Positions 1 through 64,000 of a DNA stretch of 64,000 bases are shown piece after piece. The stretch is from Mesorhizobium australicum. Its GTDB lineage: Bacteria; Pseudomonadota; Alphaproteobacteria; Rhizobiales; Rhizobiaceae. The stretch is taken from assembly GCF_900177325.1 (NCBI RefSeq), contig NZ_FXBL01000004.1:4278001-4342000 (forward strand), read 5' to 3'. A program made the position numbers and the translations under genes. Under the pieces are notes generated by a model that saw nothing but the letters and a program-made list of their open reading frames with translations, was not told where the DNA came from and ran no database searches. How positions within the stretch are numbered: the first letter of the stretch is position 1; each line of letters starts with the position of its first letter.

Positions 1-2
1 AC

Positions 3-1739
3 GGCCTGCTGTTCTTCTTCATCGGCGTCGAACTCGCGCCGCTGTCGAACGGCTCGATCAACCTGTCATGGCCGCTGCTCTATGCCTTGCCCGAGCGCTT
101 CTACGGCGGCGTGATGGCCAACGAGACGCTGCTTGCGATCCCCTTCTTCACCTTCATGGGCATCGTGCTTGAACGGTCCGGCATGGCGGAGGACCTGCTC
201 GACACGATCGGCCAGCTCTTCGGCCCGATCCGCGGCGGCCTCGCCTATGCGGTCATCTTCGTCGGTGCGCTGCTCGCGGCGACCACAGGCGTCGTGGCGG
301 CGTCGGTTATCGCGATGGGGCTGATCTCGCTGCCGATCATGCTGCGGTACGGATATGACCGCCGGGTCGCCTCGGGTGTCATCGCGGCGTCCGGCACGCT
401 GGCGCAGATCATTCCGCCGTCGCTGGTGCTCATCGTCCTGGCCGACCAGCTCGGCCGCTCGGTCGGCGACATGTACAAGGGCGCGTTGATTCCCGGCCTG
501 ATCCTGACCGGCATCTACATGTCCTACATCCTGTTGATGTCGATCATCCGGCCCAAGTCGATGCCGGCGCTGCCTTTGGAGGCTCGCACGCTCGGTTCGG
601 GCGTCACCTCGCTGATCATCGCGCTCCTCGTCGCCGGCGGCATCGCCTACGGCGCCCATGTGTGGCTTTCCCCCACCCACGGCGACAATGCCGATATCCT
701 CGGCGCCGCCGTGGGCACCATCGTCATCTATGTCGTCGCTATCGCCGACCGGTCGATGAAGCTCGGCATGATGTCGAGGCTTGCCCAGCAGGTCATCATC
801 GTCCTGATCCCGCCACTGGCGCTGATCTTCCTCGTCCTCGGCACCATCTTCCTCGGCATCGCGACGCCGACGGAAGGCGGCGCCATGGGCGCGGTCGGCG
901 CGCTGATCATGGCCGCCGCCAAGGGCCGCCTGACCCTCGACGTGATCAAGCAGGCGCTTGCCTCGACGACGCGCCTGTCGGCCTTCGTGATGTTCATCCT
1001 GATCGGTGCGCGCGTCTTCTCGCTCACCTTCTACGGCGTCAACGGCCATATCTGGGTGGAGCATCTGCTCACGTCGTTGCCGGGCGGCGAAGTCGGGTTC
1101 CTGATCGCCGTGAACATCCTGGTGTTCCTGCTGGCGTTCTTCCTCGACTTCTTCGAACTTGCCTTCATCATCGTGCCGCTGCTGGCGCCGGCTGCGACGG
1201 CGCTCGGCATCGACCTGATCTGGTTCGGCGTCCTGCTCGGCGTCAACATGCAGACGAGCTTCATGCATCCGCCCTTCGGCTTCGCGCTGTTCTACCTTCG
1301 CTCGGTGGCGGCGCGCGCGCCCTATATTGACAAGGTCACCGGCCGGCAGACCGCGCCGGTGACGACCGGGCAGATCTACTGGGGGGCGGTGCCCTTCGTC
1401 TGCATCCAGGTGATCATGGTGGCTCTCGTCATCACCTTCCCCGGCATGGTCATGCACTACAAGGGCAGCGGCCCCGTGGTCGATCCGAACACGATCAAGA
1501 TCGAGGTGCCCGGTTTCGGCGGCCAGGGCGGCGGTCTCGGCGCGCCGGGAGGCCTCGGCCTGCCGCCGCTTGGTGGGGGCTCGCAGCCCGCGCAGCCGTC
1601 AGGCAACGGCCTGAGCAGCCCGCCGAGTTTCGGCGCCCCTGCACAGCCCACGCAGCCTGCGCCGTCGAACGACCTGACTCAACCGCCAAGCTTCGGCACG
1701 CCTGCTCCGGCCCCGGCGCAACCCGCACCGGCGCAGTAG
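3..1739 (+). CDS. dctM: TRAP transporter large permease (DctM), 5' truncated
   Basis: Large membrane subunit of a tripartite ATP-independent periplasmic (TRAP) transporter, which drives uptake of an organic acid with an ion gradient. The frame is open from base 3, so the start lies outside the window; about 578 residues are visible. Hydrophobic helices fill the first ~480 residues, with DctM-like stretches such as 'ATPTEGGAMGAVGA' and 'NMQTSFMHPPFGFALFYLR'. After the last helix (about base 1460) comes a ~75-residue tail almost wholly of Gly, Pro, Gln, Ala and Ser with two 'PPSFG' units, which is not part of the usual DctM domain. It converges on two dctP genes at 1822-4248, its likely binding-protein partners. 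The small dctQ subunit is presumably upstream, outside the window. Confidence 0.93.
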   Translation, partial: GLLFFFIGVELAPLSNGSINLSWPLLYALPERFYGGVMANETLLAIPFFTFMGIVLERSGMAEDLLDTIGQLFGPIRGGLAYAVIFVGALLAATTGVVAASVIAMGLISLPIMLRYGYDRRVASGVIAASGTLAQIIPPSLVLIVLADQLGRSVGDMYKGALIPGLILTGIYMSYILLMSIIRPKSMPALPLEARTLGSGVTSLIIALLVAGGIAYGAHVWLSPTHGDNADILGAAVGTIVIYVVAIADRSMKLGMMSRLAQQVIIVLIPPLALIFLVLGTIFLGIATPTEGGAMGAVGALIMAAAKGRLTLDVIKQALASTTRLSAFVMFILIGARVFSLTFYGVNGHIWVEHLLTSLPGGEVGFLIAVNILVFLLAFFLDFFELAFIIVPLLAPAATALGIDLIWFGVLLGVNMQTSFMHPPFGFALFYLRSVAARAPYIDKVTGRQTAPVTTGQIYWGAVPFVCIQVIMVALVITFPGMVMHYKGSGPVVDPNTIKIEVPGFGGQGGGLGAPGGLGLPPLGGGSQPAQPSGNGLSSPPSFGAPAQPTQPAPSNDLTQPPSFGTPAPAPAQPAPAQ

Positions 1740-1769
1740 CGCCGACGGCTGAAGGCTGGAAAGAAAAGA

Positions 1770-1802
1770 CCCCGGGGCGTCGCCGCCCCGGGGTTTTCTT
1801 TT
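1770..1802. terminator. Bidirectional rho-independent terminator
   Basis: A perfect 10-bp stem (CCCCGGGGCG at 1770-1779, CGCCCCGGGG at 1784-1793) with loop TCGC is followed by TTTTCTTTT and preceded by AAGAAAAGA. Both strands therefore read as stem plus U-tract. It lies between the convergent dctM and dctP genes and would end both transcripts. Confidence 0.9.
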
Positions 1803-1821
1803 CGGATCCCTGCAGTCCGGA

Positions 1822-3039
<1,218 letters not shown>

Positions 3040-3084
3040 TCAAGTAAAGACGGGTGAAAATACCCGACGTGCCACATCGCTCCG

Positions 3085-3119
3085 AAAACGAAAAACCCCG
3101 GAGCGTCGCCGCTCCGGGG
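3085..3119 (-). terminator. Rho-independent terminator of upstream dctP copy
   Basis: A perfect 10-bp stem (CCCCGGAGCG at 3096-3105, CGCTCCGGGG at 3110-3119, loop TCGC) is followed on the minus strand by a T-run (AAAAA at 3091-3095). It stands immediately 3' of the dctP gene at 3142-4248 and would separate that transcript from the second dctP copy. Confidence 0.85.
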
Positions 3120-3141
3120 CCAGTCGGACAATGCGCTCAGG

Positions 3142-4353
<1,212 letters not shown>

Positions 4354-4420
4354 CTAGGATTTCAGAGCCTTACGACACGATTACCGTATTTCTACCTTAG
4401 ACTATGGTTTAATATCGGCC

Positions 4421-4456
4421 GGATGCCGTCCGGCCCGGCCGGCACCGGACGCATCC
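4421..4456. other. GC-rich stem-loop in divergent intergenic region
   Basis: GGATGCCGTCCGG (4421-4433) pairs with CCGGACGCATCC (4445-4456) with one bulged base. It lies in the 274-base gap between the divergent dctP gene and the amidotransferase gene. There is no T-tract, so it is not an obvious terminator. It could be a regulatory hairpin or a repeat fragment. I see nothing else recognisable in this gap. Confidence 0.4.
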
Positions 4457-4522
4457 CGTGGATTTCGGCCGCGGACAGGTGTAGGAAACGGCCTTGAACA
4501 TGACACTGCAAATGCGGAACGC

Positions 4523-5302
4523 ATGCCCATGACACAGCCCCTCGTCGCCGTATCGACCGATGTTCGCCAGTTCGAAAACTACACCTGGCACGCCGCCCCG
4601 AAGCAGTATCTCGAAGCGGCGGTTGCCGGCGCGGACGTCTTCCCCGTCCTCGTTCCGTCCTTCGGCGACCGGCTCGATCTCGACGAGTTGCTGGACCGCG
4701 TCGACGGGGTGATGATCACCGGGTCGAAATCGAACGTCTATCCCGGCCTCTACGGCGGCGATCCGAGCGAGGCCAATGGCCCCTACGACCACGACCGCGA
4801 CGCGACCACGCTGCCGCTCATCCGCAGGGCGATTGAGCGCGGCGTGCCGCTGCTCGCGATCTGCCGCGGCATCCAGGAACTGAACGTCGCGCTCGGCGGC
4901 ACGCTGCATACCGAAGTCCAGGAGATCGAGGACCGCATGGACCACCGCGCGCCGGTCAGCGACGACCAGGACGAGCGCTTCGCCATCCGCCAGCGCGTCT
5001 CGATCAAGCCCGGCACCTGCCTCGCCGGCATCTTCGGCGCAGGCGAGGTGCCGGTGAACTCCGTCCACCGGCAGGCGGTGGATCGTCTCGGCGAGCGCCT
5101 TCAGGTCGAGGCGGTCGCGGACGACGGCACGGTCGAGGCGGTTTCGGTGGTGGGCGCGACCGCCTTCGCGGTCGGCGTGCAGTGGCACCCGGAATACTGG
5201 GTGAAGTCCGACGATGCCTCGGCGAGGATCTTCAGGGCCTTCGGCGATGCGGCCCGCGCCCACAGGGCGGCGCGGTCGGGACTGCGCGTCGCGGCGGAAT
5301 AG
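4523..5302 (+). CDS. Gamma-glutamyl-gamma-aminobutyrate hydrolase family protein (class I glutamine amidotransferase)
   Basis: Cytoplasmic class I glutamine amidotransferase, 259 residues, of the PuuD family (named for gamma-glutamyl-GABA hydrolysis in putrescine breakdown). The nucleophile elbow 'LLAICRGIQELN' puts the catalytic Cys at 114, and 'GVQWHPEYW' supplies His222 and Glu224, so the triad is complete. Two in-frame ATGs (4523, 4529) are possible. It is a single gene with no polyamine genes directly beside it; a glutamine-synthetase-like ligase of the PuuA superfamily lies 9 kb away. The exact gamma-glutamyl substrate is uncertain. No symbol is given, to avoid confusion with the uricase PuuD at 23257-24474. 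Confidence 0.85.
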   Translation: MPMTQPLVAVSTDVRQFENYTWHAAPKQYLEAAVAGADVFPVLVPSFGDRLDLDELLDRVDGVMITGSKSNVYPGLYGGDPSEANGPYDHDRDATTLPLIRRAIERGVPLLAICRGIQELNVALGGTLHTEVQEIEDRMDHRAPVSDDQDERFAIRQRVSIKPGTCLAGIFGAGEVPVNSVHRQAVDRLGERLQVEAVADDGTVEAVSVVGATAFAVGVQWHPEYWVKSDDASARIFRAFGDAARAHRAARSGLRVAAE

Positions 5303-5310
5303 AGCGCGGC

Positions 5311-6297
5311 CTAGCGCTGCTTTCGCGCGCCCGGAACGACAGAAGCCGTTTCCGCCACCGGCGTCAGCGGCCTCCCCTCGGTGAACCACGAGACAAGGTT
5401 GTCGACCGCCAGGTCCGCCATCGTCTTGCGCGTGTGGACCGACGCCGAGCCGACATGCGGCAGCAGGCTGGCATTGGTGCACTCCAGCAGCGCGTCCGGC
5501 ACGTTCGGCTCGTTGCGGAACACGTCCAGCCCCGCCGCGAGGATCGTGCCATCGGCGAGCGCCTGCGCCAGCGCGTCCTCGTCCACCGTCGAGCCGCGCC
5601 CGATATTGACGAACACCCCCTTCGGCCCCAGCGCTTCCAGCACCGTGCGGTCCACCGCCTTCTCGGTCGAAGGACCACCCGGCGCGACGGAGATCAGCGT
5701 GTCAACCGCGCCGGCGAGTTCGACCAGGGTCGGATACCATGCATAGGCGACGCCTTCGACGGCGCGCCGGTTGTGATAGCTGACCGGCAGCCCGAATGCC
5801 TCGATGCGGCGGGCGATCGCGAGCCCGATCCGGCCCATGCCGAAGATGCCGACGCGGCGACCGCGCAGCGTGCCGCGCGTCAGCGGATAATTGCCTTCCG
5901 ACGCCCAGCGGCCAGCCCTCAGCCAGCCCTCGGCCTTCGGCAGTTCGCGGACCGCATTGAGCAGCAGACCGATCGCCGTGTCCGCAACCTCTTCGGTCAG
6001 CACGTCCGGCGTATTGGTCACCATCACGCCGGCGGAGCCGGCATGCCGGGCGTCGACCGCGTCGTAGCCGACGCCGAAGTTCGCGATGATCTCCAGGTTC
6101 GGCAGCGCGTCGATGAAGGCGGCGCTGACCGTCGTCATCGACGACATGCCGCGCACCGTTCCGGCGATCTGCGGCGTGACCAGCTTAGGGTCGGCGGCGG
6201 GCAGCGCCACGAGTTCGAACTCCTTGCCGATCCGTTCCACCGCGTGCGGGTGAAGCCGGCCGGGAACGAGCACCGGGATTTTCTGCGTCGGGGCCAA
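5311..6297 (-). CDS. D-2-hydroxyacid dehydrogenase (glyoxylate/hydroxypyruvate reductase type)
   Basis: NAD(P)H-dependent reductase of 2-oxo acids, 328 residues. The Rossmann motif 'GIFGMGRIGLAIARR' is present, with the catalytic Arg ('NIGRGSTVDED'), Glu ('DVFRNEPNVP') and His ('LLPHVGSAS'). I place the start at TTG 6297, preceded by GGAG at 8 bases. The longer open frame to 6435 would overlap the upstream LacI gene and begins with 46 low-complexity residues unlike this family. It lies downstream of a LacI regulator and an EamA exporter on the same strand. Glyoxylate or hydroxypyruvate is the likeliest substrate, which would link it to the glyoxylate-yielding purine pathway further right; this is inferred. 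Confidence 0.85.
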   Translation of the reverse strand: MAPTQKIPVLVPGRLHPHAVERIGKEFELVALPAADPKLVTPQIAGTVRGMSSMTTVSAAFIDALPNLEIIANFGVGYDAVDARHAGSAGVMVTNTPDVLTEEVADTAIGLLLNAVRELPKAEGWLRAGRWASEGNYPLTRGTLRGRRVGIFGMGRIGLAIARRIEAFGLPVSYHNRRAVEGVAYAWYPTLVELAGAVDTLISVAPGGPSTEKAVDRTVLEALGPKGVFVNIGRGSTVDEDALAQALADGTILAAGLDVFRNEPNVPDALLECTNASLLPHVGSASVHTRKTMADLAVDNLVSWFTEGRPLTPVAETASVVPGARKQR

Positions 6298-6397
6298 TTC
6301 GCGATCTCCGTGGTCGTGCAAGGAATAGGGACCGGGATCCGCCACGGCAATCGCCCAGTGGCCATCATCGCCTCGTCCAAGGATCGCGCTTGCCGCG

Positions 6398-7429
6398 TCA
6401 CCGTTGCGACGGCCGGCCTGTCGATTGCCTGACATGCAGTTCCGGTCGGATGAGGTCCGGCGTAACGGGCTCGTGGTTGCCGCCGAGCCGGTCGAGAAGC
6501 GCGCGCGCCGCGCGGCGGCCGACCTCCCTCTGGCCGTTCCATACCGTTGTCAACGCCGGCGTTGCGATGGCCGCCTCCTCCAGGTCGTCATAACCCGTGA
6601 CGGAGATGTCGACGCCCGGCACCAGCCCGGCGCGCGCGATGCCGTTCATCAGGCCGATCGCGACGAGGTCGTTCCAGCACACCGCGGCGGTCGGCTTGTC
6701 CTTGAGCGCCAGGAACTGCCCGGTCGCCTCGAACCCGCCCTGCTTGGTGCGGGGTCCGGGAACGCGCCAGTCCGGCTTCACCTCCAGCCCGGCCTTCTCC
6801 ATCGCCAGCACGTAGCCGCGGTAGCGGTCGCGGCCCGTCGAGGTCTGGTCCGTGCCGCCGATCATCGCGATGCGGCGGTGGCCGAGCGAGATCAGGTGAT
6901 TGGTGGCGAGGCCGATGCCGTAGGCGTCGTCGCCGCGGAACACCGGCACCAGCGCTCCCTCGACCTGGCGCGCGATCAGCACGACCGGCAGTCCGTTCTC
7001 CTCCATCATCTCGATATCCTCGCGCGGCGTGCCGATCGCGGGCGACATGATTACCCCGTCGGCGCCGAGCTGCAGCAGCGTGTCGATGAAGGTGCGCTGC
7101 TTCTCGAGCTGGTCGTAATGGTTGGAGAGGATGAAGGTCTGACCGCTGCGGTCGAGCTCGCTTTCGATCGAGCGCAGGATCTCGGCGAAGAACGGGTTCA
7201 TGATGTCGTGCACGACCACGCCGACAATGCCCGACCGCGACGTCCTCAGGCTCGCGGCGCGGCGGTTGTAGATGTAGCCGATCGCGCGGGCATAATCCTT
7301 GATCCGGTCACGCGTCGCGTCCGCGACCAGCGGGCTGTCGCGCAACGCCAGCGACACCGTGGCGGTCGATACTCCAAGCGCATCCGCTATGGTCGAAAGC
7401 TTGATTTTCTGCGCCAGCCCCCCCTCCAC
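6398..7429 (-). CDS. LacI-family transcriptional regulator
   Basis: DNA-binding repressor/activator, 343 residues. The N-terminal helix-turn-helix 'LSTIADALGVSTATVSLAL' and hinge are followed by a periplasmic-binding-like sensor domain ('GIVGVVVHDIMNPFFAEIL', 'VCWNDLVAIGLMNG', 'DISVTGYDDLEEA'). The visible start is GTG 7429; GGAGGGGGG just inside it makes a slightly later start possible. A perfect 6+6 inverted repeat (7440-7452) stands 11 bases upstream and may be its operator. It is transcribed between the EamA exporter (upstream) and the 2-hydroxyacid dehydrogenase (downstream) and probably regulates these. The effector is unknown. Confidence 0.9.
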   Translation of the reverse strand: MEGGLAQKIKLSTIADALGVSTATVSLALRDSPLVADATRDRIKDYARAIGYIYNRRAASLRTSRSGIVGVVVHDIMNPFFAEILRSIESELDRSGQTFILSNHYDQLEKQRTFIDTLLQLGADGVIMSPAIGTPREDIEMMEENGLPVVLIARQVEGALVPVFRGDDAYGIGLATNHLISLGHRRIAMIGGTDQTSTGRDRYRGYVLAMEKAGLEVKPDWRVPGPRTKQGGFEATGQFLALKDKPTAAVCWNDLVAIGLMNGIARAGLVPGVDISVTGYDDLEEAAIATPALTTVWNGQREVGRRAARALLDRLGGNHEPVTPDLIRPELHVRQSTGRPSQR

Positions 7430-7439
7430 TGCCGGTGAG

Positions 7440-7452
7440 TTAAACAGTTTAA
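7440..7452. promoter_or_regulatory. Candidate LacI-type operator
   Basis: TTAAACAGTTTAA is a perfect inverted repeat (TTAAAC/GTTTAA) around one central base. It lies 11 bases upstream of the LacI-family start and in the 50-base gap after the EamA gene. Its AT-richness stands out in this GC-rich DNA. Odd-length symmetric operators are known for LacI-family proteins; autoregulation is inferred. Confidence 0.5.
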
Positions 7453-7479
7453 AGAAACTATGTCAGAGGAGCGTAGCGA

Positions 7480-8421
7480 TCAAAGCTTTTTTGCCAGGTC
7501 GCTCGATTCCGAGTTCGGCTCGGTGACGCTGGCGAGCCTGAGCTTGCGCTCCCGGTGCACGATATAGAGGCCGCTCGCGACAATGATGGCGGCCCCGACG
7601 ACCGTGTAGCGGTCGGGAATGTCGCCGAACAGGAGGTAGCCCCACAGCGTCGCCCAGATGATCTGCGCATAGGGATAGGGCGCGAGGCCGGAGACCTGCG
7701 CCCGCTTGTAGGCGTGAATGATCAGCCAGTGCCCGAGCCCGCCGAAGAAGCCGAGCGAGATCAGCACGGCCCAGTGCAAAAGGTCGGGCGGCACCGATCC
7801 GGCGAGCGGAAGGGCGGGCGACATGAACACCACGGGCGCGAGCGCCGAGTAGAAGATCAGACTCGCCGACGTCTCCGTCGCCGCCATCCGCCGCGTCATC
7901 AGCACGTAGAGGGAATAGGAGAGCATCGACAGCAGCGCATAGGTGTGGCCGAGCCCGAACGTGCCGAAGCCCGGACGGATCACCACCACCATGCCGACGA
8001 AGCCGACGCCGATCGCCACCCACCGCCGCCAGCCCGCCCATTCGCCGAGCAGCGGCCCTGCCAGCGCGGTGATCACCATCGGGGCGAGGAAGTAGATCGC
8101 CATCGCATCGGCGAGCGGAAGCGTGAGCAGAGCCAGGAAGTTGAAGATGGTGGAGCCGAAGAGGAACACGCCGCGCAGGACCTGCAGCGGCAGGCTCCTC
8201 ACCCGGTACATCTCGCGGTTGCGCCATCCCTGGAAGAGGATCAGCACCAGAACGACATGGACGGCGAACCGCACCCAGACGACGAAGGACGCCGACATGC
8301 CCGACAGAACGAGCCATTTCGCGCCGGCGTCGAGGAACGAGAACAGGATGCCCGAAGCGAGGATCAACAGGATCGCCGCGACGGGCGTCGCCTGTTCGCT
8401 ACGTGGGGAATCACTCGCCAA
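7480..8421 (-). CDS. EamA/DMT-family transporter
   Basis: Inner-membrane protein of the drug/metabolite transporter superfamily, 313 residues, with about ten hydrophobic helices in two EamA repeats (residues ~15-150 and ~160-295). Such proteins usually export amino acids or small metabolites. The only workable start is TTG 8421, since a stop lies a few codons upstream and the next Met is after the first helix; no clear ribosome site is seen. It is upstream of the LacI-family gene on the same strand. The substrate cannot be told from the sequence. Confidence 0.85.
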   Translation of the reverse strand: MASDSPRSEQATPVAAILLILASGILFSFLDAGAKWLVLSGMSASFVVWVRFAVHVVLVLILFQGWRNREMYRVRSLPLQVLRGVFLFGSTIFNFLALLTLPLADAMAIYFLAPMVITALAGPLLGEWAGWRRWVAIGVGFVGMVVVIRPGFGTFGLGHTYALLSMLSYSLYVLMTRRMAATETSASLIFYSALAPVVFMSPALPLAGSVPPDLLHWAVLISLGFFGGLGHWLIIHAYKRAQVSGLAPYPYAQIIWATLWGYLLFGDIPDRYTVVGAAIIVASGLYIVHRERKLRLASVTEPNSESSDLAKKL

Positions 8422-8505
8422 GGGATGGGGCCGTAAAATGTTAGATTGAACGGCTCTTCATCCTTGATGCGCCGGCGGATCGCAAGTGCAAAAAAGCCGC
8501 GCCTG

Positions 8506-8979
8506 CTATTCCTCTTCGTCCGGCTCGTCGTCGTCGGTCACGGCGCCGAGGCTCTGCGACAGGTTCGCCTCGATCCGGCTCAGCATCTTGGCGAAGGCCT
8601 TGACGTCCTTCTTGTCGAGGCCGCGCATCGCCTGCTTCTCGGTCTTGCGGACGGACTTCTCGATCGCCCTGATCGCGTCCGCCCCGCGCTCGGTGAGGAA
8701 GATATGCGCCTGTCGGGCGTCCGAATCGGAGGCGCGCTTCTCGAGGAAACCTTGTGTCTGCAGGCGGTTGATCGTCTTGGTGATGGTGGGCGGGCGCACG
8801 CCGAGCCGCGCCGCCAGCTGTCCCGGCGTCTGGCCGCTCTCGATGCTCAGCGCCATCATGATCTGGTCCTGCCCGGCATAGAAGCCGTGCGCGAGCAGCC
8901 GCGAGGCGAGCACCGTGCGGGCGAGCCGCGCGGTGGACTGGAGTCTGGCCATCGTGGCGCCCTTGGCAGCTTTCGCCAT
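8506..8979 (-). CDS. MarR-family transcriptional regulator
   Basis: Winged-helix regulator, 157 residues. The central segment '[19 protein letters not shown]' is the helix-turn-helix and '[19 protein letters not shown]' the wing, flanked by dimerisation helices. The ATG at 8979 follows a G-rich ribosome site. The longer open frame upstream codes for atypical sequence and is not chosen. The C-terminus ends in an acidic run (DDDEPDEEE). It is divergent from the CobW gene, with 245 bases between, where GCAATATTGC (9093-9102) is a perfect palindrome. The ligand and targets are unknown. Confidence 0.88.
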
Positions 8980-9092
8980 GTCGTCCCCCCGCTCCTGGAC
9001 CCGTTGCTGCCGCGGATTGTCGCGACGCGCCGGGAATGCGCAAGCCGTTTCTTTGCCGGCAACACGGCCGGTGCGCGGGAACATCTGGCAGA

Positions 9093-9102
9093 GCAATATT
9101 GC
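9093..9102. promoter_or_regulatory. Palindrome in marR/cobW divergent promoter region
   Basis: GCAATATTGC is a perfect 10-bp palindrome in the 245-base region between the divergent MarR and CobW genes. It could be an operator for MarR or for a metal regulator of the CobW gene. It is short, so chance is possible, and it does not match the Zur consensus I know for rhizobia. Confidence 0.25.
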
Positions 9103-9224
9103 AGCGGAATGACAGCCGGCTGGCGGACCGGCGGCACACACGCCTCAAGGACGCCGGGGAGGTGCAATCGGCATCGCGGCATCCTATATGGATTTCGACC
9201 CATCACCTTCCTGCGAGCAGACCC

Positions 9225-10256
9225 ATGGCAGACGCCCAGACCAGTGCCCAGATTCCCGTGACCGTGCTCACCGGCTATCTCGGGGCAGGCAAGACCACCC
9301 TCCTCAACCGCATCCTGTCCGAGAATCACGGCAAGCGCTACGCCGTCATCGTCAACGAGTTCGGCGAGATCGGCATCGACAACGACCTCATCGTCGAATC
9401 GGACGAGGAGATCTACGAGATGAACAATGGCTGCATCTGTTGCACGGTGCGCGGCGACCTGATCCGCACCGTCGAGGGCCTAATGCGCCGTCCGGGCCGC
9501 TTCGACGCGATCCTGGTCGAGACCACTGGTCTTGCCGACCCCGTTCCCGTCGCCCAGACCTTCTTCATGGACGACGACGTTCGTTCCAAGACCAAGCTCG
9601 ACGCGGTCGTGGCGCTGGTCGACGCCAAGCACCTGCCGCTGCGGCTGAAGGATTCGAAGGAGGCCGAGGACCAGATCGCCTTCGCCGACGTGATCGTGCT
9701 CAACAAGACCGATCTCGTCACGCCGGAAGAGCTGGCGAAGGTGGAAGACCTGATCCGTGCCATCAACCCGACCGCCCGCGTCCACAAGACCAGCCGTTCG
9801 GCAGTCGAACTGTCCGCCGTGCTCGACCGCGGCGCCTTCGACCTGAAGCGCGCGGTCGAGAACGACCCGCATTTCCTCGACGCCGACGATCATGACCACC
9901 ACGACCACGACCACGACCACGATCACCATCACGACCATGGCCCGTCCGACATCCACGACGTGACCGTGAACTCGATCTCGCTGCGCGGCGGCGAGATGGA
10001 TCCGAAGAAGTTCTTCCCCTGGATCGAGAAGATCACCCAGGCGGAAGGCCCGAACATCCTGCGCCTCAAGGGCATCATCGCCCTCAAGGACGACCCCGAC
10101 CGCTACGTCGTGCAGGGCGTTCACATGATCATCGAGGGCGACCACCAGCGCCCGTGGAAGGACGGCGAGAAGCACGAGAGCCGGCTGGTCTTCATCGGCC
10201 GCAACCTCGACGCCGACCGCCTGAAGCGCACCTTCGAGGCCTGCCAGGCGGCCTGA
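9225..10256 (+). CDS. CobW/COG0523 family GTP-binding metallochaperone
   Basis: P-loop GTPase of the COG0523 family, 343 residues, which delivers metal (Zn, or Co for cobalamin) to client proteins. Visible: Walker A '[14 protein letters not shown]' (17-30), the metal-binding '[13 protein letters not shown]' with Cys70/72/73, 'VETTGLADP' and guanine-recognition 'NKTD'. A His/Asp-rich loop near residues 219-240 alternates D and H over about 20 residues and is a likely zinc reservoir. The CobW C-terminal domain follows ('[20 protein letters not shown]'). Start ATG 9225; the longer frame upstream is not protein-like. It is followed at 1 base by a small gene and then a WD40 gene, probably one operon. 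Confidence 0.92.
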
Positions 10257-10257
10257 C

Positions 10258-10614
10258 GTGCCGCTGCTGACTGAACTGGAGGACGCGCGGCTCTATGCGG
10301 GCGATATCCTGCGTCTGCCGCACAGCTATGATCTCGGCCCGGGCTCCGGGCCGGTCGACCTTCTTGTGTTCGACCCGCGCGACGGAAAGGCAGGGCTCGG
10401 CCTGATCACCGCTTCGGGCTACAAGGCGGGGCTTGTGTTCTGCGTTCTCCCGAAGGACAGCACTCATTCCGGCGGCGCCGGCCTCAGCGCCAAATGGCTG
10501 ATCCGCAACTGGGATCGGTGGATCACCTACACCTACCATCCCGAAACGCGGATTCCGGTTGAAAAGGCGGTCGTTCTGCGCAAGGACGCCCGCACGCTTC
10601 CCGAGGAACGCTGA
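10258..10614 (+). CDS. Small Imm45-like protein in cobW operon
   Basis: 118-residue soluble protein. Start GTG 10258, one base after the CobW stop, so translation is probably coupled. It begins 'LYAGDILRLPHSYDLG' and contains 'GLITASGYKAGLVFCVLPKD' and 'WLIRNWDRWI'. From memory this pattern (a G-D-I-L-R start, a S-G-Y-K-A-G-L centre and a W-x-x-x-N-W-x-K/R-W end) resembles the Imm45 family predicted as immunity proteins to polymorphic toxins. No toxin gene is beside it, and its place in a metallochaperone operon suggests another role here. The family call is tentative; it could simply be a conserved hypothetical that travels with cobW. Confidence 0.6.
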   Translation: MPLLTELEDARLYAGDILRLPHSYDLGPGSGPVDLLVFDPRDGKAGLGLITASGYKAGLVFCVLPKDSTHSGGAGLSAKWLIRNWDRWITYTYHPETRIPVEKAVVLRKDARTLPEER

Positions 10615-10620
10615 ACAGAC

Positions 10621-11595
10621 ATGCCCACAGTCGCCCCTTTCGATCTCTCCGGCCACTGCATTGCCGCCGTCTTCCTCGACGACATCCCGCATTTCGCGCT
10701 GGCCGACGGGACGATCCATCGCCTCGACCATGGGGCGAAGTCGGTCCAGGCGCATGACGGCCTGCTGTGCGCCGCCCTGACGTGGGACGGCAAGGCACTG
10801 GTGACCGGCGGCGAGGACGGCAAGGTCGTGCTGACCCGTTCCGACGGATCGACCGAGACGCTGGCGGAGGTGCCGCGCAAGTGGATCACGTCGGTCGCGA
10901 CCGGCCCGCAAGGCGCGGTCGCCTATGCCACGGGCCGCACGGCCTTCGTCCGCTTCGCCGACGGGAAAACGAAATCCTTCGATCATCCGCGCTCGGTGGA
11001 AGGCATCGCCTTCTCGCCCAAGGGCATGCGCATCGCGGTCGCCCGCTACAATGGCGCGACGCTGCATTTCCCCGCCACCGACGGCAAGCCGGCCGAGCTC
11101 GAATGGGCCGGCGCCCACACCGGCATCACCTTCTCGCCGGACGGCAATTTCCTCGTCACCACCATGCAGGAAAACGCCCTGCACGGCTGGAAGCTCGCCG
11201 ACGGCCGCCACATGCGCATGACAGGCTATCCGGCCAAGGTGAAGAGCTGGTCGTGGAGCGCGAAGGGCAAGTGGCTCGCCAGCTCCGGCGCGCCCGCCGC
11301 GATCGTCTGGCCCTTCTCCGCGAAGGACGGGCCGATGGGCAAGGCGCCGGTGGAACTCGGCACGCGCGGCAACATGATGGTGACGGCCGTCGCCTGCCAC
11401 CCCGGCGACGAGATCGTCGCCATCGGCTATGCCGACGGCATGATCCTCGCCGGCCGCATCGCCGACCTGAAGGAAGTGGTGCTGCGACGCGGCGGCAAGA
11501 GCGCCGTCACCTCGATGGCCTGGGATACCAAGGGCATCCGTCTCGCCTTCGGCTCCGAAGACGGAGACTGCGGCGTGGTCGACATCACGGCCTGA
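10621..11595 (+). CDS. WD40-repeat protein in cobW operon
   Basis: 324-residue protein without a signal peptide, made of WD40-like beta-propeller blades. Recurring 'F/WSPKGMRIAVARYNG', 'TFSPDGNFLVTTMQENAL', 'WSAKGKWLASSGAPAAIVW' and 'WDTKGIRLAFGSEDGDCGV' units recur every 40 or so residues, giving about seven blades. Such propellers are scaffolds for protein contacts. It follows the CobW and Imm45-like genes by 6 bases with the same strand and is likely co-transcribed. It may be the client or platform for the metallochaperone, but nothing in the sequence shows that directly. Confidence 0.8.
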   Translation: MPTVAPFDLSGHCIAAVFLDDIPHFALADGTIHRLDHGAKSVQAHDGLLCAALTWDGKALVTGGEDGKVVLTRSDGSTETLAEVPRKWITSVATGPQGAVAYATGRTAFVRFADGKTKSFDHPRSVEGIAFSPKGMRIAVARYNGATLHFPATDGKPAELEWAGAHTGITFSPDGNFLVTTMQENALHGWKLADGRHMRMTGYPAKVKSWSWSAKGKWLASSGAPAAIVWPFSAKDGPMGKAPVELGTRGNMMVTAVACHPGDEIVAIGYADGMILAGRIADLKEVVLRRGGKSAVTSMAWDTKGIRLAFGSEDGDCGVVDITA

Positions 11596-11598
11596 GCG

Positions 11599-12051
11599 CT
11601 ATTCCACCATGCATTCGACCTTGCCGCTCGCAGTGTAGGTCTTGCCCTCGGGCGTTGCATCGTTGACGCCGTCGAACGCGGTCAGCTCGTAGCGCCCTCG
11701 CAGGCCTTCCTCGTCGCCCTTTGTCCGGATGACGACCTGGACATAGCCGTGCGGCTTGTCACCCTCGCGTTCGCGGTAGATCACCAGGTTGAGCTGGCCG
11801 TCCTCCGACCAGTACTGCGCCAGATGCGCGCCATCGAACTCCATCTGCCGCAGATCGGCGGCTACATCCTTCGATTTGATATCGACAGAGCCGCGAAAAT
11901 TGAACACCGGCGACCCCATGCCGCGCGTCATGCCGCTCTCGAACAGGAACTCGACCTTGCCGTCCTTGGCATCGCAGCCGAACCCGCCGGATGCGACCGC
12001 GCCCGATGTCAACGGGAGGAGGGACATCAGAGCGATCGTGATCCGGCGCAT
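11599..12051 (-). CDS. Putative secreted small protein
   Basis: 150 residues with a signal peptide ('MRRITIALMSLLPLTSGAVASGG'-like start, cleavage near residue 21). The ATG at 12051 follows GGAG at 6 bases. The mature part is mainly beta-strand with charged segments and two Cys (one near the N-terminus, 'GFGCDAKDG', one at the end, 'GKVECMVE') that could pair as a disulfide. I do not recognise the family. It converges on the WD40 gene, with 3 bases between stops and no terminator stem seen between them. Confidence 0.65.
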   Translation of the reverse strand: MRRITIALMSLLPLTSGAVASGGFGCDAKDGKVEFLFESGMTRGMGSPVFNFRGSVDIKSKDVAADLRQMEFDGAHLAQYWSEDGQLNLVIYREREGDKPHGYVQVVIRTKGDEEGLRGRYELTAFDGVNDATPEGKTYTASGKVECMVE

Positions 12052-12205
12052 CGGCTTCTCCAGAGTTCCCCGGGGCACGTCCCGGGCCGCTGGGCCTCTC
12101 TTTCGTCGCCCCGCGTTTCGGCCGCATGTCACATGGACAAGCCAACGTATCCGCCACCGTGGCGTTTGCTCCCTTTCGTGATAGCATCACGTTGGGAGCA
12201 TCGTC

Positions 12206-12484
12206 ATGAACGCGAACGTCAGCATCAAGGTCACCCTGCCTGCCGAACTGGCGGAGGCCATGCGCGTCAAGGTGGAAGCCGGCGAATACGCATCGGCCGA
12301 GGAGATGCTGAAGGCCGGCGTCCAGACCCTGATCGATCGGGACAAGGCATTGGACAGGTGGCTGCGCGAGGAGGTGGTTGCCGGTCATGCCGAGTATCTC
12401 GCCGATCCGGGCAAGGCCACGGATGCCGAGGATGTCCTTGCGCATCTGAAGGATCGCCGCACGCGCAGAGCCGCGAACGGCTGA
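12206..12484 (+). CDS. parD: ParD-like type II antitoxin
   Basis: 92-residue antitoxin. The N-terminal ribbon-helix-helix ('NVSIKVTLPAELAEAMRVKV', then 'YASAEEMLKAGVQTLI') binds DNA, and the charged C-terminal helix wraps the toxin. Start ATG 12206 with GGGAG upstream. The toxin gene begins 2 bases after its stop. The complex usually represses its own promoter in the 150-base gap upstream. A second, different ParDE pair is at 44774-45318. Confidence 0.85.
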   Translation: MNANVSIKVTLPAELAEAMRVKVEAGEYASAEEMLKAGVQTLIDRDKALDRWLREEVVAGHAEYLADPGKATDAEDVLAHLKDRRTRRAANG

Positions 12485-12486
12485 TC

Positions 12487-12810
12487 TTGCGTGTCGTCTT
12501 CACGCCTCGTGCGATCCGCCACCTCGAAGCCCTGCATGATCATCTCTGCGACGAGGCGAGCGAGCGCATCGCCAACGGTTACGTCGGCCGGATCGTGTCG
12601 GCCTGCCAGAAGCTGACGCTGTTTCCGCAACGCGGAACCCGTCGCGACGAAGTGCTTCCCGGACTTCGCACCGTCGGTTTCGAACGTCGGGCGACCATCG
12701 CATTTCTCGTCGACGGCGATCTCGTTCTGATCGAAGGGATCTTCCACGGCGGGCAGGATTTCGAATCCGCATTGCGCGCCGGGGAGTTTCCTCCGCCCGA
12801 GGAAGGGTGA
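12487..12810 (+). CDS. parE: ParE/RelE-family toxin
   Basis: 107-residue toxin of the RelE/ParE superfamily, paired with the antitoxin at 12206-12484. The start is TTG 12487, two bases after the antitoxin stop; no ATG is available and the family's N-terminal beta-strand ('RVVFTPRAIRHLEAL') begins there. The fold pattern continues with 'CQKLTLFPQRGTRRDEVLPG' and the C-terminal 'DLVLIEGIFHGGQDFES' beta-strand. ParE toxins inhibit DNA gyrase, RelE toxins cut mRNA; this one looks ParE-like (RGTRRDE... GIFHGGQD). Translational coupling probably keeps it in balance with the antitoxin. Confidence 0.82.
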   Translation: MRVVFTPRAIRHLEALHDHLCDEASERIANGYVGRIVSACQKLTLFPQRGTRRDEVLPGLRTVGFERRATIAFLVDGDLVLIEGIFHGGQDFESALRAGEFPPPEEG

Positions 12811-12843
12811 TATCCAGAAATCCTCTTTGCCGTTTTCAAACCG

Positions 12844-14214
12844 ATGACATCGCAGACTTCGCCATCCCAGCCATCCGTGCAGCAGATCAACGCGTTTCGA
12901 GAACGCGAGGCGCGCGTCTATGCCAAGGCACGCCCCAAGTCGAAGAAGCGTTTCGCCGATGGTGTCGCTGGCTTTCTCGACGGCGTGCCGATGCACTGGA
13001 TGCTCGACTGGCCGATGCCGTTTCCCATGGTCGTAGAGAAGGCCTCGGGTGCTGCGATCACCGACATCGACGGCATCGAGCTCGACGATTTCTGCCTTGG
13101 CGACACAGGCTCCATGTTCGGTCATTCGCCGCCGCCGGTCGCCCGCGCCATCCGCAGGCAGGCGCGGCGTGGGCTCACCTATATGCTTCCCTCCGAGGAT
13201 GTGCTGGAACTCGGCCACCTGCTGACGACGATGTTCGGCCTGCCGCAATGGCAGATCGCCACCACCGCCTCCGACGCCAACCGCTTCGCGCTGCGCGTGG
13301 CCCGCGCCGTCACCGGGCGCGCGAAGATCCTCGTCTTCAACGGCTGCTACCACGGTGCGGTCGAGGAAACCTTCGTCAGGCTGAAGGACGGCAAGCCGGT
13401 CAACAAGCCGGGCCTCTCCGGCCAGTTCCGCGACCTGACCGAGGACACGAAGGTCATCGAATTCAACGATGTCGCAGCCCTCGAAGCCGTGCTCGCGCCG
13501 GGCGACGCCGCCTGCGTCATCGCCGAGCCGGTGCTGACCAATTCCTGCATGGTCCTGCCCGATCCGGGATACCACGCCGAACTGCGCCGGATCACCCGCG
13601 AGACCGGCACGCTGCTCTTGATCGACGAGACGCACACGATCTCCAGCGGTCTCGGCGGCTACACCCGCGTCCACGGCCTCGATCCGGACATCTTCGTGCT
13701 CGGCAAGCCGATCGCCGGCGGCGTGCCGGCGAGCGTCTGGGGCCTCTCGGCTGGCGTCGCCGAACGCTACAGCGACTACACGCGGAGAAAGCCCTGGGGC
13801 TATTCCGGCATCGGCACGACGCTGTCGGCCAATCCGCTGCAGTTCGCCTGCATGAAGGCGACGCTGACGGACGTGATGACCGCGAAGAACTACCGCCACA
13901 TGGAAAAGCTCGCCGCGCGTCTTGCAGATGGCCTTTCGGACGCGGTCGCACGGGCGAAGCTGCCCTGGCATGTCGCCCGCGTCGGCGCGCGCGTCGAGTT
14001 CATCTGCGCGCCCGGCCCCTTGCGCAACGGCGCCGAGGCGGAAGCCGCGCATGCGCCGGCGCTGGAAGCCGCGATCCATGTCGGCCTCGTCAACCGCGGC
14101 TGCCTCATCGCACCGTTCCACAACATGATGCTGGTCTCGCCGGCGACGAGGAAGAAGCAGGTCGACCGGCTGGTGGATGCGTTCGGCGAGATTTGCGGGG
14201 AGCTGGCGGGGTGA
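12844..14214 (+). CDS. Class III (GSA-type) aminotransferase
   Basis: PLP-dependent aminotransferase, 456 residues, of the glutamate-1-semialdehyde / class III group. PLP phosphate loop near 'TTASDANRFALRVAR' (140-154); 'LLIDETHT' gives Asp261 for the pyridine nitrogen; 'FVLGKPIAGG' gives the Schiff-base Lys288. In true GSA aminotransferases the region before the PLP loop is shorter; here an N-terminal extension of ~60 residues precedes the fold. It is followed, across a palindromic repeat, by a glutamine-synthetase-like gene on the same strand, suggesting a shared amine- or amino-acid-degrading pathway. The substrate is not recognisable. Confidence 0.85.
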   Translation: MTSQTSPSQPSVQQINAFREREARVYAKARPKSKKRFADGVAGFLDGVPMHWMLDWPMPFPMVVEKASGAAITDIDGIELDDFCLGDTGSMFGHSPPPVARAIRRQARRGLTYMLPSEDVLELGHLLTTMFGLPQWQIATTASDANRFALRVARAVTGRAKILVFNGCYHGAVEETFVRLKDGKPVNKPGLSGQFRDLTEDTKVIEFNDVAALEAVLAPGDAACVIAEPVLTNSCMVLPDPGYHAELRRITRETGTLLLIDETHTISSGLGGYTRVHGLDPDIFVLGKPIAGGVPASVWGLSAGVAERYSDYTRRKPWGYSGIGTTLSANPLQFACMKATLTDVMTAKNYRHMEKLAARLADGLSDAVARAKLPWHVARVGARVEFICAPGPLRNGAEAEAAHAPALEAAIHVGLVNRGCLIAPFHNMMLVSPATRKKQVDRLVDAFGEICGELAG

Positions 14215-14240
14215 GGTCTGCTACGTCGGCGTTCCTTCAC

Positions 14241-14398
14241 GCCCCCCTCTGTCCTGCCGGCCATCTCCCCCACAAGGGGGGAGATCGGCCATCCTCTATG
14301 GCTTCGCCAATCGCCAACGTCTCAAAACAGGCATCATTATCGGAACTGCCAATCTCCTCCCGTGTGGGGGAGATGTCCGGCAGGACAGAGGGGGGCGC
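14241..14398. repeat. Mosaic palindromic repeat (family A, copy 1)
   Basis: Two ~48-base arms in inverted orientation (left arm begins GCCCCCCTCTGTCCTGCCGG at 14241, right arm ends with its complement at 14398). Each carries an inner hairpin (CTCCCCCACAAGGGGGGAG type). The centre holds TTCGCCAA at 14303-14310, shared with the other copies. It sits between the aminotransferase and glutamine-synthetase-like genes. It resembles rhizobial RIME-type intergenic mosaic elements. Confidence 0.9.
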
Positions 14399-14422
14399 CG
14401 TGGAGCGCCAGCGGGCATATCC

Positions 14423-15823
14423 ATGAGCGACCAGGTGACCTCCCCCTCCGGCTCCACTCCCGCCGAAGCCCAGGCCTTCCTCGACGCCCATCCCCAGATC
14501 GAAGCCATCGACATCGTGCTGACCGATTCCAACGGCGTCGGCCGCGGCAAGATCGTCCGCCGGCACGAGCTGATGTCGCTCTACCGGGGCGGGCGGCACA
14601 TGCCGATCTCGGTGCTGGGCCTCGATATCACCGGCGAGGATGTGCACGAGACCGGCCTGATCTGGGATTCAGGCGACGAGGACCTGCGCGCCTGGCCGAT
14701 CCCCGGCACGCTGAAGCCGCTCCACGGCACCTCGCCCGCCCGCGCGCAGGTGCTGATGTCGATGCATCTGCTCGACGGCACGCCGATGACGTCCGACCCG
14801 CGCCATGCGCTCGCGGCCCAGGTGGCGCGGCTGAACGCGATGGGGCTGAAGCCCGCCGGCGCCTTCGAGCTCGAATTCTTCCTACTCGCCAATGACCGCG
14901 ACGCGGATGGCCGCGTCCGCCCCGCTTCCGCCGTGCTCGACGGCCGCCGCTCGCCGAAGACCGAAGTCTATTCGGTCGACCACCTGCATGGCATGGAGCC
15001 GTTGTTCTCCGACATCTATGCCTCGGCGAAGGCGCAGGGAATCCCGGCCGAGACCGTCATCTCCGAATATGCGCCCGGCCAGTATGAGCTGACGCTCAAC
15101 TACCGCACCGACATCATGCAGGCGGCCGACGACCTGGTGATGCTGAAGCGCATCGTGCGCGCCGCCGCCCGCCGCCACGGCGTAACCGCCTGCTTCATGG
15201 CCAAGCCCATCGCCGACTATGCCGGCTCCGGCATGCACCTGCACGTCTCCATGCGCGACGAGGCGGGACAGAACGTCTTTACCGAGGCCGATGGCGAAAA
15301 ATGGTCGCCGCGCCTTCTGCATGCGCTGGGCGGGCTGGCCGCGACCATGGCGGAATCGATGCTGGTCTTCGCCCCCCACGCCAACTCCTGGCGCCGCTTC
15401 GTGGCGCAGTCCTACGCGCCGGTGGCGCCCACCTGGGGCGTCAACAACCGCTCCGTCGCGCTGCGCGTGCCGGCCGGCGACGCCAAAAACCGCCGCATCG
15501 AGCACCGTCCCTCCGGCGTCGACGCCAACCCCTATCTCGTTGCCGCGACCGTGCTCGCCGGCATCGTGAAAGGCCTCGAGGAAAAGCTCGATCCGGGTCC
15601 CGAGATAGAAGGCAACGGCTACGAGCAGGCCGCCGGCCACGCGCACGACATGCCGGCCGACTGGCGCGAGGCGATCATGCGGGCGAAGGCGTCGGCATTT
15701 CTGAAGGAGGCGCTGGGCAAGGACATGCACCGCACCTTCACGGCCATCAAGGAAGCCGAATATCTCCGCGTCGCCCGCACGGTCAGCGAGCTGGACTACC
15801 ACCTCTATCTGCACGAGGTGTGA
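14423..15823 (+). CDS. Glutamine synthetase family protein (GlnA-like gamma-glutamyl ligase)
   Basis: 466-residue ATP-dependent ligase of the glutamine-synthetase superfamily. N-terminal beta-grasp ('DIVLTDSNGVGRGKIVRR') and catalytic domain with 'GAFELEFFLL' and 'ISEYAPGQYELTLNYR' (metal and glutamate-binding Glu), 'SGMHLHVSM' and 'NRSVALRVPAGDAKNRRIEHRP' pattern (ATP/phosphate Arg). It is longer and diverged from assimilatory GlnA and fits the gamma-glutamylpolyamine/amine ligase branch. Start ATG 14423; the open frame to 14177 runs through the repeat and is not real coding sequence. Together with the aminotransferase it may degrade an amine or polyamine; PuuA-like function is inferred. Confidence 0.85.
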   Translation: MSDQVTSPSGSTPAEAQAFLDAHPQIEAIDIVLTDSNGVGRGKIVRRHELMSLYRGGRHMPISVLGLDITGEDVHETGLIWDSGDEDLRAWPIPGTLKPLHGTSPARAQVLMSMHLLDGTPMTSDPRHALAAQVARLNAMGLKPAGAFELEFFLLANDRDADGRVRPASAVLDGRRSPKTEVYSVDHLHGMEPLFSDIYASAKAQGIPAETVISEYAPGQYELTLNYRTDIMQAADDLVMLKRIVRAAARRHGVTACFMAKPIADYAGSGMHLHVSMRDEAGQNVFTEADGEKWSPRLLHALGGLAATMAESMLVFAPHANSWRRFVAQSYAPVAPTWGVNNRSVALRVPAGDAKNRRIEHRPSGVDANPYLVAATVLAGIVKGLEEKLDPGPEIEGNGYEQAAGHAHDMPADWREAIMRAKASAFLKEALGKDMHRTFTAIKEAEYLRVARTVSELDYHLYLHEV

Positions 15824-15871
15824 GAAAAAATCGACGCGTATTAAAATTGTGAATAGCGAAGGCGTTTGTTG

Positions 15872-15886
15872 GAACATATCATGAAC
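15872..15886. promoter_or_regulatory. LexA (SOS) box, GAAC-N7-GAAC
   Basis: GAACATATCATGAAC reads on the minus strand as GTTC-N7-GTTC, the alphaproteobacterial LexA recognition sequence. It ends two bases before the ATG of the radical SAM gene, so a bound repressor would cover the ribosome site and start. Confidence 0.8.
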
Positions 15887-15888
15887 AT

Positions 15889-17124
15889 ATGCCAGCGCCC
15901 ACCATCCGCGAAAAACTCGCCATCCTCGCCGATGCCGCCAAATACGACGCCTCCTGCGCTTCGTCGGGCGCGGACAGGCGCGACTCGCTGAAATCGGGCG
16001 GCATCGGTTCCACCGAGGCCACAGGCATCTGCCACGCCTATGCGCCGGACGGCCGCTGCATCTCGCTGCTCAAGATCCTGCTCACCAACTTCTGCATCTA
16101 CGACTGCGCCTACTGCATCAACCGCTCGTCCTCCAACGTGAAGCGTGCCCGTTTTACAATCGACGACGTCGTTACCCTCACGCTCGACTTCTACCGCCGC
16201 AACTACATCGAGGGCCTGTTCCTCTCCTCCGGGGTCATCCGCTCGCCGGACGAGACCATGGCCGAGATGGTCGAGGTCGGCCGCCGGCTGAGGCTCGACC
16301 ACGCCTTCGCCGGCTACATCCACCTGAAAACCATTCCGGAAGCCTCGCAGGAGCTCATCGAGCAGGCGGGACTTTATGCCGACCGGCTGTCGATCAATGT
16401 CGAGCTCCCCACCGACGAGGGTGTGCAGCGCCTGGCGCCGGAGAAGCGACCGCAGACCATCCGCCGCTCGATGGCCGGCCTGCGCGAGAAGCTGGACGCG
16501 GCGGCCGAACCGACATTGCGGACGAAGAAAAGGCCGCGCTTCGCGCCCGGCGGGCAGTCGACGCAGATGATCGTCGGCGCCGATCCGACGCCGGACGCGA
16601 CGATCCTGAAGACCAGCGCCCGGCTCTATGGCTCCTACCGTCTCCGCCGGGTCTATTACTCCGCCTTCAGCCCGATTCCCGATTCCTCCGCCGCGCTGCC
16701 GTCGATGAAGCCGCCGCTGATGCGCGAGCACCGCCTTTACCAGGCCGACTGGATGATGCGTTTTTACGGCTTCGAGGAGCGCGAGATCCTTGCCGGCCGG
16801 CCCGACGGCATGCTCGACCTCGCCATCGATCCAAAGCTTGCCTGGGCCCTGGACCATCGCGCGATCTTCCCGGTCGACGTCAACCGCGCGCCGCGGGAAC
16901 TGCTGCTGCGCGTGCCGGGCCTCGGCACCAAGGCGGTCAAGCGCATCCTCGCCTCGCGTGTCCATCGCCGGCTGCGGCTGGAGGACGTCGGGCGCGTCTG
17001 CCAGTCGATCGCCGCGGTCCGGCCGTTCATCGTCGCCGAAGGCTGGTCGCCCGGCGGAACGATCGACTCCGAACGCCTGCGCGAGACGGCGGCGCCGAAG
17101 GCCAGGCAGTTGGAGCTTTTCTGA
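15889..17124 (+). CDS. Radical SAM protein, putative DNA modification/repair (UdgX-associated)
   Basis: 411-residue radical SAM enzyme of the family annotated 'putative DNA modification/repair radical SAM protein'. The Fe-S motif is 'TNFCIYDCAYC' (Cys69, 73, 76; CxxxCxxC). A C-terminal helix-hairpin-helix ('DVNRAPRELLLRVPGLGTKA', about 325-345) points to DNA binding. It ends with 'QLELF', a possible clamp-binding tail. Its stop overlaps the ATG of the DUF4130-UdgX gene (TGATG at 17122), so the two are co-translated; this pairing is a known genome association. A LexA box covers its start. The chemistry it performs on DNA is not known. Confidence 0.88.
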   Translation: MPAPTIREKLAILADAAKYDASCASSGADRRDSLKSGGIGSTEATGICHAYAPDGRCISLLKILLTNFCIYDCAYCINRSSSNVKRARFTIDDVVTLTLDFYRRNYIEGLFLSSGVIRSPDETMAEMVEVGRRLRLDHAFAGYIHLKTIPEASQELIEQAGLYADRLSINVELPTDEGVQRLAPEKRPQTIRRSMAGLREKLDAAAEPTLRTKKRPRFAPGGQSTQMIVGADPTPDATILKTSARLYGSYRLRRVYYSAFSPIPDSSAALPSMKPPLMREHRLYQADWMMRFYGFEEREILAGRPDGMLDLAIDPKLAWALDHRAIFPVDVNRAPRELLLRVPGLGTKAVKRILASRVHRRLRLEDVGRVCQSIAAVRPFIVAEGWSPGGTIDSERLRETAAPKARQLELF

Positions 17125-18644
17125 TGGGAATGGTCGAGAAGCGCCCGCTCTCCGCGCACCATGCAATCCTGCTCGCTTCCCAAACCGATTTTTCCGGCTG
17201 GCGCGAGGCGGCGCGAGCGCTCGCGCTGAATGGCGTCGACCCGTCGGATGTTGCATGGGCGGTGGAGGGCGAGGAGACGGGCAACCTGTTCGCCGCACCG
17301 CCGGATTCAACGCCACTGCCGGCAATCCCCCCCGGCGCCGAACTCCGCGTCCCGCGCCGCTTCGTCGACCTCGCCGAGGCCGTGATCTGCCATTCCGACC
17401 CGGCCCGCTTCGGCTTCCTCTACCGCATCCTCTGTCGGCTGCAGCGCGAGCCGCATCTGCTCGACGTCGCCACCGATCCGGATGTGCGCAAGCTCGAGGA
17501 GATGGAAAAGTCCGTCCGCCGCGACATCCACAAGATGCGCGCCTTCGTCCGCTTCCGGCGCATCGCCGACGAGACCGGCGAGCGCTTCGTCGCCTGGTTC
17601 GAGCCGGCGCATTTCATCGTCGAGCGCAATGCGCCCTTCTTCATGCGCCGGTTCACCGGCATGCGCTGGACGATCCTCACGCCCCATGCCACGGCCGACT
17701 GGAACGGCGAACGCCTGGCGATCGGTCCCGGCGCCTCCAGGGCCGACGCGCCCGCCGAGGATGCCGCGGAGGAGCTGTGGCGCACCTATTTCCGCTCGAT
17801 CTTCAACCCGGCCCGGCTGAAGGTGAAGGCGATGACGGCCGAGATGCCCAAGAAATACTGGCGCAACCTTCCGGAGGCCTCGCTCATTCCTGACCTGATC
17901 GCCGGTGCTGAGAAATCCGCCCGCGACATGATCGAGAGGATGCCGACCATGCCCGCCCCCCATCATGAGACGGTCCAGGCAAAACACTGGCGCAACCGGC
18001 CCGCGGAGACGCAGACGGACGGGGCGGATGCGACGTCGATCGCCGAGTTGAGGAAGGCCGCCGCCGGCTGCCGCCGCTGCCCGCTGTGGCGAAACGCCAC
18101 GCAGACCGTGTTCGGCGAAGGCCCGGACGATGCCAGAGTCGTCTTCGTCGGCGAGCAGCCGGGCGACCAGGAGGATATCGCCGGAAAACCCTTCGTCGGT
18201 CCGGCCGGCCGGCTGTTCGATACGATCATCGAGGAGGCCGGCATCGACCGCGCGACAACCTACGTCACCAATGCGGTGAAGCACTTCAAGTTCGAGCCGC
18301 GCGGCAAGCGCCGTATCCATTCCAGGCCGAACGCCGGCGAGGTGCAGGCCTGCCGCTGGTGGATCGATCGCGAGCTGAAGCTGATCAGGCCGGATTTCGT
18401 CGTGGCGCTCGGCGCGACCGCGGCGCAATCCCTGCTCGGCAAGGCAGTGCCGATCACCAGGATGCGGGGCCAGACGGTCACGCGGGAGGACGGCCTGAAG
18501 GTGTTCCTGACCGTCCACCCCTCCTACCTGCTGCGCCTGCCGGATGATGCCAAGGCGGCGGAGCGGGAGCGGTTTCTTGAGGATCTCAAGCGTGTGAGAA
18601 CGCTCATGGACGACACGCGGTCGATGGATGCTCGCGGGCGTTGA
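17124..18644 (+). CDS. DUF4130-UdgX fusion: uracil-DNA-binding protein
   Basis: 506-residue fusion. Residues ~1-260 form the DUF4130 domain ('SAM-dependent probable DNA metabolism' family); residues ~305-495 form UdgX, a family-4-like uracil-DNA glycosylase. Visible UdgX motifs: 'GEQPGDQED' (343-351), the R-loop 'GKRRIHSRP' with His399, and 'TVHPSYLLRLP' (464-474). In Mycobacterium UdgX the equivalent His forms a covalent bond with the sugar after uracil removal, so the protein stays bound to DNA. 'GCRRCPLW' (316/319) and Cys410 are probable Fe-S ligands. Expressed with the radical SAM gene, and from the LexA box probably in the SOS response. Confidence 0.92.
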   Translation: MGMVEKRPLSAHHAILLASQTDFSGWREAARALALNGVDPSDVAWAVEGEETGNLFAAPPDSTPLPAIPPGAELRVPRRFVDLAEAVICHSDPARFGFLYRILCRLQREPHLLDVATDPDVRKLEEMEKSVRRDIHKMRAFVRFRRIADETGERFVAWFEPAHFIVERNAPFFMRRFTGMRWTILTPHATADWNGERLAIGPGASRADAPAEDAAEELWRTYFRSIFNPARLKVKAMTAEMPKKYWRNLPEASLIPDLIAGAEKSARDMIERMPTMPAPHHETVQAKHWRNRPAETQTDGADATSIAELRKAAAGCRRCPLWRNATQTVFGEGPDDARVVFVGEQPGDQEDIAGKPFVGPAGRLFDTIIEEAGIDRATTYVTNAVKHFKFEPRGKRRIHSRPNAGEVQACRWWIDRELKLIRPDFVVALGATAAQSLLGKAVPITRMRGQTVTREDGLKVFLTVHPSYLLRLPDDAKAAERERFLEDLKRVRTLMDDTRSMDARGR

Positions 18645-18697
18645 CTCTCTGCCGCCTCGGCGCGCACCTTGCCGTCCACGCGAGGGGAAACGGTCGC

Positions 18698-19366
18698 ATG
18701 CGGCTCCATCAGGACGTATTCACCGAACCGGATTTCGACCCGGATACGCTCGCCAACCTCGGCCCGTTGCGGCCCCTGGCCGGCAGTTGGAAAGCGACGA
18801 AGGGCGTCGACCTCAATCCGAAGGCCGATGGTCCCGAACGCGACGTCTATATCGAGCATGTTCGCATGGACCCGATCGATCCGCAGACCAACGGGCCGCA
18901 GTTGTTCTACGGCCTGCGCTATCACATCCACATCAACACCGCCGACGAAGACATCACCTTCCACGATCAGGTGGGCTACTGGCTTTGGGAGCCGGCGACC
19001 GGCCTTGTCATGCAGACGATCGCGATCCCGCGCGGCCAGGTGGTCCTCGCCTCCGGCCATGCAAAACCGGACGACACGACGTTCGCCGTGGCAGCCAAGC
19101 GCGGCCAGACCAATTATGGGTTGTGCTCGACGGATTTTCTCGAAGCCAACTTCCGGACCGACAGCTACAGGATCGTCGTCACGATCCATGGCGAAGACCG
19201 CTGGAGCTATGCGCAGCATTCTGTTCTGCGCGTCGGCGGCCAGCCCGACCCGTTCGATCACCATGACACCAATACGCTGATGCGCACGGGCAAACCAAAG
19301 CCGAATCCGCTTGCGGTGATCATGTCCAGAAAGGCGGAGAAAAACCCGGCGGCCGGAACTACCTGA
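18698..19366 (+). CDS. Nitrobindin/FABP-like beta-barrel protein
   Basis: 222-residue protein without signal or membrane segments. 'LRPLAGSWKATKGVDLNPKA' looks like the first strand and lid of nitrobindin-like heme-binding beta-barrels (G-x-W-x-G type). 'DQVGYWLWEPATGLVMQTIA' and 'GQVVLASGHA' match the repeated strands of such barrels. The ATG at 18698 follows GAGGGG. It runs on the same strand as the UdgX operon 53 bases downstream but lacks an evident functional link. Its 3' end overlaps the convergent glycerate kinase gene by 8 bases. Heme or fatty-acid binding is inferred. Confidence 0.65.
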   Translation: MRLHQDVFTEPDFDPDTLANLGPLRPLAGSWKATKGVDLNPKADGPERDVYIEHVRMDPIDPQTNGPQLFYGLRYHIHINTADEDITFHDQVGYWLWEPATGLVMQTIAIPRGQVVLASGHAKPDDTTFAVAAKRGQTNYGLCSTDFLEANFRTDSYRIVVTIHGEDRWSYAQHSVLRVGGQPDPFDHHDTNTLMRTGKPKPNPLAVIMSRKAEKNPAAGTT

Positions 19367-20627
19367 CGAGAACGACCCTCAGGTCGTTCACATTCGTCCC
19401 CGTCGGCCCCGGCTGGAACAGGTCGCCGAGGGCATCGAAGGCGCCCCAGCTGTCGTTGACGTTGAGAAGCGCCTTGGCGTCCAGGCCTTTTGCCCGCAGC
19501 CGCGCGACACTGGTCGAATCCGCGAAGCCGCCGGCGTTCTCTTCCGATCCGTCGATGCCGTCCGTGTCGGCCGCGAAGGCATGGACACCGTCGACGCCCT
19601 CGATACCGATCGCCAGCGACAGCAGGAACTCGCCGTTGCGGCCGCCGCGCCCGCCCGTTCCGCGCAGCGTCACCGTCGTCTCGCCGCCGGACAGGATCGC
19701 AACCGGCTTGCGGAAGGGCCGCTCCTTCGCAGCCACTTCCCGCGCGATCGCCGCGTGCACCTTCGCCACCTCGCGCGCCTCGCCCTCGATCGCGTCGGAG
19801 AGGATGACGGCCTCCAGCCCGGCCCGGCGCGCGACCTCGGCCGCCGCCTCCAGCGACCTGGCGGCGGACGCGATCACGCGCACCTCGTTGCGGGCAAAGC
19901 GCGGATCGTCCGGCAGCGGCGCATCCGCCACCTGAGAGTTGAGGTGTCGCATCACCGCGCCGGGCAGGTCCATGCGGTATGCCTCGACGATCCCGAGCGC
20001 ATCCGCGCGAGTAGAGGCGTCCGGCACGGTCGGGCCGGACGAGACCAGCGAAGGCTGGTCGCCGGGGATGTCGGACACGATCAGCGACACGACCTTGGCC
20101 GGAAAGGCCGCGGCCGCGAGCCGGCCGCCCTTGATCGCCGAGACGTGCTTGCGCACCGTGTTCATCGCCGAGATCGGCGCCCCGGAGGCGAGCAGCACTC
20201 GGTTGACCGCGATCTCGTCGTCCAGCGTCAGGTCTCCGGCTGGACAGGGCAGCAACGCCGAGCCGCCGCCGGAGATCAGCGCCACGACGAGGTCGTCTTC
20301 GCCGAGCCCGCTCACCGTCTCGAACAGCCGCCGTGCGCCGACAAGTCCCGCCGCATCCGGCACCGGATGCGCCGCCTCGATGACCTCGATCCGCTCGCAG
20401 GGCGCGGCATAGCCGTAGCGCGTGACGACCAGCCCGGAGAGCGGTCCGTCCCAGGCGCGCTCGAAGGCGCGCGCCATCTGGGCAGAGCCCTTGCCGGCGC
20501 CGATCACCACCGTCCGCCCCTTCGGCTGCGCAGGCAGAACGTCGCGCATGATCCGCTCCGGATCGGCCGCCGCCACCGCCGCTTCGAACATGGCGGTGAA
20601 CAGGCGCCTGGCGTCGAACGCGCTCAT
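19359..20627 (-). CDS. Glycerate 2-kinase (MOFRL/TtuD family)
   Basis: 422-residue kinase of the DUF4147/MOFRL family, converting D-glycerate to 2-phosphoglycerate. N-terminal part: 'VVIGAGKGSAQMARAF' and 'ALISGGGSALLPCPAG'; C-terminal MOFRL motif 'TDGIDGSEENAGGF'. The ATG at 20627 overlaps the stop of hydroxypyruvate isomerase (ATGA). It is the last gene of a five-gene run uricase-guanine deaminase-UPF0303-isomerase-kinase and would complete the conversion of glyoxylate-derived carbon to glycolysis. The tartronate-semialdehyde reductase and glyoxylate carboligase that usually accompany it are not in the window. Confidence 0.9.
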   Translation of the reverse strand: MSAFDARRLFTAMFEAAVAAADPERIMRDVLPAQPKGRTVVIGAGKGSAQMARAFERAWDGPLSGLVVTRYGYAAPCERIEVIEAAHPVPDAAGLVGARRLFETVSGLGEDDLVVALISGGGSALLPCPAGDLTLDDEIAVNRVLLASGAPISAMNTVRKHVSAIKGGRLAAAAFPAKVVSLIVSDIPGDQPSLVSSGPTVPDASTRADALGIVEAYRMDLPGAVMRHLNSQVADAPLPDDPRFARNEVRVIASAARSLEAAAEVARRAGLEAVILSDAIEGEAREVAKVHAAIAREVAAKERPFRKPVAILSGGETTVTLRGTGGRGGRNGEFLLSLAIGIEGVDGVHAFAADTDGIDGSEENAGGFADSTSVARLRAKGLDAKALLNVNDSWGAFDALGDLFQPGPTGTNVNDLRVVLVR

Positions 20628-21412
20628 TCGGATCCCCCAAGCCACGGCCGCGCCCAGCCCAGCCCGTCCTCGGTCTTGCCCGCCGGCCAGTATTCGCAGC
20701 CGACGAAGCCAGCATAGTTCGCCGCGTCCAGCGCGGCGAAAGCCGCCTGCCAGTCCAGCACGCCGACATCCGGCTCATGGCGGCCCGGCCAGCCGGCCAC
20801 CTGCACGTGGCGGATGCGATCCGCGTGTTTCAGATAGGGCGAAACAAGATCCTCGCCGACGAAGCGGCGGTGGTAGAGGTCATACTGGAGAAAGACGTTG
20901 TCCTCACCCGCCTCGTCGATCAGATCGGCCGCCATGTCGAGCCCAGTCAGAAAATAACCCGGCACGGATTCGCGGCTGATCGGCTCGATCAGCACCTGGA
21001 TGCCGGCCGTCGCACAAAACTGGGCCGCGTAGCGCAGATTGTCGACATAAGTGGCGCGCAACGTCTCCTCGTCGTCACCCGGCGACACGACGCCGGCCAG
21101 CATGTGCAGCCGCGTGCAACCGAGTTCGAGCGCAAGATCGATCGCCTGGCCGACGCCCGTGCGGAACTCCTCGCGCCGGGCGGGTCGCGCCGCGAGCCCC
21201 CGGTCGCCGTGCTCCCAGTCGCCCGCCGGCATGTTGAACAGCGCCGGCGTCAGCCCGGTGCCGGAGAGCCGCGCCGCGATCTCAGCCGGCTCGAAGACAT
21301 AGCCAAACTGGAACTCGACGGCCGTGAAACCGACCTTCGCCGCCCGCTCGAACCGGTCGAGGAACGGCGCATCGGTGAACAGCGTCGAGAGATTGGCGGC
21401 GAGACGCGGCAC
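20624..21412 (-). CDS. hyi: Hydroxypyruvate isomerase family protein
   Basis: 262-residue TIM-barrel isomerase (AP-endonuclease-2-like fold). It begins 'MPRLAANLSTLFTDAPFLDR', typical of Hyi, and carries the metal/acid residues in 'VLIEPISRESVPGYFL' and 'FLQYDLYHRRFVGEDL', ending with 'GFVGCEYWPAG'. Hyi interconverts hydroxypyruvate and tartronate semialdehyde in glyoxylate metabolism; related OtnI acts on 2-oxo-tetronate. The start is GTG 21412, 3 bases after the stop of the UPF0303 gene, with no good spacer for a ribosome site, so coupling to the preceding gene is likely. Confidence 0.88.
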   Translation of the reverse strand: MPRLAANLSTLFTDAPFLDRFERAAKVGFTAVEFQFGYVFEPAEIAARLSGTGLTPALFNMPAGDWEHGDRGLAARPARREEFRTGVGQAIDLALELGCTRLHMLAGVVSPGDDEETLRATYVDNLRYAAQFCATAGIQVLIEPISRESVPGYFLTGLDMAADLIDEAGEDNVFLQYDLYHRRFVGEDLVSPYLKHADRIRHVQVAGWPGRHEPDVGVLDWQAAFAALDAANYAGFVGCEYWPAGKTEDGLGWARPWLGGSE

Positions 21413-21415
21413 CCC

Positions 21416-21913
21416 TCACTCCGGCCCGAGCGCGAGGGAAGCGCCGTCAGCGCCGAGCAGGTCCGCGAGAACGGCCACGACCGAGTTGTGATCTTCTCGC
21501 GACGGCAGTCCCGAGATCGCCACGGCGCCGATCACGCCTGCATTGCGCACGCGAATCGGGAAAGCCCCGCCGGCGAAGATGTAGTCCGTCGCAGGCAGGC
21601 CGTGATGCGCGGCGATGACCTGATCCTTTCCGCCCTGCTCGAGGAACAGCCGATAGCTCGGCTTCAGGAAGTGGCGCACGGCATTGATCTTGCGCCGCGC
21701 CCAATCCTGGTTCGAGGACCGTGAACCCGGCATCGCGGCATAGAACAGCGGCCGGTCCCACAGCCGGATGTCGATGTTGATCGGCAGGCTGTCCGCAAGC
21801 GCCCTCGCCCGCAGCGCACTGCCCAACTCGAACGCCGCCGCCTCGTCGAAAGCATCGAATACGAGCGCCTTCTCCTGCTCGATGATCTTCGCGATGTCGT
21901 CGGCTGCGGGCAT
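21416..21913 (-). CDS. UPF0303 (heme-degrading domain-like) protein
   Basis: 165-residue cytoplasmic protein of the UPF0303/DUF336 family ('DEAAAFELGSALRARAL', 'PINIDIRLWDRPLFYAAMPG', 'DWARRKINAVRHF'). Relatives are annotated as heme-degrading or HbpS-like, but the biochemical role in bacteria is unsettled. ATG 21913 has GGAGGAG upstream. It sits between guanine deaminase and hydroxypyruvate isomerase in one direction, so a role in purine or glyoxylate metabolism is suggested by context only. Confidence 0.8.
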   Translation of the reverse strand: MPAADDIAKIIEQEKALVFDAFDEAAAFELGSALRARALADSLPINIDIRLWDRPLFYAAMPGSRSSNQDWARRKINAVRHFLKPSYRLFLEQGGKDQVIAAHHGLPATDYIFAGGAFPIRVRNAGVIGAVAISGLPSREDHNSVVAVLADLLGADGASLALGPE

Positions 21914-21955
21914 GGGCTCCTCCGGGCGGCGACCCTATCGTCGCGGCCCGGGAAG

Positions 21956-23260
21956 TCAAACCTCCTTCGCGGCACGCCCCGCAATATAGACCTGCTTCAC
22001 GGCGCGGTCGTCGCCCAGCGTCTGCAGCAGGAAAAGTTCCTCCGACAGCGTCTTCACTGTCTCCATGCGCAGCGCCATGCCGGGCGTGGCGCGGGCGTCG
22101 AGCACGACGAGGTCGGCATCGGTGCCTGTTTCCAGCGTGCCGGCGCGGTCGGCGATCGACAGCGATTCGGCGTTGCCGCGCGTCAGCTGCCAGAAGCTCC
22201 TCAACGGATCGAGCTTCTCGCCGTTGAGCGCGATTACCTTGTAGGCCTCGTCCATCGTGCGCAGCATCGAATAGTTGGTGCCGCCGCCGACATCCGTGGC
22301 CGTCGCGATCCTCAGCGGCTTCGCGCGCCGCCGGTAGCGCTGGTAGTCGAACAGGCCCGAGCCGAGGAAGAGGTTCGAGGTCGGGCAGAACACCGCGACC
22401 GATCCCGCCTCCGATATCGCATCCGCCTCGCGCTCCGACAGGTGGATGCAGTGGCCGAGCAGCGTCTTTCGCCCGAGCAGCCCGTAGCGCGCGTAAACGT
22501 CGGTATAGTCCTGCGCCTCCGGATAGAGTTCCTCGGTCCAGCGGATTTCGGCGTGGTTCTCCGACAGGTGCGTCTGGATGTGGCAGTCCGGATGCTCGCG
22601 CGCCAGCGCCCGCGCCATCTCCATCTGTTCGGGCGTCGAGGTGATCGCGAAGCGCGGCGTGATCGCGTAGAGCTGCCGGCCTTTGCCGTGCCATTCGGCG
22701 ATCAGCGCTTTGGTGTCGTCGTAGCCAGACTGCGGCGTGTCGAGCACGGTGTCGGGCGCGTGCCGGTCCATCATCACCTTGCCGGCGATGTTGAGCATGT
22801 TGCGCGAATGGCTCTCCTCGAAGAACGCTTCCGCGCTGGCCTTGTGCACCGAGCAGTAGGCCGCGACCGTCGTCGTGCCCTGCCGCACCATCTCGTCCAG
22901 GAACAGCCGCGCGATGCGCCGGGCGTGCTGCGCGTCGGCAAACTTCGATTCCTCGGGAAACGTATAGGTGTTCAGCCAGTCCAGCAGTTCCGCGCCGTAG
23001 GAGGCGATGATCTGCATCTGCGGCACGTGCACATGGCCGTCGATGAAGCCGGGCAGGATCAGGTAAGGCCGGTGATCGACGGTCTCGGTGTCCGGCCCAG
23101 CCTGCGCCTTCACCGCATCATAGTCGCCGCTCGCGACGATCTTGCCGTCACGTACCAGCACCGCGCCGTCCTCGTCATAGGCATAGGCCGCATGGTCGTC
23201 CGCCGCCTCGGGGGCGCGGAGGAAGGAGAGCGTACGGCCGCGGATGAGGAGGGAGGTCAC
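21956..23260 (-). CDS. guaD: Guanine deaminase
   Basis: 434-residue zinc amidohydrolase converting guanine to xanthine. Metal and catalytic motifs: 'PGFIDGHVHVPQM' (HxH at 76/78), 'HIQTHLSEN', 'LLGHCIHLSE' and 'ATDVGGGTNYSM' (last Asp ligand). The start is GTG 23260, whose GTGA overlaps the uricase stop. A much longer open frame running upstream on this strand is antisense to the uricase gene and is not used. It feeds xanthine to the xanthine dehydrogenase encoded at 26821-31748. Confidence 0.93.
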   Translation of the reverse strand: MTSLLIRGRTLSFLRAPEAADDHAAYAYDEDGAVLVRDGKIVASGDYDAVKAQAGPDTETVDHRPYLILPGFIDGHVHVPQMQIIASYGAELLDWLNTYTFPEESKFADAQHARRIARLFLDEMVRQGTTTVAAYCSVHKASAEAFFEESHSRNMLNIAGKVMMDRHAPDTVLDTPQSGYDDTKALIAEWHGKGRQLYAITPRFAITSTPEQMEMARALAREHPDCHIQTHLSENHAEIRWTEELYPEAQDYTDVYARYGLLGRKTLLGHCIHLSEREADAISEAGSVAVFCPTSNLFLGSGLFDYQRYRRRAKPLRIATATDVGGGTNYSMLRTMDEAYKVIALNGEKLDPLRSFWQLTRGNAESLSIADRAGTLETGTDADLVVLDARATPGMALRMETVKTLSEELFLLQTLGDDRAVKQVYIAGRAAKEV

Positions 23261-24474
23261 TTCCCCGCCCCCTCGAACCACGCCGTGAGCAGTGCGCGTT
23301 CCTCGGGCGTGACCTCGGTCACGTTGCCCGGCGGCATGGCGTGGCTGCGGCCGGCCTGGAGATAGATCTCGCGCGCGTGCTCGGCGATGTCGGCGTCGTT
23401 GTCCAGAATCACGCCCTTCGGCGCGCGGTAGAGGCCGTCCCAGGCCGGCTCGGCCGTGTGGCACATCGAGCAGCGGCTGATGACCGTGTCCTTCACCGCC
23501 GGGAAATGCGCCGAGGCGATGAAGGTCTCGGCCGCACTCGACACCTTTTTCTCGCCCGTCAGCACCGCCGGCACGGTCGACAGCCACATGATGATGATGA
23601 ACAGGACGACGGTCGCGCCCCAGGTCCAGTGCGGATTGCCCTTCCGCGCATGCACGGTGTTGAAATAGTGCCGGATCAGCACGCCGATGATGAAGATGAT
23701 CGAGGCGATGACCCAGTTGAACTCGGTCGCGAAGGCGAGCGGGTAATGGTTGGAGAGCATCAGGAAGATGACCGGCAGCGTCAGGTAGTTGTTGTGCAGC
23801 GACCGGGTCTTGGCGATCTTGCCGTATTTCGGGTCGGGCTTGCGGCCGGCGATCAGGTCGGCCACCACGATCTTCTGGTTGGGAATGATCACCAGCGCAA
23901 CATTGGCCGACATCACCGTGGCGGTGATCGCGCCGAGATGCAGGAAGGCGGCGCGGCCGGTGAAGAGCTGCGTATAGCCCCACGCCATCGCCACCAGGAA
24001 CACGTAGAGTACCAGCATCAGCGCCGTGTCGTTGTTGCCCAGTGGCGATTTGCAGAGCTGGTCGTAGAACAGCCAGGCCAGCGCCAGCGAGGCGAGCGAG
24101 ATCAGGATTGCGACCGTCGGCGACACGTCGAGCACGTTGCGGTCGATTAGGAACAGATCGGCGCCGGCGTAGTAGACGACGCAGAGCATGGCGAAGCCGG
24201 ACAGCCATGTCGCGTAGCTCTCCCACTTGAACCAGGTCAGGTGCTCCGGCATCTCGGCCGGTGCCACCAGGTATTTCTGGATGTGGTAGAAGCCGCCGCC
24301 ATGCACCTGCCACTCCTCGCCATGCGCGCCTGCCGGCAGGCCGGGGCGCTGGCGCAGCCCCAGGTCCAGCGCGATGAAATAGAAGGAAGAGCCGATCCAG
24401 GCGATGGCCGTGACGACGTGCAGCCAGCGCACGGCGAAGGAGAGCCAGTCCCAGAAAAGCGCAAGGTCCTGCAT
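23257..24474 (-). CDS. puuD: Membrane-bound urate hydroxylase (uricase) with cytochrome c domain
   Basis: 405-residue integral membrane protein that oxidises urate to 5-hydroxyisourate. About eight hydrophobic helices (residues ~10-300) are followed by a C-terminal cytochrome c domain facing the periplasm with heme motif 'CSMCH' (335-339) and distal Met in 'HAMPPGN'. This is the PuuD-type uricase of Rhizobiales, which passes electrons to the respiratory chain instead of making peroxide. ATG 24474 follows GGGGCGG. It heads the operon with guaD, UPF0303, hyi and glycerate kinase; a LysR gene is divergent. Confidence 0.95.
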   Translation of the reverse strand: MQDLALFWDWLSFAVRWLHVVTAIAWIGSSFYFIALDLGLRQRPGLPAGAHGEEWQVHGGGFYHIQKYLVAPAEMPEHLTWFKWESYATWLSGFAMLCVVYYAGADLFLIDRNVLDVSPTVAILISLASLALAWLFYDQLCKSPLGNNDTALMLVLYVFLVAMAWGYTQLFTGRAAFLHLGAITATVMSANVALVIIPNQKIVVADLIAGRKPDPKYGKIAKTRSLHNNYLTLPVIFLMLSNHYPLAFATEFNWVIASIIFIIGVLIRHYFNTVHARKGNPHWTWGATVVLFIIIMWLSTVPAVLTGEKKVSSAAETFIASAHFPAVKDTVISRCSMCHTAEPAWDGLYRAPKGVILDNDADIAEHAREIYLQAGRSHAMPPGNVTEVTPEERALLTAWFEGAGK

Positions 24475-24547
24475 CGATCCGCCCCTGTTCGTCAGCCGGT
24501 TCACTGTAAATGCTGCGTTGCGAAGGGAAAGGGCCGGCACGCCCGAT

Positions 24548-24611
24548 GACTTTCAAAAAAATCTGGATAATGACCCGACGATTGCCTAGGAAAGATGCAA
24601 AGCGAGGCAAT
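24548..24611. promoter_or_regulatory. Divergent promoter with LysR-site candidate
   Basis: Between uricase and lysR. ATTGCCT (24581-24587) and AGGCAAT (24605-24611) form a 7+7 inverted repeat with a 17-base spacer ending just before the lysR start. GACTTTCAAAA (24548-24558) recurs exactly in the uraH/puuE divergent promoter (32458-32468), suggesting a shared purine-pathway regulator site. Confidence 0.45.
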
Positions 24612-24613
24612 TC

Positions 24614-25534
24614 ATGGCCTATCTCGACAACATTGCCGTCTTCGTCCGCGTCGTGGAGCTGGAGAACCTGTCCGCCGCCGGCCGCGACATGCGCATCTCG
24701 CCCGCGGTGGCGTCGAACCGCATCAAGGAACTGGAAAAGTATCTCGGCGTGCGGCTGTTCAACCGCACCACCCGCCAACTCACCCCCACCGAGCATGGCC
24801 GGGTGTTCTACGAAGGCGCCAGGCGGGTGCTCGAGGCCGTCACCGAGGCCGAGGCCGCCGTCAGCGCCCTGTCGGGCCGGCCGCGCGGCACGATCCGCGT
24901 CACCGCCCCGCTCGGCCTCGGCCGCCGGCTGATCGCCTCGGGCATCCCGGAATTCCGTCGCCGCTATCCCGAGATCGAGGTGCGGCTGAGGCTCTCCGAC
25001 CACGACGTCGACATCATGAAGGAAGGCATCGACGTCGCCTTCAAGCTCGGCACGCTTGAGGATTCCAGCCTGAAGATGCGCGGCATCATGGAGTGCGAGC
25101 GCGTGCTGGTCGCGGCTCCTTCCTATCTGGAGGAGCGCGGCGAGCCCGGGACGCCCGAAGAACTGGTCGATGCCGGCCACGACTGCCTGATGCTGCGCTA
25201 TCCCGGCATCCGCGAGCATTTCTGGACGCTGAAGACGGCGTCCGGCTACCGCAAGTTCGACGTGCGCGGCCCCTACGATTCCGACGACGGCGACGTGCTC
25301 ACCGGCTGGGCGCTCGCCGGCCACGGCATCGTCAACAAGCCGCGCTTCGAGGTCGAACCGTTCCTGCGCGACTGGCGGCTGAAGGTCATCCTGCCGGACA
25401 ACGCCCCGCCGCCGGTGCAGCTTGCGGCGGTCTATCCGCACCGCAATTTCCAGGACCAGAAGATCAGGCTGCTGCTCGACTTCATGGCCGAGCGCTGCCA
25501 GCGCCTGATCCGCGAGACTCTCAAAGGCAGCTGA
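24614..25534 (+). CDS. LysR-family transcriptional regulator of purine catabolism (putative)
   Basis: 306-residue LysR regulator. Helix-turn-helix 'LSAAGRDMRISPAVASNRIK' in residues ~18-40, then 'LGVRLFNRTTRQLTPTEHG'; the effector-binding domain follows from ~90. It lies divergent from puuD-guaD with 139 bases between and is the natural regulator of that operon, with a purine intermediate as a plausible effector. An inverted repeat reaches its start, suggesting autoregulation. Its place is direct; the effector is inferred. Confidence 0.88.
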   Translation: MAYLDNIAVFVRVVELENLSAAGRDMRISPAVASNRIKELEKYLGVRLFNRTTRQLTPTEHGRVFYEGARRVLEAVTEAEAAVSALSGRPRGTIRVTAPLGLGRRLIASGIPEFRRRYPEIEVRLRLSDHDVDIMKEGIDVAFKLGTLEDSSLKMRGIMECERVLVAAPSYLEERGEPGTPEELVDAGHDCLMLRYPGIREHFWTLKTASGYRKFDVRGPYDSDDGDVLTGWALAGHGIVNKPRFEVEPFLRDWRLKVILPDNAPPPVQLAAVYPHRNFQDQKIRLLLDFMAERCQRLIRETLKGS

Positions 25535-25572
25535 AACAAGGGCAAGCCTGCGGCGCGCCTCTCCAAGCTCGC

Positions 25573-25675
25573 GTCATTCTCGGGCTTGTCCCGAGAATCT
25601 ATTGCCGCTGGCCGGAGCGGCCTGTCGCAAAGATCGCCACGGCCGGCAGATCCTCGGCACAAGGCCGAGGATGAC
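25573..25675. repeat. Palindromic repeat family B (copy 1)
   Basis: Two hairpins in inverted order: GTCATTCTCGGGCTTGTCCC... (25573-25600) and AGATCCTCGGCACAAGGCCG... (25648-25675), ending in GAGGATGAC. A further copy of the first unit stands at 63953-63980. Widespread rhizobial intergenic repeat type. It fills most of the gap between the convergent lysR and membrane-protein genes. Confidence 0.85.
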
Positions 25676-25738
25676 GGAACCGTCTGCAAGCAGAAGGCCG
25701 CCTCGCGGCGGCCTCCGGGACGTCTTTCTGCCCGCTCA

Positions 25739-26623
25739 TCACCAGGGACGATACCACCCCTCGACCACGGTCTGCTTGTCGCGATGGTTGCCGCCCATCG
25801 TCGCGGCGCCGTAGGACACGGCCGCACCAACCAGCAGCGAGGCCGCCGCCAGGAAGGCCGCCACAAGCGACGCTCTCCTCGCCTGCTCGGCCGTCTCGCG
25901 GGCCTGGGCCTCGATCTCCCTCGCCTGCACCACGGCCTGGTCGATCCGCTGGCCGGCTTCCTCGGGCGAAATGCCGGCCCGCGCGGCGACCACAGAGGCG
26001 AGATAGTCGCGATCGGCAGGATCGATCGTGTCGCCGGTGGCGGCCGAGACGAGAATGCGGCCGACCGCAGCCCGGTCCGTATCGGACAGCGGTGCGGCAT
26101 CCGGACGGCCGCGCAGGGTGCGGTCGATGAGCAGGTCGGACGGATCGGCGACAGCCGCGGCGGCATTGCCCGCCGCCGACGCCACCGCACCTGCCGTCTG
26201 CCCGGCGACATTGGCTGCGCCCATAAGCCCGGAATACGCGATCGCGCCGGCCACCAGTGTGCCGAGCGCCCAGGTGACGAGGCCGTTTGAGCCGTCACGT
26301 ACGTCCGATTCATATTCGCTAGCGTCGCCGATACGCCGGCGCATGCGACCGGTGAGATAACCGCCGGCGAAGGAAGCGATGACCTGAACCCACAGGATCC
26401 AGAGGCCGCCGACGATGGCGATCCAGAACAGCGAGGCCGACTGGCCTTCCCGCGCCGAGGTCATGGACAGGCCGATGGCCGATCCGAAGGTGAGAAGGAC
26501 CAGCGACAGCGCGCTGGCGAGCACGACGCCGGCAAAGATCGCCGGCCAGTCGACATAGGATGTTCCGTCCGCAGGTCCGGTTTCCGAGACCACGACGGTG
26601 GCGGGGGCTTCGCTGATGGACAT
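25739..26623 (-). CDS. Conserved membrane protein, PhnA-like family (tentative)
   Basis: 294-residue membrane protein with about four hydrophobic helices: near residues 22-50 ('IFAGVVLASALSLVLLTFGS'), 65-90, 118-140 and at the C-terminus (~262-282). A predicted helical, Ala/Gln/Glu-rich stretch (about 225-262) could be coiled coil. ATG 26623 follows CAGGAGA. I do not recognise a function; similar rhizobial proteins are loosely called PhnA-like. A 24-residue membrane peptide gene lies directly upstream on the same strand. Confidence 0.7.
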   Translation of the reverse strand: MSISEAPATVVVSETGPADGTSYVDWPAIFAGVVLASALSLVLLTFGSAIGLSMTSAREGQSASLFWIAIVGGLWILWVQVIASFAGGYLTGRMRRRIGDASEYESDVRDGSNGLVTWALGTLVAGAIAYSGLMGAANVAGQTAGAVASAAGNAAAAVADPSDLLIDRTLRGRPDAAPLSDTDRAAVGRILVSAATGDTIDPADRDYLASVVAARAGISPEEAGQRIDQAVVQAREIEAQARETAEQARRASLVAAFLAAASLLVGAAVSYGAATMGGNHRDKQTVVEGWYRPW

Positions 26624-26646
26624 TGTCTTGTCTCCTGTTCCCGAGT

Positions 26647-26721
26647 TCAGCGCAGGCCGAGAGCGGACAGGATGAACAGGATCACGACCACGAGGCCGAC
26701 CAGATAGATGATGCCGTGCAT
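26647..26721 (-). CDS. 24-residue hydrophobic membrane peptide
   Basis: Encodes a 24-residue peptide on the minus strand, starting ATG at 26719-26721 and stopping TGA at 26647-26649. After 'MHGIIY' almost every residue is Leu, Val, Ile, Gly or Phe, ending 'SALGLR': a single transmembrane helix. GGAGGG 9 bases before the ATG is a good ribosome site. The next gene, on the same strand, starts 24 bases later and encodes a membrane protein, so co-expression is likely. Similar tiny peptides occur in other rhizobia, from memory; function unknown. Confidence 0.7.
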   Translation of the reverse strand: MHGIIYLVGLVVVILFILSALGLR

Positions 26722-26820
26722 GTTGGGCCCTCCAGTTGATTGCGGAGGAGTAACAATCGTGCGCTGACAAGGTTCCGCCACATTCGCGACACCCGCCGGG
26801 CGGTCCCGTTCTCGGTGAGG

Positions 26821-27687
26821 CTATGCCGCTCGGTTCCGGCTCAGCGCGGTCATGATCTCGGCTGCCGCCAGCGCGGCGATCACCGCCGGCCGCTTGTCGC
26901 GCACGTCTTCGCCGCCGATCGGGGAGACGAGGCGCGATAAAGCCGCCTCGTCGCCGCCGGCCTCCTTCAGATACCAGCTCCGGAAGGTGGCGCGCTTGGT
27001 CTTCGAGCCGATCATGCCGACATAGGCCGCGCCGTCGCGCTTCAGCGCCTCCGCGACGATCAGGAAATCGAGCGCGTGGTCATGCGTCAGCACCACGAAG
27101 GCGCTGCCGGGCGGCGCATCGCGCACCGCCTCTTCCGGCACCGGCGTCAAGAGTGTGTCGACGGCCGGCGGCATCCCGTCCAGCGCCTCGGCACGCACGT
27201 CGACCACGATCACCTTCACCGGCAGCAGCGCGAAGGCCGCGGCCAGCGCATGGCCGACATGTCCGCCGCCGAAGATCAGAATCCGCGGCAGCTTCGCCTC
27301 TTCGGCTTCCGCCTGCCGCAACAGCTCCGCGCGGATCTGGTCGTCCGCAACCCCGATCGACAGCTCGACCCGCCCGCCACAGCACTGTCCGATCTCTGGC
27401 CCGAGGGGGATCGAGAGACGCTCTCCCTTCTCCCCGTTTGCGGGGAGAAGGTGCCCGAAGGGCGGATGAGGGGCAGCGCCACCGCCAGCCAGCATCTCCC
27501 GCGCGCGGTCGATCGCCATGAATTCGAGCTGGCCGCCGCCGATGGTCCCGAACATCGCGCCCGGCGAAACCAGCATCCACGCGCCCTTCTCGCGCGGGGT
27601 CGAACCCAGCGCCTCGACCACCTTCACCAGCGCGACCTGCGGATGCGCGTCGAGGAAACGGACGAGATTGGCGCGGGAGGCGGTCAT
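26821..27687 (-). CDS. xdhC: Xanthine dehydrogenase accessory protein XdhC, with repeat-encoded insert
   Basis: 288-residue XdhC, which inserts sulfurated molybdenum cofactor into xanthine dehydrogenase. N-terminal XdhC/CoxI domain ('VVEALGSTPREKGAWMLV', 'GTIGGGQLEF'), then 'QCCGGRVELSIG' and the Rossmann-like second domain ('ILIFGGGHVGHALAAAFALL', 'YVGMIGSKTKRATF'). Residues ~70-89 ('PHPPFGHLLPANGEKGER') do not belong to the family: they are encoded by a palindromic repeat (27420-27478) lying in frame between the two conserved parts. ATG 27687. It is the third gene of the xdhABC run, separated from xdhB by another repeat. Confidence 0.9.
   Translation of the reverse strand: MTASRANLVRFLDAHPQVALVKVVEALGSTPREKGAWMLVSPGAMFGTIGGGQLEFMAIDRAREMLAGGGAAPHPPFGHLLPANGEKGERLSIPLGPEIGQCCGGRVELSIGVADDQIRAELLRQAEAEEAKLPRILIFGGGHVGHALAAAFALLPVKVIVVDVRAEALDGMPPAVDTLLTPVPEEAVRDAPPGSAFVVLTHDHALDFLIVAEALKRDGAAYVGMIGSKTKRATFRSWYLKEAGGDEAALSRLVSPIGGEDVRDKRPAVIAALAAAEIMTALSRNRAA
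27420..27478. repeat. Palindromic repeat (family C) inside xdhC coding sequence
   Basis: CCTTCTCCCCGTTTGCGGGG AGAAGG hairpin with flanks GTGCCCGAAGGGCGGATGAGGGG, the common rhizobial repeat normally found between genes. Here it is inside xdhC, in frame, and adds about 20 residues to the protein. Confidence 0.85.
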
Positions 27688-27720
27688 CGGCGTAACCGGT
27701 CGAGTTGCCGGAGGCCATTG

Positions 27721-27900
27721 CGCCCCGTCACGCCCCCTCTGGCCTGCCGGCCATCTCCCCCACAAGGGGGGAGATTGGCTGTCGCAACTGCCTTCGCCAA
27801 CCTCCGACGTTCGGATAGGAGCGCCGACACGGAAACTGCCGATCTCCCCCCTTGTGGGGGAGATGGCCGGCAGGCCAGAGGGGGGCGTGACGGGGCGCTG
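27721..27900. repeat. Mosaic palindromic repeat (family A, copy 2)
   Basis: Long inverted repeat: the left arm starts CGCCCCGTCACGCCCCCTCT at 27721; the right arm ends in the complementary GGGGGGCGTGACGGGGCG near 27898. Inner hairpin stems CTCCCCC...GGGGGAG lie in each arm, and TTCGCCAA in the centre. It sits between xdhB and xdhC inside the xdh operon. Confidence 0.9.
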
Positions 27901-27936
27901 ACATATCCGCAGGATAACGCCGCCTCGGCGCCCTCG

Positions 27937-30279
27937 CTACATCCCCGCCTCGCGCCGCACCCGCTCCACCGCCATCAGCACGCGCTCCGGCGTGGCGGGT
28001 GCGTCGAGGCGGGGGCAGATGCGATGGTCGGCGACGCTGGCGACCGCGTCGGACAGCGCGTGCAGCACCGACATCGCCAGCATGAACGGCGGCTCGCCCA
28101 CGGCCTTCGACTTGTGCACCGTCGGCTCGACGTTCTCCGGCCAGTCGGCCAGCGTTACGTTGAAGATCTTCGGCCGGTCCGAGGCGAGCGGGATCTTGTA
28201 GGTCGAGGGCGCATGCGTCCTGAGCCGGCCCTTGTCGTCCCACACCAGCTCCTCGGTCGTCAGCCAACCCATGCCCTGGATGAAGCCGCCCTCGATCTGG
28301 CCGAGGTCGATCGCCCGGTTCAGCGACTTGCCGGTCTCGTGCAGGATGTCGGTGCGCTCGACGACATATTCGCCCGTCAGCGTATCGATCGATACTTCCG
28401 AGCAGGAAGCGCCGTAGGAGAAATAGTAGAACGGCCGCCCTTGCCCCTTGTCGCGGTCCCAGTGGATCTTCGGCGTCTTGTAGAAGCCCGCGGCGGAAAG
28501 TTGCACGCGCGCCATATAGGCCTGCCGGATCAGGTCGGCGAAGGCGATTTCCTGGTTGCCGACCCGTACCCGGTTGGGCAGGAACACCACCTGCTCCTTG
28601 GGCACGCCGTGCTTCTCGGCCGCGAAGTCGATCAGCCGGTCCTTGATCTGCCGCGCCGCGTTCTGCGCCGCCATGCCGTTGAGGTCCGTGCCGGACGAGG
28701 CCGCCGTCGCCGATGTGTTCGGCACCTTGCCGGTCGTCGTCGCGGTGATCTTCACCTGTTCGATGTCGATCTGGAACTCCTCGGCCACCACCTGCGCCAC
28801 CTTGACGTAGAGCCCCTGCCCCATCTCGGTGCCGCCATGGTTCAGGTGCACCGATCCGTCGGTGTAGACATGCACCAGCGCGCCGGCCTGGTTGTAGAAG
28901 GTCGCTGTGAAGGAGATGCCGAACTTCACCGGCGTTAATGCGATGCCGCGCTTGACGATCGGGCTGTTGGCGTTGAACGCCGCGATCTCGCGCCGCCGCC
29001 GCTCATAGTCCGAACTCGCCTCCAGCTCGCCGACGATCCGCTCGAGGATGTTGTCCTCGACCGTCTGGTGGTAGGGCGTCACGTCGCGCTCGCCGACACC
29101 GTAGAAATTGACCTTGCGGATTTCCAGCGGATCCTTGCCCAGCGCGAACGCCACCTCGTCGATGATGCGCTCCGCGCCCACCATGCCCTGCGGCCCGCCG
29201 AAGCCTCGGAAGGCTGTGTTCGAGACCGTGTTGGTGTAGAGCGGCGCCGAGGTCGCCTTCACCGCCGGGTAGAAATAGGCGTTGTCGCAATGGAACAGCG
29301 CACGGTCCGTCACCGGCCCCGACAAGTCGGAGGAGAAGCCGCAGCGCGCCGCGTAGTGGAAATCCGCGCCGAGGATGCGCCCCTCGTCGTCGAAGCCCAC
29401 CTCATAGTCGATCAGGAAGTCATGCCGCTTGCCGGTCGCGGTCATGTCGTCGTCGCGGTCCGGGCGGATCTTCACCGCGCGATGGAGCTTCTTCGCCGCC
29501 ACGGCCGCGATCGCCGCGAACTGGTTGCCCTGCGTCTCCTTGCCGCCGAAGCCGCCGCCCATGCGCCGGATCTCGATGGTGACCGCGTGCGAGGGCACGC
29601 CCAGCACATGTGCCACCATATGCTGCACCTCGCTCGGATGCTGCGTCGAGGAATAGACCGTCACGTCCTGGTCCTCGCCCGGCACGGCAAGCGCGATCTG
29701 GCCTTCGAGATAGAAGTGGTCCTGGCCGCCGCAGCGCATCTGGCCGCTGATCCGGCGCGGGGCGGATGCGATCGCGCCCGCCGCGTCGCCGCGCTCCAGC
29801 TTCAGCGGCGGCGTCACCATTTTGCCGTTCCGGCGGTCGGTCTCTCCAACATCGGTGAAGAACGGCAGGTCCTCATATTCCACCTTCGCCAGCCGGCAGG
29901 CGCGCCGCGCCTGCTCGCGCGTCTCGGCGATCACGGCGAAGATCGGCTGACCGTAGAACTGCACCAGCCCGTCGGCGAGCACCGGCTCGTCGTGCCGGCC
30001 GGTCGGGCTGATGTCGTTGGAGGCCGGCATGTCCTTGCCGGTCAGCACCAGCTTCACACCCGGCGCGGTGCGCACGGCATCGAGATTCATCGACAGAACC
30101 TTGGCATGTGTAGCCGTGGACAGGCCCAGGCAGCCGTGCAACAGGCCGGCTGGCTCCGGCATGTCGTCGATGTAAACCGCCGTGCCGGTGACATGCTTGT
30201 GCGCGGAATCGTGCCGCCGGTCGGTCGCGACGCCGCCGGAGATTTTTTCGGCGCGAAGGTTCGGGGCGTGATGGGTCAT
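27937..30279 (-). CDS. xdhB: Xanthine dehydrogenase molybdopterin-binding subunit
   Basis: 780-residue large subunit carrying the Moco active site of xanthine dehydrogenase, oxidising hypoxanthine and xanthine to urate. Visible: 'HVTGTAVYIDDMPEP' near the N-terminus, 'QDHFYLEGQIALA', 'RRMGGGFGGKETQGN' and 'AFRGFGGPQGM' (substrate and Moco loops), and near the C-terminus 'KAVGEPPFMLAMSV' containing the catalytic Glu. The ATG at 30279 overlaps the xdhA stop (ATGA). It works as a complex with XdhA; XdhC supplies the sulfurated cofactor. Confidence 0.96.
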   Translation of the reverse strand: MTHHAPNLRAEKISGGVATDRRHDSAHKHVTGTAVYIDDMPEPAGLLHGCLGLSTATHAKVLSMNLDAVRTAPGVKLVLTGKDMPASNDISPTGRHDEPVLADGLVQFYGQPIFAVIAETREQARRACRLAKVEYEDLPFFTDVGETDRRNGKMVTPPLKLERGDAAGAIASAPRRISGQMRCGGQDHFYLEGQIALAVPGEDQDVTVYSSTQHPSEVQHMVAHVLGVPSHAVTIEIRRMGGGFGGKETQGNQFAAIAAVAAKKLHRAVKIRPDRDDDMTATGKRHDFLIDYEVGFDDEGRILGADFHYAARCGFSSDLSGPVTDRALFHCDNAYFYPAVKATSAPLYTNTVSNTAFRGFGGPQGMVGAERIIDEVAFALGKDPLEIRKVNFYGVGERDVTPYHQTVEDNILERIVGELEASSDYERRRREIAAFNANSPIVKRGIALTPVKFGISFTATFYNQAGALVHVYTDGSVHLNHGGTEMGQGLYVKVAQVVAEEFQIDIEQVKITATTTGKVPNTSATAASSGTDLNGMAAQNAARQIKDRLIDFAAEKHGVPKEQVVFLPNRVRVGNQEIAFADLIRQAYMARVQLSAAGFYKTPKIHWDRDKGQGRPFYYFSYGASCSEVSIDTLTGEYVVERTDILHETGKSLNRAIDLGQIEGGFIQGMGWLTTEELVWDDKGRLRTHAPSTYKIPLASDRPKIFNVTLADWPENVEPTVHKSKAVGEPPFMLAMSVLHALSDAVASVADHRICPRLDAPATPERVLMAVERVRREAGM

Positions 30280-31748
30280 GCCGCGCGCTCCCGCGTGACA
30301 GTGATCGGCTTTTTCGTGCCGGTCGTTTCGAAATAGAAGCGCAGCAGCAGGTTCTTCGCCACGGTCATGCGATAGTCCGCCGAGGCGCGCATATCGGACA
30401 GCGGAGTGAAATCCTTCGGATATTCCGCCATCGCCGCCTCGACGGTCGCGACCGACCATTCCTGGCCGACAAGCGCCGCCTCAACCGCGCTCGCCCGCTT
30501 CGGCGTCGCCGCCATGCCGCCATAGGCGATGCGCGCCGAGGCCACGCGACCGCCCTCGACCTCGACATGGAATGCGCCGAGCGTCGCGGTGATGTCCTCG
30601 TCCCGGCGCTTGGTGACCTTGTGCACGCCGAAATGCGCGCCCGCCTTCGGCAGCGGCACGTGCACCGCCTCGACGAACTCGCCCGCCTGCCGGTCCTGCT
30701 TGCCATAGGCGACGAAGAAGGTTTCGAGCGGGATCGTCCGCCGGGCACCGCCCTTGCGCAGCGTGATCGAGGCCCCCAGCGCGATCAGCGGCGGTGGCGT
30801 GTCGCCGATGGGCGAACCGTTGGCGATGTTGCCGCCGATCGTGCCCATGTTGCGCACCTGCTCGCCGCCGATCCGGTCGATCAGCGGACCAAAGGCCGGG
30901 ATGCGCGCCGCAAGCGTCTCGCGCGCCTGGGTGTAGGTGACGCCGGCGCCGATCGTCAGCATGCCGTCCGTCTCCTCGATGCCCTTCAGGTCGTCGAGAT
31001 GGCCGACGAAGACGACCGGCGCGATATCGCGCATGAATTTGGTCACCCACAGGCCGACGTCGGTCGAGCCGGCGACGATGCGCGCGCCCGGCTCCGCGTC
31101 GAGAATCTCGGCCAAATCATCCGCCGAGACGGGAATGACCAGCCGGTCCTTGCCCGCACCGATCTCGACCCGCGAGCCGTCACGCATCTCCCACAGCGCG
31201 TCGCTGATCCGGCCGCGTTCGGCGGCGAGCTCGCTGTCGGCCGCGACGCCATATTCCGAGATCGCCTTCGCGGCCTTCACGATCGCGTCGTAGCCGGTGC
31301 AGCGGCAGAGATTGCCCTGCAGCGCCTTCTCGATCGCCGCCTCCGACGGCCACGGCTCGCGCATCCACAAGCCGTAAAGCGACATCACGAAGCCGGGCGT
31401 GCAGAAGCCGCATTGCGAGCCGTGAAAGTCGACCATCGCCTGCTGCACCGGATGCAGCCGGCCGTTCTGGCCCTTGAGATGCTCGACGGTGACCACATGG
31501 CAGCCGTCGAGGCTGGCGAGAAACCGGATGCAGGCATTGACGCTCTCATAGACCAGCCCGTCGCCGGCCAGCCGCCCCACCAGCACCGTACAGGCGCCGC
31601 AGTCGCCCTCGGCGCAGCCCTCCTTCGTGCCGCGCAGCGACCGGCGCAGCCGCAGCCAGTCGAGCAGGGTCTCGTCGGGCTTGAGGTCGGAGATCTCGAC
31701 CGCCTCGTCGTTCAGGAGGAAGCGGATCGTGGAGCGGATCGTGGGCAT
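30276..31748 (-). CDS. xdhA: Xanthine dehydrogenase small subunit (2Fe-2S, FAD)
   Basis: 490-residue electron-transfer subunit. N-terminal plant-type [2Fe-2S] with 'KEGCAEGDCGACTVL' (Cys45, 50, 53) and Cys73, a second [2Fe-2S] domain with 'GSQCGFCTPGF' and 'GNLCRCTGY', then an FAD-binding domain ('IVAGSTDVGLWVTKFMRD', 'MGTIGGNIANGSPIGD') and the CO-dehydrogenase flavoprotein C-terminal domain. ATG 31748 follows GGAG at 6 bases and is preferred to an ATG 11 codons upstream. Upstream on the same strand, across a repeat, is uraH; the order uraH-xdhA-xdhB-xdhC fits one transcription unit. Confidence 0.96.
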   Translation of the reverse strand: MPTIRSTIRFLLNDEAVEISDLKPDETLLDWLRLRRSLRGTKEGCAEGDCGACTVLVGRLAGDGLVYESVNACIRFLASLDGCHVVTVEHLKGQNGRLHPVQQAMVDFHGSQCGFCTPGFVMSLYGLWMREPWPSEAAIEKALQGNLCRCTGYDAIVKAAKAISEYGVAADSELAAERGRISDALWEMRDGSRVEIGAGKDRLVIPVSADDLAEILDAEPGARIVAGSTDVGLWVTKFMRDIAPVVFVGHLDDLKGIEETDGMLTIGAGVTYTQARETLAARIPAFGPLIDRIGGEQVRNMGTIGGNIANGSPIGDTPPPLIALGASITLRKGGARRTIPLETFFVAYGKQDRQAGEFVEAVHVPLPKAGAHFGVHKVTKRRDEDITATLGAFHVEVEGGRVASARIAYGGMAATPKRASAVEAALVGQEWSVATVEAAMAEYPKDFTPLSDMRASADYRMTVAKNLLLRFYFETTGTKKPITVTRERAA

Positions 31749-31785
31749 CAGCGCGCTCCAGCCAATATGAGGTGCTGGCACTCCA

Positions 31786-31950
31786 CGGCGCCCCCCTCTG
31801 TCCTGCCGGACATCTCCCCCACGAGGGGGGAGATTGGCAGCTTCAATGAAAGTGTTCGCCTTGCAACGTGTGCAATTGGCGAAACAGATCGCGACAGCCG
31901 ATCTCCCCCCCTGTGGGGGAGATGGCCGGCAGGCCAGAGGGGGGCGCCGT
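31786..31950. repeat. Mosaic palindromic repeat (family A, copy 3)
   Basis: Inverted arms CGGCGCCCCCCTCTGTCCTG... (from 31786) and ...CCAGAGGGGGGCGCCG (to about 31950) with inner hairpins; TTGGCGAA in the centre. It lies between uraH and xdhA. Confidence 0.9.
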
Positions 31951-31989
31951 AGAGCACCGAGCGACGCGAACTAAGCATCCAAGCCGCCA

Positions 31990-32355
31990 TCAGCTCCCCC
32001 TGTAGGTCGAATAGCCATAGGGCGAGATGAGCAGCGGGACGTGATAGTGCGTCTCTTCCGCCATGCCGAAACGGATCGGCACCTGGTCGAGGAACAGCGG
32101 ATCCGGCAGCGCCGAACCCTGCGCCCGCAGGTAATCCCCGGCGAGGAACACCAGCTCGTATTGCCCCGTCTTGAAGTCCTTGCCGGCCAGCAGCGGCTCG
32201 TCGCAGCGGCCATCTGTATTGGTCGTCACGGCCTTGATCTTCTTGTGCGAATTGCCGCTGACCCGGTAGAGCCAGATCTCCAGGCCGGCCGCCGGCTTGC
32301 CCGTCGCGGTGTCCAGCACGTGGGTTGTCAGCTTTCCGCCGCTGCCTTGCGCCAT
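31990..32355 (-). CDS. uraH: 5-hydroxyisourate hydrolase
   Basis: 121-residue transthyretin-like hydrolase that opens 5-hydroxyisourate to OHCU, the step after the uricase. Conserved 'LTTHVLDTATGKPAAG' (catalytic His), 'TNTDGRCDEPLL' and the C-terminal 'YGYSTYRGS' with the family's YRGS tetrapeptide. The ATG at 32355 follows GGCAGGGA. Divergent from puuE/uraD, 186 bases away, and upstream of xdhABC across a repeat. Confidence 0.95.
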   Translation of the reverse strand: MAQGSGGKLTTHVLDTATGKPAAGLEIWLYRVSGNSHKKIKAVTTNTDGRCDEPLLAGKDFKTGQYELVFLAGDYLRAQGSALPDPLFLDQVPIRFGMAEETHYHVPLLISPYGYSTYRGS

Positions 32356-32541
32356 TCGTCCCTGCCTCTTGTCCAGGCACGGCATTCGCCGTGCCTGCAG
32401 ATTGTGCGGCATTTCAAGGGAATGGATAAGCCCTGGCGCGGCGCGTGGCTACACAAAGACTTTCAAAATTTTCGAGGGGTATCGCACTCATCCCCTTTGA
32501 TAGTGTTGAATGGGAGCAGTTGACCTCCCGGCAGGACACCG
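32356..32541. promoter_or_regulatory. Divergent promoter region uraH / puuE-uraD
   Basis: 186 bases between two divergent purine genes. GACTTTCAAAA at 32458-32468 is identical to a string in the uricase/lysR promoter region, followed by TTTTCGA giving a near-palindromic TCAAAATTTTCGA. No clear -35/-10 could be fixed by eye. It probably holds the promoters for both operons and a common regulator site. Confidence 0.45.
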
Positions 32542-33987
32542 ATGACCGAACCAAGACGCTATGTGCGCGACATGCGCGGCTACGGGGCCAATCCGCCCGA
32601 TCCAAAATGGCCGGGCGGCGCCCATGTCTGCGTCCAGTTCGTGCTGAACTACGAGGAAGGCGGCGAGAACTCGATCCTGCATGGCGACGCCGCCTCCGAA
32701 GCGTTCCTGTCCGAGATCACCGGCGCCCAGCCCTGGCCGGGCCAGCGCCACTGGAACATGGAATCGATCTACGAATACGGCGCACGGGCCGGCTTCTGGC
32801 GGCTGCATCGCATGTTCACCGCGGCCGGTATCCCGGTGACGATCTACGGCGTCGCCACCGCGCTTGCGCGCTCGCCCGACCAGGTCGCGGCGATGCAGGC
32901 GGCCGGCTGGGAGATCGCCTCGCACGGCCTGAAATGGATCGACTACCGCGACACGCCCGAAGAGGTCGAGCGCGCGCATATGGAAGAGGCGATCCGCCTG
33001 CATGCCGAGGTGACCGGCGAGCGGCCGCGCGGCTGGTACACCGGCCGCACCTCGGTCAACACCGTGCGGCTTGCCGCCGCCGAGGGCGGCTTCGACTACG
33101 TGTCGGACACGATGGACGACGACCTGCCCTACTGGCTCGACCATGACGGCCACGGCAACGCAATCCCGCCGCAGCTGATCTTGCCCTACACGCTCGACGC
33201 CAACGACATGCGCTTCGCCATCCAGGCTGGCTATGCCGAAGGCCAGCAGTTCTTCACCTACCTCAAGGACGCCTTCGACACCCATTACGCCGAAGGCCGC
33301 GCCGGCCGGCCGTCGATGATGAACATCGGCCTGCATTGCCGCCTCGTCGGGCGTCCGGGCCGCGCGGCGGCGCTGAAGCGCTTCATCGACTATGTCCAGT
33401 CCCACGACCGGGTCTGGATCGCGCGACGCACCGACATCGCCCGCCACTGGCGCGAGCACCACCCCTACCGGCCGGCAGCGCTTCGCCCTTCGCGCATGAA
33501 CCGCGAGGATTTCGTCGCCCGCTTCGGCTCGATCTTCGAGCACTCGCCCTGGGTTGCCGAGCGCGCCTTCGAGCTGGAACTCGGCCCGGCGCACGATTCG
33601 GCCGGCGGCCTGCACAACGCGCTCTGCCGCGCCTTCCGCTCGGCGGGCGAGGACGAGCGGCTGGGCGTGCTGAAGGCGCATCCGGACCTCGCCGGCAAGC
33701 TCGCCGCCGCAAGGCGGCTCACAGCGGAATCGACCTCGGAACAGGCCTCTGCCGGCCTCGACGCGCTGACCGACGCCGAGCGTGAGACCTTCACGCAGCT
33801 CAACGCCGACTACGTCGCGAAATTCGGCTTCCCGTTCATCATCGCGGTGCGCGACAACACCAAGGCCTCGATCCTGGAAGCCTTCGGCGCGCGCCTGGCG
33901 AACGATCGCGACGAGGAATTCGCAGCAGCCTGCCGGCAGGTGGAGCGCATCGCCTGGTACCGGCTGCGCGACCTGCTCCCGGCCTAG
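32542..33987 (+). CDS. puuE-uraD: Fusion of allantoinase PuuE and OHCU decarboxylase UraD
   Basis: 481-residue two-domain enzyme. Residues ~1-312 are the metal-independent, polysaccharide-deacetylase-like allantoinase PuuE ('FVLNYEEGGENSILHGD', 'GWEIASHGLKWIDYRD', 'GWYTGRTSVNTVRL', 'MNIGLHCRLVGRPGRA'). Residues ~318-481 are OHCU decarboxylase with 'LKAHPDLAGKLA' (catalytic His380), 'TSEQASAGL' and 'FGFPFIIAVRDNTKASIL'. Domain order is reversed relative to the reactions: UraD makes S-allantoin, PuuE opens it to allantoate. Start ATG 32542 with GGCAGGA upstream. Heads the operon with ureidoglycine aminohydrolase, allA and a deaminase. Confidence 0.95.
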   Translation: MTEPRRYVRDMRGYGANPPDPKWPGGAHVCVQFVLNYEEGGENSILHGDAASEAFLSEITGAQPWPGQRHWNMESIYEYGARAGFWRLHRMFTAAGIPVTIYGVATALARSPDQVAAMQAAGWEIASHGLKWIDYRDTPEEVERAHMEEAIRLHAEVTGERPRGWYTGRTSVNTVRLAAAEGGFDYVSDTMDDDLPYWLDHDGHGNAIPPQLILPYTLDANDMRFAIQAGYAEGQQFFTYLKDAFDTHYAEGRAGRPSMMNIGLHCRLVGRPGRAAALKRFIDYVQSHDRVWIARRTDIARHWREHHPYRPAALRPSRMNREDFVARFGSIFEHSPWVAERAFELELGPAHDSAGGLHNALCRAFRSAGEDERLGVLKAHPDLAGKLAAARRLTAESTSEQASAGLDALTDAERETFTQLNADYVAKFGFPFIIAVRDNTKASILEAFGARLANDRDEEFAAACRQVERIAWYRLRDLLPA

Positions 33988-34001
33988 GAAGGACAACAGA
34001 G

Positions 34002-34829
34002 ATGGCCGGACCCCAATATGTCGCCCCGCCCGGAGGCCATCCGCCGCAGACGGACCTGCTCACCGGCCGGGCAGTCTTCACCGAGGCCTATGCCTTCATC
34101 CCGCGCGGCGTGATGCGCGAGATCGTCACCTCCTACCTGCCGCACTGGCAGCGCACCATCGCCTGGATCATCGCGCGGCCGCTCTCCGGCTTCTCCGAGA
34201 CCTTCACCCAATATGTGATGGACGTCTCGCCAGGCGGCGGCAGCGACCGGCCCGAGCCGGACGCGGAGGCCGAGGGCGTCATCTTCCTGATGGACGGCGA
34301 GCTGACGGTCACCGTCGACGGCGCCGCGCACCGCATGCTCAAGGGCGGCTGGGCCTTCCTGCCGCCCGGCAGCGGCTGGACGCTGCGCAACACCGGCACC
34401 GTGCCGGCGAAATTCCACTGGATCCGCAAGATCTACGAGAAGGTGGACGGCATCGACATGCCGCCGCTCCAGTTCTCCAACGACCAGGACGTGGTGCCGC
34501 TCTCCATGCCCGGCACCGCCGGCAAATGGGCGACGACCCGCTTCGTCGATCCCGAGGATCTGCGCCACGACATGCACGTCAACATCGTCACCTTCGAGCC
34601 CGGCGCGATCATCCCCTTCATGGAAACCCACGTCATGGAGCACGGGCTCTACGTGCTGGAGGGCAAGGCGGTCTACAAGCTCAACCAGGACTGGGTGGAG
34701 GTGGAAGCCGGCGACTTCATGTGGCTGCGCGCCTTCTGCCCGCAAGCCTGCTACGCCGGCGGCCCGGGCAAATTCCGCTACCTGCTCTACAAGGATGTGA
34801 ACCGGCATCCGAAGCTGTGGCGGCGATGA
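34002..34829 (+). CDS. allE: (S)-ureidoglycine aminohydrolase (bicupin)
   Basis: 275-residue bicupin that releases ammonia from (S)-ureidoglycine to give (S)-ureidoglycolate. N-terminal cupin ('AEGVIFLMDGELTVTVDG', 'WAFLPPGSGWTLRNTG') and catalytic C-terminal cupin with metal ligands in 'METHVMEHGLYVLEGKAVYK'. It starts at ATG 34002, after AGGAAGGA. Together with AllA it gives the route allantoate-ureidoglycine-ureidoglycolate-glyoxylate. The enzyme making ureidoglycine (allantoate amidohydrolase) is not in the window. Confidence 0.93.
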   Translation: MAGPQYVAPPGGHPPQTDLLTGRAVFTEAYAFIPRGVMREIVTSYLPHWQRTIAWIIARPLSGFSETFTQYVMDVSPGGGSDRPEPDAEAEGVIFLMDGELTVTVDGAAHRMLKGGWAFLPPGSGWTLRNTGTVPAKFHWIRKIYEKVDGIDMPPLQFSNDQDVVPLSMPGTAGKWATTRFVDPEDLRHDMHVNIVTFEPGAIIPFMETHVMEHGLYVLEGKAVYKLNQDWVEVEAGDFMWLRAFCPQACYAGGPGKFRYLLYKDVNRHPKLWRR

Positions 34830-34847
34830 CGATGGAAAAAGCGGTTG

Positions 34848-34980
34848 GCGCCCCCTCCACCGCCTTCGGCGGTCCCCCTTCCCCGCTTCGCAGGGGAGGA
34901 TCCAGGGTCGCGGCCGGCCTCGACGTTAATCCTCCGTTTACGGGGGAGGGGGACCACGCGAAGCGTGGTGGAGGGGGCGC
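34848..34980. repeat. Palindromic repeat (family D)
   Basis: Inverted ends GCGCCCCCTCCAC (from 34848) and GTGGAGGGGGCGC (to 34980), with inner hairpins CGCCTTCGGCG, CCCCGCTTCGCAGGGG, CGCGAAGCG. It lies between allE and allA. The GGAGGGGG at its right edge is also the only ribosome site for allA. Confidence 0.85.
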
Positions 34981-34986
34981 AGTTCC

Positions 34987-35499
34987 TTGCCCGTGACCCG
35001 CACCCTCACCGCCCGCCCCCTCACCCGCGAGGCGTTCGCTCCCTTCGGCGACGTGCTCGATACAGACTGGCCGAACCACTATCCGATCAATGCCGGCAAG
35101 TGCGAGCGCTACCACGGCCTCGCCATCGCCGAAGCGGCAGGCACCGATGCGCGCGTCATCCTCTCCATCTTCCGCGCCACGCCCTACGCCTTCCCGCTGG
35201 TGCTGACGATGATGGAGCGCCACCCTTTCGGCAGCCAGGCCTTCATGCCGCTGTCGCCGCGCCCTTTCCTTGTCGTCGTTGCTCACGACGACAATGGCGC
35301 GCCCGGCACCCCGCACGCCTTCGTCACCGCGCCCGGCCAGGGCGTGAACTATCCGCGCAACCTCTGGCACGCGGTGCTGACCCCCATTGGCGCGCCACAG
35401 GATTTCCTCGTCGTCGACCGGGCGGGCGTGGAAAAGAATCTCGAAGAGCACCATTTCGCCGAACCCTGGACAATCATCTTGCCGGAGGGCCTCGCATGA
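34987..35499 (+). CDS. allA: Ureidoglycolate lyase
   Basis: 170-residue cupin-like lyase that splits (S)-ureidoglycolate into glyoxylate and urea. Conserved 'AFAPFGDVLD', 'LTMMERHPFGSQAFMPL' and 'GVNYPRNLWHAVLTPI', with the catalytic/metal region in the last. The start is TTG 34987 (9 bases after GGGGG at the end of the repeat) or GTG 34993; no ATG is available. Overlaps the following deaminase gene by ATGA. Glyoxylate from this step could be used by the hydroxypyruvate/glycerate genes to the left. Confidence 0.93.
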   Translation: MPVTRTLTARPLTREAFAPFGDVLDTDWPNHYPINAGKCERYHGLAIAEAAGTDARVILSIFRATPYAFPLVLTMMERHPFGSQAFMPLSPRPFLVVVAHDDNGAPGTPHAFVTAPGQGVNYPRNLWHAVLTPIGAPQDFLVVDRAGVEKNLEEHHFAEPWTIILPEGLA

Positions 35500-36089
35500 C
35501 CGACACAGCCCTGATCGAACGCCTGCTCGACGTGATGGAACACGACATCGTCCCGAAGACCGCGGCCGGCGTCGCGGCGGGCAACAAGCTGTTCGGCGCC
35601 GCGATCCTGAGGAAATCCGACCTCTCCGTTGTGATCGCGGAGACCAACAACGAACTGGAAAACCCGCTCTGGCATGGCGAGGTTCACGCGCTGAAGCGCT
35701 TCTACGAACTGCCGAAGGCCGACCGTCCCGAGACAAAGGACTGCATCTTCCTCGCCACGCACGAGCCCTGCTCGCTCTGCCTCTCGGCCATCACCTGGAC
35801 CGGCTTCGACAATTTCTACTATTTCTTCAGCCACGAGGATTCGCGCGACGCCTTCGCCATCCCGCACGATCTGAAGATCCTCAAGGAGGTCTTCACTCTC
35901 GATCCCGGCGGTTACAACGCCACCAACGCCTTCTGGACCGGCCGGTCGCTGCGTCGCATGATCGCCGCCCTGCCCGAACCCGACCGCACCCGCCTCTCCG
36001 CCCGCGCCGACGCGCTGGCCGCGACCTACGACAGCCTGTCGGCGACCTATCAGGCTCAGAAGCAGGACAACGACATCCCGTTGAACTAG
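35496..36089 (+). CDS. Cytidine-deaminase-fold nucleobase/nucleoside deaminase
   Basis: 197-residue zinc deaminase of the CDA fold: 'HGEVHAL' (His60, Glu62) and 'HEPCSLCLSAI' (Cys92, Cys95) are the metal and catalytic residues. It overlaps allA by ATGA and is the last gene of the allantoin operon, so a purine-related substrate (guanine, adenine derivative or similar) is suggested. A guanine deaminase of an unrelated fold is already present at 21956-23260, so the function is either a second base deaminase or something else. It is longer than tRNA adenosine deaminase TadA, with a unique C-terminal helix region (about 130-197). No terminator stem follows in the 66-base gap. Confidence 0.8.
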   Translation: MTDTALIERLLDVMEHDIVPKTAAGVAAGNKLFGAAILRKSDLSVVIAETNNELENPLWHGEVHALKRFYELPKADRPETKDCIFLATHEPCSLCLSAITWTGFDNFYYFFSHEDSRDAFAIPHDLKILKEVFTLDPGGYNATNAFWTGRSLRRMIAALPEPDRTRLSARADALAATYDSLSATYQAQKQDNDIPLN

Positions 36090-36155
36090 GCGGCAACCGC
36101 GACCGCACCCACCTCGCTCCTCTGCCTGAAACGACCCGGGCAGCGTGCGCCGCTC

Positions 36156-37313
36156 CTATCGCATCAATCCCGCGGCCTTCAACGCATCTTCAATGATCGT
36201 TTTCACGCCAGACGCGTTGGCGGCCGAACCCGGGGAGGAACGAGGTTGCCGGGTTGTAGCATCGACCTTCACCTTTTCTGCAGCGGACAGGCCCAATGAC
36301 GGTCGCTCTCCTTTGGCGGCTGCATCAGGCCTCAATGGCGCGGGTTCGCGCTTGTCGGCATCCGCGATACCCCAGACGCGGGCGATCTCCCGCGTCGAGG
36401 AGATGCCGACATCGAGCATGAACGGTCCTGGAGTGCCGAGGCCATCGCCTCCGAGGGGCGTTCCGTGGGCCATGCCCGCAATGATGTTGACCTCGATGGC
36501 CGCCAGCCCCTCGGCGTCGTGCCACACATGTCGGGTATGACGCCCAGATGCTTCGGAGCGCGTCGGGCGTTTTTCAAGCGCATGGACACCGCGCCACTGG
36601 GTCACCAGGGCTTCAGCGTTCGAAGGGGCCACGGTTGGATCGGCCGAACCGTGCCAGATCGAGATTCTCGGCCACGGACCTTCGTGCGTGGAGGCATTCT
36701 GGACGAGCCGTTGCAGGTTTTCCTCGGAGGGACCACCATGGCCGCGCATTCGGTCGAAGGCTTCCGGTATCGTGGTCGCGCTGCCATAGGGAAGCCCGGC
36801 GATGATCGCGCCACCCGCGAAGACCTCCGGATAGCTGGCAAGCATCGCCGAGGCCATCGCGCCGCCCGCCGAGAGCCCGGTTATGAAGATGCGGTTCCGA
36901 TCGAGACAGTGCGTCGCGACCATCGTCTCGATCATCTCCCGTATCGAAAGAGCCTCGCCCGAACCGCGTCTGGCATCACCCGGAAGGAACCAGTTGAAGC
37001 AGAGATTCGGATTGTTGGCGCGTTGCTGCTCGGGAAACAGGAGTGCGAAGCCCGCTTCGTCCGCGAGTTGCGACCAGCCGGAATGATGGTCGTAACCGGC
37101 CGCGGTCTGTGTGCAGCCGTGCAGCACGACGACGAGCGGAGCGCCTTTGTCTATACCGTCGGGGACGTGGAATTTGGCTGCCAACGCACCCGGATTGGTG
37201 CCGAAACGCGCAAGGGCATGGAGACGGTCTGAGACGCCCGAGGTAGCGGCCTGAGGCGCAAGCCGCGCCTGCAGCGCGGTGAGCCGCGCGATCGTGTCGG
37301 AGATTTTTCGCAA
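36156..37313 (-). CDS. PHB-depolymerase-type esterase
   Basis: 385-residue alpha/beta hydrolase of the extracellular polyhydroxyalkanoate depolymerase / esterase-PHB family. Lipase-like box 'ITGLSAGGAMA' (Ser ~148), oxyanion 'VVVLHGCTQTAAGYD', a late Asp in 'WHGSADPTV' and His in 'GMAHGTPLGG'. The start is placed at TTG 37313: AAGGGA lies 8 bases upstream, the family's usual N-terminus ('RKISDTIARL') begins there, and a PhaR-like operator falls just upstream within the longer ATG frame (to 37451). No signal peptide is seen. Substrate could be short PHA or another ester. Confidence 0.82.
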   Translation of the reverse strand: MRKISDTIARLTALQARLAPQAATSGVSDRLHALARFGTNPGALAAKFHVPDGIDKGAPLVVVLHGCTQTAAGYDHHSGWSQLADEAGFALLFPEQQRANNPNLCFNWFLPGDARRGSGEALSIREMIETMVATHCLDRNRIFITGLSAGGAMASAMLASYPEVFAGGAIIAGLPYGSATTIPEAFDRMRGHGGPSEENLQRLVQNASTHEGPWPRISIWHGSADPTVAPSNAEALVTQWRGVHALEKRPTRSEASGRHTRHVWHDAEGLAAIEVNIIAGMAHGTPLGGDGLGTPGPFMLDVGISSTREIARVWGIADADKREPAPLRPDAAAKGERPSLGLSAAEKVKVDATTRQPRSSPGSAANASGVKTIIEDALKAAGLMR

Positions 37314-37367
37314 TGGAGGCGTCCCTTCTGTGACGTCCGGGATGGACGCAATCTCTGCAACACGGTC

Positions 37368-37395
37368 GCAGCAATATCGTTGCTGCACTGCACAA
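37368..37395. promoter_or_regulatory. PhaR-like TGC-rich operator
   Basis: GCAGCAA-TATCG-TTGCTGC is a perfect 7+7 inverted repeat (37368-37386), running on into TGCACTGCACAA. TGC/GCA-rich symmetric sites of this kind are bound by PhaR, the PHB-granule regulator, in alphaproteobacteria. It is 55 bases upstream of the TTG start of the depolymerase-type esterase, consistent with control by PHB status. Confidence 0.5.
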
Positions 37396-37493
37396 TAACA
37401 AGAGAAGCGGACGACCGCCCCTTTCGGCGCGCCAGTCGGGCCGTGTCGCATTCAGGCCTTGCCTCGCCACGCGCCGCATAGTCGGATGCGGTC

Positions 37494-39494
37494 ATGAAAA
37501 CCGTCACCTCCTTCCCGCGCCGGGTGGTCGAGCATCCCGACATCGGCATCGTCATGCCCGACGGGTGCCGGCTCTCGGCCCGCATCTGGATGCCGGACGA
37601 TGCCGCGGAGAACCCGGTTCCGGCGATCCTTGAGCATCTGCCCTACCGCAAGCGCGACGGCACGACCGCGCGGGATGAGCTCACCCACCCGTATTTCGCC
37701 GGCCATGGCTATGCCTGCCTCCGCGTCGACATGCGCGGCAACGGCGACTCCGACGGATTGATGGAGGACGAATACGCGCCGCAGGAGCTGCGGGACGCCT
37801 GCGACGTCATCGCCTGGGCCGCCGCCCAGCCCTGGTGCAACGGCAGGGTCGGGATGATGGGCATATCCTGGGGCGGCTTCAATTCGCTGCAGGTCGCGAC
37901 GCTGAGGCCGCCCGCGCTCAAGGCCATCATCACGCTCTGCTCGACCGTCGACCGCTACGCCGACGACATCCATTACAAGGGCGGCTGCCTGCTGAACGAA
38001 AACCTCGGCTGGGCGGCCAACATGCTGTCCTATTCCTCGCGCCCGCCGGACCCCGCCCTTGTCGGCGAGCGGTGGCGCGAAATGTGGCTGGAGCGGCTGG
38101 AAAACACGCCCTTCCTCGCCGAGACATGGCTCTCGCACCAGACGCGCGATGCCTACTGGAAGCATGGCTCTGTCTGCGAGGACTATGCGGCGATCGAGGC
38201 GGCGGTTCTGTCGATCGGCGGCTGGCACGATGGCTACCGCAACACGATCTCGCATCTGGTGACGAACCTGTCGGCCCCGGCGAAGGGCATCGTCGGACCG
38301 TGGATCCACAAATACCCGCATTTCGCCGCGCCCTTGCCGGCGATCGGCTTCCTGCAGGAGGCGCTGCGCTGGTGGGACCGCTGGCTGAAGGATCTCGACA
38401 CCGGCGTGGAAGACGATCCGGCCATGCGGCTGTGGTTGATGGACAGCGTGCGCCCGGCCTACTGGCATCCCGAACGTCCCGGGCGCTGGATCGCGGAAGG
38501 CCAATGGCCCTCGCCCGACATCTCGATGCGCGCACTGCACCTCACAGCCTGGGGACTTGCCGAAACGCCCTCTCCGTTCCTGCGTCTCGTCGCCTCGCCG
38601 CAGGATTGCGGCCTCGCCACCGGCGAATATTTCCCCTTCAACTTCGGCCCCGAGCTGCCGGGCGACCAGCGGCCGGACGATGCGCTCTCCGTCTGTTTTG
38701 ACGGCGAAGCTCTGGACGAGGCACTAGACATCGTCGGCGCCCCGTCCATCGAACTCGCCTTCACGCCGGATCGACCGCAGGCGAACCTCTGCGTCCGCCT
38801 CTGCGACGTGCATCCCGATGGCGCGTCGGAACTGATCTCTTACGGCCTGCTCAACCTCACGCATCGCGCCTCGCATGAATCCCCCGAACCGCTGAGGCCA
38901 GGAGCATCGGCCGATGCGACGGTGGTCCTCGACCAGTGCGCCTATCGAGTCCCGGCAGGCCATCGCCTGCGCATCGCGATATCGACGTCCTACTGGCCCG
39001 CCATCTGGCCGTCGCCGCAAGCGGCGTCGATCGAGCTGACCGCCGGCACGCTGGCGCTTCCGGTCCGTCCCCTGGCCAAAGGCGACGGATGGCGCTTTGA
39101 GGCGCCACAGGCCGCGTCGGCATGGCAGGTCGAGGAGCTTCGCCCGCCGTCCTCCGAACGCCGCATCGAGCGCGACCTGGAGACCGGGCTGGTGACGGTC
39201 GTCGTCGCCAACGACTTCGGCGAGGTGCGCGACCTCGACCACGGTCTCGTCAGCGGCTCGCGCATGTCCGAGCGCTGGACGATCAGGCCGGACGATCCGC
39301 TCTCGGCCCGCGCGGAGATCTGGTGGGAGCAGACTCTCGGCCGCGGCGACTGGTCGGTCCGCACCGAGGCGCGATCCGCTATGAGGTCCGACCCGGAGCA
39401 CTTCCATCTCACCGCCCGGCTGGACGCGTGGGAAGACCATGCGACGGTGTTCGGGCGGGACTTCGCGGCGTCGATTCCGAGGCGCCATCTCTGA
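37494..39494 (+). CDS. CocE/NonD family hydrolase (X-Pro dipeptidyl-peptidase-like)
   Basis: 666-residue serine hydrolase of the CocE/NonD (S15) family, which includes cocaine esterase and other acyl-ester or amide hydrolases. N-terminal alpha/beta hydrolase with 'GISWGGFNS' (nucleophile Ser), then 'GWHDGYRNT' and 'GPWIHKYPHF' (acid and His), followed by a C-terminal jelly-roll ('LPGDQRPDDALSVCFDG' onwards). No signal peptide. It is divergent from the esterase gene with 180 bases between and is followed by a strong terminator. Substrate unknown. Confidence 0.85.
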   Translation: MKTVTSFPRRVVEHPDIGIVMPDGCRLSARIWMPDDAAENPVPAILEHLPYRKRDGTTARDELTHPYFAGHGYACLRVDMRGNGDSDGLMEDEYAPQELRDACDVIAWAAAQPWCNGRVGMMGISWGGFNSLQVATLRPPALKAIITLCSTVDRYADDIHYKGGCLLNENLGWAANMLSYSSRPPDPALVGERWREMWLERLENTPFLAETWLSHQTRDAYWKHGSVCEDYAAIEAAVLSIGGWHDGYRNTISHLVTNLSAPAKGIVGPWIHKYPHFAAPLPAIGFLQEALRWWDRWLKDLDTGVEDDPAMRLWLMDSVRPAYWHPERPGRWIAEGQWPSPDISMRALHLTAWGLAETPSPFLRLVASPQDCGLATGEYFPFNFGPELPGDQRPDDALSVCFDGEALDEALDIVGAPSIELAFTPDRPQANLCVRLCDVHPDGASELISYGLLNLTHRASHESPEPLRPGASADATVVLDQCAYRVPAGHRLRIAISTSYWPAIWPSPQAASIELTAGTLALPVRPLAKGDGWRFEAPQAASAWQVEELRPPSSERRIERDLETGLVTVVVANDFGEVRDLDHGLVSGSRMSERWTIRPDDPLSARAEIWWEQTLGRGDWSVRTEARSAMRSDPEHFHLTARLDAWEDHATVFGRDFAASIPRRHL

Positions 39495-39522
39495 CAAATG
39501 CCCTCACCGAGGGCATTTGTTT
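39495..39522 (+). terminator. Rho-independent terminator after CocE gene
   Basis: Perfect 11-bp stem CAAATGCCCTC (39495-39505) / GAGGGCATTTG (39509-39519) with loop ACC, then TTT. It begins the base after the stop of the hydrolase gene. Confidence 0.85.
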
Positions 39523-39654
39523 GCCCACATTCATTTACGCCACGGAATGTCGCATACGGCCTTGCCGGTTGCGTGCTTTCAGCGCCAATATCCCTGTCAC
39601 AATGAGGCCGTCTAATTGGCCCAGGGGCAACACAATTCGAGTGAGGAGAATACC

Positions 39655-41244
39655 ATGTCCAATGAACTGGAATTCCTGAGCCGTTACGTCGTGGTCGGGA
39701 AGCTGAGCCGCCGCGACTTTCTCGGTCGCGCCGCCGCGCTCGGCGTCACCGCAACCTTCGCCAACACCCTCCTCGGCAGCGCCGCGCGCGCTCAAGGTGC
39801 GGTCAAGGGCGGCATCCTCAAGGCCGGCCTGCAGGGCGGTGAGGCGACCAACAGCCTCGACCCGGCTTCGTTCCTCAGCCAGGTTCCCTTCTCCTTCGGC
39901 AAGTGCTGGGGCGAGTATCTCTTCCGCCTGAAGCGCGATGGCTCGGTCGAGAATCGTCTCTGCGAGGAGGTCGGCGCCTCCCCCGACGCCAAGACCTGGA
40001 CGATGAAGATCCGCAAGGGCGTCGAGTTCCACAACGGCAAGACGGTGTCCCCGGAAGACGTCGCCGCGACCATCGAGCGCCATTCCGACGCCAACTCCAA
40101 GTCCGGCGCGCTGGGCGTCCTCGGCAACATCGCTGGCATCAAGGCGAGCGGCGACGAGGTCGTCGTCACCCTCAAGGAAGCCGACGCCGACTTCCCCTAC
40201 CTGATGGCCGACTACCACCTGATCATCCAGCCGAACGGCGGCAAGGACAATCCGACCGAGGGCATCTCCGCCGGACCGTACAAGGTCACCGTCAACGAGC
40301 CCGGCGTTCGCCAGGGCGGGGAGCGTTTCGCCAACTACTGGGGCGGCGACGCGATGGGTCATGCCGACCAGATCGAGATCATCGTCATCAATGACGCGAC
40401 CGCGCGCACCGCGGCCCTGCAGGGCGGCCAGGTGCACATAATCAACCGCGTCGAGCCGAAGATCGTCGAGCTGGTGAAGCGCGTCCCGGGCGTCGTGATC
40501 CAGAACGTCGCGGGCCGCGGCTTCTATCCCTTCAACATGTTCTGCGACACCGCTCCCTTCGACAACGTCGACCTGCGCATGGCACTGAAGCTCGCCATGA
40601 ACCGCGAGGAGATGCTGGACAAGATCCTGTTCGGCTACGGCTCGGTCGGCAACGACTTCCCGATCAACGCTGCCTATCCGCTGTTCCCGGAGGGTATCGA
40701 GCAGCGCAAGTATGATCCCGAAGCGGCGGCTGCCGCCTACAAGAAGTCCGGTCACTCGGGCTCGATCCTGTTGCGAACCTCCGACGTCGCCTTCCCGGGC
40801 GCGGTCGACGCCGCCCAGCTCTACCAGCAGTCCTGCGCGGCCGCCGGCATCACCATCGAGATCAAGCGCGAGCCCGGCGACGGCTACTGGTCCGAAGTCT
40901 GGAACAAGCAGCCCTTCTCGCTCTCCTACTGGGGCGGCCGCTCGACCCAGGACCAGATGTATTCCACCGGCTACGTCTCGACCGCCGACTGGAACGACAC
41001 GCGCTGGAAGCGTCCGGACTTCGACAAGATGCTGTTCACCGCCCGTGCCGAGCTCGATCAGGAGAAGCGCAAGGCGATCTACCGCGACATGGCGATCATG
41101 ATGCGCGACGAAGGCGGGCTGGCCATTCCCTTCTTCAACGAGTTCATCGACGCCTCGTCGGGCAAGGTCGGCGGCTACGAAAAGCATCCGGCCGGCGAGA
41201 TGATGGACGGCTACGCGCTCGCCGAGTGCTGGGTCGCGGCCTGA
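39655..41244 (+). CDS. ABC transporter substrate-binding protein (SBP_bac_5, peptide/nickel type)
   Basis: 529-residue periplasmic binding protein of the oligopeptide family. Twin-Arg-like signal 'KLSRRDFLGRAAALG' followed by a hydrophobic stretch to 'AARA', then 'GSVENRLCEEVGASPDAKTW' and 'KIRKGVEFHNGKTVSPEDV', hallmarks of SBP_bac_5. ATG 39655 follows GAGGAGA. It is the first gene of an operon with two permeases and a fused ATPase. The ligand may be a peptide or an amine; the sequence does not tell. Confidence 0.9.
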   Translation: MSNELEFLSRYVVVGKLSRRDFLGRAAALGVTATFANTLLGSAARAQGAVKGGILKAGLQGGEATNSLDPASFLSQVPFSFGKCWGEYLFRLKRDGSVENRLCEEVGASPDAKTWTMKIRKGVEFHNGKTVSPEDVAATIERHSDANSKSGALGVLGNIAGIKASGDEVVVTLKEADADFPYLMADYHLIIQPNGGKDNPTEGISAGPYKVTVNEPGVRQGGERFANYWGGDAMGHADQIEIIVINDATARTAALQGGQVHIINRVEPKIVELVKRVPGVVIQNVAGRGFYPFNMFCDTAPFDNVDLRMALKLAMNREEMLDKILFGYGSVGNDFPINAAYPLFPEGIEQRKYDPEAAAAAYKKSGHSGSILLRTSDVAFPGAVDAAQLYQQSCAAAGITIEIKREPGDGYWSEVWNKQPFSLSYWGGRSTQDQMYSTGYVSTADWNDTRWKRPDFDKMLFTARAELDQEKRKAIYRDMAIMMRDEGGLAIPFFNEFIDASSGKVGGYEKHPAGEMMDGYALAECWVAA

Positions 41245-41263
41245 CCTCGCGGCGGCCGGTCCG

Positions 41264-42220
41264 ATGTCGCCCATCCTCAAGCTGATTGCCCAGCGCGTTG
41301 CGCTGGGCGTCATCCTCCTGTTCGCGGTGTCCGCGCTGATCTTCGCGGGCACGCAGATCCTGCCGGGCGACGTCGCCTCCTCGATCCTCGGCCAGTCGGC
41401 CACGCCGCAGGCGCTCGCCAACCTGCGCCAGGAGCTCGGCCTCAACGATCCGGCGATCGTGCGCTATTTCCGCTGGGTCGGCGGCGTGCTCACCGGCGAT
41501 CTCGGCACGGCGCTCACCACGCGCCAGGACATCGCCACGACGCTCGGGCCCCGCCTGTGGAACACCCTCTTCCTCGCCTTCTGGACCGCGGTGGTTGCCA
41601 TTCCCCTGGCGATCGTGCTCGGCATGCTCGCCGTCATGTATCGCAACGGACCGGTCGACAAGGCGATCTCCGGCTTCGCATTGGCATCGACCTCCGTGCC
41701 GGAGTTCTTCGTCGGCTATCTCCTCATCTTCTTCTTCGCCGTGAAGCTGCAATGGTTCCCGTCGATCTCGACCGTCTATGACGGCATGCCTTTCCTGCAG
41801 AAGCTGCAGGCGATCGTGCTGCCCGGAACGGCGCTGCTGCTCGTCGTGCTGGCGCATATGATGCGCATGACCCGCGCGGCGATCCTGAACGTCATGCAGT
41901 CGGCCTATATCGAGACGGCGGAGCTGAAAGGCGTGTCGCCGTTCGAGATCATCCGCAGGCATGCCTTCCCCAACGCGATCGCGCCGATCGTCAACGTCGT
42001 CATGCTCAACCTCGCTTATCTCGTGGTCGGCGTCGTCGTGGTCGAGGTGATCTTCGTCTATCCGGGCATGGGCCAGTATCTGGTCGACCATGTCGCCAAG
42101 CGCGACGTGCCGGTGGTGCAGGCGGTCGGGCTGATCTTCGCGGCGGTCTACATCAGCCTGAACATCGTGGCGGACGTCGCCTCGATCCTCGCCAATCCAC
42201 GCCTGCGGCACCCGAGGTGA
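41264..42220 (+). CDS. ABC transporter permease (DppB-like)
   Basis: 318-residue inner-membrane permease with about six helices. 'GDLGTALTTRQDIATTLGPR' near residue 80-100 and the EAA-type loop 'IETAELKGVSPFEIIRRHAF' (contact to ATPase) are conserved in DppB/OppB. It lies between the binding protein and the second permease in the operon. Confidence 0.92.
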   Translation: MSPILKLIAQRVALGVILLFAVSALIFAGTQILPGDVASSILGQSATPQALANLRQELGLNDPAIVRYFRWVGGVLTGDLGTALTTRQDIATTLGPRLWNTLFLAFWTAVVAIPLAIVLGMLAVMYRNGPVDKAISGFALASTSVPEFFVGYLLIFFFAVKLQWFPSISTVYDGMPFLQKLQAIVLPGTALLLVVLAHMMRMTRAAILNVMQSAYIETAELKGVSPFEIIRRHAFPNAIAPIVNVVMLNLAYLVVGVVVVEVIFVYPGMGQYLVDHVAKRDVPVVQAVGLIFAAVYISLNIVADVASILANPRLRHPR

Positions 42221-42224
42221 GCCC

Positions 42225-43043
42225 GTGCTGAAGACCATCACCCCAGGCTCTGCGATCGGCCTCGTCGTCACGTCGCTGTTCCTTCTCGTCGCGATCTTCG
42301 CGCCGCTGATCGCCCCCTTCGGCAACGGCCAGATCGTCGGCGGCGTGTGGGAGCCGATGTCGGCGACCCACTTGCTCGGCACCGACAATCTCGGCCGCGA
42401 TCTCTTGTCGCGGATGATCTATGGCGCGCAGGTGACGATCTTTATCTCCGTCGCAGCCACGGCCCTGTCATTCACGCTCGGCTCCGTGCTCGGTTTCGCC
42501 GCGGCGGTCATCGGCGGCTGGTTCGAAACCGTCATGTCGCGCTTCGTCGACCTGATGATGTCGATCCCGACGCTGATCTTCGGCCTCGTCGTCCTGTCGG
42601 TGCTGCCGACCACGATCCCGGTCCTGATCCTGGTGATGGGCCTGCTCGACTCCACTCGCGTCTACCGTCTCTCGCGCGCGGTGGCTGCCGACATCAACGT
42701 CATGGATTTCGTCGAGGCGGCGAAGCTGCGCGGCGAGGGCACGGGCTGGATCATCTTCCGCGAGATCCTGCCCAACGCGCTGTCGCCGCTCGTCTCCGAG
42801 CTCGGCCTGCGCTTCATCTACGCCGTCCTGTTCCTCTCGGCCCTGTCCTTCCTCGGCCTCGGTGTCCAGCCGCCGGCCGCCGACTGGGGCGGCATGGTCA
42901 AGGAGAACAAGGAAGGCATCGTCTTCGGCATTCCGGCGGCGCTGATCCCGGCAGGCGCGATCGCGCTGCTCGCGATCTCGGTCAACCTCGTCGCCGACTG
43001 GGTGCTGAACCGCACGTCGAGCCTGAAGGGAGGACGCGGCTGA
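42225..43043 (+). CDS. ABC transporter permease (DppC-like)
   Basis: 272-residue permease, DppC/OppC type. 'HLLGTDNLGRDLLSRMIYGA' near the N-terminus and the EAA loop 'FVEAAKLRGEGTGWIIFREI' are diagnostic. The start is GTG 42225 with GAGGTGA upstream, 4 bases after the previous stop. Its stop overlaps the ATPase start (TGATG). Confidence 0.92.
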   Translation: MLKTITPGSAIGLVVTSLFLLVAIFAPLIAPFGNGQIVGGVWEPMSATHLLGTDNLGRDLLSRMIYGAQVTIFISVAATALSFTLGSVLGFAAAVIGGWFETVMSRFVDLMMSIPTLIFGLVVLSVLPTTIPVLILVMGLLDSTRVYRLSRAVAADINVMDFVEAAKLRGEGTGWIIFREILPNALSPLVSELGLRFIYAVLFLSALSFLGLGVQPPAADWGGMVKENKEGIVFGIPAALIPAGAIALLAISVNLVADWVLNRTSSLKGGRG

Positions 43044-44725
43044 TGGCTTCCCCCACGCATCACGTCGACACTCCTCCCCGGCCGAAGCCGGAGGATCTGC
43101 TCCTCGACGTCCGCAACCTGAAGATCGAGGCCAAGGTCTTCCCGCCCGGCGAGGCGCCGCGCATGGTGACCATCGTCGACGGCGTCTCGCTGACGCTGGC
43201 GAAGGGCAAGGTGCTCGGCCTCATCGGCGAATCCGGCGCCGGCAAGTCGACCATCGGGCTCTCCTCGATGGCTTATGGCCGCGGCAGCGTGAAGATCACC
43301 GGCGGCGAGGTCGTGCTCAACGGCCGCGACATTCTTAAGGCTGGCAAGGACGGCGTGCGCAAGCTGCGTGGCAGCGAGGTCTGCTACGTCGCGCAGTCGG
43401 CCGCCGCCGCCTTCAATCCTGCGCACCGCCTGATGGATCAGGTGGTCGAGGCCGCGATCCTGCACGGTTCCGCCACCCGCGCCGAGGCCGAGAAGCGGGC
43501 GAAGCAGCTCTTCCGCAAGCTCAGCCTGCCGAACCCCGACACGATCGGCGACCGCTATCCGCACCAGGTCTCGGGCGGCCAGCTCCAGCGCGTCATGACG
43601 GCGATGGCGCTCTGCTCTGAGCCCGACCTGATCGTCTTCGACGAACCCACGACCGCGCTCGACGTAACCACCCAGATCGACGTGCTCGCCGCGATCAAGG
43701 ACGCGATCCGCGACACTGGCGTCGCGGCCCTCTACATCACGCACGACCTCGCTGTGGTGGCACAGGTGTCAGACGAGATCATGGTGCTGCGCCACGGCAA
43801 GCTGGTCGAATGGGGCGGCACGCGGCAGATCATCAAGGAGCCGCGGCAGGAATACACCAACGCCCTCGTTTCGGTGCACCACATCGAGCACAAGGAGAAG
43901 GCGCCGGGCACCACGCCGATCCTCTCGGTCAAGAACGTCACGGCCGCCTATTCCGGCGGTATGGCCAAGGTGCTGAAGAATGTCAGTGTCGACATCTTCC
44001 CCGGCCAGACGCTGGCCGTCGTCGGCGAATCCGGCTCCGGCAAGTCGACGCTCGCCCGCGCCATTACCGGCCTTCTGCCGCCGGAGGAGGGCACCGTAAC
44101 CTTCGCCGGTCGGCTGCTGTCGAAGGCGCTCAAGGATCGGACGCGGGATGACCTGCGCGAACTGCAGATGATCTACCAGATGGCGGACGTGGCGATGAAC
44201 CCGCGCCAGACCGTCGGCACGATCATCGGCCGCCCGCTCGAATTCTACTTCGGCGTCCGAGGCCGCGAGCGCGACAAGCGGGTCGCCGAACTGCTCGACA
44301 AGATCGAGATGGGCAAAGGCTTCGTCGACCGCTATCCGGCCGAGCTCTCGGGCGGCCAGAAGCAGCGCGTGTGCATCGCCCGCGCGCTCGCCGCCAAGCC
44401 GAAGCTGATCATCTGCGACGAGGTCACCTCCGCGCTCGACCCTCTGGTGGCGCACGGCATTCTGGAACTGCTCCTCGACCTGCAGAAGGAAGAGGACGTC
44501 GCCTATCTGTTCATCACCCACGACCTCGCAACCGTGAAGTCGATCGCCGATTCCATAGCCGTGATGTATCGCGGCGAAGTCGTGCGCTACGGGCCGAAGA
44601 GCAAGGTGCTCACGCCCCCCTTCGACGCCTACACCGACCTGCTGCTCTCCTCGGTTCCCGAGATGGAACTCGGCTGGCTGGAGAAGGCGATCAAAGGCCG
44701 GCGGATGGAGAGCGCAGGGAACTGA
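43043..44725 (+). CDS. ABC transporter ATP-binding protein, two fused cassettes (DppD-DppF type)
   Basis: 560-residue protein containing both ATPase subunits of a peptide transporter in one chain. Cassette 1: Walker A 'GESGAGKST' (~residue 68), signature 'VSGGQLQR'; cassette 2: 'GESGSGKST' and 'LSGGQKQR'. Walker B '[12 protein letters not shown]' in the first; in the second it reads '[12 protein letters not shown]'. The oligopeptide C-terminal linkers lie between (~270-290) and after. The start ATG 43043 overlaps the permease stop; longer frame upstream is antisense-like and not used. Fusion of DppD and DppF is common in Rhizobiales. Confidence 0.93.
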
Positions 44726-44773
44726 GCCGGAGACACGTTGGCGGTTCGGGCGAATTCTGGTAGGTTGCAGGCC

Positions 44774-45019
44774 ATGAACAAGCACACGACCCTGTCGCTG
44801 GATGACCACTCCGCCGAGTTCATCGAACAGCAGATCGATGGTGGCAATTTTGCGTCAGCCAGTGAAGTCGTCGCGGCAGGATTGAAGCTGCTGGAAAAGC
44901 GGCAGGCATATGTGGAGGCGGTTCGAGCGGCATTGATCGAGGGCGAGGAAAGCGGCGAACCGCAGCCCTTCGACTTGCAGGAATTCCTGGCAGAGATGCA
45001 TCTCGAACACGCGAAATGA
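44774..45019 (+). CDS. parD: ParD-like type II antitoxin (second module)
   Basis: 81-residue ribbon-helix-helix antitoxin: 'HTTLSLDDHSAEFIEQQI' then 'FASASEVVAAGLKLLEKRQA' and an acidic tail. ATG 44774, 48 bases after the ABC ATPase stop. It overlaps the toxin gene by ATGA. Different from the first module (12206) in sequence, so probably independent in origin. Confidence 0.87.
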   Translation: MNKHTTLSLDDHSAEFIEQQIDGGNFASASEVVAAGLKLLEKRQAYVEAVRAALIEGEESGEPQPFDLQEFLAEMHLEHAK

Positions 45020-45318
45020 ACCGCTTCACGGTTTCTCCCGCCGCGCGGGCCGACCTTCGCAAAATATGGTTCTATACGGCGGAGAACTGGAGTGTCCGAC
45101 AAGCGGACCGGTATGTGACACTGGTCGAGAGTGCTTTCCGTCGCATCGCGTCAGGCAAAGCAAGCGGCCGCAACGCTGATGAGTTCAAGCAGGGATATCT
45201 GCGCCTGCCGGTTGAATCTCATTTCGTATTTTACCGAACACATGCATCCGGAAGCATCGAAATAATGCGCGTGCTTCATCAGCGAATGAACCTGGCCGAA
45301 CGACTTAGAGACGATTGA
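45016..45318 (+). CDS. parE: ParE-family toxin (second module)
   Basis: 100-residue RelE/ParE fold toxin: 'FTVSPAARADLRKIWFYTAE', 'GYLRLPVESHFVFYRTHASG' and 'IEIMRVLHQRMNL' are typical ParE strands and the C-terminal helix. Its ATG overlaps the antitoxin stop. ParE toxins poison gyrase; not shown here. It is followed 8 bases later by the phosphodiesterase gene, but that is probably separate in function. Confidence 0.88.
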   Translation: MNRFTVSPAARADLRKIWFYTAENWSVRQADRYVTLVESAFRRIASGKASGRNADEFKQGYLRLPVESHFVFYRTHASGSIEIMRVLHQRMNLAERLRDD

Positions 45319-45326
45319 GAAGACGC

Positions 45327-46163
45327 ATGCCCCTCTCCTCCAAGCTCCTCCTCATCATCATCGACGGCGTGCCGGAGCGGAACTTCCGCCGCTATTTCGG
45401 CAATCTCGAAGGCTGGGTGAAGAACGGCGACGCCCGCGTCTGGAAGCTGCGCAGCACGCTGCCGTCGATCTCCGGCCCCTGCTACGCCTCGATCCACACC
45501 GGCGTGCCGCCGCAGGAGCATGGCATCCTGTCGAACGAGGCCCGCTTCCGCGTCTCCCAGCCCGACCTCTTCTCGGAGATCTCGAAGGCCGGCGGCAAGA
45601 CGGGCGCCGTCACCCATTCCTACTGGTCCGAGTTCTTCAATCGCTATCCGTTCGATTTCGTCCGCGACCTCGAATATGACGAACCGGACAGCCCGATCAC
45701 CCACGGCCGCTTCCACACGATGACCGGCTATGGCCGCGACAACCAGATGACGCCCTCGGACGTCGACCTCTTCGCGACGCTGACCATGCTCACGGAGCGT
45801 TTCGGCATCGACTACGGCATCCTGCACACCTGCACGCTTGACTCGATGGGCCATCGCTTCGGCCACGACTGCGTCGAGATGGACAATGCCTGCCTGCACA
45901 TGGACGGCATGCTGGCCGCCTTCCTGCCGCGCTGGCTGAAGAACGGCTACGAGGTGATCGTCACCGCCGACCACGGCCAGACCGATCGCGGCACGCATGG
46001 CGGTCACGAGGACCTGCAGCAGGACACGGCCTTCTATTATTTCGGCCCGGCCAAGGGCCCGAAGCCGGATGCGCTGCTCGACCAGCTCGCGCTCGCGCCT
46101 TCCATCCTCAAGCGGCTGGGGGTGAAGATCCCGGCGACGATGAAGGCGAAGCCCTTCTTCTGA
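45327..46163 (+). CDS. Alkaline-phosphatase-superfamily protein (nucleotide pyrophosphatase/phosphodiesterase type)
   Basis: 278-residue cytoplasmic metal phosphoesterase. 'LLLIIIDGVPERNFRRYFGN' contains the first Asp of the bimetal site, 'STLPSISGPCYASIHTG' places the nucleophile near the Ser/Thr-rich loop, and 'VIVTADHGQTDRGTHGGHED' provides metal-binding Asp-His-Gly. Substrate unknown; may be a nucleotide diester. Start at ATG 45327 with GAGAAG upstream. It follows the toxin gene by 8 bases. Confidence 0.78.
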   Translation: MPLSSKLLLIIIDGVPERNFRRYFGNLEGWVKNGDARVWKLRSTLPSISGPCYASIHTGVPPQEHGILSNEARFRVSQPDLFSEISKAGGKTGAVTHSYWSEFFNRYPFDFVRDLEYDEPDSPITHGRFHTMTGYGRDNQMTPSDVDLFATLTMLTERFGIDYGILHTCTLDSMGHRFGHDCVEMDNACLHMDGMLAAFLPRWLKNGYEVIVTADHGQTDRGTHGGHEDLQQDTAFYYFGPAKGPKPDALLDQLALAPSILKRLGVKIPATMKAKPFF

Positions 46164-46180
46164 GACGAGAGGACAACGGC

Positions 46181-46567
46181 ATGGCGCAGGCGACCTTTAC
46201 CGATGTCATGCTGCCGGAAGAGGCAAACCATCTCGCTCCGGATGGTTCGCAGGTTCGCGAGCTCGCCCGGCTGGCGGGCGGAACGATGGCGCATTTCACC
46301 TTGCCGCCCGGGGCCGTCTCCAAGGCAGTCAGGCATCGCACGGTCGAGGAGATCTGGTTCATTCTCTCCGGCCGCGGCCAGATGTGGCGACGCAGCGGCC
46401 GCATGCACGAGATCGCCGATCTCGCGCCCGGCCTGTCGCTGACCATCCCGCTCGGCACAAGCTTCCAGTTCCGCACCGACGGCGATGCGCCGTTGACCGC
46501 CGTCGCGATAACTATGCCGCCCTGGCCGGGCGCCGAAGAGGCCGAGTTCGTCGACGGGATCTGGTGA
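46181..46567 (+). CDS. Cupin-domain protein
   Basis: 128-residue single cupin. 'AVRHRTVEEIWFILSGRGQM' carries the first metal motif (HRTVEE) and 'PGLSLTIPLGTSFQFRTDG' the second, with the His of the second replaced, so metal binding may be weak. ATG 46181 has GAGAGGA upstream, 17 bases after the phosphodiesterase. It could be a small-molecule sensor or enzyme; no function assigned. Confidence 0.78.
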   Translation: MAQATFTDVMLPEEANHLAPDGSQVRELARLAGGTMAHFTLPPGAVSKAVRHRTVEEIWFILSGRGQMWRRSGRMHEIADLAPGLSLTIPLGTSFQFRTDGDAPLTAVAITMPPWPGAEEAEFVDGIW

Positions 46568-46570
46568 GGC

Positions 46571-47368
46571 TCAGGCGAAATCGTAGGGCCCGGGAAAGGT
46601 CCCAATCGGCACCACATGCGAGACGAGGCCCGCATCCGGCCGCCAGTGGTGCAGCAGCATCGCGGGCGGCTCGACGAACGAGGCCGGCTCTGCGTCGGGC
46701 CATGGCCGCAGGGCGATGCTCGTCGTCGTGCTGGGCGCCGTCATCAAGAGCGTGCCGCCGAAGCGCACCTGCATCATGCGGTGGACATGGCCGCACAACA
46801 CGCGCTCTACGGCCGGAAACCGGCGCACGATCGTCTCCAGCCGCGCCGCGTTGAAGCAGCGATACGCGTCCAGATACGGGACGCCTGTCTCCAGCGGCGG
46901 CTGGTGCATCATGATAATCGTCGGCCGCTCCGGATCGGCCTCCAGCGTGTCGACAAGCCATGCCGCAGCCGCCTCGTCGACCTCGCCATGATGCGCGCCG
47001 GGCACGGTCACGTCGAAGCCGATGATCCGCACCGGTCCGAACCCGTCGGCGACAACGTGGAGCGGGCCTGAACGAACCATCCACGGCCTGTCGAGAAAGG
47101 CCGCGCGAAACGCCTCCCGCTCGTCGTGATTGCCGGGGATGGCCAGCAGCGGTTTGCCGATCGTCGCCAGCAGGTCGAGCGCATGGGCATACTCGTCGCG
47201 CGATCCGGTGTCGACGAGGTCGCCACTGAGGATCACGAGGTCCGGCTCGGGCCGCAGTCCGTTGAGATGGTGGATCGCTGCCTTAAACATCGCGTTGGAA
47301 TCGACCACGCCCTGATACAGCACGCCGCGCGGACGCAGGTGCGGGTCGGACAGGTGGGCAATCAGCAT
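46571..47368 (-). CDS. Calcineurin-like metallophosphoesterase (CpdA-like)
   Basis: 265-residue metallophosphoesterase. Motifs: 'LIAHLSDPHLRPRG' (DxH), 'LVILSGDLVDTGS' (GDxxD), 'LLAIPGNHDERE' (GNHD), 'IIMMHQPPLE' (H) and 'VLCGHVHRM' (GHxH) in the usual order. This matches the cAMP phosphodiesterase CpdA group, but the real substrate could be another phosphodiester. Start ATG 47368. It converges on the cupin gene with 3 bases between stops. Confidence 0.85.
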   Translation of the reverse strand: MLIAHLSDPHLRPRGVLYQGVVDSNAMFKAAIHHLNGLRPEPDLVILSGDLVDTGSRDEYAHALDLLATIGKPLLAIPGNHDEREAFRAAFLDRPWMVRSGPLHVVADGFGPVRIIGFDVTVPGAHHGEVDEAAAAWLVDTLEADPERPTIIMMHQPPLETGVPYLDAYRCFNAARLETIVRRFPAVERVLCGHVHRMMQVRFGGTLLMTAPSTTTSIALRPWPDAEPASFVEPPAMLLHHWRPDAGLVSHVVPIGTFPGPYDFA

Positions 47369-47517
47369 GAGGGCGAATCCGCAAGAGGCGGCCGCCACAC
47401 TGCTGTCGAACGTCGTGCACGGCAACCCCGGATGGCCCCTGAAATGACGTCCTCCCGACCGGGTTCGAAACGGAACGGATTTCCGCAGCGTTCGGATCAG
47501 GGGGTAATCCGGCGCTG

Positions 47518-47541
47518 GTATATCGATCGCGACCGATATAC
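47518..47541. promoter_or_regulatory. Candidate ArsR-family operator
   Basis: GTATATCG-N8-CGATATAC is a perfect 8+8 inverted repeat 30 bases before the ArsR-family start, with a further CATATCG half-site at 47541-47547. It is the clear candidate site for autoregulation of the ArsR/OYE operon. Confidence 0.65.
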
Positions 47542-47571
47542 ATATCGTCCATCTCCGATTTCGGAAAGATC

Positions 47572-47862
47572 ATGGACCGCGACACAATATTGAAAGCACT
47601 GGCGCATCCGGTGAGGCGCGACATGCTCTCCTGGCTCAGGGAGCCGGAGAAGCACTTCGCCGGCCAGGCGCATCCGCTCTCGATGGGCGTCTGCGCCAGC
47701 CAGTTCGAGCGCTGCGGCCTGTCGCAGTCCACCGTCTCGACCCACCTCTCCACCCTCGTCTCCGCCGGCCTGCTGAAGCAGCGCAAGGTGGGGCAATGGG
47801 TGTTCTACAGCCGCGACGAAGAGGCGATCGACGCCTTCCGCGCCTCCCTCACCGACCTCTGA
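47572..47862 (+). CDS. ArsR-family regulator of an old yellow enzyme gene
   Basis: 96-residue winged-helix protein: 'LKALAHPVRRDMLSWL' and recognition helix 'LSQSTVSTHLSTLVSAGLLK'. Cys41 and Cys48 ('GVCASQFERCGLSQ') stand just before the recognition helix and could sense electrophiles or oxidants. An 8+8 inverted repeat lies upstream. The next gene, 23 bases on, encodes an ene-reductase that consumes electrophilic enones, so the two form a likely stress-response pair. Regulation by Cys modification is inferred, not shown. Confidence 0.85.
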   Translation: MDRDTILKALAHPVRRDMLSWLREPEKHFAGQAHPLSMGVCASQFERCGLSQSTVSTHLSTLVSAGLLKQRKVGQWVFYSRDEEAIDAFRASLTDL

Positions 47863-47885
47863 CCTCCCTGCAAAAAGGACTGCCC

Positions 47886-49019
47886 ATGCCCACCCTCTAC
47901 GATCCGATCAAGCTCGGCGACCTCACGCTGCCAAACCGCCTCGCAATGGCGCCGCTGACGCGCAACCGCTCGCCGAAGGCCGTGCCCGGCCCGCTCGCCA
48001 TCACCTATTATACGCAGCGCGCGACGGCCGGCCTGCCGATCAGCGAAGGCACCGCGATTACCCAGCAGGGCCAGGGCTACGCCGACGTTCCCGGCCTCTA
48101 CGGACCCGAACAGCTTGCCGGCTGGAAGAAGGTCACCGATGCCGTCCACGCCGCCGGCGGGCACATCTTCACCCAGATCTGGCATGTCGGCCGCGTCTCG
48201 CACTCGTCCCTCCAGCCGAACGGCGGCCAGCCGGTGGCGCCCTCGGCGATCACCGCGAAGACCAAGACCTACATCATCCACGCCGACGGCAACGGCGAGT
48301 TCGCACCGACCTCCGAGCCTCGCGCGCTCGACCGTTCGGAACTTGCCGGCATCGTCGACGACTATCGGCGCGCCGCCCGCGCAGCGGTGAAGGAGGCCGG
48401 CTTCGACGGCATCGAGATCCACGGCGCCAACGGCTACCTCATCGACCAGTTCCTGCGCTCAGGCACCAACCAACGCACCGACGACTATGGCGGCTCGATC
48501 GAGAACCGCGCCCGCCTGTTGTTCGAGGTGGTGGACGCGATCGTCGCCGAGATCGGCGGCGCGAAGACAGCGATCCGCATCTCGCCCGTGACGCCTGCGA
48601 ACGATGCTGCCGATCCCGACCCGCAGCCGCTCTTCGAGCATGTCGTGCGCGGCCTCGCCTCGCGCGGCCTCGCCTACGTCCACGTCATCGAGGGCGCCAC
48701 CGGCGGCGCGCGTGACTTCCAGCAGGGCGAAAAGCCGTTCGACTGGGTAGCCCTGAAGGCCGCCTATCGCGCTGCCGGCGGAACGGGCGTCTGGATGGTC
48801 AACAACGGTTACGACCGCGAGCTCGCCGAAGAAGCCGTCGCCAGCGGCCGCGCCGACATGGTGGCATTCGGCCGGCTCTACATCGCCAATCCCGACCTCG
48901 TCGCCCGGTTCAAGGCCAGGGCTCCGCTCAACGAGCCGCAGCGCGCGACCTTCTACGGCGGCGGCGCGGCAGGCTACACCGACTACCCGGCAGCCGACCT
49001 CTCGGCCGTAGCGGCCTGA
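47886..49019 (+). CDS. nemA: Old yellow enzyme family ene-reductase (NemA-like)
   Basis: 377-residue FMN TIM-barrel reductase of activated alkenes, N-ethylmaleimide or nitro compounds. 'LTLPNRLAMAPLTRNRS' (FMN-binding Thr), 'TQIWHVGRVSHSSLQP' (the catalytic-pocket region), 'GIEIHGANGYLIDQFLR' (paired His/Asn) and 'MVAFGRLYIANPDL'. ATG 47886 with AAAGGA upstream. Co-transcribed with the ArsR-family gene. Confidence 0.93.
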   Translation: MPTLYDPIKLGDLTLPNRLAMAPLTRNRSPKAVPGPLAITYYTQRATAGLPISEGTAITQQGQGYADVPGLYGPEQLAGWKKVTDAVHAAGGHIFTQIWHVGRVSHSSLQPNGGQPVAPSAITAKTKTYIIHADGNGEFAPTSEPRALDRSELAGIVDDYRRAARAAVKEAGFDGIEIHGANGYLIDQFLRSGTNQRTDDYGGSIENRARLLFEVVDAIVAEIGGAKTAIRISPVTPANDAADPDPQPLFEHVVRGLASRGLAYVHVIEGATGGARDFQQGEKPFDWVALKAAYRAAGGTGVWMVNNGYDRELAEEAVASGRADMVAFGRLYIANPDLVARFKARAPLNEPQRATFYGGGAAGYTDYPAADLSAVAA

Positions 49020-49040
49020 CCTCGCAACGCTGGGCGGCGG

Positions 49041-49445
49041 TCACGCCGCCGTCCAGTCCTCGACGGTGAGACCGGGAAAGTGCCGGAAGGCGCTATCTGA
49101 TGAAACCAGCACCGCCCCCGCTTCCAGCGCATGCGCTGCGATCAGCATGTCGAGGGGCTCGAGGGTTTTACCAAGCTTCCGCATCACTGCGCGCAGACGA
49201 CCATAGGTTTGAGCCGTTAGATCTGTCCAAGACAACACTTCTATCTCGACAAAGAAATCGGCGATCGCCTCTGCTAGCCTCTTTGAATCAGGCCTTTGCG
49301 CCAGTCCACGTTGAACCTCGCCATAAGTTATCGAAGAAACCTTGAGCTGGTTTGTATCAAGGTCCAGCAGTCGCTTCGCCACCGCGTCCGAGCGCCTGTG
49401 GACCGCATTGCTCACCACGTTCGTATCGAGCAGATAGATCGTCAT
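49041..49445 (-). CDS. vapC: VapC toxin (PIN-domain RNase)
   Basis: 134-residue PIN-domain RNase. Acidic metal site: Asp7 ('LLDTNVVSNA'), Glu43 ('TYGEVQRGL'), Asp99 ('LEPLDMLIAA') and Asp117 ('VSSDSAF'). Its ATG overlaps the VapB stop (ATGA). Classic VapC cuts initiator tRNA or other RNAs; the target here is unknown. Confidence 0.93.
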   Translation of the reverse strand: MTIYLLDTNVVSNAVHRRSDAVAKRLLDLDTNQLKVSSITYGEVQRGLAQRPDSKRLAEAIADFFVEIEVLSWTDLTAQTYGRLRAVMRKLGKTLEPLDMLIAAHALEAGAVLVSSDSAFRHFPGLTVEDWTAA

Positions 49446-49720
49446 TCGAACGGATCGTCGCGCAACTGAACGCCCTGGTCGCGATCCTCCATGAACCCCT
49501 CCAGTTCTTCAGGGGGGATGGTATCGCGCAGTTCAAAGAAACGGGCGAGAGAACCGGTCCGTTGTCTCTTTGCAGAGAGGATAACGTCCCCCGTTCCCTC
49601 GTCTCGCCTGATCTCCACTTCGTCTCCGTCGAAGCGAAAGTCCGCAGGCAGGCGCACCGCCTGGCTGCGGCCGTTCTTGAAGAGTTTCGCTGTCCGGACT
49701 GGCCTGGCATGCTCGTTCAT
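49442..49720 (-). CDS. vapB: VapB antitoxin (AbrB/SpoVT type)
   Basis: 92-residue antitoxin. 'RTAKLFKNGRSQAVRLPADF' is the swapped-hairpin AbrB DNA-binding part and the acidic C-terminus neutralises VapC. ATG 49720 follows GGAGG at 5 bases; GTG two codons upstream is less likely. Coupled with vapC by ATGA overlap. Confidence 0.92.
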   Translation of the reverse strand: MNEHARPVRTAKLFKNGRSQAVRLPADFRFDGDEVEIRRDEGTGDVILSAKRQRTGSLARFFELRDTIPPEELEGFMEDRDQGVQLRDDPFE

Positions 49721-49767
49721 GAGCACCTCCGCAATGATCTATACCACCCCGCCCCTCACTTCAACGC

Positions 49768-50748
49768 TCACGCCCTTCTCATCAGCGCCGGCGCCTTGCC
49801 GAACCCGGCCTTGAACGCGCGGCTGAAGGCAGAGGCGGACGAGAATCCCGTCCGCGCCGCGATGTCGGCCATCGGCTCGGCCGTATCGAGCACCAATCTC
49901 CGCGCGGCGTTCAGGCGCAGCCTGAGATAATAGGCGCCCGGCGTCTCACCGATCGAGCGCGAGAACATCAGTTCGAGCGCCCGCGCCGACAGGCCGACGC
50001 GCCGCGCGATCGCGGCGACGGTGAGCGGCCGGTCGACATGGCTCTCCATAAGCCGGATCGCCTGCGCCAGCCGCGGGTCGTAGCCGTCGAGCCGGCCGAG
50101 CGAGACCAGCGGCTGCGCATCGGTCGCCGCCCGCGCCTGGTCGTAGATGAACACCGATGCGACATCGAGCGCCACTGCCATGCCGAGCCGGCAGCGCACC
50201 AGATGCAGCATCAGGTCGAAGGTCGGCGAGGCGCCGCCGGTGGTGAACACCGGCCCGTCGATCACATAGCGGTCCGGTCGCACGTCGGTGTCCGGAAAGC
50301 GCGCCGCGAAGTCCTCGAAATCCTCCCAGTGGGTGGTCGCCGGCCTCCCCTCGAGCAGGCCGGCATGGCCAAGCAGCCAGCCGCCCGCCTCGATCCCCCC
50401 GACGGCGCGCGCAACCCGCCCGGCGCGCCGAAATCCCGAGACCAGCGCGGCAGACGTCTCGTGCCGCGTGCCGAACCCGCCGATGGCCATGAGCACGTCC
50501 ACCTTGGCCTGCGGATCGAAGCGGCCCGACACCGCGACCGGCAGGCCGGCGGTGGTGACCGGCGCTTCTCCATCGGCGGAGACAAGCGTCCAGTCGAACA
50601 CCGTCCGGCCCGCGATCCGGTTCGCCGCGCGCAGCGGATCGACCGCCGAGGCCACGCACATGATCGAGCAGCCGGAGAACACCAGCATCGTCAATGTGAG
50701 CGGTGAAGGATCGACCGTGAAGACAGATGGCCTTTCGCTTTTCGGCAT
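49768..50748 (-). CDS. GlxA-type regulator (DJ-1/PfpI + AraC), CdhR-like
   Basis: 326-residue regulator: an N-terminal class I amidotransferase-like (DJ-1) sensor (~15-185, with 'TTGGASPTFDLMLHLVR') and a C-terminal AraC DNA-binding domain ('LTVAAIARRVGLSARALELM', 'MADIAARTGFSSASAFSRAF'). The group includes CdhR, which controls carnitine catabolism in Pseudomonas. It is divergent from the BKACE gene with 112 bases between, and the carnitine genes follow on the right, so a CdhR role is likely. The longer frame upstream is antisense to the BKACE gene. Confidence 0.88.
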   Translation of the reverse strand: MPKSERPSVFTVDPSPLTLTMLVFSGCSIMCVASAVDPLRAANRIAGRTVFDWTLVSADGEAPVTTAGLPVAVSGRFDPQAKVDVLMAIGGFGTRHETSAALVSGFRRAGRVARAVGGIEAGGWLLGHAGLLEGRPATTHWEDFEDFAARFPDTDVRPDRYVIDGPVFTTGGASPTFDLMLHLVRCRLGMAVALDVASVFIYDQARAATDAQPLVSLGRLDGYDPRLAQAIRLMESHVDRPLTVAAIARRVGLSARALELMFSRSIGETPGAYYLRLRLNAARRLVLDTAEPMADIAARTGFSSASAFSRAFKAGFGKAPALMRRA

Positions 50749-50816
50749 ACGGAATTCGTAAATCGTGAAGCGCCAAGGCGCAAGGCGGGAGAAGCTGCGT
50801 GCAGTCGAAGACAGGG

Positions 50817-50840
50817 GTTCGTCCGACGCCCGGACGGAAC
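50817..50840. promoter_or_regulatory. Inverted repeat upstream of carnitine genes
   Basis: GTTCGTCCG (50817-50825) and CGGACGGAAC (50831-50840) pair with one extra base. It lies 20 bases before the BKACE start and could be the GlxA-type regulator's site or a hairpin in the leader. Confidence 0.4.
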
Positions 50841-50860
50841 GCCACGGAGGAGAACTGCCC

Positions 50861-51787
50861 ATGCCGCTCGAAATGAACCGCGAGGTCTTCATCACCTGCG
50901 CCGTCACAGGCTCGGGCGGCACGCAGGACCGCTCGCCGCATGTTCCCCGCTCGCCGAAGCAGATCGCCGACTCCGCCATTGCCGCCGCCAAGGCGGGCGC
51001 CGCGATCGTCCACTGCCATGTCCGCGATCCCGAGACCGGCAAGCCGCGCCGCGACGTGCATCTCTACCGCGAGGTCACCGAGCGCATCCGCGACGCCAAT
51101 GTCGACGTGGTGCTGAACCTCACCGCCGGCATGGGCGGCGACATGGTGTTCGGCAGCGTCGAGAAGCCGCTGCCGTTGAAAGAAGCCGGCACCGACATGG
51201 GCGGCGCCACCGACCGCGTCGAGCATGTCCGCCAGTGCCTGCCCGAGATCTGCACGCTCGACTGCGGCACGATGAACTTCGCCGAGGCCGACTACGTCAT
51301 GACCAACACGCCCGGCATGCTGCGCGCCATGGGCGGCATGATGACGGCGATGGGCGTGAAGCCGGAGATCGAGGCCTTCGACACCGGCCATCTCTGGTTC
51401 GCGAAACAATTCGTCGAGGAAGGCGTGCTCAAGCCCGACGCGCTGGTGCAGCTCTGCATGGGCGTGCCGTGGGGCGCGCCGGACGACCTGAACACCTTCA
51501 TGGCGATGGTCAACAACGTGCCCAGGACCTGGACCTTCTCCGCCTTCTCCCTCGGCCGCAACCAGATGGCCTATGCGGCGGCGGCGGTTCTCGCCGGCGG
51601 CAATGTCCGCGTCGGGCTGGAGGACAATCTCTGGCTCGACAAGGGCGTACTCGCCACCAACGCACAGCTGGTCGAAAAGGCGGTGACGGTGATCGAGAAC
51701 ATGGGCGCGCGCGTCATCGGCCCGGAGGAAGTGCGCAAGAAGCTCAACCTGACCAAGCGCGCGCCGGTTTCGGCGAAGGCGGCGTAA
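50861..51787 (+). CDS. BKACE-family (3-dehydrocarnitine cleavage) enzyme
   Basis: 308-residue zinc TIM-barrel enzyme of the beta-keto acid cleavage family. 'AAIVHCHVRDPETGKPRRDV' carries the metal-binding HxH, 'PEIEAFDTGHLWFA' the rest of the pocket. BKACE enzymes use acetyl-CoA to cleave beta-keto acids; in carnitine clusters (CdhC) 3-dehydrocarnitine gives betainyl-CoA and acetoacetate. ATG 50861 has GGAGGAGA upstream. The neighbouring L-carnitine-dehydrogenase-like gene supports this substrate. Confidence 0.9.
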   Translation: MPLEMNREVFITCAVTGSGGTQDRSPHVPRSPKQIADSAIAAAKAGAAIVHCHVRDPETGKPRRDVHLYREVTERIRDANVDVVLNLTAGMGGDMVFGSVEKPLPLKEAGTDMGGATDRVEHVRQCLPEICTLDCGTMNFAEADYVMTNTPGMLRAMGGMMTAMGVKPEIEAFDTGHLWFAKQFVEEGVLKPDALVQLCMGVPWGAPDDLNTFMAMVNNVPRTWTFSAFSLGRNQMAYAAAAVLAGGNVRVGLEDNLWLDKGVLATNAQLVEKAVTVIENMGARVIGPEEVRKKLNLTKRAPVSAKAA

Positions 51788-51820
51788 AGATCCGGGAGCG
51801 GCGAACGTCGTGATCCTTCG

Positions 51821-51971
51821 CGCCCCCCTCTGTCCTGCCGGACATCTCCCCCTCAAGGGGGGAGATCGGCAGCGTAAACTTTGGCTCCAGGCTTCCAAAG
51901 ATTGGCGAAACCATACCGGTCGTCCAATCTCCCCCCTTGAGGGGGAGATGTCCGGCAGGACAGAGGGGGGT
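51821..51971. repeat. Mosaic palindromic repeat (family A, copy 4)
   Basis: Arms from CGCCCCCCTCTGTCCTGCCG (51821) to the complementary end GCAGGACAGAGGGGGG (51970). Inner hairpins 'CTCCCCCTCAAGGGGGGAG' type; TTGGCGAA in the centre. Lies between the BKACE and carnitine-dehydrogenase genes. Confidence 0.9.
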
Positions 51972-52006
51972 CTGACGGATTGCTCCCTCGCTAGGGAGAT
52001 TTCCAC

Positions 52007-53077
52007 ATGACCATCACCAAAGCAGCCTGCATCGGCGGGGGCGTCATCGGCGCGGGCTGGGTCGCGCGTCTCGTGCTCAACGGCATCGACGTCGCGGTCT
52101 TCGATCCGGACCCCGAGGCCAGGCGCAAGGTCGACGAGGTGATGAAGGGCGCCCGCCGCGCCTACAAGCGCCTAGCCACCGCCGGCCTGCCGAAGGAAGG
52201 AAAAATCACCTACGCGAAAACCATTGCCGAGGCGGTCGCCGACGCCGACTTCATCCAGGAGAGCGTGCCGGAACGGCTCGACCTCAAGCACAGGGTCCTG
52301 GCCGAGATCGATGCACACGCCCCCTCCTCCGCACTGGTCGGCTCGTCCACCTCCGGCATCAAGCCGACCGACATGCAGGTGGCGATGAAGAAGCATCCGG
52401 AACGGCTGGTCGTCGGCCATCCGTTCAACCCGGTCTACCTCTTGCCGATCGTCGAGATCGTCGGCGGCGAGCAGACCTGGCCGGAGGCGATCGAACTCGC
52501 CCGCGAATATTATGCCGAGATCGGCATGAAGCCGGTCGTCATCCGCAAGGAGATCGAGGCCTTCGTCGGCGACCGCCTGCTGGAGGCCATGTGGCGCGAG
52601 GCGCTGTGGCTGATCAAGGACGGCATCTGCACGGTCGAGGAACTGGACGACATCATGCGCTACGGCTTCGGCCTGCGCTGGGCGCAGATGGGCATGTTCC
52701 AGATCTATCGCGTCGCCGGCGGCGAGGCCGGCATGCGCCATTTCATGGCCCAGTTCGGCCCCTGCCTCTCCTGGCCCTGGACCAAGCTGATGGACGTGCC
52801 GGAGTTCAACGACGAGTTGGTCGACCTGATCGCCGGCCAGTCCGACGAACAGTCCGGCAAATGGTCGATCCGCGAACTCGAAAAGATCCGCGACGACAAC
52901 CTGGTCGCGATCATGGAAGCGCTGTCGAAGGAGAACAGGGGCAAAGGCTGGGGAGCCGGCGAGCTGCACAAGACCTATGTGAAGCAGCTCGGCGCGGCGG
53001 CCAAGGCGAAGGTCTCGAAAGCGGCAGAGAAGGCGAAGGCGACGAAGCCGAAGAAGGTGGCAAAGGCGAAGAAATGA
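52007..53077 (+). CDS. L-carnitine dehydrogenase-like (3-hydroxyacyl-CoA dehydrogenase family)
   Basis: 356-residue NAD-dependent dehydrogenase converting L-carnitine to 3-dehydrocarnitine. NAD motif 'AACIGGGVIGAGWVARLVL' (7-25), 'FIQESVPERLDLKHRVLAEI', 'HPFNPVYLLPIVEIVGG' with the catalytic His, and 'RYGFGLRWAQMGMFQ'. A Lys/Ala-rich tail of about 25 residues ('KVSKAAEKAKATKPKKV...') is unusual and could bind nucleic acids or membranes. ATG 52007 after GGGAG. The neighbouring BKACE gene is its natural partner. Confidence 0.9.
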   Translation: MTITKAACIGGGVIGAGWVARLVLNGIDVAVFDPDPEARRKVDEVMKGARRAYKRLATAGLPKEGKITYAKTIAEAVADADFIQESVPERLDLKHRVLAEIDAHAPSSALVGSSTSGIKPTDMQVAMKKHPERLVVGHPFNPVYLLPIVEIVGGEQTWPEAIELAREYYAEIGMKPVVIRKEIEAFVGDRLLEAMWREALWLIKDGICTVEELDDIMRYGFGLRWAQMGMFQIYRVAGGEAGMRHFMAQFGPCLSWPWTKLMDVPEFNDELVDLIAGQSDEQSGKWSIRELEKIRDDNLVAIMEALSKENRGKGWGAGELHKTYVKQLGAAAKAKVSKAAEKAKATKPKKVAKAKK

Positions 53078-53112
53078 CCGCTCTTTCGCCCCCTCGAAAC
53101 GGAGCCACACCC

Positions 53113-54276
53113 ATGAACTTCGGCCTCACCGACGAACAGAAGCTGATCGTCGACACCACCCGGTCCTTCGTCGAGACCGAGCTCTATCCGCACGAGGCGA
53201 AGGTGGAGCGCACCGGCAGGCTCGAGCTCGATCTGATCCGCGAGTTGCAGAAGAAGGCGATGGCCGCGGGCCTCTACGCCGCCAACATGCCGGCCGAGGT
53301 CGGCGGCGCGGGGCTCGATACGCTGTCCTGGCTGCTCTACGAGAAGGAACTCGGCCGCGCCAACTACGCGCTGCACTGGACCTGCGTCGCACGCCCGTCG
53401 AACATCCTGCTCGCCGGCACCGATGCGCAGAAGGAGAAGTATCTCTATCCCTGTATCCGCGGCGAGACCTGGGACTGCCTGGCGATGACCGAGCCGGGCG
53501 CCGGCTCCGACCTGCGCGGCATGAAAGCGACCGCGCGCCAGGACGGCGACGACTGGGTGCTCAACGGAACGAAACATTTCATCAGCCACGCCGACATCGC
53601 CGGCTTCGCCATCGTCTTCATGGCCTCGGGCGAGGAAGACTCGCCGCGCGGCAAGCGCAAGAAGATCACCGCCTTCTTCGTCGACAAGGGCACGCCCGGC
53701 TTCACGGTCCGCGACGGCTACCGCAACGTCTCCCATCGCGGCTACACCAACGCGATCCTCGAATTCGACGACTGCCGCCTGCCCAAGGAACAGATCCTCG
53801 GCGAGGTGCATCGCGGCTTCGAGGTGGCGAATTCCTGGCTCGGCGCCACCCGCCTGCAGGTCGCCTCCACCTGTCTCGGCCGCGCCGAACGCGCCCTGCA
53901 GCATGCCATCGAATATGCCGCGCAGCGCGAGCAGTTCGGCCAGCAGATCGGAAAATTCCAGGGCGTCTCGTTCAAGCTCGCCGACATGGCGATGGAGCTG
54001 AAGGCGGCGGAACTGCTGACCCGCGAGGCCGGCTGGAAATACGACGCCGGCACCGTCACCGACGAGGACATGGCGATGGCCAAGCTGAAGGCGACGGAGG
54101 TTCTCGCCTTCATCGCTGACGAGGCGATCCAGATCCACGGCGGCATGGGTCTGATGGACGACCTGCCGCTGGAACGCATCTGGCGCGACGCCCGCGTCGA
54201 GCGCATCTGGGAAGGCACCAGCGAGATCCAGCGCCACATCATCAGCCGTGCGCTGCTGCGGGCGATGGGGGGATGA
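53113..54276 (+). CDS. Acyl-CoA dehydrogenase (candidate gamma-butyrobetainyl-CoA dehydrogenase)
   Basis: 387-residue flavoprotein. 'MTEPGAGSDLRGM' and 'GTKHFISHADIAGFAIVF' belong to the FAD/substrate site; 'RAERALQHAIEYAAQREQFG' and 'IQIHGGMGLMDDLPLERIWR' complete it. ATG 53113 (GGAG upstream, 9 bases); an earlier in-frame ATG 53074 overlaps the dehydrogenase stop. Beside carnitine dehydrogenase, CoA ligase and CaiD-like hydratase, it may make crotonobetainyl-CoA from gamma-butyrobetainyl-CoA; that substrate is inferred. Confidence 0.88.
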   Translation: MNFGLTDEQKLIVDTTRSFVETELYPHEAKVERTGRLELDLIRELQKKAMAAGLYAANMPAEVGGAGLDTLSWLLYEKELGRANYALHWTCVARPSNILLAGTDAQKEKYLYPCIRGETWDCLAMTEPGAGSDLRGMKATARQDGDDWVLNGTKHFISHADIAGFAIVFMASGEEDSPRGKRKKITAFFVDKGTPGFTVRDGYRNVSHRGYTNAILEFDDCRLPKEQILGEVHRGFEVANSWLGATRLQVASTCLGRAERALQHAIEYAAQREQFGQQIGKFQGVSFKLADMAMELKAAELLTREAGWKYDAGTVTDEDMAMAKLKATEVLAFIADEAIQIHGGMGLMDDLPLERIWRDARVERIWEGTSEIQRHIISRALLRAMGG

Positions 54277-54426
54277 GCGGCCGGTTTGCGCAGCAAATTC
54301 ACCGTGCCGGTGGCACGATGAAAGGCCGCGAATGCCGGGGAGCTGCGAAGCAGCGGGCCCCCGGCCGGGCGGCGCTGCAGCTCCACGGCGCCCATCCAAC
54401 TCATCCGCGAGACGCCGCGCACCGAC

Positions 54427-54456
54427 CCACCTTCTCCCACAAAGGGAGAAGGACTA
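54427..54456. repeat. Short palindromic repeat fragment
   Basis: CCTTCTCCCACAAAGGGAGAAGG hairpin, the same core as the family C repeat in xdhC, in the 191-base gap between the acyl-CoA dehydrogenase and DUF2161 genes. The rest of the gap (54277-54426) is GC-rich with fragments of inverted repeats and no coding signal. Confidence 0.6.
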
Positions 54457-54467
54457 GACCTTGCCCC

Positions 54468-55190
54468 ATGACCCGAATCCGCGAGACCGACCTCTATCTC
54501 CCCGTCAAGCGCCTGCTCGAAGGGCAAGGCTACACGGTCAAGGGCGAGATCGGCGCCGTCGATGTCGTCGCGGTGCGCGACGGCGACGAGCCGGTCATCG
54601 TCGAGCTGAAGGTCGGGTTCTCGCTGTCGCTGTTCCATCAGGCCATCGCGCGGCAGACGATCACCGATGCGGTCTATATCGCCGTGCCGCGCGGGACAGG
54701 TCGTGCCTCGATGACTGCGATTGCCGACAACACCGCGCTCTGCCGCCGTCTCGGCCTCGGCCTCATCACGGTGCGCCTGCCCGATGGCTTCGTCGAACTC
54801 CACTGCGACCCGGCACCCTACAAGCCGCGACAGTCCAAGCCGCGCAAGACCCGCCTGCTGCGCGAGTTCGCGAAGCTCGTCGGCGACCCCAACAGCGGCG
54901 GATCGACCCGCCGCACGCTCATCACCGCCTACCGCCAGGAAGCGCTCCTGTGCCTGCGGATGCTGACCGAGCAGGGCCCGACCAAGGCGTCGGAGATCGC
55001 GCGGCAGACCCGTATTGCCCATGCGCGGCGGCTGATGGCCGACAACCACTACGGCTGGTTCGAGCGCGTCTCGACCGGCATCTACGCCCTCAGCCCCAAG
55101 GGCCTCACGGCGGCAGCCGACTATGCCGTCGAGATTGAGAAACTCGTCTCCAGCCGAGTCCCCGGCCCGGACGCCGCGATCGCCACATGA
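54468..55190 (+). CDS. DUF2161 protein, nuclease-like fold
   Basis: 240-residue cytoplasmic protein of the DUF2161 family. 'IGAVDVVAVRDGDEPVIVEL' followed by 'KVGFSLSLF' has the D-x(n)-E-x-K spacing of PD-(D/E)XK nucleases. The C-terminal half contains a wHTH-like region ('GPTKASEIARQTRIAHARRL'). ATG 54468. It overlaps the CoA ligase by ATGA, an unusual partner for a nuclease-like protein. The real function is unknown; it is conserved in alphaproteobacteria from memory. Confidence 0.75.
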   Translation: MTRIRETDLYLPVKRLLEGQGYTVKGEIGAVDVVAVRDGDEPVIVELKVGFSLSLFHQAIARQTITDAVYIAVPRGTGRASMTAIADNTALCRRLGLGLITVRLPDGFVELHCDPAPYKPRQSKPRKTRLLREFAKLVGDPNSGGSTRRTLITAYRQEALLCLRMLTEQGPTKASEIARQTRIAHARRLMADNHYGWFERVSTGIYALSPKGLTAAADYAVEIEKLVSSRVPGPDAAIAT

Positions 55191-57466
55191 CCCGCCTCGA
55201 ACGCCTGCTGCGCCCCAAATCCATCTGCGTCGTCGGCGGCGGAGGCTTCGGCACCAACGTCGTCAGGCAGACGCTGAAGATGCGGTTCCCGGGTGAGCTC
55301 TGGGTCGTCCACCCGACGAAGGACACGGTCGAGGGCGTCAGGACCTACAAGACCATCGCCGATCTCCCCGGAGCGCCGGACGCCGTCTTCATCGGCGTCA
55401 ACCGCGCCCTCACCATCGACGTCATCCGCCAGTTGCGCGCCAAGGGCGCGGGCGGCGCGGTCTGCTTCGCGGCCGGCTTCCGCGAGACCGGCGACTACGA
55501 CGCCGACGGCGAGCGCCTGCAGCGCGAGCTGGTCGAGGCGGCCGGCGACATGCCGGTGATCGGGCCGAACTGCTACGGCCTGATCAACTATGCCGATGGC
55601 GCGCTGCTGTGGCCTGACCAGCATGGCGGCCGCCGGCTCGCGCCGGGCGAAAAGGGTGTGGCGATCATCACCCAGTCCTCCAACATCGCCTGCAACCTCA
55701 CCATGCAGACGCGCGGCCTGCCGGTCGCCTACCTGATGACCGCCGGCAACCAGGCGCAGACCGGCCTCTCGGAAATGGCGCTCGGCCTGATCGAAGACGA
55801 TCGCGTTTCCTGCCTCGGCCTGCACATCGAGGGCTTCGACTCGGTGGGCGGCTTCGAACGCCTCGCCGCCCGGGCACGCGAGTTGAAGAAGCCGATCGTG
55901 GCGATGAAGGTCGGCCGCTCGGAACAGGCCCGCGCCGCCACCGTCTCGCACACCGCCTCGCTCGCCGGCTCCGACGCCGCCTCGGATGCGTTCCTGCGCC
56001 GCCTGGGCATCCCCCGCGTCGACACTATCCCCTCTTTCCTCGAAACCTTGAAGCTGTTCCACGCCGTCGGCCCGCTTGCCGGCAACACGCTGTCCTCGAT
56101 GAGTTGCTCGGGCGGCGAGGCCTCGGTCATGGCCGACAGCGCCGAGGGCCGCCGCGTCCGCTTCCCCGCATTGTTGCCCGAGCACAAGGCGCGCTTGGCC
56201 GAAGCGCTGGGGCCGCTGGTCGCCGTCGCCAATCCGCTCGACTACAACACCTACATCTGGAACAACGAACCGGCGATGACCGCGGCCTTCTCGGCGATGG
56301 TGTCCGGCGGCTTCGACCTCAACATGCTGGTGCTCGACTTCCCGCGGACCGACCGCTGCTCCGACGCCGACTGGTGGCCGACGGTGAACGCCTTCGAGAC
56401 GGCGCTGAAGGCCAACGGCGCCAGGGGCGCGATTGTCGCCTCGATGGGCGAGAACATCCCCGAAGCCCACGCCGAGGAACTGCTGCGGCGCGGCATCGTG
56501 CCCATCCTCGGCATCGCCGAGGCGTTTGACGCGGCGGAGGCTGCGGTCTTCGTCGGAGACGCGTGGGGGAGAGCAGTTCCCCCCTCAATAGGCTCTGCCT
56601 ATTCGCCCCCCTCTGCCCTGCCGGGCATCTCCCTCTCAAGGGGGGAGATTGCGCATCTAGAGAGGTCTGCCCCTGGTGCAAACGCAGATAGAAGACGGCC
56701 GTTGGCGGAACTGCCGATCTCCCCCCTTGAGGGGGGTCCGAAGGACGGGCGAGACGCGTGGCTCGCCCCGGCAGCCGGCAGGGCAGAGGGGGGTATCGCA
56801 GCCATCACGCCCGACGAAGCCGCCGCCAAGTCCCTCCTCGCCGCCGCCGGCCTGCCCGTCCCCGCCGGCCTGCGCGCCGCGACCCCCGACGAGGCCGTCG
56901 TCGCCGCCGAAACGCTCGGCTATCCCGTCGTCGTGAAGGCGCTGGGTGTGGCGCACAAGTCCGAGGCCGGCGCGGTGAAGCTGAACCTCCGCGACGCTGA
57001 AGCCGTGCGCACCGCTGCCGCCGCCATGGCCGGCCTCGGCACCGGCCTCTATGTCGAGCGCATGATTTCCGGCGCTGTCGCCGAACTGATCGTCGGCGTC
57101 ACCCGCGACCCGCTGTTCGGTCCGGTGATGACGATCGGCAGCGGCGGCGTGCTGGTTGAGCTGCTGCAAGACTCGCGCACCCTGCTCCTGCCGTCGAGCC
57201 GCGACGAGATCGAGGCGGCACTCCGTTCCCTCAGGCTGTTCCCGCTGCTCGATGGCTATCGCGGCCGGCCTAAGGCCGATCTTGCCGCCACGATGGACGC
57301 CATCACCGCGATTGCCGCTTTCGCGCTGACAAATGTCGACGAGCTGGTGGAACTCGACGTCAATCCGCTCATTATATGCGAACGTGACGCCTGGGCGGCG
57401 GACGCGCTGATGGTGCTCGCCCCGATCTCAGACTTTCGGCGCGATCGCATCGGAACTGCCACTTGA
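55187..57466 (+). CDS. ADP-forming acyl-CoA synthetase (fused alpha-beta), with repeat-encoded insert
   Basis: 759-residue NDP-forming CoA ligase. Residues ~1-460: CoA-binding and succinyl-CoA-synthetase-like domains with 'SICVVGGGGFGTNVV', 'GPNCYGLINYADG' and 'VSHTASLAGSDAAS'. Residues ~540-750: ATP-grasp ('GLPVPAGLRAATPDEA', 'VVKALGVAHKSEAGAV', 'ELDVNPLII'). Between them about 63 residues (473-536), 'PPSALPGISLSRGEIAH...', are encoded by a family A palindromic repeat in frame. In the carnitine cluster it could activate gamma-butyrobetaine or carnitine; inferred. Confidence 0.9.
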   Translation: MTRLERLLRPKSICVVGGGGFGTNVVRQTLKMRFPGELWVVHPTKDTVEGVRTYKTIADLPGAPDAVFIGVNRALTIDVIRQLRAKGAGGAVCFAAGFRETGDYDADGERLQRELVEAAGDMPVIGPNCYGLINYADGALLWPDQHGGRRLAPGEKGVAIITQSSNIACNLTMQTRGLPVAYLMTAGNQAQTGLSEMALGLIEDDRVSCLGLHIEGFDSVGGFERLAARARELKKPIVAMKVGRSEQARAATVSHTASLAGSDAASDAFLRRLGIPRVDTIPSFLETLKLFHAVGPLAGNTLSSMSCSGGEASVMADSAEGRRVRFPALLPEHKARLAEALGPLVAVANPLDYNTYIWNNEPAMTAAFSAMVSGGFDLNMLVLDFPRTDRCSDADWWPTVNAFETALKANGARGAIVASMGENIPEAHAEELLRRGIVPILGIAEAFDAAEAAVFVGDAWGRAVPPSIGSAYSPPSALPGISLSRGEIAHLERSAPGANADRRRPLAELPISPLEGGPKDGRDAWLAPAAGRAEGGIAAITPDEAAAKSLLAAAGLPVPAGLRAATPDEAVVAAETLGYPVVVKALGVAHKSEAGAVKLNLRDAEAVRTAAAAMAGLGTGLYVERMISGAVAELIVGVTRDPLFGPVMTIGSGGVLVELLQDSRTLLLPSSRDEIEAALRSLRLFPLLDGYRGRPKADLAATMDAITAIAAFALTNVDELVELDVNPLIICERDAWAADALMVLAPISDFRRDRIGTAT
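56604..56793. repeat. Mosaic palindromic repeat (family A, copy 5) inside CoA ligase gene
   Basis: CGCCCCCCTCTGCCCTGCCGG (56604 on) and GCCGGCAGGGCAGAGGGGGG (to 56793) as arms, inner hairpins CTCTCAAGGGGGGAG and CTCCCCCCTTGAGGGGGG, plus an extra inserted hairpin near 56737-56770. The repeat keeps the gene open, adding about 63 residues between its two domains. Confidence 0.9.
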
Positions 57467-57565
57467 GGTATTGCCCACCGGTACGTTGCCTGAAATATCC
57501 CACCATCGTCGGTCGGCCCCGCCGGTCGCCCCCAGCTGACGACGAGCATCGCGCCGGAGGAGTTC

Positions 57566-58345
57566 ATGTCCGTTATCAAATTGCGCAGTAACGGCCCCGT
57601 GCTGGAGGTCACCCTCGACCGGCCGAAGGCCAATGCCATCGACCTCGCCACCTCGCGCATGATGGGCGACACGTTCAAGGCGTTCCGCGACGATCCGGAC
57701 CTGCGCGTCGCGATCGTCAAGACGGCGGGCGACAAGTTCTTCTCCGCCGGCTGGGACCTGAAGGCAGCCGCCTCCGGCGACGCGGTCGACGGCGACTACG
57801 GCGTCGGCGGCTTCGGCGGGCTGCAGGAGCTGATCGACATGAACAAGCCGGTGATCGCCTGCGTCAACGGCATGGCGGTCGGCGGCGGCTTCGAGCTGGC
57901 GCTGTCCTGCGACCTGATCTATGCCTCCGAGCACTCCTCCTTCGCGCTGCCCGAGATTCGCGCCGGCACGCTCGCCGACGCAGCCACCATCAAGCTGCCG
58001 AAGCGCATTCCCTACCACGTCGCCATGGACCTTCTGCTCACCGGCCGCTGGATGGACGCGGCGGAGGCGCACCGCTGGGGCCTCGTCAACGAGGTGCTGC
58101 CGGCAGACCGGCTGGAGGCCCGCGTCTGGGAGGTCGCCCGCCTGCTCGCCTCCGGCCCGCCGCTCGTCTTCTCCGCCATCAAGGAGGTCGCCCGCGAGGC
58201 GGAGTCGATGAGCTTCCAGGAGGCGATGAACTGGATCACCAAGCGCAAGTTCCGCACCGTCGACACGCTCTACGCCTCGGAGGACAACATGGAGGGCTTC
58301 AAGGCCTTCGCGGAGAAGCGCGATCCGGTGTGGAAGGGGAAGTGA
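57566..58345 (+). CDS. caiD: Carnitinyl-CoA dehydratase/hydratase (CaiD-like enoyl-CoA hydratase)
   Basis: 259-residue crotonase-fold hydratase, converting crotonobetainyl-CoA and L-carnitinyl-CoA. The sequence tracks E. coli CaiD closely: 'VTLDRPKANAIDLATSRMMG', 'FFSAGWDLKAAASG', 'GGFELALSCDLIYASEHSSF' and the C-terminal 'FAEKRDPVWKGK'. ATG 57566 after GGAGGAG. It follows the CoA ligase by 99 bases. Its stop overlaps the next gene (TGATG). Confidence 0.92.
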   Translation: MSVIKLRSNGPVLEVTLDRPKANAIDLATSRMMGDTFKAFRDDPDLRVAIVKTAGDKFFSAGWDLKAAASGDAVDGDYGVGGFGGLQELIDMNKPVIACVNGMAVGGGFELALSCDLIYASEHSSFALPEIRAGTLADAATIKLPKRIPYHVAMDLLLTGRWMDAAEAHRWGLVNEVLPADRLEARVWEVARLLASGPPLVFSAIKEVAREAESMSFQEAMNWITKRKFRTVDTLYASEDNMEGFKAFAEKRDPVWKGK

Positions 58346-59301
58346 TGACCGACTACACCGACCTGCTCGACGCCGAGACTTGGGCCTTTGTCGAGCGGAC
58401 CAATTCCTTCTACCCGCCGGACACGATCGACTACACGATTGCCGAGCAGCGCGAGATCTACGACCGGATGTGCCGCGAGTTCCATGCCGGCTATCCGGAC
58501 GGGCTGGTCACCGAGACGACCGCGATCCCCACCCCGACGCACGACATCCCCATCCGCATCTACCGCGCCGCGCAGCCCGACGCGGCGGCGATGGTGCTCT
58601 ATTTCCACGGCGGCGGCTTCATGCTGGGCGGGCTGGAAAGCCATGATGACGTCTGCGCCGAAATCTGCCAGCGCACCGGCTTCGAGGTCGTCTCGGTCGA
58701 CTACCGCCTCTCGCCCGAACATCTCTATCCCGCCTGCCATGACGACGGCTACGCCGCCTTCGAATGGGCGGCGAAAACCTATGCCGGGCGCGCCATCGTA
58801 CTCGCGGGCGATTCCGCCGGCGGCAACATCGCCGCCGCCGTCGCCGGGCGCTACCGGCGCCATGCACATGCGCCGGCCGGCCAGGTGCTGATCTATCCCG
58901 GCCTCGGCGGCGACCACAGGAAGGGTTCCTACGTCACCCACGCCGACGCGCCGCTCTTGTCGATCCGCGACATGGCCTTCTACCAGAAGATCCGCACCGG
59001 CGGCGCCGACGTGTCGAAGGACGCGGGCTTCGCGCCACTGCGCGACACGGACTTCTCCGGCCTGCCGCCCACCGTCTGCATCACCGCCGAATGCGATCCG
59101 CTCTCCTCCGACGGCCCCGCCTATCGCGACGCCATCCGCGCCGCCGGCGGCAAGGCGGTCTCGGTCGAGGAGAAAGGATTGGTCCACGGCTATCTGCGCG
59201 CGCGGCACACGGTCGGGCGGGCGCGAAAAAGCTTTGCGCGGATCGTCGCCGCCGTGCGAATGCTTGGCCTCGGACACTGGAACGAGGACTCGCTCGCATG
59301 A
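58345..59301 (+). CDS. Alpha/beta hydrolase (HSL family)
   Basis: 318-residue hormone-sensitive-lipase-like hydrolase. Oxyanion motif 'YFHGGGFMLGG', nucleophile 'LAGDSAGGNIAA', and Asp/His in 'TAECDPLSSDGPAY' and 'LVHGYLRARHTVG'. ATG 58345 overlaps the CaiD stop; its own stop overlaps the DUF4087 gene (ATGA). In this setting it might hydrolyse carnitine esters or acyl-CoA thioesters; inferred. Confidence 0.88.
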   Translation: MTDYTDLLDAETWAFVERTNSFYPPDTIDYTIAEQREIYDRMCREFHAGYPDGLVTETTAIPTPTHDIPIRIYRAAQPDAAAMVLYFHGGGFMLGGLESHDDVCAEICQRTGFEVVSVDYRLSPEHLYPACHDDGYAAFEWAAKTYAGRAIVLAGDSAGGNIAAAVAGRYRRHAHAPAGQVLIYPGLGGDHRKGSYVTHADAPLLSIRDMAFYQKIRTGGADVSKDAGFAPLRDTDFSGLPPTVCITAECDPLSSDGPAYRDAIRAAGGKAVSVEEKGLVHGYLRARHTVGRARKSFARIVAAVRMLGLGHWNEDSLA

Positions 59302-59654
59302 AACTGCCCCTGGCCGCCGCCTTCCTCACTCTGGCGACCATCTCGGCCGGGGCGGCGGAGAACCGCTGCGGCTGGCTCGTCAACCCGACGCCGGGCAACT
59401 ACTGGCTGACCGACAAGGACGCCACCTGGATCCTCGCCACGCAGGGTATCGAGGCGCCGGACGCCGTGATGCTCAACCTGCCGGCGTTCGACGAGAAGGA
59501 ATATGTCGCGGCGAACGGCAGCTACGGTTATGGCTGCGCCTGCATCAGCGTCGACGTCGACACGGCGAACAACAAGGTCCTGCGCGTCTACTCCGGCAAG
59601 ACGCTGCCGCTGAAGCGCTGCAAGGCGGACAAGACACTGCCGTCCCCCTATTGA
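59298..59654 (+). CDS. DUF4087 secreted protein
   Basis: 118 residues with a signal peptide (to about residue 19, 'SAGA|AENRCGW'). The mature part, 'NRCGWLVNPTPGNYWLTDKD', 'NGSYGYGCACISV' and four Cys, matches the DUF4087 family. The four Cys probably form two disulfides in the periplasm. It overlaps the alpha/beta hydrolase by ATGA. Function unknown. Confidence 0.8.
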   Translation: MKLPLAAAFLTLATISAGAAENRCGWLVNPTPGNYWLTDKDATWILATQGIEAPDAVMLNLPAFDEKEYVAANGSYGYGCACISVDVDTANNKVLRVYSGKTLPLKRCKADKTLPSPY

Positions 59655-59682
59655 TCGGCCGGCTGGCGGAAACGGAGGCGTC

Positions 59683-60633
59683 ATGGCGAGCCAGGGCGGA
59701 TCGAAGACGGTCATCTACGCCGCGCTCGCCGGCAACCTTCTGATCGCGGCGACCAAGTTCGTCGCGGCCTGGTTCACCGGCAGTTCCGCCATGCTGTCCG
59801 AAGGCGTCCACTCGCTGGTCGACACCGGCAATGGCGGCCTGCTGCTCTACGGCATGCACCGCGCCGAGCGCCCGCCGGACCGCAGCCACCCGTTCGGCCA
59901 CGGCCGCGAGATCTATTTCTGGAGCTTCGTCGTCGCGCTGCTGGTCTTCGCGCTCGGCGCGGGCGTCTCCTTCTACGAGGGCGTGATCCACATCATGCAT
60001 CCCGAAGAGATCAGCAACCCGACGATCAATTTCATCGTGCTCGGCCTGTCGATCGTCTTCGAGGGTTCGTCTTGGTTCGTGGCGCTGCGCGAGTTCAGCA
60101 AGACCAAGGGCAATCTCGGCTATTTCGAAGCCGTCCGCAAATCCAAGGACCCCAGCGTCTTCACCGTCCTGTTCGAGGACTCGGCCGCCCTGCTCGGCCT
60201 GGTCATCGCGCTTGCGGGCGTCACCGGCGCGCATCTGCTGCGCATGCCTGAGCTCGACGGCGCAGCCTCCATCGGCATTTCCTTCGTGCTCGCCGGCACG
60301 GCGATCTTCCTCGCCCGCGAGACCAAGGGCCTGCTGATGGGCGAACCCGCCTCGCCCGAAATCCAGGCGCGCGTGCTGGAGATCGTCCAGGCCGATCCCG
60401 CCGTGCACAAGGCCAACGGCGTGCTCACCGTCCATCTCGGCCCGCACCAGATCGTCATCGGCCTCAGCGCCGATTTCGAGGACACGCTGACCACGCCCGA
60501 GATCGAGGCCTGCGTCGAGCGCATCGAGGCGAGGCTGCGCGAGGCGGTGCCGGAGATCACCGGCGTCTTCGTCAAGCCGCAGACCTCGGGCGAATGGCGC
60601 CAGCGGCGCGACGAGATCCTGGCCAATGGCTGA
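59683..60633 (+). CDS. Cation diffusion facilitator (Zn/Fe exporter family)
   Basis: 316-residue CDF metal/proton antiporter, with about six helices and a C-terminal cytoplasmic domain. Metal-binding 'EGVHSLVDTGNG' in helix 2 and 'HPFGHGREIYFWS' after it are the characteristic motifs; 'SKDPSVFTVLFEDSAALLGL' carries the second site. ATG 59683 after GGAGG. Metal specificity not determined. Confidence 0.92.
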   Translation: MASQGGSKTVIYAALAGNLLIAATKFVAAWFTGSSAMLSEGVHSLVDTGNGGLLLYGMHRAERPPDRSHPFGHGREIYFWSFVVALLVFALGAGVSFYEGVIHIMHPEEISNPTINFIVLGLSIVFEGSSWFVALREFSKTKGNLGYFEAVRKSKDPSVFTVLFEDSAALLGLVIALAGVTGAHLLRMPELDGAASIGISFVLAGTAIFLARETKGLLMGEPASPEIQARVLEIVQADPAVHKANGVLTVHLGPHQIVIGLSADFEDTLTTPEIEACVERIEARLREAVPEITGVFVKPQTSGEWRQRRDEILANG

Positions 60634-61105
60634 CCTGACGCCCATCAGCGAGGACGCGCTGCCCCCCATCCTCGCGCTCAACAACGAGCATGCGCGGGAA
60701 CTCTCCTGGCTGGAGCTGCCAAAGCTCAGGCATCTCGTCGACGAGGCCTTCCTCGCCCTTCGTGCCGGCGAGGCCGACGCCTTCCTGCTCGCCTTCGACC
60801 AGGACGCCGACTACGATTCGACAAACTTCCTCTGGTTCAAGGCCCGCTACCCGCGCTTCACTTATGTCGACCGCGTGGCCGTTGCCAGCCATGCCCGCGG
60901 CCGCGGCCTCGCCCGCGCCTTCTACGAAACGCTGTTCGCCAAGGCCCGCGCCGCCGGCCACAAGGTCGTGGCCTGCGAGGTCAATTCCGACCCGCCCAAT
61001 CCTAGCTCCGACGCGTTCCATGCCGCGATGGGCTTTCGGGAGGTGGGTACCGCCGCGATCTATGGCGGCGAGCGGACCGTGCGGTATTTCGTGCGGGAGC
61101 TGTGA
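60626..61105 (+). CDS. GNAT family N-acetyltransferase
   Basis: 159-residue acetyltransferase. 'VDRVAVASHARGRGLARAFY' with the R-G-R-G-L-A loop binds acetyl-CoA and 'VVACEVNSDPPNPSSDAFHA' the second half. ATG 60626 lies 8 bases inside the end of the CDF gene, so the two are coupled. Substrate not recognisable. Confidence 0.87.
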   Translation: MADLTPISEDALPPILALNNEHARELSWLELPKLRHLVDEAFLALRAGEADAFLLAFDQDADYDSTNFLWFKARYPRFTYVDRVAVASHARGRGLARAFYETLFAKARAAGHKVVACEVNSDPPNPSSDAFHAAMGFREVGTAAIYGGERTVRYFVREL

Positions 61106-61167
61106 AGCGCGGCGAAGTTCATCCGCCTGCCCTTACCATCCGCCACCCTAGCGTAAAGGTATAGGGC

Positions 61168-62376
61168 TCACACCCTCTCGATCGCAATCGCGATGCCCTG
61201 GCCGACGCCGATGCACATCGTCGCCAGCGCGAGCTTGCCGCCGCGTTCGCGCAACTCGAGCGCCGCCGTGCCGGCGATGCGCGCACCCGACATGCCGAGC
61301 GGATGGCCCAGCGCGATCGCGCCGCCGTTCGGGTTGACGTGCTGCGCGTCCTCGGCGATGCCGAGTTCGCGCAGCACGGCGATGCCTTGGGAGGCAAAGG
61401 CTTCGTTCAGTTCGATCACGTCGAAGTCGGTGGGCTTCAGGCCAAGCCGGGCGCAGAGCTTCTGCGTCGCCGGTGCGGGACCGATGCCCATGATGCGCGG
61501 CGCAACACCCGCCGTCGCCACGCCCAGAACGCGCGCGATCGGGGTGAGGCCGTATTTCCTCGCCGCCTCCGCCGAGGCGATGATCAGCGCCGCCGCGCCA
61601 TCGTTGACGCCGGACGCATTGCCCGCCGTCACCGTGCCGCCCTCCTTCTTGAACGGCGTGCCGAGCTTGGCCAGCGCCTCGATCGTCGTGCCCGCGCGCG
61701 GATGCTCGTCCTTCGACACGATCACCGGGTCGCCCTTGCGCTGCGGGATCGTGACGGACACGATCTCCTTGCCGAGTCGGCCCGAGTTCTGCGCCGCCAC
61801 CGCCTTGTCCTGGCTGCGCACCGCGAACGCGTCCTGCGCCTGCCGCGTCACGCCGAACTCCTCGGCGACGTTCTCGCCGGTCTCCGGCATCGAATCGACC
61901 CCGTACTGCTTCTTCATCAAGGGGTTGACGAAGCGCCAGCCGATGGTGGTGTCGTAGATCTCGGCATTGCGCGAGAAGGCTTCCGTCGCTTTCGGCATGA
62001 CGAAGGGCGCGCGCGACATGCTCTCGACGCCGCCCGCGATCATCAGCTCCGCCTCGCCGGCCTTGATCGCACGCGCGGCGATGCCGACCGCGTCCATGCC
62101 CGAGCCGCAGAGGCGGTTGACCGTCGAGCCGGGGATCTCCTTCGGCAGGCCGGCGAGCAGCACCGCCATGCGCGCGACGTTGCGGTTGTCCTCGCCCGCC
62201 TGGTTGGCGCAGCCGTAGATCGCATCGTCCACCGCGCCCCAGTCCATGCCCGGATTGCGCTCCACCAGCGCCTTCAGCGGCACCGCCGCCAGATCGTCCG
62301 CGCGCACCGACGACAGCGACCCGCCAAAGCGGCCGATCGGCGTGCGGATGTAGTCGCAGATATAGGCTTCGGTCAT
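61168..62376 (-). CDS. pcaF: 3-oxoadipyl-CoA thiolase (PcaF-like acetyl-CoA acyltransferase)
   Basis: 402-residue thiolase. 'MTEAYICDYIRTPIGRFGGS' and 'YGCANQAGEDNRNVARM' are typical of PcaF/PaaJ. Catalytic Cys in 'TVNRLCGSGMDAVG', His in 'NPNGGAIALGHPLGMSG' and Cys in 'ATMCIGVGQGIA'. It would cleave 3-oxoadipyl-CoA to acetyl-CoA and succinyl-CoA, the last step of the beta-ketoadipate pathway. Last of pcaI-pcaJ-pcaF on this strand, 4 bases after pcaJ. Confidence 0.92.
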   Translation of the reverse strand: MTEAYICDYIRTPIGRFGGSLSSVRADDLAAVPLKALVERNPGMDWGAVDDAIYGCANQAGEDNRNVARMAVLLAGLPKEIPGSTVNRLCGSGMDAVGIAARAIKAGEAELMIAGGVESMSRAPFVMPKATEAFSRNAEIYDTTIGWRFVNPLMKKQYGVDSMPETGENVAEEFGVTRQAQDAFAVRSQDKAVAAQNSGRLGKEIVSVTIPQRKGDPVIVSKDEHPRAGTTIEALAKLGTPFKKEGGTVTAGNASGVNDGAAALIIASAEAARKYGLTPIARVLGVATAGVAPRIMGIGPAPATQKLCARLGLKPTDFDVIELNEAFASQGIAVLRELGIAEDAQHVNPNGGAIALGHPLGMSGARIAGTAALELRERGGKLALATMCIGVGQGIAIAIERV

Positions 62377-62380
62377 GGTC

Positions 62381-63049
62381 TCACAGCTCCGGAACGTTCA
62401 GGTCTTTAACAGTGCCATCGGCCACCAGCGTCGCCCCGGTCAAGGCCTGCAACTCGTCGAGGCTCATGCCGGGCAGCTTTTCACGAAGGTGAAACTGGCC
62501 GCCGACGATGTCGACGACGGCAAGGCTGGTGAAAACGGTCGTCACGCAGCCGACGCCTGTCAGCGGCAGGCGGCACTGCTTGAGCAGCTTCGGCTTGCCG
62601 TCCTTGGTGACATGGTCGGTGACCACCCAGACCTGCTTGGCGCCGTGCACGAGGTCCATCGCGCCGCCGACGGCGGGCACCGAGCCGGGGCCCGTGCTCC
62701 AGTTGGCGAGGTCGCCGTTCTCGGCCACTTCGTAGGCGCCGAGCACGGCCACGTCGAGATGGCCGCCGCGCACCATCGCGAAGGAATCCGCATGGTGAAA
62801 GAAGGATGCGCCCGGATTGAGCGTCACCGCCTTCTTGCCGGCATTGATCAGGTCCCAGTCCTCCTCGCCAACCGGCGGCGCCTCGCCGAAGTCGAGAATG
62901 CCGTTCTCCGTGTGGTAGACCACCTCGCGCCCCGCGGGCTTGAACTTGGCGATCATCTCGGGGAAGCCGATGCCGAGATTGACATAGGCGCCGTCCGGCA
63001 GGTCCTGCGCCGCGCGCCAGGCGATCTGGGCGTTGGAGAGCTTCTTCAT
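62381..63049 (-). CDS. pcaJ: CoA-transferase subunit B (PcaJ-like)
   Basis: 222-residue beta subunit of a 3-oxoacid CoA-transferase. 'YVNLGIGFPEMIA' and 'HTENGILDFGEAP' with the catalytic Glu that forms the CoA thioester (E in 'TENGI'), 'NPGASFFHHADSFAMVRGG' and 'DLANWSTGPGSVPAVGGAMD'. Its ATG overlaps the pcaI stop (ATGA). With PcaI it would transfer CoA from succinyl-CoA to 3-oxoadipate (or acetoacetate). Confidence 0.92.
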   Translation of the reverse strand: MKKLSNAQIAWRAAQDLPDGAYVNLGIGFPEMIAKFKPAGREVVYHTENGILDFGEAPPVGEEDWDLINAGKKAVTLNPGASFFHHADSFAMVRGGHLDVAVLGAYEVAENGDLANWSTGPGSVPAVGGAMDLVHGAKQVWVVTDHVTKDGKPKLLKQCRLPLTGVGCVTTVFTSLAVVDIVGGQFHLREKLPGMSLDELQALTGATLVADGTVKDLNVPEL

Positions 63050-63765
63050 GCCTTCGCTCCCGCGCGCAGCAGTGCCTCTTCCTGGGCGGGGTGAGCCACC
63101 TCGACGATCCTGTTGACGAAGATGCCCGGCGTCACGACATGCTCCGGATCGATGCCGCCTGGCTCGACCACGCGGCTCGCCTGCACGATCGTCGTCTTCG
63201 CCGCCATCGCCATCAGCGGCGAGAAATTGCGCGCCGCCTTGCTGTAGGTAAGGTTGCCCTTGCGGTCCGCCAGCTCGGCCTTGATGATTGCGACATCCGC
63301 CTTCAGCCAGCGCTCCTGCACATACATCCGCCCGTCGAACTCGGCCTGCGGCTTGCCCTCGGCGATCTGCGTGCCGTAGCTCGTCGGCGTGTAGAAAGCC
63401 GGAATGCCCGCGCCGCCGGCGCGGATGCGTTCGGCCAGCGTCCCCTGCGGCACCAGCTCCAGCCCGATCTTGCCGGCGAGATAGGCATCGGTGAACGCCT
63501 TGGGGTCGGACGAGCGCGGGAACGAGCAGACCATCTTCGCGACCATGCCGGCATAGATCATCGCCGCGATGCCGACGGCGCCGTTGCCGGCATTGTTGTT
63601 GATCACCGTCAGGCCGCCGGGGGAACCCGTCCGCCTGTAGCGGTCCACCAGCGCGTGGATCAGCTCGATCGGCGCCCCCGCGCCGCCGAACCCGCCGATC
63701 ATCACCGACATGCCGTCCTGGATGCAGTCGAGCGCATCCTCGATGCTGGAATAGACCCTGCTCAT
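63046..63765 (-). CDS. pcaI: CoA-transferase subunit A (PcaI-like)
   Basis: 239-residue alpha subunit: 'SVMIGGFGGAGAPIELIHAL', 'NNAGNGAVGIAAMI', 'FYTPTSYGTQIAEGKPQAEF' and 'GNLTYSKAARNFSPLMAMAA'. ATG 63765 follows GGAGCGAGG; an ATG 13 codons upstream is less likely. First gene of the operon; a perfect 8+8 inverted repeat lies 41 bases upstream. 3-oxoadipate is the likely substrate because of PcaF; acetoacetate from carnitine cleavage is the alternative. Confidence 0.92.
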   Translation of the reverse strand: MSRVYSSIEDALDCIQDGMSVMIGGFGGAGAPIELIHALVDRYRRTGSPGGLTVINNNAGNGAVGIAAMIYAGMVAKMVCSFPRSSDPKAFTDAYLAGKIGLELVPQGTLAERIRAGGAGIPAFYTPTSYGTQIAEGKPQAEFDGRMYVQERWLKADVAIIKAELADRKGNLTYSKAARNFSPLMAMAAKTTIVQASRVVEPGGIDPEHVVTPGIFVNRIVEVAHPAQEEALLRAGAKA

Positions 63766-63805
63766 CCTCGCTCCAGACTCATTCGTAGTGGACCGATCTT
63801 CCAAG

Positions 63806-63826
63806 AAAGTTCGTATTGCGAACTTT
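63806..63826. promoter_or_regulatory. PcaR/IclR-type operator candidate
   Basis: AAAGTTCG-TATTG-CGAACTTT is a perfect 8+8 inverted repeat 41 bases before the pcaI start, similar to GTTCG...CGNAC boxes of IclR-family regulators such as PcaR. The regulator gene itself is not in the window. Confidence 0.6.
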
Positions 63827-63952
63827 TGTTTGATATGCGATACTTCTTATGACATGATCTTCATTAAGTCAAATCCCGGAAGCACCCGGCGCCTCCTCTC
63901 CCCGTCGCACAGGCCGAGAGGCGTTTGCCGACGACCGCTCTCTCCCCTCGCC

Positions 63953-63980
63953 GTCATCCTCGGGCTTGTCCCGAGGATCT
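63953..63980. repeat. Palindromic repeat family B (copy 2, at window end)
   Basis: GTCATCCTCGGGCTTGTCCC... reads like the first unit at 25573-25600 with the hairpin CCTCGGG/CCCGAGG. It may continue past the window edge. Bases 63850-63952 before it show no gene. Confidence 0.85.
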
Positions 63981-64000
63981 GCGATCCTAGGCCAGTCCAT

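What the first reader, a model, noticed from the sequence alone, without database searches (positions are those of the whole stretch)
15872..18644. SOS (LexA) box directly on the start of a radical SAM / DUF4130-UdgX operon
GAAC-N7-GAAC at 15872-15886 is the alphaproteobacterial LexA box (GTTC-N7-GTTC on the other strand), ending two bases before the ATG of a putative DNA-repair radical SAM gene. That gene overlaps the DUF4130-UdgX gene by TGATG. UdgX binds uracil sites covalently through the 'KRRIH' His, here His399. SOS control of this pair would mean that the radical SAM enzyme and covalent uracil binder are a damage-inducible, partly undescribed repair system.
Basis: partly seen in the sequence, partly recalled or inferred. 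Interest (0 to 1): 0.75.

Follow-up and report, generated by a model that had tools for sequence, protein, structure and literature searches.

The report
SOS-controlled radical SAM/UdgX repair operon
A DNA-damage switch sits on the start of a two-gene bacterial DNA-repair operon and is kept in nearly all of its alphaproteobacterial relatives that were looked at; that control was already published in outline, and what is added here is which part is controlled, how the switch lies on the promoter, and a recurring link to an error-prone DNA polymerase.

Summary
In detail: GAACATATCATGAAC lies at 15872-15886, two bases before the ATG of a TIGR03916 radical SAM gene that overlaps a DUF4130-UdgX gene; His399 is right. 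Alone the site proves nothing (1.56 expected per window), but comparison does. The exact box precedes 88 of 92 homologous loci and 54 of 54 loci of a second sample of the same class; outside this stretch it is about 500 times rarer. Of 29 loci from other classes, 19 carry the E. coli-type box CTGT-N8-ACAG and 5 a one-mismatch form. LexA control is very likely, but not new: a 2021 paper cites it for Verrucomicrobia and Alphaproteobacteria. Added: the box covers a likely -10 element, suggesting a leaderless mRNA; six Cys are invariant in 175 of 175; the operon repeatedly adjoins imuA-imuB-dnaE2, once across a shared box. Best reading: an SOS lesion-processing unit, often beside the DnaE2 mutasome. 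The chemistry is unknown.

The parts
15854..15859 (+). predicted -35 element (TAGCGA), weak here
   Evidence: T and G at -18 and -16 from the box start occur together in 42 of 56 loci whose box lies at -17; other offsets from -40 give 0-8, except 15 at -2 next to the box. Inferred.
15872..15886 (+). LexA operator GAAC-N7-GAAC
   Evidence: 88 of 92 homologous loci and 54 of 54 of a second sample of the same class, 14 of these inverted; other spacers 0 of 92.
15877..15882 (+). predicted -10 element TATCAT inside the operator
   Evidence: T and A at box offsets 5 and 6 in 100% and 98% of a 55-sequence profile, T at offset 10 in 63%; TAnnnT in 36 of 56. Could also be conserved for LexA binding. 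Inferred.
15889..15889 (+). predicted transcription start at the A of the ATG (leaderless mRNA)
   Evidence: 7 bases after the last base of the -10; Shine-Dalgarno-like core at -16..-4 in only 5 of 56 such loci. Inferred.
15889..17124 (+). radical SAM protein, TIGR03916, with a C-terminal helix-hairpin-helix
   Evidence: the HhH match, 21.4 bits, is below Pfam's cut-off of 27; Cys 23, 48, 57, 69, 73, 76 and His49 in 175 of 175 homologues.
17178..17879 (+). DUF4130 / TIGR03915 domain, residues 19-252
   Evidence: TIGR03915 is present in 84 of 84 genomes with TIGR03916 over cut-off.
17883..18596 (+). UdgX domain, TIGR03914, residues 254-491
   Evidence: PDB chains of M. smegmatis-type UdgX match at E 7e-54.
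18318..18320 (+). codon of His399, the expected cross-linking His of KRRIH
   Evidence: a His in this loop in 134 of 134 homologues with a GEQPGD domain in the held DNA.

Best explanation
An SOS operon. LexA binds a direct-repeat operator that covers the -10 element and blocks RNA polymerase; RecA-driven LexA cleavage opens the promoter, which probably makes a leaderless mRNA from the ATG. The products are a radical SAM enzyme and its near-constant partner DUF4130, here fused to UdgX, which captures uracil or AP sites covalently through His399. I propose that radical SAM and DUF4130 chemically process a damaged base in DNA, that UdgX seals resulting or nearby uracil/AP sites, and that the unit works at gaps and forks handled by the ImuA-ImuB-DnaE2 mutasome. 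Supported by comparison: LexA control (about 0.93) and the radical SAM/DUF4130 pairing (about 0.95). Inferred: leaderless start (0.65), work alongside the DnaE2 mutasome where present (0.45), lesion chemistry (0.4). The confidence given is for SOS control plus the two-protein core.
For: Box conserved and position-specific: 88 of 92, 54 of 54; exchanged for the E. coli-type box in 19 of 29 non-alpha loci, one mismatch in 5 more. Own genome: lexA with a GAAC-N7-GAAC box and two imuA-imuB-dnaE2 cassettes each with a box just upstream of imuA. Pair: 84 of 84 genomes. Lone UdgX has no exact box near it in 16 of 17, and one-mismatch sites there are no commoner than in control stretches. Promoter. 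Mutasome link: one exact box lies between the operon and divergent imuA in 7 of 8 radical SAM loci of family f19; dnaE2 lies directly downstream in 5 of 13 radical SAM genomes of family f28, with imuB upstream in 4 of these 5. Co-occurrence in alphas: 53 of 55 radical SAM genomes have a DnaE2-type hit against 52 of 80 without radical SAM.
Against: No expression or binding data here. The own recA has no exact box in the stretch held. 5 of 29 non-alpha loci show no LexA-type box within one mismatch. Of six further loci from named records outside both samples, one (Caballeronia) matched one of six box patterns exactly; Bacteroides finegoldii, Fusobacterium, Gemmatirosa, an Acinetobacter contig and a faecal contig matched none. 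12 of 84 radical SAM genomes lack a DnaE2-type hit (E printed as 0 used as proxy, counted by eye). In the window's own genome the operon is far from both cassettes, and two further f28 genomes opened (G341, G254) show no imu gene in 13-15 kb. The -35 is weak in the window; in loci with the box at -18..-22 the TTGAC lies two bases nearer, giving a 15-bp spacer, and in those at -27..-33 no -35 stands out. No structure could be predicted, so the chemistry is inference.
Confidence: 0.88

Rival explanations
1. Radical SAM and DUF4130 form a self-standing direct-reversal enzyme (spore-photoproduct-lyase-like), SOS-induced in its own right; UdgX and the imu genes are only fellow members of the regulon.
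For: The pair occurs without UdgX over cut-off in 19 of 29 non-alpha genomes and without a DnaE2-type hit in 12 of 84 (by eye); six invariant Cys and an HhH-like region fit a DNA-acting radical SAM enzyme.
Against: Recurrent imu adjacency in families f19 and f28 and in L090, in f19 across a single exact operator; a GEQPGD (UdgX-type) domain lies downstream in 124 of 146 alpha loci.
Confidence: 0.4
2. UdgX is the effector: an SOS-induced covalent AP-site shield that works like the SRAP proteins HMCES/YedK, and radical SAM/DUF4130 create or release its cross-links.
For: The cross-linking His is kept in 134 of 134; PMC10359453 (passages) suggests AP-site protection; a lone UdgX sits beside imuB-dnaE2 in G253.
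Against: UdgX is dispensable for both the pair and the box; 16 of 17 lone UdgX loci lack an exact box near the gene.
Confidence: 0.2
3. The GAAC-N7-GAAC is a chance match and the operon is not under SOS control.
For: 1.56 such sites are expected per window.
Against: Conservation, position, spacing and operator turnover.
Confidence: 0.03

Closest known systems
SOS-regulated COG1573-COG4277 operon (PMC8565304; cites Erill 2016 and da Rocha 2008, neither of which is held)
   Same: UDG plus partner gene predicted under SOS motifs in Bacteroidetes, with earlier reports cited for Verrucomicrobia and Alphaproteobacteria. That COG4277 is this radical SAM gene is my recollection, from no call.
   Different: The passages read do not give the DUF4130 core, the operator/-10 overlap or the shared operator with imuA, nor did I see an induction test of this operon. 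I saw passages only.
UdgX of Mycobacterium smegmatis (PDB 6ail and others)
   Same: UdgX domain with GEQPG, KRRIH and HPS motifs.
   Different: Here it is fused behind DUF4130 in an SOS operon; the PDB chains are 205-229 residues of the domain alone.
imuA-imuB-dnaE2 mutagenesis cassette
   Same: Same operator type, recurrent neighbour, in one family across a single exact box.
   Different: Different proteins; not adjacent in the window's genome.
SplB / spore photoproduct lyase (COG1533)
   Same: Radical SAM enzyme in SOS regulons (PMC8565304 and PMC3765255 passages).
   Different: This one is TIGR03916, and no PDB chain matches at E up to 1e-3.
SRAP proteins (HMCES/YedK)
   Same: Linked to SOS polymerase operons (PMC3765255); covalent AP-site binding recalled, from no call.
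   Different: Held to be unrelated in fold and chemistry (recalled); analogy only.

Membership tests
Alphaproteobacterial LexA regulon | GAAC-N7-GAAC (GTTC-N7-GTTC) operator in the promoter | tested here: met
Alphaproteobacterial LexA regulon | lexA gene in the genome with its own box | tested here: met
Alphaproteobacterial LexA regulon | Induction by DNA damage and LexA binding | not testable with these tools
   Needs RNA and footprint data
TIGR03916 radical SAM | Score over the curated cut-off; CX3CX2C | tested here: met
   559.8 against 343.5 bits; Cys 69/73/76
UdgX (TIGR03914) | Score over cut-off; GEQPG; R-loop KRRIH; HPS motif B | tested here: met
   341.2 against 189.95 bits; motifs start at residues 343, 395, 465
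UdgX (TIGR03914) | Covalent bond to uracil/AP sites | not testable with these tools
   Needs a gel-shift with uracil DNA
DUF4130 / TIGR03915 | Score over the curated cut-off | tested here: met
   225.9 against 112.25 bits
imuA-imuB-dnaE2 cassette (as a part of it) | Adjacency to imu genes in this genome | tested here: not met
   dnaE2 copies near 65 kb and 455 kb, operon near 4.29 Mb of contig C4
Spore photoproduct lyase | Sequence match to SPL | tested here: not met
   Only TIGR03916 in NCBIfam at E up to 1e-3; no PDB match at 1e-3, no SPL among the 19 weak profile matches
Spore photoproduct lyase | Reversal of a thymine photoproduct | not testable with these tools
   Needs the purified enzyme

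The most novel reading that the evidence does not exclude
Radical SAM, DUF4130 and UdgX are an accessory arm of the ImuA-ImuB-DnaE2 mutasome: they convert or cap lesions and uracil/AP sites in gaps so that DnaE2 can finish or is kept off, and in some lineages one LexA operator shared with imuA couples their expression.
Probability: 0.3. Interest if true: 0.75.

Novelty: new member of a known kind. Interest (0 to 1): 0.42.

Why it matters
UdgX is used in uracil-mapping methods (PMC10359453, passage) and in base editors (abstracts in the listing), yet its precise role in the cell is called largely unknown (same passage). Its SOS setting, the optional nature of UdgX and the link to DnaE2 give direct genetic tests. 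The radical SAM and DUF4130 proteins have no solved relative that I found by sequence, six invariant Cys and a tight pairing, so a DNA-repair reaction may remain to be described.

Tried and rejected
Chance origin of the box: rejected on conservation. UdgX as the reason for SOS control: rejected, since 16 of 17 lone UdgX loci lack an exact box near the gene and the pair without UdgX mostly keeps one. Exact sites only were sought; allowing one mismatch in 450 bases before the UdgX match adds 3 of the 16 (L191, L201, L202), while 36 of 175 control stretches inside radical SAM genes have one too. I had taken the three DUF4130 loci without radical SAM (box kept in 3 of 3) as further support, but in all three the box also serves the divergent imuA, so they say little. 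SPL membership: no support by sequence. Defence system: no PADLOC match. Phage origin: 2 viral contigs with a relative (L216 has the box before the gene) and 10 phage-collection records, of which I opened two: one has no annotation, the other has glyS and glyQ beside the pair and looks bacterial. Not pursued. The second window site (59772) lies inside an ORF with a GC-rich spacer and is taken as chance. Folds of both proteins could not be obtained; sequence searches of the PDB gave nothing better than E 0.05 for radical SAM (RuvA/ComEA-like HhH and radical SAM cores) and E 2.3 for DUF4130.
Full report
Observation. The sequence is as described. Gene 1 (15889-17124) is TIGR03916, named by NCBI 'putative DNA modification/repair radical SAM protein'; gene 2 (17124-18644) joins TIGR03915/DUF4130 to UdgX. 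'Alpha' below means the same class as this genome by the tool's kinship, which I take to be Alphaproteobacteria.

Is the box more than chance? As a bare pattern in 64 kb, no. GAAC-N7-GAAC lies at -100..+5 in 88 of 92. Of the other four, one has the box inverted (L090) and three have a one-mismatch site (L045, L047, L063). Eight other spacers gave 0 of 92 and the reversed pattern 1 of 92. Outside -130..+5 the pattern, in either orientation, occurred 11 times in 754,483 bp, against 93 times in 12,420 bp inside.

A second sample, 398 genomes drawn across the phylum, had 84 genomes over the TIGR03916 cut-off. Besides the own genome these are 54 alpha and 29 other loci. All 54 have the box, in either orientation, at -150..+30; in 14 it is inverted. 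The two alpha samples may share species. Of the 29 others, none has the alpha box, 19 have CTGT-N8-ACAG, and 5 more have it with one mismatch. The remaining five are L101, L138, L150, L157 and L161. A replaced operator with retained control is strong evidence for selection on SOS regulation. Against this, of six loci from named records outside both samples only the Caballeronia one matched one of six box patterns exactly; Bacteroides finegoldii, Fusobacterium, Gemmatirosa, an Acinetobacter contig and a faecal contig matched none (two of the starts were approximate).

Own regulon. lexA (L131) has GAACACATATCGAAC upstream. Two imuA-imuB-dnaE2 cassettes each have a box just upstream of imuA. recA has no exact box in the stretch held.

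What is controlled? In the 398 genomes TIGR03916 over cut-off is in 84 and TIGR03915 in 87; all 84 have both, and three (G240, G257, G327) have DUF4130 only. The two are usually neighbours but not always: in G269 and G281 they lie about 3 kb apart, and in 2 of the 80 loci (L053, L065) no partner was found in the 4 kb held. UdgX over cut-off is in 78 genomes: 53 of 55 alpha radical SAM genomes but 10 of 29 others; one of the 19 without, G426, has a below-cut-off UDG-like stretch in the fused position. Of these 19 loci 12 have the exact CTGT-N8-ACAG box, 5 a one-mismatch form and 2 neither; of the 10 with UdgX, 7 have the exact box. I took 17 loci with UdgX alone: one (L189) has an exact box near the gene and appears to be a deletion remnant with the tail of DUF4130 still in front of UdgX; 16 have none near the gene (L197 has one about 1.5 kb away). 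So the operator goes with the radical SAM/DUF4130 unit rather than with UdgX.

Promoter. Of 146 alpha loci (92 + 54), 143 have an exact box at -130..+5, 128 of them (nearest site) in the GAAC orientation; the commonest distance is -17 (56 loci). In these 56, T at -18 and G at -16 from the box start occur together in 42, against 0-8 at other offsets except 15 at -2, beside the box. This is 17 bp before TATNNT inside the box; TAnnnT is there in 36 of 56, though this part may be conserved for LexA as well. With the ATG seven bases after the -10, the predicted start is the ATG itself. A Shine-Dalgarno-like core lies at -16..-4 in 5 of 56, while 20 of 56 have an in-frame alternative start upstream, which weakens the leaderless claim there; one search lists none for the window. 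In the group with the box at -18..-22 a TTGAC stands two bases nearer (15-bp spacer), and in the group at -27..-33 no -35 stands out. Leaderless mRNAs are known in this class (171 such starts in S. meliloti; PMC3616915, abstract and passages). The -35/-10 assignment is inference; the simple scan did not report it.

Neighbours. In family f19, 7 of 8 radical SAM loci have imuA on the other side of the one exact box (L178 does not); the three loci without radical SAM do too. In L122, L123 and L128 an ATG in an open imuA-side frame lies at +17 from the box, the same spacing as on radical SAM genes elsewhere. The ORFs of L219 were identified as ImuA-like (35.6 bits, below its cut-off of 150), Y-family polymerase-like (ImuB-like) and error-prone DnaE (1548.8 bits, cut-off 939). 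In f28, 5 of 13 radical SAM genomes (G127, G171, G195, G290, G393) have dnaE2 directly after UdgX; four of these have imuA-imuB upstream on the same strand at gaps of 0.06 to 2.5 kb, with one box before imuA and one before radical SAM. In G195 no imuB was found in the 2.1 kb held, and G341 and G254, also f28, show no imu gene in 13-15 kb. L090 (Henriciella) has divergent imuA-imuB-dnaE2, and L074 (Rhizobium) has imuA 2.8 kb away. In all, 12 of 175 loci showed imu genes in the flank held, which was only 0.8-1.5 kb in many, so this is a lower bound. In 135 alpha genomes a DnaE2-type hit (E printed as 0) is in 53 of 55 with radical SAM and 52 of 80 without (Fisher p 6e-6); relatedness and genome size are not controlled. 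Twelve of the 84 radical SAM genomes lack such a hit (by eye).

Proteins. In 175 homologues (146 alpha, 29 others) Cys 23, 48, 57, 69, 73, 76 and His49 never vary. The first three Cys could hold a second cluster or a metal; that is inference. The expected cross-linking His is present in all 134 homologues with a GEQPGD domain in the held DNA (124 alpha, 10 others): KRRIH in 77 and a variant in 57, two of which (L136, L156) have an altered loop, TRKH and RRKH.

Literature. PMC8565304 (passages) reports the COG1573-COG4277 operon among predicted Bacteroidetes SOS genes and cites Verrucomicrobia and Alphaproteobacteria reports; those two papers were not held. PMC3765255 (passages and sections 5 and 7) links DUF4130 to radical SAM and UDG proteins. 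PMC10359453 (passages) reports UdgX activity in Bradyrhizobium diazoefficiens and calls the role largely unknown. Searches for UdgX with radical SAM and UdgX with LexA found no paper in the open library; of the papers listed I read passages of three (PMC8565304, PMC3765255, PMC1839093) and saw no account of the imu adjacency described here, the rest being seen as listings only. That library lacks most subscription journals, so I do not claim it is unpublished.

Verdict. An ordinary but well-kept SOS operon of a known kind, whose control was already reported, with three useful additions: the radical SAM/DUF4130 core, the operator over the likely -10, and the imu linkage.

Noticed in passing
L138, L150, L161 (G134, G342, G432; one genus, family f61), a few tens of bases before the radical SAM start: These loci lack a LexA-type box but share a perfect inverted repeat TCTCAT-CCA-ATGAGA that is the only such site in each genome: perhaps another damage-responsive operator.
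   Followed up: partly
L207, upstream of 2489: An Acinetobacter contig filed as a phage, but with glyS and glyQ, carries the radical SAM/DUF4130 pair; its upstream region shows imperfect inverted repeats (by eye) and no match to six box patterns.
   Followed up: no
L230 (G253): A UdgX gene without radical SAM or DUF4130 nearby lies tail to tail with imuB-dnaE2.
   Followed up: partly
L189 (G111), 2129-2263: Apparent remnant: radical SAM and most of DUF4130 are gone, yet the LexA box remains just before the DUF4130 tail and UdgX.
   Followed up: partly
L204-L206 (G240, G257, G327): No radical SAM, but DUF4130 and the box shared with divergent imuA are kept; in G327 UdgX is missing too.
   Followed up: partly
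L212, upstream of 3001: A faecal contig filed as phage has two stretches resembling the Firmicutes box (GAAC-N4-GTTC, imperfect, judged by eye) before the radical SAM gene; no exact match.
   Followed up: no
window 59772-59786: The second GTTC-N7-GTTC of the window lies inside an ORF (59683-60633) and has a GC-rich spacer: probably chance.
   Followed up: yes
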